Shown piece by piece: positions 1 through 64,000 of a DNA stretch of 64,000 nt; position 1 is the stretch's first letter; the number at the start of each line of letters is the position of its first letter. The stretch comes from Allacma fusca (Eukaryota > Arthropoda > Collembola > Symphypleona > Sminthuridae), in the NCBI GenBank assembly GCA_947179485.1, contig OX359249.1:8556001-8620000 (forward strand), read 5' to 3'. The notes beneath the pieces were generated by a model. It ran no database searches. It was not told the DNA's origin and was given only the letters and a program-made list of their open reading frames with translations. A program made the translations under genes and the position numbers.

Positions 1-77
1 GGAGTCTTCAAAAACTATTCGGTCTGAAATTGTTATAAAAATATATCAATTTACATTACAAAAACTTCGTGCAAACA

Positions 78-83
78 TTTATT
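78..83 (-). terminator. Candidate poly(A) signal of the POD-1 gene
   Basis: AATAAA on the minus strand, about 200 bp beyond the POD-1 stop codon (TAA at 284-286). Positions 1-283 otherwise hold only AT-rich sequence read as 3' UTR and flank. Position and motif fit; nothing confirms use. Confidence 0.35.
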
Positions 84-283
84 TTTCAACCAAATCAAAC
101 ACACGAATAAAAAATTAAAAAGATTAAATCAGCCTTTGTTCACAGCAAATTAAGAAAGCCAGCCTTATTTAGAAAACTTAAGACTTCCCAGAGAAATCCT
201 TAACTAAATAAAACATATATGAGATGAGCCCTATTAGGCGTATTTGATGTAATCTTGAATCAGATGAAATAGAGCGAAATAAC

Positions 284-3200
284 TTAAGCACACATAAAGA
301 ATTGTAAAACTTGAGTTACCCAGTCATCCTCATCTACGTCGTTTGGATTTTCTTGTCCAATCTCAAAATTTAAGTTAAATTTTTCTCTTAAGGCCTGCTC
401 GACCTGGTGAATTCACGGAAATTATATCAAAACTACTAAATAATAGCAAGCTAGACTCAAAAGATATGAAAAGTAATAATACTAGATCATTCTTATGTCA
501 CTCTTTTCTAACTATCACACGACTAACCTTCTTCTGGCGCCGAACAGCTTCAGCGTTGTTCAAATTTGAGTTGGCGGACAGTGCAGTAGCAGGCTTAGAC
601 GGCTTCACAGCCTTAGGTTCTACTGCGACCGGTCGAGACGAACCGTTACCACTGGCATCAGTCACTAATGAGATTGAAAATAAATTACACACACCGTCAT
701 GCTAAATAGTCGAATCTCAAATATTTTCAGCTTCATGAGCGTGCAAGGATCATACATGATTTCATGTTTGGAGGTTTCAGACTGATCCGGTAAGGGTCGT
801 CATTGTTTCCAGAAAACCATTCACGACTTGTCATTGTCGGCTCCCACAAAACCTTTGTAGGTGGGAATAAATCGTCTTGGAAAAATTCACTCTGCAAATA
901 GTGTCTCCGTATTAATTAAGATATCAATCATGTGCACCGGGAGGCTTTACAAAATAATGTGTCATGAGTGAAAAGGTACAGGACGTTAGATAAATAAGCA
1001 ATACAAGCGAAATTACTTCCAAGAACGAAGCTGTAAAATTTTACCTTTACTCTTGGAACTGTAAAACTCCAAATTTCAACAGAAAATTCAGTCAATCGGA
1101 GAGCCCGAGCGAATTCAACATTTTGAACTTCACAAGCATTCTTCTTAAGAAAACTGATTCCTTGATGAGGACCTGTGCAGCGATGGTGACTCAAAGGACG
1201 AAGATGAGGGGTATAGCTCATGACATCAAAAGCAAAAATCGTACTATCACCCTAAAATATAATCGATATAAACCTTTTTTTATCTTTTGCAGTCGGCACA
1301 ATGCTATATAATCCTAACTAGTGTATATGCTGTCATTTAAACGGGAAACGAATCAACTTACCCGTCCGCTTAAAAATAAAATCGACGAGTCTTCATCATA
1401 ACATGGCACAAGTATTGCAGGTGAAACATCCAGAGACACGGTTGCAACGCTTTCTAGTGTCGCAGAATTGTACATATGCAACTGGCGCTCGGAAGAGCTA
1501 AAAATAAATTAAATATTTGGGTTAGTTAATAATCTGAGTAACATTAATATTCATCAGTTTACTTTGTCCTTGACTATTACCGATCAAATCCAGCAACAAT
1601 TAGAAATTTTCCTTCTAAAACCCAAATAACACGCCCGCCACGAACACCAGCGGGTCCTTTGCCACAAACTATTTCATTTATATCTTTCCTTGGTTCGTAA
1701 ACTCGTATTTTCCCATCCTTACAAGCTGTAGCAAACTTTGATCCACAAGTACTCCAGTCAAAACTGAATATTTGTATCTAAAAAAGTATTTTAATAAATT
1801 AATACAACGAATTGTATACATCTCGATAAATGGTTTCTTGTGAGACGTACTTGATCCGCAGGCAGATGCAAAATGATCATGTCTTGCTGAAGTGCTAAAT
1901 CCCAAATACGGATGGACAAGTCGTAAGAACCCGTAGCTAGAACGTCTTGTGCAAGAGGATGAAAGCGAACAAAATAAACTTTCTCTGCATGACCCGCAGT
2001 ACTCCATTCTGGCTTATTTGTCTGCTCTGTTAAACCTCCAACCGGGATCCTCCACAACCAAATTTTCCCATCATCTGTTCCAACAGCTAGACGTTGGTTA
2101 TCAAAGGGATCCCACATAAAATCCATAACTTTGGTCCCATGTACTAGAGCTGGAATGACACCGTCTGGTTGTCTCCCAGGTTTTCGAATCTCGAATATTG
2201 CAACTTTGCCCCCTGGTGTATTTAGGGGAACAGCAACTCGGTCCGGATTTGCTAAAGATAGAATATAACATTCTTGACATGCAATTTTCATGACGAAATA
2301 AGCCGGAATAAATGAAACTTTTGGGATGTAGTTTAGGTCACTTACCTTGAATGAGTTCACTTTCACCAGGACATGTTGTGCTGATGTTTCGCAAATTTTC
2401 AATGTGAAACTTTTTGTGCAACGGTGCTGCTTTGAAATTCCGGAACTTTGATACTTGTCCTAATACAAATACAGAGTTAATAAAAATAAATCCTCTTATC
2501 CGAGCTTTTAAAAAAAGCAGCTTACCGAAAACTGTGTCAATCCGCTTAGCAGTTGTCTTCGAAGGAACATTAGATATTACTTCCTGAGATTTAACGTTTA
2601 TGTTCGAATCCAACTTCCCCGGACATTTACGTTCAGGCTTCACGATTGGTTTGCTTCCCTCCGACATAGGCAGAGAGGAAACTGGAATACTATCAATCTG
2701 ATGAGATTTAGATTCTACATGAGATTCACTGGTACTTTCTCTTTCTACTGTAACAGCGGACTTATGAGAATCTTCCTCTTCCACGAAGGAGTTGTGCTGG
2801 AACATTTTCAGTCGATCAGCAACCGTCATTCTAGGTTTGCGAGAAGATGATGCATCTGGCACTGATGGGACTGAAGATGATCTGGCCTCGAAAGCTTTAC
2901 GACGATCTGACGTGGACACGTGAACCACACTATTTTGATCTGGCTTATCGTTTCCATTTTCCGTTCCGTTGGAACTGTGTCCATTGGAATGAGCTATTTC
3001 TTGGTCATGTTCATTATTATTGAGCGTATTAGCAGGATCATCCCTTGAAACTGGAGTCCCTGAAATTACTGATTCAGTATCTTCCATTGATAAGCTTCGA
3101 GGATAATCGGAACCTGAATTTCTCTTGGATAAGAACGAGCTGGGCGTTCTTAAAACGGATACGTTTGACTGCTATAATCAAAATATAGATTATTTTCATT

Positions 3201-4975
3201 ACAAATACGAAACAAAAATAACGCAATAAATATTTAAAATGTTTTACATTGTTAACTCTGGGTCTTGGAATGGGTACAGCCCGACTTCCAACTGCTTCTT
3301 GAACTTCGTCGGCTGAAGATGAACCAGATGAAAGCGACTTCTTCCTTGGCCGTGGCTCCGGAACTTCTTTTTTATACAAATCTGGTTCCGGTTCAATCAT
3401 GCGAGATATTTTTGCTTCTTCTTCCTTCTTGCGAACACTTAAACTAGGTTTATATACTGGCGTTACAGCATTGGCTTTTCCGTTAGGATTCAGACTCACT
3501 TTGGTTACGGCTCCATTAAAACCCCCCATCCACAGAGATGCGGTGCCACTCGTAACCGTACCTCTTGTATCAGGGTAAAGATCAGAATGAAAGTCCATAT
3601 ATGACTTCCTCGGAACGTGATAAGGAATTGGAATGATCGAGGAAGCAGTCAATTGTATGATACGATTAACTTCCGTTTCCATTACTTTAAGAGCTCGTTT
3701 AGGTAACAAACAAGCTCCCTTTGTTTGTTCCCCGTTGTACCTAAATCCTTCAGTCAGATAAGGTTCACTCTCAGAGAATTCCATGTATGTTATAGAGGCG
3801 TCACCTCTTCCAGCTATGAAGAGCATATTTGTGTCAGCGTCATACAGAGGCATCAAAATTCCTGTAGAACTGTCAAAGTTTAGTGTCTTGACTGGTGAAT
3901 CGAAATTTCTCGAGTCACGAACAAATATTTGGCGTATCCGACTCTGAAAATCAAGTAAGAAACGAACTTTCATTGGTTTGAATTGCTCCAAACGCACGTA
4001 TCCAACCGGAAAGTGATTTATATCTTTGGTTTATAAGTTTCAGGGGAAATCAGTATACCGAATCAAAACCGGTTGTCAATATGTAAGGAGAATCTCCCAA
4101 CCAGAGCACTCTGGAATCTTTTGCATTATCATGGCTAGTTGCAGACGCAATGCTCTGTTTTCCTCGCAGATCAATAATTCGTACTATCTTGTCTTTTGCA
4201 CAAGTTGCAAGTAAAGTTCCAGCTTTGGTCCAAGACATTGACATAATTGTTCCATCATGCAAGTCATTATCTGTAAACAGCAGATAAACATCATGTAACA
4301 AAGTATTAGGTTACTAGTAGCAGTGCCTACAGTCTGTGTCGCTGGCACGCTCTTACCGTGAAACAATTCTTTGTTGTAAAGGATATCCCACAGAGTCAAC
4401 GAGTTTTGCGAGGAGTACCCAAGCAAGTATTCCGCAATTGGATTGAACACCACATTCTCCACCCGGCGATGTTTAGAACTGGTGACGCACTCAGGGGTCA
4501 AAGTAGACAAATCATTCAAATCATTTGGACCAATGGACCAAATTTTAACCGTCGAATCTGCTGAACATGTGGCAAGAAGACCATCTTCAAATGGTGAAAA
4601 ATCGAAATCAGTCACCAAATCGCTGTGGGCATTTAGAATTGGCAGAGTTGTCCCAGTAATGGTCGAGTCTGAGTCTAATGCAACTACCCCCAGCTGAGAG
4701 CCTGTATTCATTAAACTCTCTCATTCAACAATAACTCAAAATAGGTTTTACTTTCTTAAAAGTCACAGACAAAACACAAATATTACACAATCCACAATAT
4801 AATCATCTGACTCACCGGTTGCTTGAACATTGAAGGCTACGAATGCAGTCGAGGCTTTAATGTAACTTCCAGAGCAATTATAAGAGCCAATAGTCAAGTC
4901 CCTCACCCATGGTTCGTGCTTAGAAATCTTAGGAGCTGCATTTTTGTACTTCGATGCCTTGAATCGACGTGACAT
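284..4975 (-). CDS. pod1: POD-1 / coronin-7 family actin regulator (13 coding exons)
   Basis: Long coronin with two tandem WD40 beta-propellers. The family binds F-actin; fly and worm POD-1 act in cell polarity and axon guidance, mammalian coronin-7 in Golgi trafficking. Exons in transcript order: 4975-4816, 4701-4357, 4270-4059, 3943-3248, 3171-2526, 2459-2346, 2251-1851, 1777-1581, 1497-1362, 1251-1045, 891-756, 664-528, 403-284. All junctions are GT-AG and in phase, giving 3,507 nt and 1,168 residues. It starts MSRRFKASKYKNAAPK. Propeller 1 (about residues 20-430) includes HSDLVTDFDFSPFEDGLLAT; propeller 2 (about 690-1,095) includes GHAEKVYFVRFHPLAQDVLA and SYDLSIRIWDL. The linker (about 430-686) is Ser/Pro/Arg-rich. 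The C-terminus keeps the acidic DVDEDDW tail, then about ten extra residues. ATG 4975-4973 is chosen because the codon before it in the open frame is GTG; an AG at 4992-4991 suggests a spliced 5' UTR. Family certain; exact 3' end less so. Confidence 0.95.
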
Positions 4976-4990
4976 TTTCACTTATCTAAT

Positions 4991-7900
4991 CTGCAATCCA
5001 AAAAATACAAGTATATAAACAAACATTTCAAACACTCACACTCCTCCAATTGCATTTTTCCCTTCAAACATCCTACAAAAGTATTAGTTAATGTTACCAG
5101 GATCTTAACTCTTCCATTTACTCATACATTTACTCATACATGCCCATGGTTCCCATGGTACAATTTTAAAAGCGTGCATATGCAATAACAACTCTAATAA
5201 TTGCACGCTACACAATCTTCATCATCATGATTACTCACATATTTAAACATAGAACGTGAATCATTTGTTATTCTTTTGAACAGTAAGTACTGAATTCAAC
5301 ATACATACATTAATTTGCGTTCCCATTATCTCCAATCTCAGTCCCACCTAACTGCTACAATTTACTCACTCCAGTAATAACAAAAACAGTCCTTTTTTTT
5401 CAACACACTATGTGTCAACCATAACCAAACGTGCGGACACTCTAGACATACCGTCAACCATAGATTGTAATGTTGAACGACCACAACCGCAAGTACTATA
5501 GTAATAAAAATGTCTTTAACTATACGCTTCACTGCATACATATATCATATACATTTAATGCTCTACCTGAGACAGACATTCCTCTCGCCTCTCAATCCTG
5601 ACTATCCTCACAATCCTACACACACACGTCAGATTAATTAATACTTGTTAGAGGCACTTACCATATTACCAGTTACCATGACATACAACAACATTCACCA
5701 TAATTCCTTTCACACCCACCTACATTTTAACAAACAAGGTGTTGACGCTCATGTTTACCTGCGGTATACAAATATTCTTCAAAGGAGAAATGAGGAATGC
5801 ACAAGAATTTTTAGTCCTTTCACCAGTCTTCCTGTTAAATTGACACTGTCAAAGATGTCAACAACTCTACCCCTCAATTAAGTAGTCTGCACTAAAGGGG
5901 AGACAGATTCCTGATCACAAATACTTCTTTAACTGTTTATATAATAACAAAAGAGTAAAAAGAGGCAGACAGACAGAGACAGAGATCAGGGCGTGAAAGA
6001 AATTTTAATTCGCGACTTTACCCTTTACTGGCAGTTTTTGTTGTTACTGGTAAACCTACGGAAATTGGTTTCACAACTCAAACTGTCAGTTGACTTTTGG
6101 GTTCTTGTTTGATTCTCCGGGAAGCTCTAGTTCCTTGAAGAGCATTTAATAGTTCCTGAAGTCACATCTCTTGTAAAACTAAGTTAGAAAAATTTGACGT
6201 TCACATGTGTCAGTCCAGTATAGAGATATATACATATATGATTGTTAATTTTTTTCTGACCGTGTACTTGAACTTGAGAGGAATATAGAGTGACAGACTG
6301 ATAGTTATTATTCTGGAGGAAATACAAGAGCACTAGTTTTGAGTATACACCGTCACTGTGCTGTAATGATGTGTGGAGAGTGTGTGTGTGTGTGTGTGTG
6401 TTTGTAATAAGTACTTATGTGTAAGGGTGCAGAGGGGATGTATTAAAGTAAAAGGGTAACTTTTGGCATTGTGTATGTTATTAATACTGAAAGAGACGAG
6501 ACTAAAAAGAAGAGAGAATATCTCCACCAAAACCAAACCAGCCGAATGCAAAAGTGCCTGCCTGGCCCTATATATATATACTGTGTGTATGTCTTCGGCT
6601 GTGTGTAGTGTGTGTACTCTGGGACTGGGAGTGTGAGTACTGTAAGTAGTGTGAGTGCTGGGTAATATACAGAAATACAGACGTCACACTAACTCTCTGT
6701 GTTATTCACACACAGTATGTATTTATGTACCTTGAACTTATGCGTGTACAAAACCACTACTATTGATGCACGAAAGCGAGCGCATGCGATTGCAATGCTA
6801 AAGCCATTATGCTCTTGCACTCGTAAACCCGTCGTCTACTTTTACCCGTGAAATTGCTCAACCTGAACAACCCGACGCCCCAAAGTAAATACCGCACTCC
6901 AATGGATATATAGCTTACCCGGTGTCAGTCAGAACGCTTTATAATTGACTCCAATTCCATGCGCCAGTAGTAGTAGCCAGAGAGTATGCATTTGTTTGGC
7001 CCTCATCCCTACCCCTGCCCTATGTGGGAAACTCTTTTTTGTTTTATTGGGACTCATACCAGTTACCAAATTCACACCAGGCAGAGCATGAGGGTTAATG
7101 AGGTCTCATATGAGGATGTATAATCATTATTAGGCTAAACTAATTGGCATTGTAATTGGAATTTTTGGACAGTGAAGAGTGTCTCTATAAGGGTACCGGT
7201 AAAGGAGTGGTATTTGCCGCTTGTATTAATGGCATGATCTAATAGAAAAATTAGCATTGGGACAATGGGTATTGTGCCCGACAAATTTTATCCTGGTAAT
7301 GGGAATGATCTTGGAAGGGGTTCTCTTCCAGGGACAGGTCACTGTAATAATTAGTAACCGGGTTAGTATTTGAATATTTATGTATTTTAAAGAAAATGCG
7401 TTTGTAATTAAAAGGGAGTCTCTCACACTGTGATCCCTATATAGGGGGCATATTACATTATTTAGCAGCAAATATATACATAATGTTAAAGTGTAACAAC
7501 TATTAATGGCTTGGTTTTAGGTTCTTACATTCAGGAGAATTTCTGTTTGATGTTGTCTGATAAAGGTCAAATAGGAGTTTCAAATGAAAAAAGAGGGATT
7601 AATATGAGGATTTACAGTGCTTATGAGGACTTGTAGGGGCTATGCACATAGTGTATGCGGCCGTGGTCAGCAATACGCTACGGTACAATAAATCTAATAA
7701 GTGTTGCGTCAGCCCTCAACTCGTTATAATTTCTGGTTCGGCATTTGGCATTCTTGATCAAAGGTGATGGGGTGAGGAACTTCGGGAATTTAATGAAGCT
7801 GTAATGGAATTTATTTTGGTGAGGAATCAAGGCTGGAGGCCGGTCTCTGCAAAAGATTTTCAATAATTATCTCAACTCTAATAAGCCAAAGTGAATTCAT

Positions 7901-8774
7901 ACGATGGCATAATTAGTAGCAGTAGAGTATGAGGTTCATGAACATCAACATTTTTCCTCAACACATAGTATGGACATACACATTTATGGAAATGATGTAG
8001 TAATATAGGCTGGACATATCTGTGCTAATTACTTACAATTAGTGTTTACTTTTCACTACAAATATACTTACTAGTGGTGTACGATTTAGCTTGAAAGGCT
8101 TTATTATACATATTTCATTGGATATACAAAGAGAAAAACTCACAAAGGTATTAATTTTCAGGTTACAAAAACTCATGCGGTCTCCAGAGGGACAATTTAA
8201 ATCTGAAGCTACATCTTTCTGGGCAGTCATCCGCTCTAGGAAAGTGTAGGCTTGAAATATTTTGAACAACGTGAGCCAATTTAAAAATCGGATAAAATCA
8301 TGGTGTATGTACAGTCTAAATTTAATATACATTTCTAGTGTTGAAAACAGTCGTTTAAAAATAGTTTTCTTCACGCATGTACACAAATCGAAAATGACAA
8401 GCAAAGCGAATACTTATATGATAGAGCGAAATGTAGTAAAGTGCGGTAAATACGCGGGATTTGTGTTCATCGATGATTTCAGCACATAAAAAACTGTACA
8501 AACTCATCTGACCCTTGCATTGGGCTGATCCAATGCAATAGCTACAATTTCAAACCCCCGACCTAGTAATACAAATTTTCAATGAATACATTTTCAAAGT
8601 CTCTTTGATTGTTGATGCGGCACATTTAAGAAAAACGCTAGGATTGACCGGCTCATATAACTGCTTGATTAATTCGCTGTTTAGTTCCTCAACTACTGAT
8701 TAAATGATACAATATTGTAAAACCCCTAAATTTCCCCATACAAAGCAGGTAACAAATTGAGCACAAAACGTCAG
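4991..8774. other. Intergenic region between POD-1 and FAM210B
   Basis: No convincing coding exon on either strand. It must hold the POD-1 promoter and probably a non-coding first exon, since an acceptor-like TTGCAG lies just upstream of the POD-1 ATG. It contains a GT-repeat near 6.38 kb and a stretch rich in TGTGAGTGT-like words at about 6.57-6.68 kb. The open frames here (up to about 120 codons) show no domain, splice context or compositional bias and are taken as chance. Confidence 0.6.
6381..6402. repeat. (GT)n microsatellite
   Basis: About eleven uninterrupted TG units in the POD-1 upstream region. Confidence 0.95.
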
Positions 8775-10132
8775 TTATGTGGGAGGTTTCTTCAAAAATC
8801 CAATTCTTCGCAAGTATCCGACGATGAATGGTGTAGCGGTGAGGGTGATGGCAATTCGTGCCGGAGCAAAAACTTTATGAAAGGCATACGCAACAACAAA
8901 TGTACTTGCTCCTTGGGTAATTTTACTCCCCATGATGGCTTGGCTCACTCCTATTCTCTCCAAAAGAGCAGGTACGTCAAGGCCACTGTGAATTACAGAA
9001 ACGACATCATTTTACACAATACGAATACACAATGACAAAATTAATCCGAGCATAACTGCGGACTCCGTCCACCGTCCGTGAAGACGCCTCACAGACTAGA
9101 TACACTTTTGATCAAAAGCAAAATCATCACACACGCCTTTCCCCTTAAAGGAACAGGAACTAGGTCCAAGAATCCATGAATAAAAATGGGTAACATCAGA
9201 ACGTCAGTACATAAAACGTACAATACTTTCGAAGAACAAAAAAGGATCTAACAATGCATCGTGCAATATACGAGACTTGATGCAAGTAGCCCAGGTTTAC
9301 TTTTACTTTAAATACTACTCTCCTGTAAATACTTAAATCCACTTTCCACTCATTCAAAACAAATCTCGATGAGGTTGTTTCTAATAAAAATGCATCTAGT
9401 CCATTTTACTTCTTCATCGACAGTGCCCCAAAATGAGAGTGGAATCTGAAAGCACACAGCACGCCTCAATAAATAATTAATGAAGTATATATATATATAT
9501 ATATATATCCCACAATAATTATTTTAGATTATGCCCTTCCACACATCAAATTCAAAATCAATAATCACATGAATAACTCACCAAGATACTAGAGCATAGC
9601 AGATACCTACTGACGCCGAAGATATGATTACATGGAATACGATCACAGTGGCACCATAATCTTTTATAGCTTTTTTAAATTTATCCTTCGTACTGAGTTT
9701 AGCGGCTGGAGCCCCTTCTTTAATCGGAGAGGATTCATCCTTGACATCATCATCATTTTTGGGACTGGTACTTGGACTTGAACTTCCTGAAGTTGTCACG
9801 GTCCGTTTGGAACAATACGATCCATCCGGAATGCTTGTCATGGAATTATAATAATTATTCCCGTTCATAAGTAAGCTTCGGCTGAGCTTCTGATTCCTGT
9901 CCGAAGAATAGCACAACTGATGAGGAGAATTGGGTAACTTTTGTCTATTACATAACAACGATGCTGCTGACGTTGACAAACATTTGTACGGACTACTTGG
10001 GCCCGCTAAGTCAGAGAAAGTCAATAGATTTTTCTTATTTACAAGTGTCTCTAACTGCGCACATTTCAATCCCGTCTTGGAAGTATTTAACCTCAATAGT
10101 AACTTTAATTGACAACTTCTAAACACAGCCAT
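8775..10132 (-). CDS. FAM210B: FAM210B-like mitochondrial membrane protein (DUF1279), two exons
   Basis: Exons 10132-9582 and 8985-8775, GT-AG, phase 2, giving 762 nt and 253 residues. The N-terminus (MAVFRSCQLKLLLRLNTS) is basic, Ser/Leu-rich and lacks acidic residues, as expected for a mitochondrial targeting sequence. A Ser-rich spacer follows. The DUF1279 domain begins near residue 145 with STKDKFKKAIKDYGATVIVF and its first membrane segment (about 160-182). The second exon carries the second hydrophobic region, with STFVVAYAFHKVFAPARI and the ending GFLKKPPT, closer to FAM210B than FAM210A. FAM210 proteins sit in the inner mitochondrial membrane; FAM210B has been linked to iron/haem handling and respiration in vertebrates. 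The 596-bp intron carries an AT microsatellite. ATG 10132 is the first in frame. Family call is firm; the A/B split is judged from memory of the C-terminus. Confidence 0.9.
9486..9508. repeat. (TA)n microsatellite in the FAM210B intron
   Basis: Uninterrupted TA dinucleotides of about 23 bp, 74 bp downstream (in transcript sense) of the intron donor. Confidence 0.95.
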
Positions 10133-11378
10133 GACAAAAACACGTCTTCCAACTTTTCAGGAACTGTAGTTCGTGCGTAAGCTCACGATTGGACTGTTGG
10201 ATGCGGAGCTCTTCAAGGATGAGACCATGTGTATGCATTTGCCCAGCGTAGTTTCTGAATTGTGAACTGATAACAAGTCAAAACGTGAAAGCGAAAGTGC
10301 TGACGTTTAAATATTATATAACTAGATATATAAATGCATGTACACCTTTAACAAAATCCTATAGGCAACTTTGTCTATAATGTTCCCTCTCGGGACAGGG
10401 ATTTTTATTTTTTATCCGCTATAAAAACTATCTGTCATACTCCCTAGCTAGATTCCATTTAATAAGCATTATTTGTATGGGGCTGGGGGACCAGACGAGT
10501 TAGACTCTGCTAAGTTTGTACAGCCATTTGACGATGAGCGGACATTTGGTATACAATGGGCTAAAGGCTAAAACAACGGTTCTGTGCCAATTAACACTAA
10601 TAATAATTAGACAAATAAATACTGATTTATTTGTATTTACCATGGAGATGCATCGACTTTGTACAAATATGAAGCCCAGGCCCAGACTCTCAGTACTTAC
10701 CTATGAAGATTATAGTCACGCGTCACGCGCTTTACCCCACCGTAAATGCAAATGTACTCACGTGCATTGCCAATCTGAAGTGCGATAAAAATATTATGTA
10801 AATAGAAGATTATGTAAGCGTAATATGTGAGTGTAATGTCTTTTATTAGATTGAAGGAATTAAAATAGAGAATGCGTATTAACAGCAAAGTAAGGAGTAG
10901 GATCGCCGTCAGGATCTACATGATATGATACTAATTGTCGCTAATCATATTCAAACTGAAGACACTTCAGCACTTCATGATGATTTCAGTTCATGATGAT
11001 ATTCGTAAGCATATGCTTATTCACATTGTAAAAATACACTCCCGCTGTATAGAAGAGTCATCATTTGACATTTCCTCTGTAGGAGCAAACGTATTTGGGC
11101 GCATACCCATTTAACGCAATGTTAATTTTTTTTCCTTGTAAGAGGATGCCGCTGCTGAAAATGCCAAACTTTTCTTTTCTCTTGTAAAGAAATTGATAAA
11201 AATGTTTTTTCTCCATTTTTAGAAAAAAATGCCCCTACGTAGAAGACTACATACGAAGGGGCTGCAAAAGAGAGAAAGCCCAGGCTTTTGGACATTCATT
11301 TTATTTCATTATAAATTACTGTAGAGCAAAGAACATTGAAAGCAATCCTAAAGGCGAAACGCTATTAGTGGGTAGAGT

Positions 11379-11469
11379 CAGGGGTAGATTTACGGGGTGG
11401 CCCACCAAGGTCCAATTAGGGGAAAATATTTTAGAGCGAGGGGAAAAATATTTTATTAATCCATCCCTG
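11379..11469. mobile_element. Possible short hAT-like MITE
   Basis: Left end reads CAGGGGTAGATTTA; the right end, reverse-complemented, reads CAGGGATGGATTAA, forming imperfect terminal inverted repeats of about 14 bp in a 91-bp unit. CAGGG(G/C)-type ends are typical of hAT superfamily non-autonomous elements. No convincing 8-bp target-site duplication could be seen, so this stays tentative. Confidence 0.35.
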
Positions 11470-11711
11470 GCCTGGGTACAATTATTAGCTCAATACCGTA
11501 AAAGATGCATAACAGGAAAGATACAAGTTCTAATGAATCTTTGATACAACGCCGAAAAGAAAGAACACTAACCTCCGACACACAACCTCTCGGGGTTTAC
11601 TAACTTTGACATAATATTATTCCCGATAATTCCATATGAATAGCGTCTCTTTCTCCAGTCATATGTGTTATGATATTGGGGTGTAACATATCCTTACGAA
11701 GTTAGAACTGG

Positions 11712-11752
11712 GACTTAACTTACTTAGGAGATAACCCCTAAGTAAGTAAGTC
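11712..11752. repeat. 16-bp-stem hairpin
   Basis: GACTT-A-ACTTACTTAGG pairs with CCTAAGTAAGTAAGTC across an 8-nt loop. The stem is 16 bp with a single bulged A (11717). Too short for a canonical pre-miRNA; role unknown. Confidence 0.8.
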
Positions 11753-11879
11753 TTTATCTAATCATTCCACTTTAATGTTTTCTTATTTCGGCTACGTCTT
11801 AGGTTAGTTTTAAGATGTTCAAAGGCTGACTTGTACTTGCATTGACTGAATCAAATATTATGGTCGCTATAATACCACT

Positions 11880-12180
11880 TGTCGTTTTGACTAGGGTAGG
11901 TTAAACTGTTTGGAGGGTTAATCTCTAGAGGATGTGGGAGATAATCATTAGGGGTATTATGTCCATGTGGGGTGAAATAAGAGGGGGTCATTTCTGGAGG
12001 GATTATCTCTACATGTCGTCTATATGGGGAGAAACAATCATTTTCGGAGAAACTTTCTTTCGTAGAGGGTAGAAATAATAAGAGGAGAGGTTCACCAGAG
12101 GGGTATTTGGATCCCGGAAGGATTAACTCCATAAAGGGAGATACAACCGGAGGGAACATCTCCAAGAGATCGTGTCGGAA
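11880..12180. repeat. Degenerate purine-rich tandem repeat
   Basis: Units resembling GGAGGGATTATCTC / GGAAGGATTAACTCC recur at irregular spacing of about 16-40 bp with much divergence. Read on the minus strand the array keeps a 123-codon frame rich in Pro, Ser and Tyr, more easily explained by periodicity than by a gene. Confidence 0.45.
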
Positions 12181-12705
12181 AGAATCAAAAATTATTTCCT
12201 TATCTGTCAGGGAGCGTATCAAACTTCACTGAAACTTAAGTCAATTAGCCGAAGGTCAAAGTAAGTACACTGTAAAACTAAAGGAGGGTAGAAAATAGTT
12301 TACTAAGGAACGAAGATAGAGTCTCAACGTGATCTATCCGTAAGTCAGTTTTATCCAAGAACAAAAGTAATTCTTCAACTTTCAGAGGCTAGAAAAACAT
12401 GTTCAACGCAGTAAGTAATTAAAGCCAGAGTTTAGGTGTGTTTCGGCTTAATAGTAACGGGGAAATTTAATATTATGTCAAAGGTCCAAAGCGCTATGGA
12501 ACAGAATATTTTACTGGGAATAAGGTTTTAAAATCCCATAGCGGTTTGGTTTCAGGGTAGTAACGTGTGACATTACGGTAAATTTAGCATGGACATTGTC
12601 ATTCTTGAACAATTACGTATTTTGGGCAGATTCATAGAATATAGCAGAACTGTGAGATAACTAGAATAAATTATATTTTCGCAGTCAATTTCAAAATTCC
12701 AAGGT

Positions 12706-12783
12706 AATTTTGGAGTGAAAGCCTTACCAGGCAATTGAGTGAAAGCCATACCAGGCAATTTTGGAGTGAAAGCCTTACCAGGC
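12706..12783. repeat. 27-bp minisatellite, three copies
   Basis: Copies at 12706-12732 (27 bp), 12733-12756 (24 bp, short internal deletion) and 12757-12783 (27 bp). Each contains GAGTGAAAGCC followed by TACCAGGC. Near-identical units indicate recent amplification. Confidence 0.9.
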
Positions 12784-13057
12784 ATTTTTGCGAAGTAGCG
12801 TATTGTACTGGTTGTGTTCTTAATTGCAACAAGTCTAGATTAGATACTCGATCAGTCAGAATTTGCTGTTTCTGATATTTTTTTAAATAGTCTTTGATCA
12901 AAGCAAAGCTGATAACGAGATTATTTTGAATTCTGCCTGAGGATGTACCATGCACGAAACTGTTCTACTGAATTTAATTTAATGAATCCCCAATTTTTGA
13001 AAGAAATAATTGTAAATACAAAATATTCAACCTAAAATTTGTGCATATTGTCGCGCC

Positions 13058-13119
13058 GAAGAGGCAAAATAGTCTTCATGTTACGTTTTTGTACAGCAAG
13101 TGGATCATTTTGCCTCTTC
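13058..13119. repeat. Inverted pair of a 13-bp dispersed motif
   Basis: GAAGAGGCAAAAT at 13058-13070 faces its exact reverse complement at 13107-13119, 36 bp apart. The same 13-mer occurs at 32567-32579, and variants occur near 34.8-35.3 kb, so this looks like a trace of a dispersed repeat family. Confidence 0.75.
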
Positions 13120-13652
13120 AACATCCATGTACGTACACGCTCTGGGCCCTATTTCATAAACTTTACAATCCGACAATTATGTAACCATACATTAAAAGAG
13201 TAGTTTCCTTTCGGGACACTTCCGGATCCCTTGGATCATTTCTCCCAAAATTCAACCCGTTACTACGGTCTTGTTCGCTATATCAACTATTGTCCATGGA
13301 ATCTTTTAATCTTAATTAAGAATTTCCATTTAGGGCTTGCGGATTCTAAATTCCCTAAAGTGTTTGCTGCTCAAGTAAAAATGTCTGCCGCCTGCCGAAG
13401 TGCCCCATAACCCCTAAGCTGCCATACCTGGCAGCTTGTAAGAATACCCTAGTTTGGGACAGGGCACATTGAGCATTTACTGTAGGCATCAAGTCCCTTG
13501 TACCATTGAAAAGTTTGCCTCTTCCAAAGGAAAGGTTGCTGTTCCTTGGTGACTGTTGCTTGGATGGGGAACATATGTACGCTTTTGCTTACGAACCAAG
13601 GAAATATAAAATACAAAGGAGATTGTTTGTTTGTGGGGAAAAGGCCCGCTGG

Positions 13653-13667
13653 TTTTTGTGGCGGGCG
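13653..13667 (+). promoter_or_regulatory. Candidate E2F-like site upstream of CDT1
   Basis: TTTTTGTGGCGGGCG, about 335 bp before the CDT1 ATG, contains a T-run followed by GGCGGG, resembling the TTTSGCGS class of E2F sites. CDT1 is a well-known E2F target in flies and mammals. One degenerate match is weak evidence by itself. Confidence 0.25.
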
Positions 13668-14000
13668 TGTGATTTAAGTTTTTTTCTGTTGATCGCATCC
13701 TCCCCTCAAAGGACAGTGTGAGTGTGTGAGTCTCGGAATGAGGACAACAGTTGAGTCTTGTGAATTCAAATTTGTTTCAAAACCAACTGGAATTTCCACT
13801 GAATGAATGTAAAAATATTGAATCCCAGCTGTTGGTCACGGGTGAGTGAATTGGACAGAGTCTCGAATAAGTTGAGTGTAGTTGTGCGTGGTACAATTTG
13901 GAAGAGTAAATTACTGGATTTTAAAGATTTCTAGATTATAATATTGTTTTAGTAGAGAGGTAACTAATTACCAGTCAGCTCATTACATTCAAGACTTAAA

Positions 14001-15589
14001 ATGCAACAACCGACCTTAACTTCCTACTTCAAGACTAAGAAACGAACTGGAGCACCGATCGAAGACTTGAAGTCCGTTAAAGATGTAGTCTCCGACGTGA
14101 ATCGGGTACAATTCCTGAAAAAAGGGAATTTAAGCCCGAAGAAAGGACTGAGCCCAGTGAAGACGAAGATGCCCAATGTGGATTTGAAGAGATTGAAAGC
14201 CGTCGCCCGGAATTTAAAAGATTCGGCGAATAAGTTAGAGAAATTACAAGAGGAACGGAAACATTTGGAAGATGACCAAAGGAAGCAAGAGCTGGAGAAA
14301 AAACAAGAGAGTGAGAAAGGTCAGTGTAGTCCAAGAGCCATTAGAGAATTGTCCTTGACTGCACACCCGTCCCTCCAACTTCCCCTGAGATTCCGTGTGC
14401 TCAAATTACTTAATGAGGGAATGAATACTGTTGCCAGCATGTTCCAGAACAGGAATGAAACCATTACTTACAATAAGCTGAAATCAGCTGTAGAGTCCAT
14501 GACGAAGCATACTTTTAGTATAAAGACGGCTGCTAGGATGCTCAGCATTTACGATTATTTCAAGATCCTCACCCAAAAGGTGGGGAACATCAACCAATAT
14601 GTGTTCGAGTTTGAAGTGAAACTTCTACCCAGCCAATTGATCCGATTGAAAAAGAATTTTGAGCAGAAATTGATCAACTTTTGCTTGATTGAACATGAGG
14701 TAAGGAACATTTTAACGCTGGGAGAATAAAATGAAGTTATGTAGGATTTCCTGTGTGCTGTAATATTGGTCCAGAATTTGATGCAACTGTTTTTTGTTTG
14801 TAGAAATTTTTAAAGTCCCACAACATTGATGTTGATCGTACGCTTGTGACACGCTGGCACCCTTCTTTCAACATCGAAGCTCTTCAAATACCAGCTGCCC
14901 CTTTGCCTGAGCTATCTGAGAGGTTAACATCTGCAGCGGAGGTACTTAATCAAGTACGGGAAATGATGCAAGGAAGAAGTGCCGCCGCTAGTGAAGCCGC
15001 TCCGATCAAGAAAGCTCCTGTTAGTAAAAAGCCATTGAAGGGAATTTCCTCGGCACTTTTAGAGAAGGTATAGAAGTTCCACTCTTGTTAGTTGGAGTTT
15101 TTTTTCAGAAGTTTCATTTAAGCTTTGTTGTATTACAGCTATCATTTAAGCTTTTATGTAATTACAGATTCGTGATCGAGAAAAGAATCGTATTGTGCGT
15201 GACCTTACAATTCCGCACGAAGAGCTAAAGCTACAAAAGATTAAAGCTCGTCTACCGGAGTTAGTGCGAATGATTCATAACATTTTTGTTGGAGAAAAGA
15301 AAGCTGCAATTGAATTTCCAGTTTTTCTGCAGCGACTCCAGTTTTCGTATGAGAAGCTGACTGCTAGTAAGTTTGTATACTTTACCTTTCATGCTTTTTT
15401 GGTAGTTGATTATTCACTGACTTCTTGAAGTACAACATTTTTAATTTATTTCACCCAGGCGAAGTCGAGCTGCACGTTGACTATTTATTAAAGACTCAAC
15501 CAGCATGGATTCAGAAAATAAAAACCACGACTAGTGAATATATAAAAATTAATAAAACCATCCAGTGTAGTGAAATATCTCTCAAGTAG
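14001..15589 (+). CDS. CDT1: DNA replication licensing factor CDT1 (four coding exons)
   Basis: Exons 14001-14699, 14804-15067, 15168-15366 and 15459-15589, all GT-AG and in phase: 1,293 nt, 430 residues. CDT1 loads the MCM2-7 helicase with ORC and CDC6 in G1; geminin binding and CRL4-Cdt2 destruction block re-licensing. Residues 3-15 (QPTLTSYFKTKKR) form a PIP box with the basic residue four places after the last aromatic, the mark of a PCNA-dependent degron. S45 (SPKK) and S51 (SPVK) are CDK-type sites. A Lys/Glu-rich coiled coil spans about 70-107. The CDT1 fold begins near 115 (RELSLTAHPS, then LPLRFRVLKLLNEGMNT), and the C-terminal MCM-binding winged helix is in exons 3-4 (RDREKNRIVRDLTIPHEELK onward). 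It is shorter than the vertebrate protein, mainly in the N-terminal tail. Confidence 0.93.
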
Positions 15590-15820
15590 CTTTCCTATTT
15601 CTTTATTGAGATTTGAAGATTTGTAATTTTGAATATAATTAATCATCATACTGACGCTAGTGCGATGAATGTATTGTGATTATTCATAATTTATGTACTA
15701 TTAACTTCAGAACTATGGAGAACTTTCATGTCAACGTTTTGATTGGTACTTATTATAATGTAGATTTTTATCTTTGGTGTTTGGTTCAAAAATTAAAATA
15801 CAAATACCTACATACTAATT

Positions 15821-15826
15821 AATAAA
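15821..15826 (+). terminator. Candidate poly(A) signal of CDT1
   Basis: AATAAA about 230 bp past the CDT1 stop codon, in AT-rich sequence. Confidence 0.35.
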
Positions 15827-15829
15827 AAT

Positions 15830-18800
15830 TTTTACATTTGATATTTTACATTGCCTAGATTTCAGGGTACTTTTTGTCATTGAACCGGATGAATTTGCAC
15901 CAGTGTTTCTGCAGTTTCAATAGTTTGTTGAGAGAGCTGAGTACGTTTAACTAGCTGAACTTCAACCGAGTCAAACTATGATTAGGTAGTATCTGCTGAA
16001 TCTCTTCGAAGCTTGCTCGAACGAGTGGTATTTGATTTTACGCAAATGAAGTATTTAATTACAAGATGAAAAACATTGTCATTATATTCCTTGAGAAGTT
16101 TTAAAATCAGCATAGAATGCTAGACTTAAGCAAGTAAGGTAGGTATGATTTATTGTTATGTCGAATTTGTTGTTCTCTTCATTCCCTAAGACTGTTGGGG
16201 CATGTGCTTCGTTATCTAAAGTGAGGAGAATTATGAATGACAAATATGGTTCCCCCGCAGTCTGGGAATTCCAATCGGCTGAATATCTGGCGACATTTTC
16301 CCCATGGCTACTATCTCGGGCACAATCAAATCGCAAGGTAATTAGAATATAGTTCATAGCGATAATTTATACGTAGAAATTAATACGTAATCAACCATGC
16401 CTCGGTACAAATTACTGTAAAGACACTTTTCCACATTTCCACCTATAGCTACCTCTGCTTCAATGGCCCATTTCAATTATACCTAGAAAACGTAAGCTCA
16501 GCCTCCTTGTACACTAATAATAAGTTGTAAGTTAACATATTAGAACCCTGTAATAATTATTGTAATTTTCTAAAGAAAATAATTTATTTCATATTTTAAT
16601 TACATGTTCCATGCATGCACTGCCTAGACAGCGATTACTTTTTAAACACAGATTTCATTTCATATCATTAGTAATTAGTTAGCCCTATTTCATGTTTTTG
16701 AAATTCCTTCTTGTGATCTGACAAGAAAAACGATTTGTAGACTCACTTTCTGAACTTGGAATTATTGTATAGATGATATGACCATGAGCGTCGCCCGAAA
16801 ATATTTGTGAATAAACTGTGAAATTAAACTATTTGGAGTCGATTTCCAGGATTTATCTTATATTATCCACAGGGAGAAGGAGACTCCCTACTTGAATATT
16901 CAGATTTGTATGCTAATAACCTACCAATGGGAATGAATGAAGGAACTTGCATCTGGAGTTAGTAGCCCTATTCAAGTAAAGCTACTCACGCAAAGGGTGG
17001 ATACTATTAGTTTATTTATAGGCTGACCAATGTACACTGTACCCATTCAGCTATTGAAATGTAGGCCTATGTGTAGGTTCGGGTCAAATTCTAATGTTTA
17101 TAGGCAGGATGTAGGATTGGTTGTGCCATTCAGCCGTAAAAATGTAAGTGTTAAATCCCAACTGAACTTATAGTTATATTGTTAGTATGAATTGAAGGAG
17201 CAAGAGAATATATATAGTGCCATTTTGATGAAGTTGAGTCATGATGCAAATGTAAACGAAAAAAGTTAATGAATCCTAGGACACAGCAGTTATTATGAGC
17301 GAAAAACAATAGATGGTCTAATTAGTCGTGTAGGAATAGGTCTTGCTCAAATGACAGCAGAAAATCGCATGGATAACGCTACGATCATACTGGATATGTC
17401 ATTGTTTCACATGCTCGAATTTGTTAAGAACATGCGAAAATTATTGATTGTAGAATTAAGGTTATTAGAAATAGTTAACTTTGAGCTAACAATAAGAAAT
17501 AATAAAATAATGGTAAAGTGTGACAATCAATCACAACATCAATCAGTAGACTTACATTAAGGAGATTGCATATAAAGGATTATTTTTGTAGCGGATGGTC
17601 AATGTCCAATCTGAGATGGTCCCTTCTGGGCACGCGGTTCCGGAACTCCTTTCCTGCTTGAACTAACATAAACTTCACTGTCCGAAACGACCACCACAAA
17701 GAAACAGACCAAGAAATAGTTATGTCAGCAGGAGATGTAACAGAAGGGACAGAGAAGAAACCATTTCCCTCAACCCATAAGTTTGTCCTTCATAGTTGGG
17801 AATGGATGTCATCGAATTGATGGAATGAATTTTCAAGGGGAAGGATTTCGTAGATTGAGTTTCGTAGATTGGGGACGGATATCGTAGAATATCCCAAAAT
17901 AGATTCTTGCTGACCGAATTTAGTCCTTTGACCTGAAATCAAAGTGTCCGTTTGAAATTAGTCATCCCCGATAATTCTTCAATTCGTTGAATTACCAAGG
18001 TCTGCTATAACACCTAATTTAGGATTCGCCAAATTAATTCCATGTTTATTAATCAAATGATTGACCCTACCGGAGCGGAGGTGTTAAAGTCTGCTGGAGG
18101 TGTCAAGGTAGTTTCAGTACCCTAACAGACTGTGCACACAACCTTTTTCTATCGGAGCGTTTCAAAAAACCATTCCATTATCTCATGCTTTAGTTGCTGC
18201 AATTTGTAGAATATAATTTATTTAAACTCTATGAACATGTTAATTCCACCTGCAAATGAGGTCAAAGTTTGTTTCCTCGTTTTGATAAACATATCCCTCC
18301 TTGTTACAACGTATCGTACAAGCAAGGAAAGTATTTACTTCAATTTAAGCAAATTATGATCCTTTGAGAAAACCATGTTGAAATAATTGGAATACGTGGA
18401 TATTGCTTAGAATCAATTTATTTGCCAAGCTTTCGAACTCAAACAGTGTTCATCTTCTGATTTGAGAAAAACCTTTGGTTTTCAGTCGTAAATACAATAA
18501 CATTTGATACTTCAGGTTGCAAAAGGAACAAGGGCAGAGCACTTCGATAAGTTTTGGTACCCTATCAGGAACATCGCGTGAAAGAATATGGAAGAGCCAG
18601 AGCAAAGTTCTTAAAGGCAGGGAAAAATCCCTTGACTAGGGAGCTGCCAATAATATTATGTCATCACAAACTCGGGGATTTTAGGAGTGACTGAACCATG
18701 GTAATTAAACACTCCCTCATGTTTTAAACAGTCATCTTCAACTCACAATCAGTTACGGTCTTTCTTTATGCACTGTAGTAATGGTCTACTGTGGGATTAC

Positions 18801-20286
18801 TCGGGAGTAATTGTCAAAAAATTAAAAAATAAATAATGAAAAGTGCAGGAGGTTGGCTGTAGGTCTATCGTCGGAAAAGATCAAAAGGTTGTGAAACCAT
18901 GTTTCGAAAGTGTCCATAATTATATTGTGTACTACGTGTTATTGCTATGCTTATACATGTTACCTACTCCCTGCTTTGGGAATTGAGGTGTTGGTTAGAG
19001 TTTTACAACTTATAAATACCTTACCGCGTGATGTTACAAAATATAATTGTCTGAAAACCTCAAATTTTTATATTCGCGTCTATGACTGCCTTTTTAGTAG
19101 GAATTTCTTTTGTTCAAGCTGCAGAAAAATGTCTTACAAGTTTACAGGTCTTGTCGGCAAACCCATAACCTTGATTTTTCCTAATTTCAAAGCACCATAA
19201 AACAAAACCCAGTTATGAATGAAGGTCTTTTACAGAAATAGTTCTAGAGGTATTTTCTTATGCATTTTTATTTTGTACATTTGACATTCATTCAGTCTTT
19301 TCTGTCAAATGGTTTGGGAGTAGTATTCTGACCCTTTTAGAGGTTTCCCAATGTAACAAAGCCGATAAAAAAGTACGTACACTTTCACCTTCTCACCAGA
19401 TGTCTCTTTTTTTCAGTTGCACAAATGGCGTCATGTTGCTTTTTTAAAAACTTTTCCCGTTATTCGTATATGTGTTAAAAGATGCATAAAAATTCAGGTG
19501 ACCTATACAAGCTTATAAAAATCCTATGGAATTTCACCACCGGTACCTGAAATGTCGGATGGAAATCCCGAACTGAATATAATCATTCACTGAGATCTGG
19601 TGAGTAGTTTCTTCCAGCAGTTAAAGCTACCACCTTCAAAATAAATTTAAGTAATTTCGAAATAAAATTAATGATTTATTATTCCCCGTCAACAAATTAG
19701 TCACAAACCCTGTTGGAATGTCCCATATTAGGATTATTTTCGTTAAGAAGTTCCTATTTTAACATTATAGAAATTTAAACGAGATGATTATTGAGCATTT
19801 TACATGTGTACATTAACCATATGTAACAAAGACACCAAAACCATAAATATTATCCAGATTCATCAACCTAGTGGCCTGGTGTGAAGAAGGTTAAAGACCA
19901 AAAAACATTTCCCTTTCCATTGATTCATTCGGATTGTAAAACATGAAATCATCTACACTTAATAACAATATTTTAAACCATTCATTGGCAAAAAATGAAT
20001 GCATTTTATATATGCTGCCATAATTATTACTATTTTGCACCTGCTTCACATGCCGATGCATTCTACGAATTTCCCTAATGATAATAAGGAGAAGGTGATT
20101 ATACTATGTGATCTAATTCGAATCCTGATTCTTCACATATCGTATCACAATATTCCCATAATTTATAAAATGTAATAAATAGTAACAAATTAATGTACGA
20201 GTCGTAATTAAGTCGTACGAGAACTACGGCGAAATTAATGACATATTAAAGCTTAAATAGATGATACTCAACCCCTCCACCGAAAC
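15830..20286. other. Intergenic region between convergent CDT1 and Piwi genes
   Basis: No recognised gene in 4.4 kb. Short open frames exist on both strands at 16.08-16.36 kb; the plus one ends at a plausible donor (CGCAAG|GTAATT), but no matching second exon or family was found. A small three-fold repeat of TTTCGTAGATTG-like words lies near 17.85 kb. It should hold the Piwi 3' UTR. Confidence 0.55.
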
Positions 20287-23200
20287 CTACAAGTAATACA
20301 AATACTGAGAAAGATCATCGTGGATTGTTGCCTTGACAGCCAGACCTGCCATGTAAGCCAGTTTGTGAGCGTACTGGCAGGGAGCGGGGACTGACACAGT
20401 GCCTGACCAGTTGAAATAACCATAGCATAATTTGTAGGTCAGCAACTGCAGCCGATCTGGAGGAAGTCCTTGGAAGTCATACAGAACATTGTAGTGGGTT
20501 GGACTGACAGTTCCTTGGCGAGCCACTTGAGATATAAGGAAGAAGTCATACCTGCAATAATAATTTAATAGATCACCTTAATACATCTGCATTTCAAAAA
20601 GATAATGAGAGGTCCACGTAGCATTTAACCATCAAATTGTCTGTTTCCAACCTTTCAGGTTTAGTGATCACGTCATCAACAATTGTTCCCGGTCTAGGAT
20701 TATCAAAGGCTTTGCCTCCCTTATGTAGGAAGAGTCTCGTATTGATTCTTTTGGTAACCACTACAAACGTCAGCTTGACCTCAGGCAAGCGCTCCTTGTC
20801 ATAAAGGCGTTTTAGTCCATCCTAAAGCATTTTTATAGTCGATCACAATTTTAGCCACTCAAATAAGAGCCCTACCACATCAGTCAATTATTTTAAGTCT
20901 TATTATTATTTTCGATTTTATTATTGTTTTCAAATACCTTCAACGGGACGACCTCTTGATTGTAAACTAGACTGAGCTGGCCTTCACCAACTCCATCCCG
21001 GTAGAAAATAATTCTGGAGGGAACAGTTCCGTTTGCTTTCTTATAGGCAAGAAGACACTCTGGAGTATTAAATTGAATCACATATATTATTTCCTTTCAG
21101 ACAAATTTAAAAATAACAAATTGTTTTAAATTGTTTCGGACTCATCATGTCGTTGAAGATGTTGTCGGACAATTCTTGTGATGTGGCATGGGTTGAGGTT
21201 GTGCTGTAGTAGCGGGAGCAATTTTTATTCATTGTAGCTGTCATTGCTCCGATACTCGGTGAATTCCTCGCTGCTGAATGGTAAACGTCGAAACCAACAT
21301 ACATGGCATCCTACAAGTTATTTTTGATGAGTTAAAAAATTCCATAACAAATTATTCTACTTGTGAAAGCCTTGGAAAAGACTAAATAATTATGTATACC
21401 TTCATAGGATTCGCAACACCCCAAGGCTCACCCCCCAATTTGGCATTCATCTGAATAGCAACCTTGGTGGCAATGGACATCAGTCCTCTGTTGGTTAAAT
21501 TTTTAGCCAAGAAACATTGGGACTGAACTGTTGAGAAGAACCATATTCAAATATTATTTCTTTTTAAGGATCGTTTAAGTCGGGAGCCAGGTATTTTCGT
21601 GTAGCAATTAAATGAACACTTACTTCCGTAATCATGGTAGCATGCTCGTTTTACAGCAGCGTAGTTATCGATTCGGTTGTTTGGCAAGACTATGAAGATC
21701 ATTCCAAGTTTCCCCCGGTGTTTTGTCATAACCTCATGTATGGCCTGTGAGAATTCTTGAGTCCTCCTTCCATCAATGCCCTTCCTGTAATAAAAATAAA
21801 GTGCTCAGGGGATTTCTAGATTGGTTTTGATTGTAATGCACTAAATTAATATCCTAAGATTTTTACCTTTCTCTCGGGTCAGAAATATGGAATTGTAAAG
21901 GGGTGCTGACTCGTTTTAAGGTATTCAAGAAGCCATCCACAGCTCCCATGTCCCGTCGGGGAACAATAATTACCCATTCCTTCAACGCTACGGATACCAT
22001 CATGGCCTCTGTTGAAAATAAATATTAAATTCACTCCCTTTATTCCAATGTAAAAGTGCTGAAAGAAACGACTACATCAATGTATTAAATTAATGGTTGG
22101 AGTGGAGTAAGTCTTAGGATTTTACTTTCTCGGAAGGCTCTGGTGAAGTCGCCATTGTCATCAGCACCGAAACCTTGATTATTGGCAAAGCCTAGTTTTT
22201 CTGGTGGAAGAATTCTCCCTGGTAACTTCACCATTTCTTTCTCAATTCCTAGACCCCATTCTTCCCGGTATTCGCGTATCTTCATTGAAAAAAAAAACAA
22301 AATTCAGTAATTTAGGAAATCGCGGACACAAAATTTTGAAAAGTGCCATTTGCGGAGGCGATCCTGATTAAAACTCACTCTTTCTCAAGTGCAAGTGGCG
22401 CTGTAATTTTATCCGACCAAGTGCATAATTACACATAAGAATTAGTGACGAATTATTTGTAAAGCAAGAAAAATGAAAAAAATTACGTCAGGATTGTTTT
22501 GAACTCGACTCATAAAATTTTCAATCATGGCCACCCGTCCAGATGGCGGAGCGTGCATATGTTCACCAAGGCTTTTCATGAGGGAAAAGTTCCCTCGCAT
22601 GGAATCCGTCAAGCCCGTACTCCGACAGAGTTCAGGAATCAAGCAAATATTATCTGTCCGATTATTTCGGATTTGCCACTTTGTTGGCAAAGAAATAAGC
22701 ATGGGTTGATTGTCGTTATTAGTTTCAAGGCCGTATTTTTTGAGGAAATGCTGCTTGTACGCGACATCCGTTCCATTCATTTTAAATGTATGTGTGGGAC
22801 GCATTTGAGGGTCAATGTCATCTATTCGAAATGTTTTCGAATTGCATGTCATCACTATAGTTCCCACCAGCTCATCCTTCCATGCCCTCAAAACATCTGC
22901 TTCACTTCCATTCCTTTCCAAGCAATTTTGTCGGATACGGTTCATGACTGCCAGGACGGAGTCAGTCCGGAGAACCTTGAAGGCAGTGTCCACACATAAT
23001 AGGAGGGACTTCTCATGTTGCTCAATGACTTGGAACAATCCAGGCCAGAGTTCGAGTCCGTAAGTTGGAATATTGATTGCCATGGTGTCATCAAAGTGAT
23101 TTCTTCTTATACATTTCAGCTGGAGTTTCTTCAAGATGTTCCGGATGAATCGATTGTAGAACATAATGTAGGTGTGGCTGGATGGGGGAACTTGACCCAC

Positions 23201-24763
23201 GTGCTTTATAGTGACAACTGAGGATTCGTACTTTCCTTTCGGGTCAGTATGACTAAAAGAGATTGGACAGTTGAGTTGGACCATGGAGTACATTGCATTT
23301 CCTCCATCGAATATATAGCCAATTTTCGTTTTCAAGCTGTTGCACCAGTTCCTTAAAGCAAGGTTGCGAGCCCTTTGTATTTCTGAGTTGGGCTCAAAGG
23401 AAACATGATACTGGTACAGGATAAAGCGATCCGCACCTTTCGCCGTGACAGCATAATAGTTTGCAACCAGGTTCACCGGCTTTCCACTCGTACCTTTCTT
23501 ATTTTCAAGCTCTGCAGGACGTGATCTAAAAGTTTCAATTTCTCTGCCAGAGGATGAAGATCCGCTTGGGGTCGATTCGGAGATACTTTGTGGTGGCTGC
23601 CCACTTGAAGTAGTGGCTGCTGATGGAGCAAGTGTTGGTGTAGTTTGAGCAGCACCTGCTGGACGTTGAGGTATTGTAGTCTGCGTAGGAGGGGCACCAA
23701 TCTGTCTTGATGCAGTTTCAGATAATTGGGGACCCAAACCCCAAGCTCGGCCTGGAGGTGCTGCAATCTGCGTTGGAGGGGCACCAATCTGGCTTGGTGC
23801 AGCTTCAGTACGTGGGGAAGGCAAACCCCAAGCTCGACCTTGAGGTGCTGTAGTCTGTGTAGCAGGGGGTCCCATCTGTCTTGGTGCAGTTTCAGATAGT
23901 GGGGGGCCCAAACCCCAAGCTCGTCCTGGAGGTGGTGCAGCTTGCGGAGCCGGGAAACCAACTTGACTTGGTGGAGCTTCAGATCGCGGTGAGCCCAAAC
24001 CCCAAGCTCGTACTTGGGGTAATAAACCTGATACTGGAGACAGGGGTGAACTGGATGATGGCGGTCCTTGTCCATGTTCTGGCTGTTGAAATCTTAGCAA
24101 TCCTCGGAAACCTTGAGATCTTCCTCGAGCTCTGCCTTTTGGAACAGAACCATGAGGTTGTGTTTTGGATGGATCTTGTCTGTCCTGAAAATACATACAA
24201 ATGCAACAATGAACACTTCTCATAAACTACGAAACTAATCCTTAACCATTTCCTTACTTCTTGAAATTTTACATTGTTAAAACATACCGTGAGGACAAAG
24301 TATTATTACTATTTTATATAATTTTGCTTTTACAGTACGTACATAATTTTAGTGTCTACAATATGACTTCATATTAAGAACTCTGGAAGAGAATCTGTGG
24401 GAACATTGTCCCCTTCTAAAATTTCATTTTTAATCTGCCTACGGAAATGTCTACTCACTTTCCAGTAATTAAAATGGCTAAATTTTACTGGAAATAATAT
24501 AAAACCCTAAAAGCCATCTAAATTATTCCAAATTGTTTTCAAAAGAAAAATTCTCAAACATAGTCCTTAAAATTCAATGGGGTGTTTTAAAGCAGTCATG
24601 AAGAATTCTATTGACATTATTTAGGGCAGCTAAAAATTTGCTCATGTTACCCCAAATTTTTTTGCACGTTTCAGAACGCGTGCTCAATGTGTTGTTACTT
24701 TTGCTTTTAGTATAGATATCTAAAATTAACATAGTTAGTAGGATTAGAATTTCTGCTTACCAT
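20287..24763 (-). CDS. piwi: Piwi-clade Argonaute with N-terminal RAWGLG repeats (10 coding exons)
   Basis: Piwi proteins bind piRNAs and silence transposons, chiefly in the germline. Exons: 24763-24761 (ATG only), 24184-22487, 22279-22126, 22008-21867, 21784-21624, 21527-21400, 21310-21142, 21059-20938, 20821-20652, 20551-20287; all in phase, 3,012 nt, 1,003 residues. Residues 18-23 (GRARGR) are a likely Tudor-binding arginine-methylation site. Four 29-residue repeats follow at 60-175. PAZ spans about 400-520 (FRIDDIDPQMRPTHTFK, then IPELCRSTGLTDSMR). The MID pocket is seen as NYAAVKRACYHDYG followed by SQC. The PIWI slicer tetrad appears intact: D770 (GFDVYHS), E808 (TSQELSD), D840 (YRDGVGEGQ), H935 (SPTHYNVLYD). 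The protein ends QYLYYL, as Piwi-clade members do, not Ago-clade. The donor at 21141 (GTCCGA) is weak but keeps phase. The one-codon first exon is inferred and is the least certain part. Confidence 0.93.
23663..24010 (-). repeat. 87-bp coding repeat, four copies, in the Piwi N-terminus
   Basis: Exactly 4 x 87 bp, encoding four 29-residue units that each begin RAWGL(G/P). Units 1 and 3 share PR(S/T)EA and SQ; units 2 and 4 share LSETA and RQ, so the array is better described as two copies of a 174-bp dimer. Pro, Ala, Gln and Thr dominate the rest. Confidence 0.95.
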
Positions 24764-26567
24764 GTTGAAGGATTACCATCTATTTTTTTACTGAAGGAAA
24801 AGAGACTGGTAAAGATCAATGCTTAACAAATTGTGCTACTAGATTAGTAACAACTGCACCATGTACGCTGGGTCAAAAATCAGTTTACAGTAGTAACCAA
24901 TACTGATGTTGGGAATGGTAGAATTCGGAGATTTGATTATAAAGATGTAATTCCTACCTCTACTTTCTTCTAACTGCGGAACAAATGGTGTTGCGAGAGG
25001 GAAAGATGCGTCCAGAAATTCGATTCTAAGGAATTAAATCCTCATGCTGAACAAATAGCAAGAATATTTTATGCCTTGTACTGATTTATCAAGGTTATTG
25101 CATATAGCTATTATCAACGCAAAATTTACATCATCCTCCAAAGATCTGTGTGTTCTTGGTGACCATTTTTACATTCAAGGAATTCATGGGATTAAGACTA
25201 AATATACAAGTATGTTTACAAGATGACCAGAATCTTTTCCCCCTCAAACCCTGAGATATTGAATGCCCCGAACCTTGCTCCCTATTTTTACCAGCGAGAC
25301 CCAACATTTTCAATGTAGGAACCTATCAGATAGCTCCCTGAAATTTAAAGTTTATGTTGGAATTACGAATTTTTAATTTTGAAAACCTCAAAAAATCCCA
25401 ACTTTTCTTCAGGTTTGTAACACCTATGACCTCAATTATTGACTTAAGTAAATGAAATAAATTATAGAAGCGTTGGAACAAAGTTTGCTAAAAACTAAAG
25501 GAATCTAGTATTTTATGAGTGAGTCTAGTATTATGAAGGTTAGTGGTAAAATATTTTGATCACCATGTATTTCAGTTATGTTTATCCATGCAGCATTTAT
25601 ACGATTAGAAAAAAATATTTACATACCTTAGTAAGTAAGTACGTTCATAATGCAATATATATGCACAATACCCCAATTTTTGCAGATACGCAGTTGAAAC
25701 TGAAAATCATTGCAAAGTAGGATACATTATGAACTGATTTCTGGCATATAGTACTTAATGGCAACTATTTAATTAAACGCGTTTTTCCGACAAAAGGATT
25801 CCGCATAGACTTACGTTAAGCAAATTAGTAACGATGGAGCGTCTCACGAATAATAAACTAGACACTTAAACTATACATGCAACATTTTGTGAAACAATTT
25901 CATGAACTCTTGAACTTTTGGAGAACTTTCGCTTTGTTTTATTAGAACTCAGTTGTTGGAATATTTGCATGACATAGTTTGTTCAAGAGAACAGTTTGAT
26001 TTACAAAACTTGAAACGTCTTTCCTCAAGTTATTCAAATTAAGGCATTCCTCCTGCACAACTATGTGCCGGAACTGCGTAGAACCATATTAACAATCTCC
26101 AATAATTTATTATTATTACAAATACATTCCATAGAATCATAAGTACAACAAAATAAACTTACTTATGATAGACACGCATTTAATCAAAGTTGAAAGTAGA
26201 ATTTCTTGCGGCAATGCATAAATAATTATATCTATTTGTAAGTGGTGCGATATTTCCCACTACTCTGTGAGTAAGTTGGTATTTATTTACGTAAGTACGT
26301 ACGTAGTATGTATGTATGATAGCCTGCACTTAGAGTGGTTATTGTAGTAAATAAGGTGTAGGTCTTTTATGAATTTAATAAATTGCAAATTAACAAGTCA
26401 GTCGTACCAGGCCAGGAGCTGAGTAACATGTTTGTTAATATAATTATTAACCACTATGTAGAGCTTGTTCAGTAAAAATCGACGAAATTATTATACGTTA
26501 ATAATATTAGAGTATAGAAACAATTAAGTCACTTCAGTGGCTTTGTGTTAAATGCAAATAGCGCAGT
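24764..26567. other. Intergenic region upstream of Piwi
   Basis: AT-rich, no convincing exon. It should contain the Piwi promoter and 5' UTR (reading leftwards) and the 3' flank of Orai copy A. Words such as TACGTA and GTATGTATG are common at 26.28-26.32 kb. Confidence 0.5.
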
Positions 26568-26573
26568 TTTATT
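26568..26573 (-). terminator. Candidate poly(A) signal of Orai A
   Basis: AATAAA on the minus strand only 19 bp past the stop codon, implying a very short 3' UTR if used. Confidence 0.3.
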
Positions 26574-26591
26574 CTAGTAAGCGGAGTTTTT

Positions 26592-27459
26592 TTACACCAT
26601 AATAATGCTACCGTAGTCAGTAAAAATTGAATCCTTCGAATCTGACAATGAGCTTTCTTGTGTAAGATTTGATGTGTTGAGGTCCTTTAATGGCTCAGGC
26701 CATTCACGCCAGGCAATCTCCTCCTTGTGTAGCTTCTTGGTAATATTTCTAAATCTTTTTACAAAATGTAGCCTAAAATATAATCCGAATATTCCTAAAC
26801 CTATTATCACCAAAACTATAATAATTGTGCCCGCCAGGGCTCCGGTAAATGTAAAATATCGAAATTTAACCCAATTGATTGCAATCATATCAATTGCAAA
26901 TAGAAAAACGGACACAGTTCCTGCTGAAATCCAAGCTATTTCCACTAAACGGACAGTACTTCGTGTGCTTCTGTAAGTCTTTAGACCAAATAAAGTGGGC
27001 CCTCCAGTATTATTAAATTTAGCCACTTTATCTGAGAACTCTTGTAAATTAAAATACTTTAGTCGTGCCGGATCTTGCGCTTCTAAAATTTGACTAATTT
27101 CACTGTTGATGAGCTCCGAGGTTTTCAAAAGTGGGAGGATCCACATTGCAACGAGAATTACAAAACAACTAGTAACAGCTAGTAAGGAGTTTGTCACTAC
27201 GTAGAGCGTTAGAAGGTAATCATTGGCGTCCTTATTAATCTGTAGATTCACCACTGACCTCTGAAATGAGAAGGATTTTGATTACAATAATTATGAAAAT
27301 TCTTATGTAACATCAATTATTACATGGAGTTCTTACAATAGCAAATCCGGCCATAAAAGACGCTAGCTGGGCAACACGATGTAGTTTGGCTTTGCTCAGG
27401 TAAAATCTTTGACGTCGTCGGGATTCTCCTGGCAAAATTATATTTCCGTAAGGCTGCAT
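26592..27459 (-). CDS. Orai paralogue A with altered pore (two coding exons)
   Basis: Orai proteins are four-TM plasma-membrane subunits of the store-operated calcium channel gated by STIM. Exons 27459-27337 and 27260-26592, GT-AG, phase 0: 263 residues. The TM1 lead FYLSKAKLH and ASFMAGFAI match the family, but after the intron the pore reads RSVVNLQINKD: N46 replaces the filter glutamate (human E106) and R42 the gate valine (V102). Q31 replaces R91. TM2 ends VAMWILP where the sister copies have ISTCILP, the TM2-TM3 loop is about 30 residues longer and lacks the SPH motif, and TM4 has Leu at the human P245 position. The TM3 acid (human E190) is kept as Asp (FLFAIDM). The frame is open throughout with good splice sites, so it is not an obvious pseudogene. 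The start ATG is tentative; the frame stays open upstream. Confidence 0.85.
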
Positions 27460-27738
27460 GCTCAGAACTGTGATGGGTTGGGAAGAGCATAACTTCCAGC
27501 TACCAAGATAACTTGTAAATTTACAAACCCATATCTAGGTATTAACCCCAGTCAATTCTACTAAATTCTAATTGACTCAAGTAACTCGTGGTAACCACAG
27601 TCAGAAGCCATAACAGAATAAATTATTATCATTAGCAGAGGAACTGGCGACACGATAACTAAGAGTGGAAGTAATCTTCGATTAGATAAATATGATGATT
27701 ACAAATTACAATGAAGATCAAACACCGCAGGGTCAAAA

Positions 27739-27744
27739 TTTATT
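27739..27744 (-). terminator. Candidate poly(A) signal of Orai B
   Basis: AATAAA on the minus strand, about 215 bp past the Orai B stop codon and before the Orai A first exon, which supports separate transcripts. Confidence 0.35.
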
Positions 27745-27957
27745 GACCAATACATATACTTGGAAAAATAACAAACATAATGCAATGTACTTAATGTGGG
27801 GAGCGAAAATAGCGTGGGCAAATAACTATAGATATACAATTTTTACATTTGACTTTATCACCGGGAGAAACAACAAGATTCTTTAAAAAAACATTCAATA
27901 ATTTTTTGCCCATTAGTCGAAACGAACGCTGGTAATTTGAAAACTTTCAACTTTAGC

Positions 27958-28902
27958 CTAAACATCATATACGACTGGCGTCTCAAAAGATTTAGCAGAC
28001 ATTTTGGTGTTGTCACCGGAGACAGATAATGGTCGACTGGGACCAGGACTTCCGACGAATTCCGGCAATGGCGACTTCCCAAACGTGACTGCCCTCTTGT
28101 ACAAAGACTGGAAATTACTGGAATCCAAGTCTGGTGTTCCGGAATTACTGGACATTTCCAGTTGTAGCTGAATAGTCCTTTGCATTTCTTCCAATTCAAG
28201 GAACCTTTTCGAGAAAATATCGTACTGGTGCATGATTATTTTCCGATAAAATATCACACCAAAGATGAGAATAATTAAAAGTACAGGGGACATGATTGCA
28301 GTGGCGGCAATGGACGCTTCTAAACTAAAATGGGTGAATTTTACCCAGCACACTAAAATCACATCTAAAGTAAATAAAAACAAGGACACAGTATTTGCAA
28401 GGATCCATGAGAGATCAATGAATCGAATAAGAGCGTCGTGAGGAGATCGCAGGATTTCGTCACTCGGACATTTTGACATCTTTGAGACTGCATCAAGTTG
28501 GGGCAGGATACATGTCGAAATCATTATTGTCATCATGGAGGTTGCTACGAGGAGGGACGTCGTCACCACAAATGCCGTCAGCAAGTAGGGACTAGTGCCA
28601 TCGTCGTTAATTTGGAGCTCAACCGTGGCCACCTGTTTATTACCACAAACAAACAAAAATCACTCAAGTTTTTCCGAATGAATATCTTCAGCTTAAATCT
28701 GAATGATTGCAATATCACTTATAATTTTTTGACGTACAACTGCAAATCCAGCCATAAAAGAGGCCATTTCTGCTACACCCGACAATTTTGATTTGCTCAA
28801 ATGTAGCCTTCGCCATGACAGATACTCCGCTGTATGTGTATCATAGGCGATAGAAGCAAAGCTGGACTTTCTAGGACTGAAGCTGTCGCCGCCAGCCTCC
28901 AT
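27958..28902 (-). CDS. Orai paralogue B, store-operated calcium channel (two coding exons)
   Basis: Exons 28902-28738 and 28632-27958, GT-AG, phase 0: 279 residues. Pre-TM1 LSWRRLHLSKSKL is near-canonical. TM1 joins as GFAV|VATVELQIND with the filter glutamate E60 (human E106) kept. E45 lies where human R91 would be. TM2 carries MISTCILP, with Ser at the human H134 position. SPHDALIRFIDLSW precedes TM3, where Asp stands at the E190 position, and the TM4 proline (human P245) is present (MSPVLL). The C-terminus has the leucine-rich helix FLELEEMQ that in Orai docks STIM, then a Ser/Pro-rich tail ending VYDV. Likely a working calcium channel subunit; the changed R91 and H134 positions could alter gating. 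Confidence 0.93.
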
Positions 28903-29753
28903 TGGTAATGGATTCAGTAATAAAAGAATAGTTTAAAAAATAGTTTATTTGTTTGTACATCGAGCGAGCAGGCTCTTTTGTTGTACAAAACACTATTTTG
29001 CTATTTTCATTGAGAATTTTTACGCACACAAGAGTTTGTTCACTTTAAACCTTTCCACACACTACTTTCACTCTCAATGTTAATGTTACACGCCAGAAAT
29101 TAAAATCACTGAAAAAGAAGCTCACTTTGGAAGAGTTCTTCCTGGGAATAAAGATAATCACACATTGTACTACGTTGCTAATAATACTCAGCAATTTTAA
29201 AAAGCCTGAATTTCTATTTTAAAATTTATTGCAACTACTCCTGTGACTATATGTACCGAAGTCAAAATCGTACCTGCTGTTCGAGCAAATAATGATAATG
29301 CATTTTGATATGTACATCCGCTTTTAAATAAACACGAACACACACACACATAAGTTTGGGCTTGAAGATGTATGCAGTGCTGACAAAAAAGAGATAACAT
29401 ATATCATACACGGGAATATGCAAGCACACAGTGAAACTTGACAAACGTGATTATTACTACTTCTATGTACTTCATCAAGGCAGAGTCACACTCGAGACTC
29501 GAGGGTGAGAGCTTTTTAGGGAGCTTGTGTCTGTGTCACTGAAAGCTGTATTGCATTAAATATCATGGCCATTGTATGAAGGTATTGATGAACATTAGCT
29601 TAAGATTAGCATATCTCTAAACGGGAATGGTTTATATAGGTGAGTCGATAATGAGCTTTTGACGATGACTACAGGACAAACAGCAACTAAATGACATTAT
29701 GTTTGAGCATTTCAAACTGATACTAAAATCAAGTCAAAAGGTATAGGTACTTG

Positions 29754-29759
29754 TTTATT
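29754..29759 (-). terminator. Candidate poly(A) signal of Orai C
   Basis: AATAAA on the minus strand about 90 bp past the Orai C stop, consistent with independent termination upstream of Orai B. Confidence 0.4.
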
Positions 29760-29849
29760 ATGCATAATGTACACGCTCTATTATGTAAGTCAGATGGAGA
29801 GAGGATGATAAAGTAACTATGACAATGGTAATCTGAACTACAAACAAAA

Positions 29850-31502
29850 CTAAACAGTGAGAACTGAATCCCTAGCATCTAAAACCTTCTTCATTTCTTC
29901 CAATTCTTGATACTTCCTATCCGAAATAATTGACTGATGTTTGACGATTTTCCTGTAAAAAACAACGCCGAAGAAGCAAACACCCAAGAGAACTGGAATC
30001 ATAATGATCGTCGCACACCAGGAGGCTGTTTCAGAAAAGTAAGTAAATTTGATCCAACACAGTATAATGACGTCTAAAGTGAAGAGAAATATGGAAACAG
30101 AATTAGCCAGAACCCAGGACACATCTATGTACCGCTGCATTCTGTCGTGAGGTGACTCATGGGGCTTCGCAAATAAGGACTGCATTTCAGCCACAACTTC
30201 CACGTGAGGAAGAATACAAGTTGAAATCATAATTGCCATCATCGTAGTACATACCAATAATGCCGTTGTCACTGTGAATGCTGCAAGGAGCATTGGGTTG
30301 GCGTCGTCATTAATTTGCAGCTCTACCGTTGCCACCTTTCAGAATGATAATAATTAACATGGTATAGATTCCCCACAAAAAAAAAACAACTGATTTTATT
30401 AGACGGGAAAGAATGAATGAATGATTTTTCAAGTTGATAGTCGCCAGGGGGACTAACCACGGAAAATCCTGCCATTAGAGCGGCCATTTCTGTAATTCCC
30501 GATAGTTTGGCTCTGCTCAGTTGTAGTCTCCTCCATGCTAAATATTCTTCCGAGTTTGGATCTTGAGCATCATCTACTGGTTTAGTTTCCTACATGAAAG
30601 CACCATTTTCATTTGTCATATTATCACTTAATTAAAGTCGTGAAGGGATTAGTCGTTTAATCCACACGTTATACAGCCAACATTTTAAAATGCCTTCATC
30701 CCACAAGGTAGCAATAAATTATTATATTACGCTCTCTCCTGAAGAGCAGCAGCCAGATGAGTAAAATTCGACTATTTTAATGGCACACTTTTAAAAAGAG
30801 AAAAAAATTTGTTGCAAACGGGAATGTGGGAGGAATATTTTTGCCCCTGAAGGATCCAAGCTCTTAATAAAATTCACTCTAAAGTTGAATCCAGAAATGA
30901 TAGAAAAATTTGGAGAAACAAAATTTACTACCACTGTTGAAGTAAAAGCCCTCTTGAGGACCAAAGAATATCCCAGGGTAGTTTCTGGTGTGGTAGAAAT
31001 TTTTACTACTTCACAAATTTAATATTAAAAGGATGTCCCGAAGGTAATTATTACTACTACGATTTGAAACGTTCAGTGGTTACTTCTTTGTTTAAAATAG
31101 ACGACATGCAAAAATTCGCATAAAATTCGGGCCCCGTTCACTTCTGTGGTTTTTTGGTAGATATTTTGGAAACAAAACAACTATCCCATATTTGGACTAC
31201 ATTTTACGCCCCCATCGTTTGGAATGGAGCGAAATGCTGCGATGGCAATACTTTTGAAGGATCTGTAGTCAATTTTAGAAGGAAGAATTAAATATTAAAA
31301 CTAATTCCCTTACTTGTTGAGGATACCGTACTACCGTTGGCACAACAGCAATTGTTGACATTCTCGTTACTGGTATGTTCCAGGAAACTGTCCGCCCCCC
31401 TCGTAAGCTTGCTGGAGGGCTACTTCGAGGGGATCCAGATGGTAAGCTCGTGGTACGAAACGGTACCGGAGTTATTTTTACAAGCTCAGTTGGAGAAGGC
31501 AT
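29850..31502 (-). CDS. Orai paralogue C, store-operated calcium channel (three coding exons)
   Basis: Exons 31502-31314, 30589-30458 and 30335-29850, all phase 0: 268 residues. The N-terminal 63 residues are Pro/Ser/Arg-rich (SGSPRSSPPASLRGGR), as in vertebrate Orai1. AWRRLQLSRAKL leads into TM1, spliced as GFSV|VATVELQINDD with filter glutamate E112 intact and E97 at the human R91 position. TM2 has MISTCILP with Thr at the H134 position; SPHDRMQRYIDVSW leads TM3 (Asp at E190), and the TM4 proline is present (MIPVLL). The C-terminal helix (YQELEEMKKVL) is short, ending soon after. ATG 31502 follows a possible acceptor (TTTTAAG) in the 5' UTR; an ATG 39 bp further up is also in frame. Closest of the three to canonical Orai. 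Confidence 0.93.
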
Positions 31503-32566
31503 GATCACTCTTAAAAGATAAGTCAGTATTATTGGCTTCAAAAGATTGCAGGGTTCAATCTTCAGGATAGAATTAACAAAACTGTAGTAATTATTCTAAT
31601 AATGAACATGTGCGAAGGGACAACGAAGAATATCTAAAAGCAACAGTTTTGAGCACCCGTATTTCTTAAGCCAAATATTACTTTTACGAAATGAAATCGC
31701 TTATTTTAGTACTTCTGGGTGATGTGAACGATCTCCCACGAACGCTGAAATATTTGATATCTGAATGTTTCTAATGTACTCACTCGTATCGTCGAACTCT
31801 ATAATCTGGTTTCACTAAGCAAATAACTAGCTACCTACACGGAATCAAAACTTTTAATGATATCATTAATATCTTTAGCAGGAAAAATTAGTTAAATGCA
31901 AGTGATAGGGGCTAGGTGAAACAACCTTTAACTCTCTCCATAATCGATGTATCCCCTCACCAGAACTGATATTAACTAAGTCTCTGAAGACAATGACAAG
32001 ATTTTAGATGTGTTACCTTTTGCATAAATTATAAATTTATGGATTCACCTCAGTGATCATGACAGTGGATAATTACCTAAATTAAAACTCACGGCGAGTT
32101 CCCTCGCTAGGCATACAAGCAATGACTTAAATTTAATTAAATGTGGTTTGCAGAAAGCAATGGAATACGAATAAGCTATAATTGGGATTTATGATTTATG
32201 TATGCCTACATATGGTAATCATTAAATGTCCCCTGATTTTTTAAACCTATCATGTATTATCCCGGTGATGACAGTCCGTTCTTTTCGCATCGGGCTCCAC
32301 TTTACTGTCACGAACTAGGAGTATTTTTTAATAACAATAATAATTATTATTATTCGAAGGTAGTTTCTACAGTACTGCACGTGTGTCTTACCTTTATATA
32401 ATGGGTCGCCGAAAACTTGCAAAAAATCAATGCATTCCGCCGTTTCACTTAAAATCAACCATAAAAATAATAACTGTTCGTTGATGTCAGTCAAGTCTTG
32501 AAAAGCTGAAAACTTGCAACATATGTAATTATGTAATATGATGTTGTAAGAGAATATCTTGTTGCA

Positions 32567-32579
32567 GAAGAGGCAAAAT
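32567..32579 (+). repeat. Copy of the dispersed GAAGAGGCAAAAT motif
   Basis: Exact 13-mer also found at 13058-13070 and inverted at 13107-13119. The similarity extends on the 3' side: both this copy and the 13,058 copy continue TCT-CATG and reach CAGCA after a T-rich stretch, so the shared unit is at least about 40 bp. Confidence 0.7.
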
Positions 32580-33744
32580 GATCTACATGCTTTTTTTGAG
32601 CAGCAGTAGACATACAGACTGACAATACAGTAAATTGTAACTGGTAAATAGTTGACGACGACGACGTTGGGTCGTGAATTTGTCCGAATAATAAAAATAT
32701 TTATTTAATGAATTCAAGTTTGCCATAGCTTATTATTATAACATAAGTGGGCCATACACCCATACACCGGTTTTCAAAATAATATGTATTTATTAACATT
32801 TCTTTATATGTATTGTCCATCTTACGTTCAAAGCACAGAACATTGGAATTGGGAGTTTAATTCCAAATTATGACCCGTTTGTAAGAGTAATATCTCTATT
32901 AGGGCAGTAAGATTACTTGACACTCAATGGTTTTCATTACAACGAAATTTTATGAGAAAGCATGTAATAAGAGGCATTTGGTCCTTCACGGGACTCTTTT
33001 ATAAACAGAATGCAATATTGTTCTCTTCTTCAGTTTGTTTCTCAATTTTTTTTTTCGATTGATGTGAAAGAAATTCCTGCTAGTTGCTCTAACTTTTCCA
33101 CTGTCGAATCAAACCTAACAACAATCATATTGAGTCATCACAATCCGAATAAAAAATCTAAACAAAGTTGCCCCCTACAATCATCCCCGGAACAAAATCA
33201 ATAAAATCATTAATTGGTGTTAATGTCTGTAACTACTGAATACTGAGCAAAGAGAAAAACTCGTGACTACTGCTCTTGTATTGTACTAATTGTAAGCCTA
33301 AGTAATCAATAAGTAATGTAGTTAGTACTATTGTAATTAGGGCCAGGGTCAGAACTAAATGCGAGTAATGATAATGCACAAAAGGGGAAAGAGTAATTTA
33401 TAGATGCAAATTAAATGAGCGTCTGTGCTGCATTACTAATTTATAGTGCATTCACACTCACTCTCTATAGGATGACCCCTAAAACAAGCGCAAAATCTGT
33501 CTCTTATAATAATTGAATCCTCGTTCAAATTTGACTTATTTTAATTAAAAAATCAACAGAAGAAAATGGGATTGAGTCCCAACACCTTTTTTACTCTCGT
33601 TGAAGAAACACGCTCTTATTTTACAAGTGAGTCTCTTCTAGTCAGTCTGTGCATGTTTACACTGTCATAATTGCATAAAATACTAATTATAAAAGTGTGG
33701 TGTGATAATGGTATACGTAAAAATACGTAATTTTTATTTAATTT

Positions 33745-34020
33745 TTATTTCCGGTTTGAGCTCCTATTGATCCGTATATACAATACATATACAGTTTTAT
33801 TTCGACAACGACCCCACCTGTAACTTTCCGTACTTCGATAACTGGCCCCAAACACAAATAATAAAAAATTTAAAAGGAGGATGAGCATGACACCAAAATA
33901 TGTGAGAATTAGATCAGACGCATTCCTTTCTTTCTTAAGATTCCTGCAGATGTAATGCTTCCATATCTCTCCTATATATTGCAAACGCGTCTCCTTATTA
34001 ATTATTGCAACTTTCCCCAT
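33745..34020 (-). CDS. Hypothetical 91-residue single-TM protein (doubtful)
   Basis: Open frame starting MGKVAIINKETRLQYIG, with one strongly hydrophobic stretch (about residues 43-64, LILTYFGVMLILLLNFLLFV) and a basic tail. No homologue recognised, no intron, and no evident promoter or poly(A) context. In AT-rich DNA a Leu/Phe/Ile-rich segment can arise by chance, so this is only a candidate. Confidence 0.15.
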   Translation of the reverse strand: MGKVAIINKETRLQYIGEIWKHYICRNLKKERNASDLILTYFGVMLILLLNFLLFVFGASYRSTESYRWGRCRNKTVYVLYIRINRSSNRK

Positions 34021-34279
34021 GACTCATCGCCTCGTTTCCATTTCATTTCATAGATTCTTAAATGCTTGCTTAAATACGCAACTTCCGAATACTTTATGTC
34101 CACCATGACCATGTCGAAACCAAAACATTTCAATCAGTTTGACTTGTGTGAATTATTTTCTGGTGGGGAAGAGGGCATATTTTGGTAGTGTCAACATCAG
34201 CATTGCTCCTACTGAAATAAACATGAACTAGTAACAAACATTACGACAATTATTTTTCACATGTGATTGATATCATTCC

Positions 34280-34464
34280 AGTGGGGTCTCAATAAATTGC
34301 GAGATTGCGGAAAATTTCAATAAAATGCAGGGCGGTATGAAATTGGTCAAATTCCAACCCGCCTCGCATTTTACTGCCTCATCTTGCCATCCGCCAGTCC
34401 GGATTTTATTGAAATTTTCTGCCAGGCCACACCGACGGGCTCCCGTATTTTATTGAGACCCACT
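34280..34464. mobile_element. 185-bp palindromic MITE-like element
   Basis: The left end AGTGGGGTCTCAATAAA and the right end TTTATTGAGACCCACT are near-perfect inverted repeats. Further in, GAAAATTTCAATAAAAT on the left is mirrored by ATTTTATTGAAATTTTC on the right, so most of the element folds into one long imperfect hairpin. The core is more GC-rich than its surroundings. No coding capacity. Target-site duplication unclear (at most CC on both sides). Confidence 0.75.
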
Positions 34465-34744
34465 CCATAGTGAGATATCATGTCGTGTAAGGGTACTCAA
34501 ATCTGGGCTTTGACGTTCCACGTTAGTGTCATTTGTCTGCGTTTGGGAAGTTACAATTTGAGGCCAGTGATCCAAGTATCCCCATTCGATGAAACACGAA
34601 TTGAACTGGATGGAATATTCGATTAAAATCAAAATGATCCATATGCAATCCCACTAACTATATAAATGCCAAATAAACTACCAAGAAGTGTATTACAAAT
34701 TAAAAGCAAAATTGATTGCTATCCTCTTATTTAGAATACTTCGT

Positions 34745-34925
34745 CCGTCAAGAGGTAAAATTACTATCAGAATCGCTTTATCCGACAAGACGCAAAAATG
34801 CGCTATCTGAATCGTTCTCTCAGTGAAGACGCAAATGGACTATCTGAATCTCTCTGTCAGAGAAAAGGCAAAATGGACTATCTGAATCATATCACCGGTG
34901 AAGATACCAAATGAACCAGGTACAT
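34745..34925. repeat. Degenerate 38-bp tandem repeats
   Basis: Four recognisable copies of a unit containing GCAAAATGGACTATCTGAATC; the CTATC words start at 34764, 34803, 34840 and 34878, giving 37-39 bp spacing. Weaker copies may continue to about 35.05 kb. Confidence 0.8.
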
Positions 34926-35158
34926 TACACATGAAAAACAAACCGATCCACACAATTTCACTCAAATTGCCAAATGAACGTTTTGTCCATACAAACATTC
35001 GTCCTAAAAGCAAATCGGGCTACTCGCACCATCGCTAAAGTGATAAAATTCACTAGACTCATTTTCTATTACAGTAAAAGGAACCAAATGTAGTTGTAGG
35101 TATCTCCGGTATTTAAACAGCTATTTTTTAATATTTATCAACTGGATTTTATTAATTC

Positions 35159-35281
35159 ATCCAGTCCCCTTTGCCTCTTCAACGACTATATGATACTTTG
35201 ATATAATATGCTGAACTAGCCAATTCCGTTTTTTCTTTGTTTTTAATCTATCTAGACCATTTTCCCTCTTCACCGAGGATA
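35159..35281. repeat. Inverted partners of the 38-bp repeat
   Basis: Reverse-complemented, 35159-35186 reads GAAGAGGCAAAGGGGACTGG and 35250-35281 reads GTGAAGAGGGAAAATGG, both close to the tandem unit at 34.75-34.93 kb. Together they bracket about 550 bp, suggesting an element with repeat-rich inverted ends. Confidence 0.6.
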
Positions 35282-36150
35282 TTACTTATACTTAAGTACA
35301 CTATGAATGCATGTACTTTCCTTACTACACGAGAATAAAATGTCATATGAGCAGGTTACACTTATTATTACAGCGTTAAAATTCCTCATGCAACGGTCCA
35401 CCTTTATTTTTATATGTAACGCATGCATGGCGTGAGGCTGAGGCTGAGACTTGGACTGGAAAGATGAAGAGGACTCAAAGCAATCGAAAGGAATAGCGTC
35501 ATTTCAGTCATGATTGGTTGGTTTATGGGTTGCATACATTCGACGGAGTACGGACGGATCCTTCGGTTAAACTACGCACAGTGGTCAAGAAAGGAATTTG
35601 TGTCCGTACGGTCCCGTACTTACATCTAAATAGTTATTTGATTTTAAGCCGAGTTGAAGGTAACTTCTGTCAAGTAAGTAATCTGTAACTGTAGTGCTAT
35701 TCTAGTGTTGTTGTTTTAGTGTATGTAAATTACGAAACTCGTAATTGTTATGTTATTTTAAATGCTGTCAGTCCCTCTTGGAGGGTGGTGCATATGTAAC
35801 TATTTCGGAATAACGATCGCAACCAGCAATTCGGGCTGTACTTACATGTAAAAATAAAATACAGGGTATAAGTAGATACTTGCAGGATTATTGATTCCTT
35901 TAATAATAATATAACAAAATTAATAATAAATTATCAGTCTACTGTAACTCCATGTCTTATTACCATAAGAGTATTCAAGTTGATTCATCGTCCGTGTCCG
36001 TACACTTTAGGACCTTTGAGCGTATTTGAGGATTGTCCCGTGTTTTAAAAACAATTTCTAATTCTATAGTGGATGACATCGGGGGGCAATTGTGATTTGG
36101 AAATTGTACATGAGATTGAACTAATTTGATGTACTGAATGTATTTTTAGG

Positions 36151-38288
36151 ATGGCTGGAGGTAAAGCTAAAACTGGACGACAGAATGGTGAGAAGAAAAT
36201 GGGCTGGAAGGAGGTGAAAGAGCTCCGAAAGCCTGTGAATGGACTATTTTATATCGAAAAGATACAGCGGAAATGGGTCGGAAAAAATGGGGATATTTTC
36301 TATTATGTTCGATGGTGGGGTTACCCCAAGTAAGACTTGAGACTACTAATGTACTATGTATAATTGGTTTGTTGAGGATTTCTGTCGCGTCGACGGAGGG
36401 ACATTTTTCGGATTGTTGATATTATCAATTATGTTTAATCATGTTGATTTCAAACTGAGCGTATACATACAGTGTACTGCTGCTCTATGTGTAAACTACC
36501 AGGTCGTCTTTTGAGGGTTTTTTTCTGTATGGGGCAGAAATATTTGGATGCATTCCTGTTGACCACTGCGTAAATGGTTGGCCGGAGAGCATACCACTAC
36601 ATGAACCTAGTGTTCCTTTTAGAACTGATCTTATAGAGACGTACTGTTTGAGTAGGCTGTATTTAAGTGTATTTCCTTACTAATTACCCACTGTCTGTAA
36701 GTACTTGAGGTTGTTGAAAATAAGTTATTTCATTTATAGGACATACAACACTTGGGAACCCCCGAGTAGTTTTACCGACTGCCCCGAAGTAATTGATGAG
36801 TTCGAACAGTCACGTGAATTACTTGCTAGTAAACGGAAGAACCGGAGTGGACTCAAGAAAATACCACGGAGGGTTTACGCAAGGAGTCGCGTCGAGAAGG
36901 GAGATAATGTGATGAAACTATGTTTTGAAAACACGGAAGTGTCTGAAAAATATTCTTCAGTAACTGAAAATCTAATTGCCGAGTTAGAAGAAGCACCGGG
37001 TCATGTGGAAGTTATGACGGAAGTTGATATTCAACCCGAAGTAATTCATGAGTTCGAACAGTCACGTGAATTACTTGCTAGTAAACGGAAGAACCGGGGT
37101 GGACGCAAGAAAATACCACGAAGGGTTTACGCAAAGAGTCGCGTCGAGAAGGGAGATAATTTGATGAAATTATGTTTTGAAAATACGGAAGTGTCTGGAA
37201 AAGAGTCTTCAGTAACTGAAAATCTAATTGCCGAGTTAGAAGAAGCACCGGATCATGTGGAAGTTATAACGGAAGTTGATGTTCAACCCGAAGTAATTGA
37301 TGAGTTCGAACAGTCACGTGAATTACTTGCTAGTAAACGGAAGAACCGGGGTGGACGCAAGAAAATACCACGAAGGGTTTACGCAAGGAGTCGCGTCGAG
37401 AAGGGAGATAATTTGATGAAATTATGTGTTAAAAACACGGAAGTGTCTGAAAAAGATTCTTCAGTAACTGAAAATGTAATTGCCGAGTTAGAAGAAGCAC
37501 CGGATTTGATGGAAGTTGATATTCAACCCGCTTTGGAAGAACATGTGGACGAAGGTGTGGACAGTGACTCTAGTTCGTTGGTAATTCTGCAAACGGAGAG
37601 CATTTCAGTCGAACATTACCAGAAGATTGTCAGAAGGGGATCCGACGTCTGGAACAATGAAAACATGGAAATTCCAACGTTGGAACCTGCGCCAAGTCTA
37701 GAAGATGAACATTCCATTAGCTCAGCTGACACTGAAACCATGGAGATTCCTATTTTGGTCCTTGAGCAAAGTCCTGTAGATGATCAGGTATAAGGGTGTA
37801 GACTTTATCGAAGTGCGAATCTTGATGTCGGAGTTTTAGAATCGGACATATCAGTTTCATATTTTACATACTGTTGTTAAGATTAAATTTTTCTTTGCTT
37901 TTAGTACATCCGAATTTTAAAAACTGAGGAAATCGGAGCCCGACAGAAAATGTCTCCGAAGTTTATTGGCACAGCAGTAATAAAGAGTAAAGTTCATTAC
38001 ATAGCCACCTGCGAGGACGATGGGTGCACAGCAAGTATCACTTCCAACCTGGCTCTTAAATTTTTTCCCCAGAATGTAGTCGATTTACTGAACAAAATAC
38101 CCATAAGGTACGACTTACATTGTTGTCTTTTAAGTGACGGGTATTGCCGACTCTGGGAGGGTGGTAATGATTTTAACGATCTCTACGCCATTAGGATGCA
38201 TATTGATCAACAGCGATTCCTAATTCAGCCAACAAGTCCTGGGAATTTACTTTGCGATAATTGCTTGATGGAACTGGAGTACCAATAG
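36151..38288 (+). CDS. HP1-like chromodomain protein with tandem-repeat hinge (three coding exons)
   Basis: Exons 36151-36329, 36740-37787 and 37905-38288, GT-AG and in phase: 1,611 nt, 536 residues. The chromodomain (about residues 31-86; FYIEKIQRKW, YYVRWWGYP, NTWEPPSSF) is split by an intron after WGYPK. The methyl-lysine cage is aromatic: F33, W55, Y58. Residues 75-322 are three repeats of 84, 84 and 80 residues, each starting with the chromodomain's final helix (PEVIDEFEQSRELLASKRKN), then a basic KKIPRR patch and an acidic tail. An acidic spacer follows. The C-terminal exon (from residue 410) has KFIGTAVIKSKVHYIAT, then FFPQNVVDLLNKI, resembling a chromoshadow domain, the HP1 dimerisation module, but without the usual C-terminal Trp. 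HP1 proteins bind H3K9me2/3 in heterochromatin. At 536 residues it is much longer than ordinary HP1 (about 200). HP1 derivative likely; a rhino-like specialised paralogue is possible. Confidence 0.85.
36783..37526 (+). repeat. 252-bp coding tandem repeat, three copies (252, 252, 240 bp)
   Basis: Units start at 36783, 37035 and 37287, each with CCCGAAGTAATT. Copies differ at only a few percent of positions, including synonymous sites, so amplification is recent. The third copy loses 12 bp near its end. Confidence 0.97.
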
Positions 38289-38665
38289 TACTTAATAGTC
38301 GCAATTATTGTTTTATTTTTGAAGGGCTATTTGATGTTTACTTAACGTCACAACGTCAAATCTTCAATTATTTTTTGCTGGAACGCCAAATTTTAATTTT
38401 CCTTGTTTCAAAAAACGGAATTTTCCCACTGTCTTGAATACGGCGTGGTTTTATTTTTAATATTTTACGAGCAATGCACAGCTTGTATTTTAAACAAATA
38501 ATTTAATGTAATTGCTGGCTTAGCAAGGCAAATGTAAATAGGGAAGGTAGTAAATAGTTGAATGCAATATCTGCTGCGCTGTGCTATGGTCGCCGATTTT
38601 TTGTAAAAAGTTTTTATTTTGTTCTAAATAATTTCGAATCAATAAGAATTTTTAACATTCATTCA

Positions 38666-38671
38666 AATAAA
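38666..38671 (+). terminator. Candidate poly(A) signal of the HP1-like gene
   Basis: AATAAA followed by an A-run, about 380 bp past the stop codon. Confidence 0.35.
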
Positions 38672-41600
38672 AAAAAAGACAGAAAGCGTGCGTAAATTTG
38701 AATCTCAAATCCGTATTACACCAAGACTCTTTCAAATTAGGAGAGAGGATAATAAATACATACATAGTTAATATAGTTCATTCGTTGGAATTTCGTCCTG
38801 TGATTTAAAAAGTAGCGTACTCCAAAAAAATTTAGTTTCACTGATATTGTGAATCATACGAACTAGCTAGTCTGATCAAAGTGGATTTTTATTTGGAGAC
38901 AAAAAATGACAAAATGTTGAGCGAAAAAAGTTACTTCGCTGTTCAAAACTTTAATCCATGATCTCAGCATAGATTATTTGCTCGTAATCCGAAATCTTAA
39001 TTCAAACCCAATTTTTCTCATCCCTAGAAGTGGAAAGTGAGTAATAAAATTATAGAAATTATATTAACTGTTCCAAAGTAGGGTTTTTATGTATCCGAAC
39101 GAGGTACAACGTCGTAACGTCCTGTGAATGTGTCACAATATAGTGAAGCCGCAAAATATCTTTGTTGTGCTCGACGGAAGCAAACGGGATTTTTTATATA
39201 GATTAAGTATAATACTTTGCCGTCCGATGGCGTTGGGGATTGTAAAAGACTGTTGAAATAAGATGAATTTGCTTTACTGTATTTCATTTTAAGTTTCATT
39301 GTGCCATGTGTGCCTTTGAAAACTTGCTGACCTATAAAAGTAGTGAGCTTATCGGATTTTCAAGAACTTTATTTGTCGGAGAGAAAAGTATTATTAAAAA
39401 ATTATTATGTTTGTACGAATCACAAACGTTAAGCAATCTGTACATATCTTTTTTATACCACTACTTCCGTGTGTATGCAAGAGCATAGGATTAAATGCTA
39501 ACAAACTTTGTAATTATTACATCCGAAATTCATTCAGTATTTTCTTGATAGAAATGTCCTTCAAAGTTACTATTTGGATTTACGACGCAACTGAATAATT
39601 TTTTATTAAGTTGTTAATTATTAATGAATAATACCTTGATACCGATAAAATTTACCTCTGTATTTGTCACAACGCAATATTATTCTCGACCAAGACTGGT
39701 GTTATGTGAGCAGAGTACCCTTCGTAATTTTATTTTAATGTCACTACGACTCTGTACCAAAAATAAATCGAATTACCTAAGCCACCTAAATAGGTAGCTT
39801 GAGCTGTTATTTAAAAATCATATTGTTAGTGTCATATGTTATTCGAACGTTGAACATACGGAATTGAACGATCTTAAATGAGGTTCTTTTGCAAGTTGAT
39901 AGTTTCATGTTGATAGATTGTTGCATCAATCATGTGGGTATTCTTTCTTAAAGGTTAAGCTTTAGTTGAAGAGATGCCTGTTATTCTGTTGGCTGTTGGC
40001 ACACTTAAAATCTTCCAACTTTTACTCCGTAAACTGTCAACCCAATTGATTTGAATGACACCACACAAGGGTAGAAACCTATGCAAAGAATTTCCCCTAG
40101 GACTTTGAAAATATGTGGCATAAGGAAGAAAGTCATATTTTAAGAACTATCACTGATTAGATTTTGCTGTCACATTTCATGGTATTCTATGTTAGTAAGT
40201 AGGTCATCAAGTAGCAACGTAGCAAGTACTTTGTATGGATTGGGGCAACCTGCGAACCTACATTCACATCATTTCTGATCCAGCCGTTTCGACGGGTAAG
40301 CATTTATTTATTGAATATTTCTTGGGTTTGAAAATAAGACGTCTTCATGGTAGGGAAGAAGAGATATATTTTCCCTTTGAGTGACATGAACTTTCTGAAG
40401 AATATACATTTCTCTAATGATGGTGAACCCTTATTAAATCATCCTAAAACTGGATATGCGGAATTCTATGCCTTGAAATGTGAGCACTAGTCCTTCGAAG
40501 GTAAAAATAATTTTTAATTTAACTTGTCTCAAAAATCACGTGCACTCTTAAGAATGCAAAGACTGATTTAAAAGAGAATATTAATAATAAGAAATTTAGT
40601 CGAGAATCGATAGGACGGTACGGCATGAAATAATGGAAAGTACTTACTCTGATGATGGTACACACAATTGAAAGAATGAGTCTCGTTTTCCCTTAAACCA
40701 TATCGTCTTGATCGAACAATTAAGTTAGGCTAAGATTACATGCAGATTAGAGTGTGAAGCGAGTCGTGGAAAGAAATTCAAAGGGTTCACTGGATCTGTC
40801 TTTTTATCAGCTCCAGTTTTTTCTCTGGGTTTCGTCGTCATCGTCCCCAATCCTTCAATGTATTGTAATATGCCCGTCTCGAAACTGCCTCAATCTTTCT
40901 ATCTGATTGTGGCTGTGTGTAGTGACTAGTGAGTGACTCAACTCTGTGAAATCAGTGGCAGTGCAATGGAACCGTCATCAGCCAGGGGGGGTCTTTCTCA
41001 ATCTTTTTCTTTTTATCGTCATCCTTTCCGTGCCATCTCTGACGTTTTGGAAAATTTTCTATAAGTTAACACTTGCTCTTAATTGAATTGTTGGAGCCTC
41101 GTGTGAAAGCTTACAAATGACATACATACAAGTCTTATTTACAGCACATTCAGAAACGATTTTACGTGTTTAAACGCAAAGAATGTACATTTTGTCTTTT
41201 TCAAACTTTTTTTCATTTGAAACATAGTCCCCTTGTATTGTCTATATCATTACATGGTACAAACCCTGTAATTCTATAGGTATATCTAGAGAGCTACACA
41301 AATGTCAAATTGTAAGACCCTCACAATCAGTTTCCTTCAATAAACAAGTCCCAAACTAACCCAATTACGCTTCTTAAATAACTGCGGGTTCGGTGATAAC
41401 CTTGCGTCCGGTAGTATTTGTTCTCATTAAGTGAAAGTGTTTATATCTTAAGTACCTGTAAAGATAAGTATATTATTTTCGGAGTTGTTCAGTTCGCTTC
41501 TGATGTTCATGATTGTTCCTTATTAGATTGGGGAATCTGTCCACTCAACGTGTGTGTCAAATTAGACTTATTTTGAGTATGCATTACTATTTTACCACAG

Positions 41601-44019
41601 GTATACATTGTACCATTAATCCCATTTGTTGATGTTTCTGTGAATATTACTTTTGAAAATGCTAGACTAATTTTACTGACTGGGAATGGAAAACATCACT
41701 CATTCATTGTATAAGCCCGGCAGAATCAGAGTTACTCGTTGTTACAGAACAGTTCCCTCCGGAATGCCAATCCGGCGCGTATTTCTTTCTTTTAGTTTAA
41801 TATGTACGTAAGAGTACGCGGCCGAAATTCAATATGCCTTAAGGAAGGTATCCCTTCCCTTTTTCAGTTTTTTTTTTGAGAAGCGGAGTTGTTTACTGCG
41901 GAGTTCGGAACGTCGTTTAAAAACTAAAGTGTACGCTCATTCAAATACTGTAACATGGGAAAAGTTAAAGAACTATTTGCCAGTAAAGTAATTCTTTATC
42001 CAGTGTACATAGCATGCCTGGATAGTGATGATTAGGATGCAGAATAGCAGATTAAAGAATGTTATCATGGGGAAAAAGGGGTTCACAGACGTATCTGGAC
42101 AGGACAATATAGTGCTATAAGTTACTTGGTATGGAAATATCTTGGAGCTTCTGAAACTAAGAATGGAACCTGGAAGAAGCATCATTACTGAATGTCCTGG
42201 TTGACGGTAATCCGGAGTTTATAATATGGGTTTACAGTTAGAATAAGTGGACTAAATACGAGTACAAGGGTGCTTGGTCTTATTTGTTCAGCATAACAAG
42301 AGGATGAGAATCAGATCACAATCTTGAGGCAGTTATCAAATGGATTAAAGAGGTACCGTATAGATATGTAGGAATAATAATGGCTACGGGATAAATGTCT
42401 GAAAGTGAACTTGTTACGAGAGTAGGAGGAGGTAAGCTCAGCTCAATGCGTAAAAGTAGCGATCGGAGTAAGCACTCAGTCAGTACTACTTGTCGCACAG
42501 TATAGAGTAAAAGTAACCGAGTAAATAAACGTGAATAAAAAGCCGTACAGGAAATTTCAACCCGAGGTTAAAAGTCAGTTGACCCCGATTATCAAATAGA
42601 AGCCCAGGGATCAAATGGATTACACGTGTTCCTACTACTACTCATCCCCATAAGGTGCTGGTGAGTGCATAATAGGAACCAGGTTTAAAATCATGACGTA
42701 CATACACAATGTTCTACCTACAAAGCTCTGTGTAATTACAATCGTTTCAGACTTTACACACATTTCCGCAGGCGTTCGCATTAACATATACGCATAGTAT
42801 TTTACTGTTAGATTTTTTTTTTTTTTACAAATCTTCTCTACCGTAAGGTGAAAAGTATCTTAAGCTCTTGTGAATTAAACACGCGTTGTTATTTACGTTG
42901 CATAAGAATAGATTCTTGTAGTATATGAACGTGTCTGTCACCCTTTGGAGTATTTTCAATGCATTTGAATATTAGAGACATTGTAAGGGAGCTGATTGTG
43001 TTTAATGAGCTACATATACATACTTAATCTGGTCACTTTTCATATCTCAGAACCAGAGTGATCACTCACTGAATAATCCCTCGAGAATGCAGGGTTTTAT
43101 CTGAGAATCAAGTCCAATCCTATTGATTGTGTGTGGCGCAAGGATGCGATTTAAATCCCCCTCTGACTAAATACCCAGGAAGTAGTATTGAATCATAGGA
43201 AAAATTTGCGTGTGCTCAATTTATTCTCCTCACAAATGGGCATGTAGCAATTATTTTAATTTGAGCGTGTGCGACTATTTAAGAATGTAAATGAGGAACA
43301 ATTTGACGGAGTATTTACTTAAAATCAAAAATCTCTACGTAATGTACGCATGTTAATCCGGCTAACCCAGTATTATTTATTTTGTTGATAATTACTACTT
43401 GCCCACCGCACTGACTTGCATTCCTGCTTTCTCACACACAAGGTTCTGTCCCAGCCACTTATTCACGTGGATGTGTATCTGTACGCTTACTTTTTGCTGA
43501 TGTTTCGTCGATAATTCCCTATGTAACAAAGATATTCTTCCCTTGAATGCCAATAAGATAAGCATGGATTGGAAACATTGTTCTGGGAGATACATACATA
43601 TAGGTAGTAATATCACATCATCAGTTGATCCTATCTATCCTCATTTACCGCGGGAGCTATTCGTAATTACTCCTTTGGCTACTTGCTTCACCCAACTTGA
43701 TACATAAGGCGTACCCTTTGATGGAATGGCAGGATAGCTTGTGTACTGTAGGATTTAGGTATATGCTTATATAAGGGTTCGTATATTGAAAATATAATGG
43801 TTGTGGGTACAAATAATGCATTCTAAATTAGCTCCTCACTCCAACTAATATGAAGGCATGGACGGGAAGGAATTCTTTAGATCGGCGTCTTAAATACCTT
43901 CTTTAGCCCCGGTTGAGTTGTGAATACCAACTGATTTATCTGACTGTAAATTGTATCAAAGGGTGTAATATGGATGCGACTTGAGAGTCAAGCCTCACAG
44001 TTTGATCCATTGATTAACC

Positions 44020-44454
44020 ATGATGTGTGTTTTCTTTCTTTGGAAAACATCACCCATGGAATTTGATGGATGCCAATCACAAGCTCGGTCATCTTTTCCC
44101 CGCGTTCTTATCATTATTCATAAATTTAAGAGGCAAAGAGAAACGTTTTTTTTTGCCCCCTGTTCCTGTGTACAGTATCTGTCCGACATCCTTGAGACTA
44201 CGGGACTTGAACAGAACTGTTTACTGTCTCTTTCAAATCTATTTGTTGTCAAAAAATATTTCCAAACATGCCTTTTACTACTTCCATTTTCAAAATCATT
44301 AATATCAACCAATCTTTCACCAGCTACTATAAGAACCATTTCAATATTGAGTAAAGAATTTGATAAATTTGAAGAATCTCTCTCATTGTCAGTACTTTTT
44401 CCTCATCTATATATATTTTCTTTAGATGCCCGATATCAAGAGAAACGGACCTGA
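44020..44454 (+). other. Orphan open frame, 144 codons, unrecognised
   Basis: Rich in Leu, Ser and Phe with no recognised domain and no matching exon nearby. A second overlapping plus-strand frame runs alongside, which favours low stop density over coding. Listed only because it is among the longest frames in the gene-poor region. Confidence 0.12.
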
Positions 44455-47400
44455 AGACAGTCTGACCAAAGGTAATGAAGAAACATGTCAAACTTGTTGT
44501 GCATAGAACTTCAGATGAAACTGGGAAGAGTGGCAGCTTAAGCTTAATATGAGGCTCTGTAAGATTTCAGGTGATTAATTGTCCATTCTTTACATAGGAG
44601 CTTAGCGTAGATCCTCAGAAGGTAATGGATCATAATAAATGAATGGTATTCCGAATCTGACGGGAGTGTGTGTCTGTATATATATATAAATACTAGGAAA
44701 AGTGAGGCGAGAGCAGGACAAAAAGCCTTCAAAGGAATTCACTTTCAGCTCTTTTTTCTTCATCGGAGTGATCCATACAGTGCGGTTTTGTGCATAGGTT
44801 CTCTGATAGAATCCTCACAGTCCTCTACCTATATGGCAGTCCCCAGAGAACAGTAATCTCGTCTGTAGTCATCAAGTTTGAGTTGAGTGTGAAGACAGTA
44901 GGCGTTTTCTTACCCATAAATTTGCGTTTCGGTGAGTCAAGACATGTCATAAATTACCATTTTAATTAGCTACTTGGAATGGGATGTTAACCTTATCTTT
45001 GAGGTTTGAAAAGGAAAAGGCGTCCGAGTCCAGGGAAAGTATATTTCTATTACACTGCTAAAGTAGCTAAACAAGGGCAAATGCCTGCTTGGTCCTTTCA
45101 ACAATAAGGACAGGAGCTTGTACGTACTGGATGGTGCATGGTGGCTATGCTATATCGGGTCTCCAAAAGACTTGGGATTCCTCCTGTTACGTAGATTCCT
45201 GGTAGGGACCTTTCAGTAAAACTACAGTATACTGCTGGTCCAGCTAATAACTTCTCCGAGGCTTTCCATCCTAACTGGACAACTTCGTAAAAACTGACGG
45301 ACTGGTTGGAGGTATGAGCGGGATTTTGGTTATGTCTTGTGGAGGCATTTAGTGGCGTGTGTGCTCCTCACGCTTACGCCTGTGTGATTACATACTTATG
45401 ACTAACTTATAGCTCTAAAACTGAAATATCTGGATAGTATTTCCATTATCACAAGGTTAGAATAATAATTAAGGGGTAATGTTGACCTGTTAAAGACAGT
45501 GTTGCATTAAAAACACGGCTCATCTACGTTTATCAACTTCCACCATGTACTTTATGTCCTAATGACTCCCAAGTTATGCTGTACCCGATATGAGAAAACA
45601 TCCGCGGCGATCTTCCTGACTCCTATGGTATTATCTATGGAGAAATTAAAGGCGGGAGTGGATGATAGGTAGGTCATATTTTCATCCTTTCCTGTGTTCT
45701 TCCATGCATAAAAACATGGTTTCACCGCACTTTGATTGCTTTTTCACCTCAACCTACTCCATTTTAATGTGTATTATAGGAAATTTAATGTGGTGCTGGT
45801 TCCTCCGTCACATGTACGGAAGGTAACTTCGTCTTGTTCTTTACAAATCCTAAAGAGAGATATGCGGTAGAGAAGCTATTTCACTGGGATAGACCATCCT
45901 GGCATTCCTTCGGACATTTTTCTTGTACATACAGGAGGCAAGCTTTAAAGTACTTAAGGGTTACAATGCTTCCACAATGCTGTAACTGCGTTAAACTATG
46001 CTAACGATAAGAGGACATGGAATTCAAGTTAAGCTTCAAACCACCGTCATGTATAGTATGAAACATGAGGCGCAAACTTTTAGTGGTGAGGAGAAACTTC
46101 ACATCTATTCATTTAGCTTACCACTGTAAATCTCAGGGTAAATAGTAATTACAACTTGTTGTCTAATGCGGAAACACAGGGAAAGGAGTATAAGAATTGA
46201 GGAACGTGAGGGATGTGCATGTAAATGGAGTATATGCTGGCCCTATGTGTGAGGACCCATGGCGGAATCTCTCCATGGACGAATCAAAAAGGTTCCTTTA
46301 TATTCAATGAAGAAACATATGTATGAATACAGTGTGTATGTATGTAAGCAATTTTAATTACTTCTATAGCCAACCTTTTCCCCGTCTCTCAGAGAGTAAC
46401 TAAAAGTGGGGTGTATGTACAGCCCTTTAATCTAAGCCCTTATTTCGACTCTAGGATTGGATGAAGAAATGGTCAGACGTGGACGGTATGCTGAGGGCAT
46501 GGATACATAAAACCGACTGATGAAAACAATTTCGGAATGTTTTTGGTGTCATTTTTAAAATGGATAAATCTTTTGCACATCAGTCTTCTCCATGCGTGGC
46601 GTCTGCGGGAGTTCTAACCTTTATTAGATGGAGTTGTACAACACACACCTCTCTTCTCTCCACAAGTAACCTGCTCTCCTCTTGGGTAAGTCTGAACTAC
46701 ATGGACGTACATTATTTTAAGGTTTAAGGGTACCAGCAAAAATACCAAGACTTGACCAAACCTATTATTATATTGTTTTATTTTTATTTATTCTCCACAT
46801 AAGTCCTATCTGCCGTGTGCGTACTAGTCAGCGGACGAAAGGAAGGAATGCCATTGCCATAAACGGATCATCGCTATACATTCCTCCGGCACTTCTATTG
46901 CTATTACTGGACTCAGTGGACCGTGAAATATGTGTGAGCAGACTTCACAGCTTCCCTAGAGAAACTATAGCAATCGTTTTTTCATCTCTCCCTCCTCTTC
47001 ACAACAGTCTGATAATCATTAGAAAAAAGACATCGTTACAGGAAAAAACTTTTGTAAACAAAGAAAGTAAGAGTGACACATTTACTCTCACGGTTCTCAA
47101 ATCAGATTGTGTTTATCCCAATAGTAAACGATTGAGATGTACATAGATACTTGCAGGGAAATTCAATTTCATTTGAAAAAAATTATATGTTTTGTATTCC
47201 TCATATGTATGTGTCCAATCAAGCCAATCCAAGACAATTTGTGTGTAGTTTGAGCGTGCCATTTAAATACTTTGATGTACATACTTGTACAGCTAATACA
47301 GTATTGTTTCTGGTATAATACATGGACATTGTTTATACAAATAATGAAATTTTGGAGGGATATTACCTGATCAGCCCTTTCTCTATAAGGATATTAAAAA

Positions 47401-50400
47401 GTTAAGTCAGTTCTGAGAAGGCATTTAAGAGTGTTGAAAAGTTGGAGAGATGTGGACGGAGAAAAGTAATAGACGGGAGAATGATGTTGCAAGGGTTGGC
47501 AGGGGCTGGAAAACTGCACCATTCAATGGAGGTAATAGCGGTAAAAATAAATTGCCATCCAGGACGTCAATAATTCTTGCAATTAAAACTAGCCGTAAAT
47601 GTCATTGGAATGTAAACTAAGTCAATAAATAAGGCACCAAAAGGTCCAAGGTTCTGGAACAATTGTGACCAAAGGGAATGTGAGTCCGTAGTAATACGGC
47701 CACACCTTTGGAGGACGTATAGCGGCTCTTAATACCTCTCGTTAATTTCAAACAGACCAATAAAGATTACATGAGTACAACCATAACATCCCTAACTATC
47801 TCATAAAAGGATTATTAGAATTGAAGAACAATTTGTGGAATAATGTGAAATCACATTTGAGGCTGAATAACTGCCAGAGTCAACTCAACCTCAGACACTT
47901 TACTTTACTTTGGAATTTCTCCCTTCCTATATTCGATTCTTTTTGTTTCTATGTACATGGTCAGAAAGTGGGATAAAAAATACAAGGAGCTATTCTCAGA
48001 TTCATTCAACTTACCAATTTTTACCCTTTTGTTTGCCACCGTCGTTGCCTCCAAGAATGTAAAGGTCCATATTTTAGACTGACTCTTTAATGTGAAGGCG
48101 CGAAAGGTTTCTAAGGTTCTTTTTTTATGCCTTCGAATCTCGAAAATGATAAGCTTCGATAAGTCTGAGACTACCATGTAGGCTTATCCTTAGTTTTGTT
48201 AGTTGTACTCCCCTCGGATATGTCTACAATAAACCAGGGAGTCAAAGAAAATTCATCTATGCAAGTTATCAATCGGAGACACGTTTGAGAAATTTGCAAA
48301 TCTCGTCATCTCCGGTTCCACCTTGTACCTGACAAATCTCATCTATAGTCACGAATAGCCCAGTCAGCATCAAATATTTTTAGGCTCGTAACTGCTCAAA
48401 ATACATGTACAGCTATAAATATACAGCTCAAGTCAAAGTTATGCAATATCCGGAGCCAAAGATAATCCCCATTGTTTTGGAGCGTGGCGGCCGAATAATA
48501 TCTATAGACCAAAGAAATAGTAGCATATGTACTCTGTACTTCAACAAGTATAGGTACATACATACATAATACGGGAATAACTGCGCATAGAATACAATTC
48601 TATTACACTAAATCACATCTGTAACTGCACCGTTGCCCCTCAACTATGTACTATTACTTAATTCTATACACACAAGCGCTCATTCCAGGAGTAATATAAC
48701 TGTAAGTTTACAACAATCCTCGTTACCTTTATGAAGGCTTTCGAGGCACGTTGTACTCTGGCCTTTTGGCGGACTGGAGGAAGGTAAAAGTAAATATGAG
48801 CCTTCTTATTACATGAGGAATGTCGGTCGGAGGAGTCCCTGCTGAGAAGGGACTCTCCATAAAAAGTGAATGTAGGTGCTATCTGCCCGTGCTTAGATCA
48901 AGAGTGCCGAAACTCAATTGGCAATTTTTATGAATCTCAACGGAGACCTTGCATCTTAAGCGCTCTTTATTGGCCATTACCGCGTAGACATTCTCACCCA
49001 CCGAAAGATGCCTACATGGAGACCAGAGCAAAGTATTTATGTTCTTGGCAGTAAAGCAGAAACTTGGCCCGAGCAGTCCGGCTAACTTAAGATATCTGAG
49101 TATCACTCAACGAGAAGATTATGTGTGGTTTTTATTTTTTTTTTAGTAATTTTGCAATGATTACAAACTATTTATGACTGTCCGCAGTGATTATTACTTC
49201 ACTCATTGCCCAGCAGGCAACTTTGTACTTGTTCCCCATTAAAAAGTCAATTGTATTACCACCTATTATGTACTTACTCATGTTCTCTCCTTTTGTATGG
49301 TAAGAAAGTTACACGAGCTAATCTGTAAATTATGTACATGGTTTGATGCTTTGTAGGGATGGACGGACATACAGTATGTATGGACAGGCAAATATTACAA
49401 AGGACCTGTTCATCAAATTCCTCTGCTTGTCTTTACTTATCCACCTGTTGAATTTCTTCAGAAATTCTATATGTATTTGTAAGATTTGAAATTGAGAGAG
49501 ATTCTTGACCTTTGAAGTGTGATTTTGACGAGTTTCCCCAGGGAAAGTTTAACATTAATGTAGAAAGACGTGAAAGCTGACAACTCTTCCGGTAGCTGCT
49601 GCTGTTGCCTCTCCAGCTGCTGTTGACTTGACAAGAGAACGCTGACTGATTGTCCGTAGGCATTATTTGAATAAGTACAATGTTCATAAACTCATATAAA
49701 GCGTGTTCATAAACCAGCTTCGTGAGGATGATGGTGAAGATAATCATGTCCGTAATTTGCTTGTTATAATAATTCTAAGGAGAATTGATGCTCTTGTTTG
49801 CTTTTGTTGTTGTTCCTTCATACTGTTGTTACCTCGAGACTATGGGCTGATGGTCAGTCCACGAGTCAAGGAAGAGTGAACAGATGATATATTGTTTACA
49901 TTGTGCTCACTCACTCAGGCAGTCTTTTTTTTTCATCCTATCTCAGCACGCGGGATCAGCTCATTTTTTGATCTGCAGGCACGGGAACATATCTAGACCT
50001 GTAAATGTCAGCACTTGATCAAAATACTTCCTTCTCAATTCAAAGGCTTGTATGCATGTTAATACATTTATTAACATGTTAAGTTGGGAGCTTGTACTAG
50101 AGTTTCCATGTGCAGCTGCTTCCTCAAGGAAAGTATATCATTTTATAATCTACCAGACAATTGCTTCCATATAATTCATACACATAATTTTTACTTGTAA
50201 GCTTGAGGTGTCTGCCAATTTTTACCAAACAAAATATGGCCAATAGAGTCGCCCTATAGATATAGTCAGAGCGTTTCAAATACAAGAGAAAAAATTAGCT
50301 GGGTTTGAATCAGAATTCATGATCCACGTTGCACGAAGGAACACAGACTCGGATTGAAGACTCTGTGACTTTGAACCCTAGTTTTTGGTACCATCCCGTC

Positions 50401-50965
50401 CATGTTGTTACCAGTTACCAGACCATGCACACGCGTCAGTGCTTGTTAAGATTTCCGAATTCCTCAGTATAATTTCCGTGCTGTACATTGTCTGGGGTCT
50501 CAGAGGCTTACACATTTCTGTGAACACTGCATGTTTGAATGAGTGTACACATTCCAATGTAAATTTTGGCATGCGAAGCGCATCTTATTTGTGATTCTAA
50601 TTACAAGCTGCAATAATGGGCATGCTTTTATTTTAGTCAAATATGAAACCCTCAAATGTATGAACAGTTTTTTTTTGCTCTTGTAGTAAGTACTAGAAAA
50701 AAGTGAAGTTCCTCTCCTGCCTTGTAAAAAAGGCATACAATTAATTTTGAGGGGTTAAAGTAATCACTAGGGAAATGAAATAATTAGACGTACTCATGCA
50801 TGGAGTTTGGTCGTACTTTTCAAACGTGCACTCACACGTCGAAAGTGGGGTCAGTTTAGGAACTTTTATCAGAGGAGAGTGTCACAGGGACAGTACATAT
50901 TACTTTTTTTTTTTTAGATATGTACAAATATACTACAAGAAGACTTTAATTTGGTAACCATTAAG

Positions 50966-51186
50966 CTACCTTGTTACACATGAGCGTCCAACCATGACTT
51001 TTTCGTCTGGTGTGAGTCTTCCCTTGATTTTTGAACCCCATTGTTTACTCTGTAAATCTGTCGGCACCTTTACCTCCCTAAATCTGCTATCAATTTCATT
51101 TGTCTCGGCTGGCTCCAAATAGGTGAGAATTCCCTGCTTTATAACATTAAAACCACCCATACTTAATAATTTAATACCCCCCTCCC
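50966..51186 (-). other. Possible orphan terminal exon
   Basis: A good acceptor (GTGGTTTCAG at the 51187 boundary) is followed by an open frame of about 72 codons to a TAG stop. The peptide has a balanced, soluble-protein composition (GGFNVIKQGILTYLEP, then GSKIKGRLTPDEK) unlike the Leu/Ser/Phe-rich chance frames nearby. No family recognised, and no upstream exon identified. Confidence 0.2.
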
Positions 51187-54100
51187 CTGAAACCACAGAG
51201 TCTCAAACATGATTCCGCATGAATTCTTTACAATTTTGCCTAAACAGTTTTGTTTGGTTCGTTGATGGTATTATGAAAGAGCTTGAGGAGCAGAACTAGC
51301 ACGGCATTCCTTCTTCGAAGAAATTGGTTTCGAAAAATTTGAAAATAACTTGAGTTTTTTTTTTGTTTTGTTTACGAGACATGAAAGCAAGGCTAGCTAA
51401 AGCTACTGTTCTCAGGTACAAGGGAAGGAGACGTGCTCAAGTCATATCACGACGCATCGACAGGTTAAGTAGAAAATGAGAGTTAGAATTAGGGCAATAA
51501 CAAGCGAGATTTTCCAAGGATTGGCCCTTGAATTAGTCTGTGAGTGAAGGAGAAGAGTGTGAATTGACTGGATCAGCATTTAAGGTCCGGGCGGTGTGCA
51601 AGTATATATGAGTCGGAGGTGAAAAAGATAGTGAGATTATTGGTGAGATTGAAGATGGGAGAAAACCGGCGGCTGACTGTACTGTCCAATGTAGCCGATT
51701 CATATATAATGGGTCTTGATAATGGAGCGTCATAAAGAGAAGTTGGATTTTTATAACTGCGAACAACTTTGGAAGGGATTAAAGTTTTTATGAAAGGAGG
51801 AAGCGTCAAGTATAATGCACTGAGCTTCAAATCCAAACTTGCTACTTCATTCAGGAGCTTCCAACAGATGAACGTTGAGGAAGGCATTGCATACTACCAT
51901 TCATAGTAGTCCTATGGGAAAGGTTAGGTTTGCTCAGGAGTCAGTCAGGAGCCTTAAATATATACTATTTATTGACTACCAATGTATCTATGTACATCTA
52001 TACTTTCAAACTTTATAGACAGTGCCGTCCATGTACAATAACATTAGATAGTGTTGTATGTAATTCATACAGAGACATTGGTACATCCATGAGGAAAGGA
52101 AGTACGAAGGGTAGGGAATTGTCTTGAAAAATTTAGTTCTTACATTTCCCTCCGCGTTATTATTAAAGTCGTCGGATCTGAAAAGTTGAGTATTTTTTCC
52201 ACGAACGAGAGATGAGAATCAAGTGAAGGAAACAATCTTTGCGGTCTGAAGCATCAAGATATGTTTTTAGCTCTCTGTCCATGGTTGATTCCTTTTTGAC
52301 TTGTGGAATGTTCTAATTGGACTTTTGTAGGAACATACTAAACGGTAACCATCCTCAATCCAGAGACTTTTACATCTTTCTACGCATCCGAGATCCGAGT
52401 CCATGTTATTTGATTTCAATGGAATACCTGTTGGTTCAACTTCAGTATGAGCAGCATTCAGCATTAAATTTTACACGGGGTATGTACAGATTATATGTAT
52501 TTTACTTATTTTACTGTCAGGATATTTTAGGCCACTATTAGATTCCCAAGTATGCAGAGTAGAGGGCTTTTACTGTATAATAAGGGAACTTAAGGACGCG
52601 GGAGAGGTAGGAAGCTCATCCTTCAAAGTGAGTATGTCATTGTGAGTCAAGTGTGTAGCTCTTGCTTCTATGCCCGCTCTTTCTAGAACAACTCCATCGG
52701 ACTTGTTGTTGGTTGTTACTCCACAATTTGATACTTTTCCTTGCTTGCTCCTCCATAATGTGGAGGGTTTGAAGGAGTCAAAATTAAATGCTCATTCCAG
52801 TTTCCTTGTGGTTAGGAAGTCAGAGAACAATAGTTATTACTGAGGAAGATCAGAAACAACCTGGAGGGTTTGCATTAACCCGTTCTCTTGTCATCCAACC
52901 CATATCATATAAGTATATGTTCAACATTAAAAAAAAGAATCCTCAACTTTGTACTTACGACTTCCAGAAGTCACTCCTGAAGGAAGTAGTCACTACTTTT
53001 CCAGACACTCTACTACTACTTATGTAATGGTTAGCTACGCCCTGGCTTTTGGTTACAAGCTACCTGCAACACTGGATATAATTACTCTGAGTGAACGTAA
53101 TACGGTTCGTTCAATTTGGACCAAATCTTTCAGAAAAAAAAATGTTTTCCCATAAAAAATCTGTTACTGTGTTTCTTTTCGGATAAAAAGCCCGCACGCG
53201 TGGTTCAACTGTCTAATTTGGGAGTCAAAGCCAGTGTAGTATGTCAGTGGGAATTATGTCAAGTTCCTTGAAAGTGTAACACTATGTATCTACAGAAAAC
53301 TCTCTCTGTAAAAGCACCCTCGGATGTCCGAATATATTATTAATTACCTCTATAGAGAAAATGCTTGGACGAAAGGGCCTCATACAGAGAATCCATTGTA
53401 CTTCTTATCCATAGCTGTGTATGTGTAACTATGTATGCGTATTTTATAATACAAGGGCCACTCGTTTTTAAACCCTTCCATTGTTGCGGGTTACAGAACT
53501 AACCTGTACACAAATGAGTGTAATAAGACTTTGAGGTTATACCGTAAGCTAATGTAATTGTGGCTTGTCCATTGTAGGACTACACTATATTTGTAATCCA
53601 TTGTGATACAAAACAGACAAATAATGTCCCGGAGTCCGAAATGTATTAGGCTCCAGTTGATTCATGCTCCTTGGCATTTGGTCTGATTCCATCCCCCTTT
53701 AACTTCTATTATTATTATTACATGGCTATAATCCTTGTTTTCATCCGACACCAGCAGTCAGTGAGACAAGCGGACTTGAAATGCTACGTGTAATCTGTTT
53801 GACTGGATCCAAATCAAATTGTTTACAGTATTGTAAAAGTATGTAGGTACAGCTCGTCGGACGTACATAGTCTTGGAGTGTAACATTTAGGACAAAAACG
53901 GAGGAGTGTACTTTTTTTTTAATATTTAGCCACTGGACATATATTTGAATATGAATTGTGAGTCAATGGGGAGCTCGGACGGACTCCGGTAATACCTTGT
54001 GGATAATGCTATTGTAAATCGTTACCTAGGGAAACAGTTGAACTAAATCCATCTCTAATGTACCCACATCTTTGGAACGGGCTGGTGAGATCCTCTCCCT

Positions 54101-54370
54101 TCTTACATAAATTCCAGTGGGATACCACCTATTTATTTTGTCACCTCCTCAAACTTTATTCTGTAGGAAGAATCACTGTGTGAACAGCATCTTTGGTACT
54201 TAACAGCCATGATTACCATGATTATAACCTGGACTGGACTGGGTGTGTAGTGTGCGGAGCATATGTTTTCACAACGCACCCCCAAACCTTTCCTCCGGTC
54301 CATAAGAGGTTTGCATATAATGGATGAAAAATTTAAATTTCTTCATTTCGTAGCCAGCTTGTCTTTCCTA

Positions 54371-54374
54371 TCTC

Positions 54375-54405
<31 letters not shown>
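54371..54405. repeat. (CT)n microsatellite
   Basis: Interrupted TC repeat of about 35 bp. Confidence 0.95.
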
Positions 54406-56235
54406 GTCACGTCTTTGCTCGGAGAAGAAAACTCGTCAATCTACTTAAGTCTATTTTTGGAACAATGTGAAAAAACATACTGACACAGGTAGATTACTAG
54501 GTAAGTATCACATAAGAGACTAACCTTTGTATGGGAAGCTTGTGTGGGACCTTTAGAATGAAACGACATAGTTTATGGAAGTGAGAGGAACCTTTAAGAA
54601 GGGAATTGTAACCTTTTAATGAGGAAAGTAACCTTTAAAAAGTAAAACAATCTTGAGATGTTCAACTCAATCAGCACAGTGCTGTATAGTTGCATAAATT
54701 TACATGCGTTATGTGTTGGAGAGCGAGAACAGTGTCCTCCTGCACCAGACTCTATGGCCTGCTCATCATTAAAATGTCAATGGCTTGGATTTCCTAAAGA
54801 CTTGGAGAAGAGCACTCTCAAAGGAGACTGCCTTCCAGGAAATGACTACCTTGCGAATTTACAATGTTAATTTGGGACTTTATGAGTTCATTTCTCCTCC
54901 AGCCCAAGAACGAAAGGGAAATGAAGGGCGGACTGGAATGCAGCTACTTATGTAGATGTTATTTCTGCAGCTGGAAAAGCGTGCCTCACATTATTTTTTG
55001 TTCCAGTGCATTTTGAATTTAACAATCAATTGTTACACTCGTAAATTCCAACTTCAGAAGAAAAAAAAAGAATGTGGAGTCTTGACATAATTTGGTAAGT
55101 AAAATCCCACGTTACATGCACAAACATGCATCTCCGGATCAGGTGAGATTCTTATGAGAGTCAAATTTTTCAAATTCAAGCCGTCGTTGGTTTTTCTTTG
55201 GAGTCCATGATCGATCCCACACATCTCTCATCCCGCAGTAGTTCGGCATTACATAAAACTGGTACAATGTACATACGTCACCTTCAAATATAAGCCCTAT
55301 AGTTTCGGACGGAGCGTACTTTGAACACGCGAATCAGCCCCAAACAACATTCCTAACTGTTAATTATACACTTGAGGTTAGTCCGACTAACATTGATGCT
55401 GACTGGTGTTATAAAAGCTGACCACACGGTTCTGCCACTACTATTAACTATTTATTCACAGATCGTCCTATTGATTTTTTAGAGCATCCAACTCAGGAAA
55501 TCTCAGGAATTTAATCTAAATTTCTTTCCCATGCTAAACATTACCAAACAAATGCGTACGCAATGTGGTAATCACAACTGAGTGTACGCATATCATTAGG
55601 GATCTGATGAGCACGCCCCTGTTGGAGTTACCAATCGCCTCGCAATGTGCACCTTAAATGAGCTTACACGTGAACATGCCTTTCACATGTTCCTACTATA
55701 TCTATGCCTGCCCAAACTCTACCCTATAACAGATATCCCCAGGATGGCATATAATAAGCATCTCGAACAATGTGAATTGTGAATCTTGTGAACTAACCAT
55801 CTACATATTTCTGCTTGGAACGACATTTGAAACCCCATCATCAGGAGAAGATACGTTCAAGAATTTCTTTGGCAGTCAAAAGTTTTCGGAATTCGAGATG
55901 ATACATATTCTTTTCAATAAATAATTACATCATGCGTGTAATTGCATAACGTTCCAATTATGAGGCTCATTGTAATACCCATAGCCGCATATAAAGCATG
56001 TAAATGTTAGGATTATAAAACGTCTCAACAATCCTTCCCTATCAAAAGGTAGTACAAAAGAGACGGAGCACTTGGAGAGCAACAACAATGAAACCATATT
56101 ATGCTATTGGCACATGATTAGATGTGTCTTAAGTCTTCATATATGAAATTCTAGCTGAATTTTTTTTATATTCAGAACAAGAATGTGTCGGAGTTTTGAG
56201 GGAGCGCGTGAAAAATCTCCTCACATAGGTATGTA

Positions 56236-56883
56236 TTAGGATGCGGATGAGCCTGATATGATGGATGAAAGAATCATTGACTGGAAGCTAAGGAATTCTA
56301 TGATAATTATTCTCATCTGTCTCCGGCATTGTACCTTGTTGGTGAAGACACATAAAATGCTATTTGTAGATCCAAACCGTATCGTACTCTTGTGGTGAGG
56401 AGAGACCATAATGGTGCGGACCACGTCCACGTTTAACAGCCTTGAAGGGAGTTTTTGTTCGGATCCCTTGATTATTATAGTGTCTCTACTGAAAGGAGAA
56501 AATACGTAAAAATGTTTCCTATTAAGTTTAAAAGTTGCATTGTGCTTCCCGCGCGACGGCACATCTCCAGGCATGAAACTGTTAGTACATATAATCGATG
56601 ATCTGATTGTGTGGAATGTATTTAGATGGACATGCTGGTAATGAAAGTATAGTTTTTGTGAGGATTTTTTCCCCTCCGTTAAAGGCAAAAAGGTATATTT
56701 TCGGTACCTGTGTGAATTCGACGGATGATAGCCACAACAGCGAGTGTGGCCTGCCCCAAGGATTCGGAATGTGGGGTTTCCTCTTGCCATATACCCTTTA
56801 GGTGGCCAGCTTATGTTACGCTTTTTACACATACTCACACACACACACACACACAAGTGTACTGTACTCTCCGCTATATACAC
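56236..56883 (-). other. Orphan open frame, 215 codons, unrecognised
   Basis: The longest uninterrupted frame in the gene-poor region; unusually long for AT-rich non-coding DNA. The N-terminal end overlaps an AC microsatellite (CVCVCV). The rest is basic and hydrophobic with no domain I recognise, and no clear start context or poly(A) signal. Coding status undecided. Confidence 0.2.
56836..56855. repeat. (AC)n microsatellite
   Basis: Ten AC units. Confidence 0.95.
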
Positions 56884-58217
56884 AAGCCAAATAAGGATTA
56901 TATAACTGAAGTCCAGTTGAATTGACTACCTATGAGTGTGTACATTTCAGTGATTGCTGAACGAAGGCCAGAGGATGAGTTCAAGTCAGCAATCATTTGA
57001 AACCAACTTATTCTTTATGTACGGTCCCTCAGTGTAAGTAGATACTACTAGTACTATTTACTAGGCATCACCCTACAATCTATGCGGATTTAGGGCTCAA
57101 AGGTAGCCCCACAATATTATACAAAATGTACTACTGCATACCTACAGATACTGGAGGTTCCTCATATCTCTTGAAAAATGGGAAGCATTTTGGGAACGCA
57201 TGTCATACATAACATTACAGGGAGCTGCATTACTCACAGAAATCTTCCGAGTGACAATGTAAGCCTCACTAAGAATTGTTCATCCTGTAAAATACACAGA
57301 AGGTGCCTGGATAGCTGAGTTATGTCCCGATGAGTGTATATGTACATACCTTCTAGAATTACTATGTATAGGTTTCTGTATCCGAAAGCATTGTTCTCCG
57401 GACCGGGTAACCTTTAAGAAAAGAAGTCTCTGCATGATGTACCCAATCTAACAATATGATTGTGGATTCACTCCATTAATTTCCTCTCGTTTTTTCCCCC
57501 TCCCTCTCCCATCCCTCTCACTCTCAGACATTGTTAGGGAGCCATATATAGATCTAGGATTTCTCTCCAAGAATCATCATACAGCACCATTCATTACGCT
57601 CACATTCTTTCCGCTTCCTACCTGTCCAATCAAAATACTATTATCTTATCGGTTTCTCGGAGTGAGTGTACACTTTCCAACATGTAGACTTCTGACTGAG
57701 AGACGGATCCAGGGTTAGTATATATCTGTAACTAGACTCCGTGTAGATACTGCATAGTGCTCACTACTCCGAACACAAAAGATTTGATATCCCAGAAGGA
57801 AACACCAATCGCTGATCTAATCTCAATGTAAATTGAGGAGCACAAGTGCTCCCACATTTTAAAACTTCTTGTTATTATTAAACAGCTACTTCATTACATT
57901 TCCTTGGGAGGCTTTTCTATCAAACGTTTTCTATTTAGTAGATAATACCCTGCTTTTAATTCCTTCAGCACCATGCGACGCCAGTTGAATTTTTTTTTTG
58001 CCAACCCTTGTGTAAGATATCCTCCGGTTAAGTCTGCAAACGTACTGGATTCCATTCAGGAGATTAATCTTAATCCAGCCATTTGGCTGGGGTACTTGCT
58101 CCACAGTAGCTTAACATAAGTGTTGACTCTTACCCTAAGTTCGATTTCACTTGCTGCTTCATTTCCAGGGAGTCTATATATAATTATATCTATATGTAAT
58201 TATGTATTTATATATAG

Positions 58218-58260
58218 AAAATAATTCCTTGCAGACCTTTACTAGGTCTGCAAGTATTTT
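58218..58260. repeat. Hairpin with 10+6 bp stem
   Basis: CTTGCAGACC (58228-58237) pairs exactly with GGTCTGCAAG (58245-58254) over a 7-nt loop, and AAAATA/TATTTT extend it beyond a 4-nt bulge. No coding context; role unknown. Confidence 0.75.
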
Positions 58261-58792
58261 AAAATGGCTCTCTGCAAAAAAATTAGCCCTCAGAGTAAAT
58301 GAACCTCTAGCTTTATCTGCTTAATGTCCCGATGAGAAGTTATATCTACTCATTCGAGACTTGCGCTATGGGACTGGAAGATTTATGAGAAGAAATTAGC
58401 TGCAAAATTTGATAAGGGATGGGGGAATGCATGCGTGCCTTGGAGGTGTCATTTCAGTTTTGAATGTCAAGGTTGATAAGAGTGTGGGTATGGTGCGGTG
58501 TGGGTGCCAGAACTGAAAGAGCAACTGACGCTCCAGCAAGTCATAAAGAAATAGATAGCATCAAGCATAATTCTCCAATTCGTAAAGTTCAAATCACCCG
58601 GAAGATCTCTGTAATATAATCTGTTGTGAGAGTTTATGCGTCGAAGCTCGTTGGTTCCTGTTGGGGTATGTTCACTGTGACCGGAGTCTATCATACTGTC
58701 ACCAGCCCGGACTTACATACGAATCTAGATAAGATTACGCTTTTCAATGTCTCAGTATCTATATGAACTTATGATGGAGGATAAGGCAGTGG

Positions 58793-58830
58793 GAGAGTGA
58801 GAGAGAGAGAGAGAGAGTAGAGAGAGAAAG
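58793..58830. repeat. (GA)n microsatellite
   Basis: GA repeat with one TA interruption. Confidence 0.95.
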
Positions 58831-60362
58831 ACTGGAGGAGTATGCCTTTCTTGTATGTAAACCTCACGGGGGCAGACGGTATTTTGGGATAATGAGAAAG
58901 TCTGTCTGTGCGCTAATGCATGGAAATATGCTGAGTCAAGTAATGTAAACAAATGCACAGTGCGAACTCCGCAAATTATTTACCGTCTGTCGGTTACTTT
59001 TTTTCCCTCACTGCTCTTCCCTAGTCACCTCATCAGTTACAGGGCCGTACATGCCAGGATACTAAAGTCAAGTGTATGCATGAAATGCAAGACGTTCCAA
59101 GTGCAAGGACTACATATATCCCCATATTAAATTTCTGGTAATAAGTGTTGAGAGCACTGAGAAGACAAAGCCACACATTCTTGACGCATTTTGTCCCATT
59201 CGACTATTGTACGAGTTGACTAAACACTTTGAACGACCAAGAGAGAATTCCATTGAAAAGGATTGTAATAACGTGAAAGAGTAAACACTTTGAGCACATT
59301 CAGTTCAATGTACAGGCACACCACAGCGTCGCCTGTGTATCATCTGTTCTTCCCGTGTCTTTAAGACACTGCTCACTCCTGTGTACCCTTAGAAGACTCC
59401 TTACAGGCCTCCTGACAATCACTCCGGACTCTCACCTTTATGAGACTGTGTATGTAGCTACGTATGTACATATGTACATATGAATTCCCTTCCTTATAAC
59501 AGTCTCCTACCCACAAATAAGTACGCTCACGTTAAGAAGTCAAGCTGCAGTGTAACCTGTTGTCGACATTCCATCGGCTTTATGCTCGTCGCTCGCATGG
59601 TGCTCTATGACTTTATCCTTCAATAGTGCATGTGTATGCCCTTTAGAAAAATATAAAAAAAAAGCTTGGCTCAGTTTATGTTCTTATACGCCGCCATTAT
59701 CTTCCTTAACATTGGATTCTATTATGCATCACACAATTAGCATCTAATATGGACAAATTACCAGTGCGCACGCATAAACAAACAGTTATCCGAGTTTCAT
59801 TTTAGCATTCACCCACATTATACCCACAGTTACAGGATTCCTTTCTGGATTCACTCAGGCATCCACAAAAGCTGAGCTTGTCACCTCTTCCATGTATAGA
59901 TACATACATAATTAGATATGTATGTATGTTCCTCACGTCAGGACTCTTCCAGTGACTTCAGGGAAGGTAGATACAGTAATGTGGGACAATGCATGATCTA
60001 ATCACTCGGCTACAAAATACCATCAGATATAATTACTCGTATATAGTTATGTCTCCTAGGAATCAAAAACAGTACTGTACCTCATCACAATCCCTATGAG
60101 GGATCCCGACTTGTTTCAAAATTCCCAAGACAACAGAATTGGAATGGAATCAAGTATAATGTTATATAGATGAAAAAAAAATCCTATTGACGGAGGCGGT
60201 ATTCCAAGAGTCATTCATCAGGAGGATATGCTCAAAGGAATCCATACAAGTTTAATGTGAACTCCTTGAATCAAAGTCGGCGACAATCCAGACAATTCAA
60301 TAGGCTCAAGAGGGGAAAAGTCCAGGAATAACAATTAACAAAGTCAGCATTTTGATGGAGTG

Positions 60363-60402
60363 GTGTGTGTATGTGTGTGTGTGTATGTGTGTGTGTGTGT
60401 GT
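60363..60402. repeat. (GT)n microsatellite
   Basis: About 40 bp of GT with two GTAT interruptions. Confidence 0.95.
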
Positions 60403-61846
60403 AGCTTTGATGGAGTCGGTCGATTCTCACCTTCCATCGCTCTCTGCTCATACTGACGCATAGCTCCGTCTTTTTGTAAATTACGTATACTTACTCTATT
60501 TACATTGTTAGTCCTAAGAACTATTCATAGGTAGATTTTTTTTTAATATGTTGATGTATGTACAACAGTCTGAGCGGAACTCTGAGTACTCCGAAGACAA
60601 ATGCTAGCGGGAAAAATAGAGAAAGACATTTTTTTTAACAACCGCAAGAGCAAGGACAACACCGAAGAAAATGTTAGAAAGAATGCAAAAGGTGTTGACT
60701 GTCGACAAGTACAGATACTACCACACTCAATGAAACCGGGAGGGACAAAAGCTGTAGAGAGAGAGAAAAAAAAAACAATGGAGAAAAAAAAATCCTGAAG
60801 AATTTCCTGTTTGCTTCAATATATTGCTCTCTGCACTATTATCACTGCACTAGATCGTGTTATTTCGAGTAAATTAACTCATTTTTAAACAAAAACTATT
60901 TAATCTCCTTGGAATGTCATTACAGGGTTTGCCGCTCTCATTCTAGTGAGTCTTCCCTTCAAATATCAAACTATCAGGGGCAAGAGCACGGGGTAGACTG
61001 ACTATGTATAAGTAATTACGTCAATGTAGATATAAAGGAACTGCAATAGGAGATACATATACTGTATAGATACAGGGAGTCGTAACGTGTAGAATTTATG
61101 CCGTAGTACAAAAATACAAGGAAAAGGTCCTGTCCCCAGTGTATAAGAAGACTCTACGTAAACAGTTTAGTCCTTCATATGTCAATGTAGTAGGTGTAGG
61201 GATGGGATACGCACAGTAATGGTAGGGAATCGAGAGAGATAAAAAAAAATATTATGTACTTTTCAAGAAGTCACAGTCATTTAGTCGAGAAAATCCGAAC
61301 GAGCTGTAGTTGTAGTCGTAAAATTACGAGCTTGACTAACCAAGTGGAACATAACTTTAACTTTTCCGTATACACACAAACTTTACATGGACATAAAATT
61401 CCTTTTCCTCTGTCTTGGAACACTCATTGAAATTCATTCACACAACCAAAAACATTCACTTGACTCAGTTCAATCTGTCTATACATATAATAATGGTAGG
61501 AATAATAATGCATGGATTTTCATTGTTCTTTCCTCTCTCTCTCTTTCTTTACGCACCTCTTCTCTGGGTTTTTGTGGTAGGAATTCAGATAGAGTTTCCA
61601 ATTCTCCTCAAAATGTATCTATCCTCATTGGAGGTGAAAAGAGACCCTTTAGTCAACTCAAAGGAGTAACGAGGGCTCAAGGCTTCATTTTTTCCTACAA
61701 TATTTCAAGTAATTTTACCTCTGTATTATTTATACATTGAAGCCTACCTTGAAGCAGGGACATTTGCCAGACAACTCTTGACCTTGTGCTTAAATATGCT
61801 TCTTTTGAGGACTACACCTTTCTCTTTCCTCACATCTTTCACTTTC

Positions 61847-61850
<4 letters not shown>

Positions 61851-61880
<30 letters not shown>
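61851..61880. repeat. (TC)n microsatellite
   Basis: Fifteen uninterrupted TC units. Confidence 0.95.
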
Positions 61881-61882
<2 letters not shown>

Positions 61883-63069
61883 TCTCTATCTATCTTATAT
61901 TCTCGTCTGTCTATCAATGACAAATTTTAATACAAACTTTTGTATCCTTTGCAGTAACTACTCGCTGGTGATCTTATTAAATATTAATTCTTGGACTATA
62001 TTTAGGGGCATTTAAAATGAGGAAATTTGGGATCCATCTTCCATAGCAGGCTTTCTTTTTCCTCCCTGACCTTCAGCATTGTAACCGTCGTGACTGTGCT
62101 ATTATTGAAGGGTAGAAATCGTAGGTAAGGTTTCAAAACCCACCTTTTTGCCTTCCTTCAAACGGCATTTACATAAAATTTGCTTTTGAATTCATACACT
62201 ATTTCTCAGTAGTAGTGACAATAAGGATGGATACAGGACGATTTATTGTCATCTCCTGTACAGCTGTCAGGTATTTCCTCAAGCTATTATGCTCATTGAG
62301 AAAAATTCTAGCGAAATTAGCCTTTCCCTTAAAAGATTTCAATCCTAATTTACAGCGAGTATGGTTCAATCATTGAACCCTGAGATGCGAAACTTACCTT
62401 AAATGAAACGAGTCTAGAGTAAGTTCCATCAATCCATGAACGAACCCACTATTGTAAAATCTACATAGACACGGAGTGTTGTTCCCTTTTGTGCAGAACT
62501 AACAATTGCATTGCGTCATATGTTACAGATGCGTAAAGTGTTTGTACTAAAATACAGCCGTTGTATGAAAAAATATGCGTGCGTATCCTCCTCCACACAT
62601 TTTCTACACATCTACACACATTTGGGATAGAACCCACAGAAAAATTGATCCTCTGTTCATTCATATGTTGAGTTGAGAGCTGGAGCTACTACCCTTTGGG
62701 ATTCATTAAGAATAAATAATTGTGGAGCTGAATGAGTCCGCGTGTGAAAGTAACATCTACTGTATAATTTTGTGAGCGAGGATGGGGAGGTTCTGCTAAG
62801 TGGTAGATTTTTAATTGTTCCAGTTCTGTTAGTCCTATTCTGTATTCTCATTTTTTATTTACTTCCACATCATTGTGGAAACCGCGAAGTACTGGATGAA
62901 AGTATGAATGGAAGATGTTCCTAGTAATTGTGATAGTTCAGTTGAGTTTGGTGGTTCAGCAAGTTCCTCATATCATGCTAATGTGACTCGCATTATGCGA
63001 GCCATTACTGACGAGCTCCACATTTCCCGTACGCTCAACAACAATGCATGTCGTACTATTTCCTTCAAG

Positions 63070-63108
63070 TCTCTCTCTCTCTCTCTGTCTCTCTCTCTCA
63101 CTCTCTCG
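63070..63108. repeat. (TC)n microsatellite, interrupted
   Basis: TC repeat broken by single TG and CA steps. Confidence 0.95.
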
Positions 63109-64000
63109 TCCATATAGAAAGTGTGTGCGTGCAGGATGGAAGTTATTAGCGTAAAATGTACGTGAACCAGGGCATGATCCTATCCATGATTTCATTATTA
63201 CACGAGGGTAATTTCCAACATCAATAATGAATGCAATGAACAAGTCAGCAAGTGTAGCTGACTGCTGTGGAGGAGTCGCAGTTAAAAATTAGAGCTGGAC
63301 AAATTATATGCACAAGTGCGTCTTAGGGCTGTGGAACATTTGGGCTACGTCAGTTGCAGGCAAGCACATTGTCAGCTGTTGACTCTTTTAACCCGATTTT
63401 AAAGCAGATAGCAAATTCACAGAGAAATTTCTCACAGGTACCAGAACTCCATGCAAGAATCGTATGTACATACTACTACTTCCATGTCCACAGACCTGTT
63501 CCCACTACTCCTGAGGTTACGAAATTCTCGATTCATCCGCACGACCGGATAAATGAGAAAATAGTGAGGTTATTACGGCTTCCATGATGATTATTGGAAA
63601 TGGACGAAGGTCCAACGCTATTTTCTTCCCTATACATGACCATTAGTAGGAGGTAATGGAGGCATTTGCATGAATACTGCCCGACTCCCTCCTTTTCCCA
63701 AGTAATTCTCAGGAGCGGAGGAGACTCATGGAAAGGTGTGTCCCTTCCTTCTTACCACACACATCAAGTCTAACCCTACCGAACTGACGTTCATGTCTTC
63801 CCTGAGATACTGAAATTTTATTAGGGGGGAAAAAAATTTCCCTCGGACAAAATCGTACATATCTAATTGTAAGGATACCGTATTTTGTATTCTCAGGCTA
63901 CCTCCTTCCATTTGGCTAAAGAGTCCATGGCGGTGTGGGGTTTTTGGCAAAAGAGCAAAGGAGTCGTGGTTGTGTACAGTTGAGTAAATTAAGTTTGAAA

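Follow-up and report, generated by a model that had tools for sequence, protein, structure and literature searches.

Our analyses show that one of three Orai genes lying in tandem in the 64-kb window (the whole stretch of DNA analysed here) differs from its sisters at the selectivity filter, the gate and the TM4 kink of the channel. We refer to this gene as copy A and to the other two as copies B and C. We favour, at a rough probability of 0.4, the reading that copy A arose by lineage-specific tandem duplication of Orai and was retained as a strongly diverged four-helix paralogue which, to judge from its sequence, has ceased to be a Ca2+-selective CRAC pore, is probably non-conducting and is possibly regulatory.

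Three Orai genes in tandem

The window has a GC content of 0.38 and its three Orai genes are all on the minus strand; a tblastn search of the 64 kb (E 0.5) revealed no fourth copy, and Rfam and tRNA scans of the same DNA gave no matches. Against the Pfam Orai-1 profile (PF07856), whose curated cut-off is 25 bits, copies B and C score 151.5 and 160.1 bits and copy A has the lowest score, 69.8 bits, with a match (residues 13–202, E = 3e-19) that is well above the cut-off and far beyond chance. By homology, copy A is a member of the Orai family. Copy B (27958..28902; exons 28902–28738 and 28632–27958) codes for 279 aa and copy C (29850..31502; exons 31502–31314, 30589–30458 and 30335–29850) for 268 aa, the first exon of copy C being inferred solely from the open frame and the splice sites, and both keep the filter Glu. 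In 25 alignment columns the three copies agree with one another against Drosophila Orai, which fits one ancestral gene that underwent duplication within the lineage; the informative sites (4, 1 and 5) do not settle in which order A, B, C and the fly protein branched. Searches of viral_contigs (154 pattern matches) and genome_contigs (69) yielded no confirmed relative, these being viral and prokaryote DNA with little bearing on animals.

Copy A spans 27459–26592 and consists of two exons with an intact frame of 263 aa. Exon 1 (27337..27459, minus strand) codes for the N-terminus and the first half of TM1 (aa 1–41) and is open up to a GTAAGAA donor (GCT ATT/GTAAGAA, the slash marking the splice site), and exon 2 (26592..27260, minus strand) is open from the remainder of TM1 through the stop codon (aa 42–263), with the acceptor side reading ATTTCAG/AGG and the exon start CTTCTCATTTCAG/AGG TCA GTG GTG AAT CTA CAG. 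The intron between them (27261..27336, minus strand) is of the GT...AG type with a pyrimidine-rich end, and it shares both its phase (0) and its place (human position 101/102) with the introns of B and C. An AATAAA signal is found 19 nt past the stop (26568..26573, minus strand). The gene has lost no intron and has neither stops nor frameshifts; a processed pseudogene as its origin was rejected because copy A keeps its intron.

The first-pass annotation had allowed that a different acceptor might restore the filter Glu. When the donor at 27336 was paired with the 10 AG acceptors within the next 180 nt, none gave Glu, and alternative splicing as a way of bringing it back was rejected. Three of the ten acceptors are in frame (exon starts 27260, 27239 and 27230), of which the second and third remove the filter, and a frame-shifted one (exon start 27258) reads V-S-G-E and then stops, giving 48 aa. 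Other donors were listed and not combined with acceptors, because the filter codon sits in exon 2. RNA editing could in principle turn the filter codon AAT into GAT (Asp) and the gate codon AGG into GGG (Gly), but the pre-mRNA at 27140–27420 shows no unusual structure (z = 0.62; of 200 shuffles, 144 fold equally well or better), and editing found no support.

Functional sites and overall divergence

Residues were compared in human numbering through an alignment to fly Orai (4hkr_A). As the first-pass annotation had reported, copy A has Asn at E106 of the selectivity filter (N46, codon AAT, 27246..27248, minus strand), Arg at V102 of the gate (R42, codon AGG, 27258..27260, minus strand) and Leu at P245 of the TM4 kink (L191, codon TTG, 26811..26813, minus strand), positions at which B, C and the fly protein keep Glu, Val and Pro. 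Copy A thereby lacks three marks of a CRAC pore, and its hydrophobic gate (V102/F99) combines Arg at 102 with the Phe still present at 99. To these must be added K87 at human E149 (27123..27125, minus strand), where B has Asp and C and the fly have Glu, so that the changes private to copy A are E106N, V102R, P245L and E149K.

Other oddities are shared by the whole cluster. Both S93 and S97 are Ala in all three copies, D110 is Asn, and the inner basic ring is altered at the columns of human R91 (Gln in A, Glu in B and C) and K87 (His in A, Ser in B and C). At H134, S72 of copy A (27168..27170, minus strand) aligns with Ser in B, Thr in C and His in the fly, and the TM2 histidine brake together with its TM1 partners S93/S97 is missing from every Orai copy of the cluster. 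K85, G98, F99, D112 and W176 are retained in A, B and C, and copy A keeps K85, G98 and F99 in TM1 and E173 and W176 in TM3. The putative C-terminal STIM-binding segment reads ELEEM in B and C and ELEML in the fly; copy A has no ELEEM-like segment at the aligned place, where the alignment is weak, and its stretch between TM2 and TM3 is 35–36 aa longer than in its sisters.

The nearest known system is Drosophila Orai (PDB 4HKR; P288L mutant 6AKI), which is homologous to copy A over TM1–TM4, all four segments aligning by sequence, and whose filter Glu, gate Val, TM4 Pro and TM2 His correspond to N, R, L and S in copy A. The best PDB sequence match of copy A is 6aki_A (E = 6.7e-9), given as the P288L mutant of fly Orai, probably because copy A has Leu at exactly the position mutated. 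Structure prediction was of little help: the AlphaFold model of copy A, built on a three-copy alignment, is too poor for use (pLDDT 53.8, pTM 0.34), and a control model of copy C is equally poor (54.5 and 0.34), which makes the three-row alignment the likely cause. A PDB structure search with the poor copy A model gave no matches at E = 0.001 or better; among the best 50 listed (TM-score by query length 0.13–0.32) Orai is absent, the top ones being BAR domains.

The changes are not confined to the pore. Of the 62 positions invariant in fly Orai, B and C, copy A has changed 34 and keeps 28, and in the mirror tests of shared positions B keeps 28 of 32 and C 28 of 31. Its identity to fly Orai is 42 of 183 aligned positions. 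Invariants are kept at similarly low rates in the three parts of the protein (9/18, 6/17 and 13/27), and half of those in the membrane segments, which were set by hand, survive (25/50). Seven functional invariants picked by hand fare no differently, three being lost as against 22 of the 43 other membrane invariants. With losses over its entire length, the protein gives no ground for setting the filter change apart from general divergence, and at this loss rate the loss of E106 by itself is a coin toss; on these counts a targeted change to Asn is not beyond chance, and general divergence could explain the loss. The first-pass description of the gene as otherwise intact holds for the reading frame and fails for the protein, given the 34 lost invariants, the longer TM2–TM3 stretch and the unrecognisable C-terminal segment. 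The lost invariants had been overlooked, as had E149K, the absence of H134 from all copies and the opening effect of P245L.

Constraint or decay of copy A

A relaxed or decaying duplicate, which we regard as a serious if doubtful alternative, would have lost the constraints of Orai and be drifting, perhaps unexpressed, with the filter, gate and kink changes as mere by-products. The loss of more than half of the deep invariants in every part of the protein speaks for it, as do the even hit rate inside and outside the functional sites and the weakest Pfam score of the three copies; the open frame, the conserved intron and the AATAAA past the stop speak against it.

Codon branch models, fitted to 129 core codons of A, B and C and averaging over the A branch, were used to weigh this further. 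Fixing omega at 1 on the A branch gave lnL −1263.93 and freeing it −1256.92 (2dlnL 14.0, with saturated branch lengths), so that neutrality is rejected. The free fit pushes the A branch to its length limit of 60, hence the omega value itself means little, and capping branch length at 20, 10, 5 and 3 reduces the advantage over omega = 1 to 2dlnL 11.5, 9.9, 7.5 and 6.0 (grid). When the three branches share one omega the fit is about as good (lnL −1257.12, against −1256.92 with a separate omega for A), which means that A is not found to be relaxed in comparison with its sisters, in a test that is weak under saturation; both results count against the decaying duplicate. Consistent with constraint, second codon positions are held between A and B and third positions are near saturation (identities of 0.57, 0.75 and 0.36 at first, second and third positions).

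Simulations of neutral drift point the same way. Starting from B or C and allowing 1.0–1.3 substitutions per codon, a mean of 8.5–10.1 stops accumulated, against none in copy A, and not one of the 2000 runs in each of four settings stayed free of stops; at 0.5 substitutions per codon about 5 stops arose and 0.4–0.6% of runs were stop-free. The few charges held in TM2–4 also argue against decay: copy A has 3 charged residues there, with 9.6–11.0 charged-or-stop codons expected, and values as low as 3 appeared in 0.2–0.8% of runs at 1.0–1.3 substitutions per codon and in 2.7–5.4% at 0.5. From these sequence comparisons, copy A has most likely been under the constraint of a membrane protein through most of its history, which says nothing on the latest stretch. 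It is not a long-dead pseudogene by the same evidence. Of the relaxed selection and lack of expression (a pseudogene) that the first-pass annotation had named as fatal to its proposal, neutrality averaged over the branch is contradicted, under the saturation noted above, and recent decay is possible.

What copy A may be

To our knowledge, the effects of a changed filter glutamate or gate valine come from laboratory mutants only. The passages on Orai1 mutants in the sources used here make no statement on V102R or E106N, and by title and opening of the abstract the open-licence literature offered nothing relevant on Orai proteins that are naturally non-conducting or on paralogues of Orai in arthropods, a weak negative. 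What those passages do report is that E106A, E106C and E106Q of human Orai1 are loss-of-function mutants in which Ca2+ conductance is abolished, and that a single E106Q subunit in a linked hexamer suffices to stop Ca2+ entry (PMC12893689), in agreement with the dominant loss of conduction that the first-pass annotation had stated for E106Q/A. Copy A resembles the E106Q mutant in that a neutral amide replaces the filter carboxylate, and a loss of Ca2+ permeation is expected; it differs in having Asn and not Gln, in its many other changes and in being a natural gene. By analogy with these mutants copy A is not expected to form a Ca2+-selective pore, and the earlier claim that it is no ordinary one is borne out to that extent by PMC12893689.

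The remaining changes pull in both directions. On the closing side, the cited passages list V102D and V102W (PMC7825772) and E149K and E149R (PMC7825772; E149K also in PMC12893689) as loss of function, and double mutants, in a table that is hard to read, suggest that E149K silences V181K and P245L (PMC7825772). On the opening side, V102A, C, G, S and T give an open channel, V102A remaining active even over E149K, H134A, C, S and T open the channel, with H134S and H134T constitutively active (PMC7825772), and any substitution at P245 opens it (PMC7825772, PMC12893689); polar V102 mutants are also described there as leaking and losing selectivity. R91 is described as accepting hydrophilic residues of either charge. 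The first-pass annotation had listed the Leu at P245 beside the defects, but on these reports it is an opening change. The same Pro-to-Leu change at the TM4 kink is found in human Orai1 P245L (Stormorken-like syndrome), where the channel opened by it still has its filter, whereas copy A is without that filter and has Lys at E149.

We propose, from the human mutants, that a pore with a ring of Asn and, one turn lower, a ring of Arg would neither bind nor pass Ca2+, and that E149K and the loss of the C-terminal segment would uncouple copy A from STIM. By this analogy a closed copy A (E106N, E149K, the Arg ring) is more likely than one open to other ions (P245L, H134S, the polar residue at 102), although P245L and H134S, both of which open human Orai1 in the reports cited, speak against a simply closed subunit. 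Copy A may act as a non-conducting regulatory subunit, entering hexamers together with B, C or both and reducing or altering the current that these carry. Inhibition by such a subunit is plausible by analogy with the E106Q hexamers; however, with only 42 of 183 positions matching fly Orai, assembly with B or C is not to be assumed. A likeness may be proposed to mammalian Orai2, a paralogue that moderates its partner Orai1: loss of Orai2 raises store-operated entry in mouse T cells (PMC5355949). Orai2, unlike copy A, keeps the filter Glu. How much one subunit can weigh is also seen in the report that one L273D among the six STIM sites lowers open probability by about 90% (PMC12893689).

In its strongest form, a natural 'poison' or re-tuned Orai that enters B/C hexamers and blocks their Ca2+ entry or switches their ion, the proposal is unlikely. 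If it were true, copy A may serve as a damper in a cluster whose Orai copies are without the H134 brake. A natural, retained Asn/Arg gene would test whether Orai paralogues can become dominant inhibitors, and the three copies, none of which has the H134 brake, offer a way to ask whether in nature its absence leaves an Orai constitutively open or is made up for elsewhere.

Less likely again is a channel of altered selectivity, in which pores of copy A alone or mixed with its sisters would conduct monovalent cations or conceivably anions: copy A might be kept open by P245L and H134S, the Asn filter would remove Ca2+ selectivity and the Arg ring would alter the charge of the pore. The Leu, Ser, Arg and Asn of copy A at P245, H134, V102 and E106 fit this account, as do the opening of human Orai1 by H134S and by P245 substitutions, the leak of polar V102 mutants and the passage of Cs+ by E106D (PMC12893689), but in the passages cited E106A, C and Q abolish Ca2+ conductance and are not known to give a new current in its place, function is lost in V102D/W and E149K, and we found no precedent for a cationic ring in a cation pore. 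Rather improbable is a four-helix protein outside the Orai system, neither assembling with B and C nor conducting and using, for example, the enlarged TM2–TM3 loop as a putative binding site, since the 35–36 additional residues, the missing C-terminal segment and the low identity to fly Orai are met by the retention of K85, G98 and F99 in TM1 and of E173 and W176 in TM3 and by neighbours that are Orai genes.

The window holds several other genes. An Argonaute gene (22442–24226, minus strand; PAZ E = 8.7e-23) has about 29-aa repeats of the GRAWGLG type in its N-terminal part, with an 87-bp tandem array at 23678–24011, and a CDT1-like gene lies at 13968–14729 on the plus strand; both carry introns, and from intron-bearing genes of this kind the window would be animal DNA. 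A FAM210-like gene is found at 9578–10156 on the minus strand, and WD40 frames at 1791–4720 on the same strand, one with the WD40_4 model, which we take to resemble coronin. Finally, the open frame at 36684–37793 on the plus strand contains a 252-bp (84-aa) unit repeated 2.9 times with 94% matches, and its Pfam matches, including a partial chromodomain, are all below the curated cut-offs.
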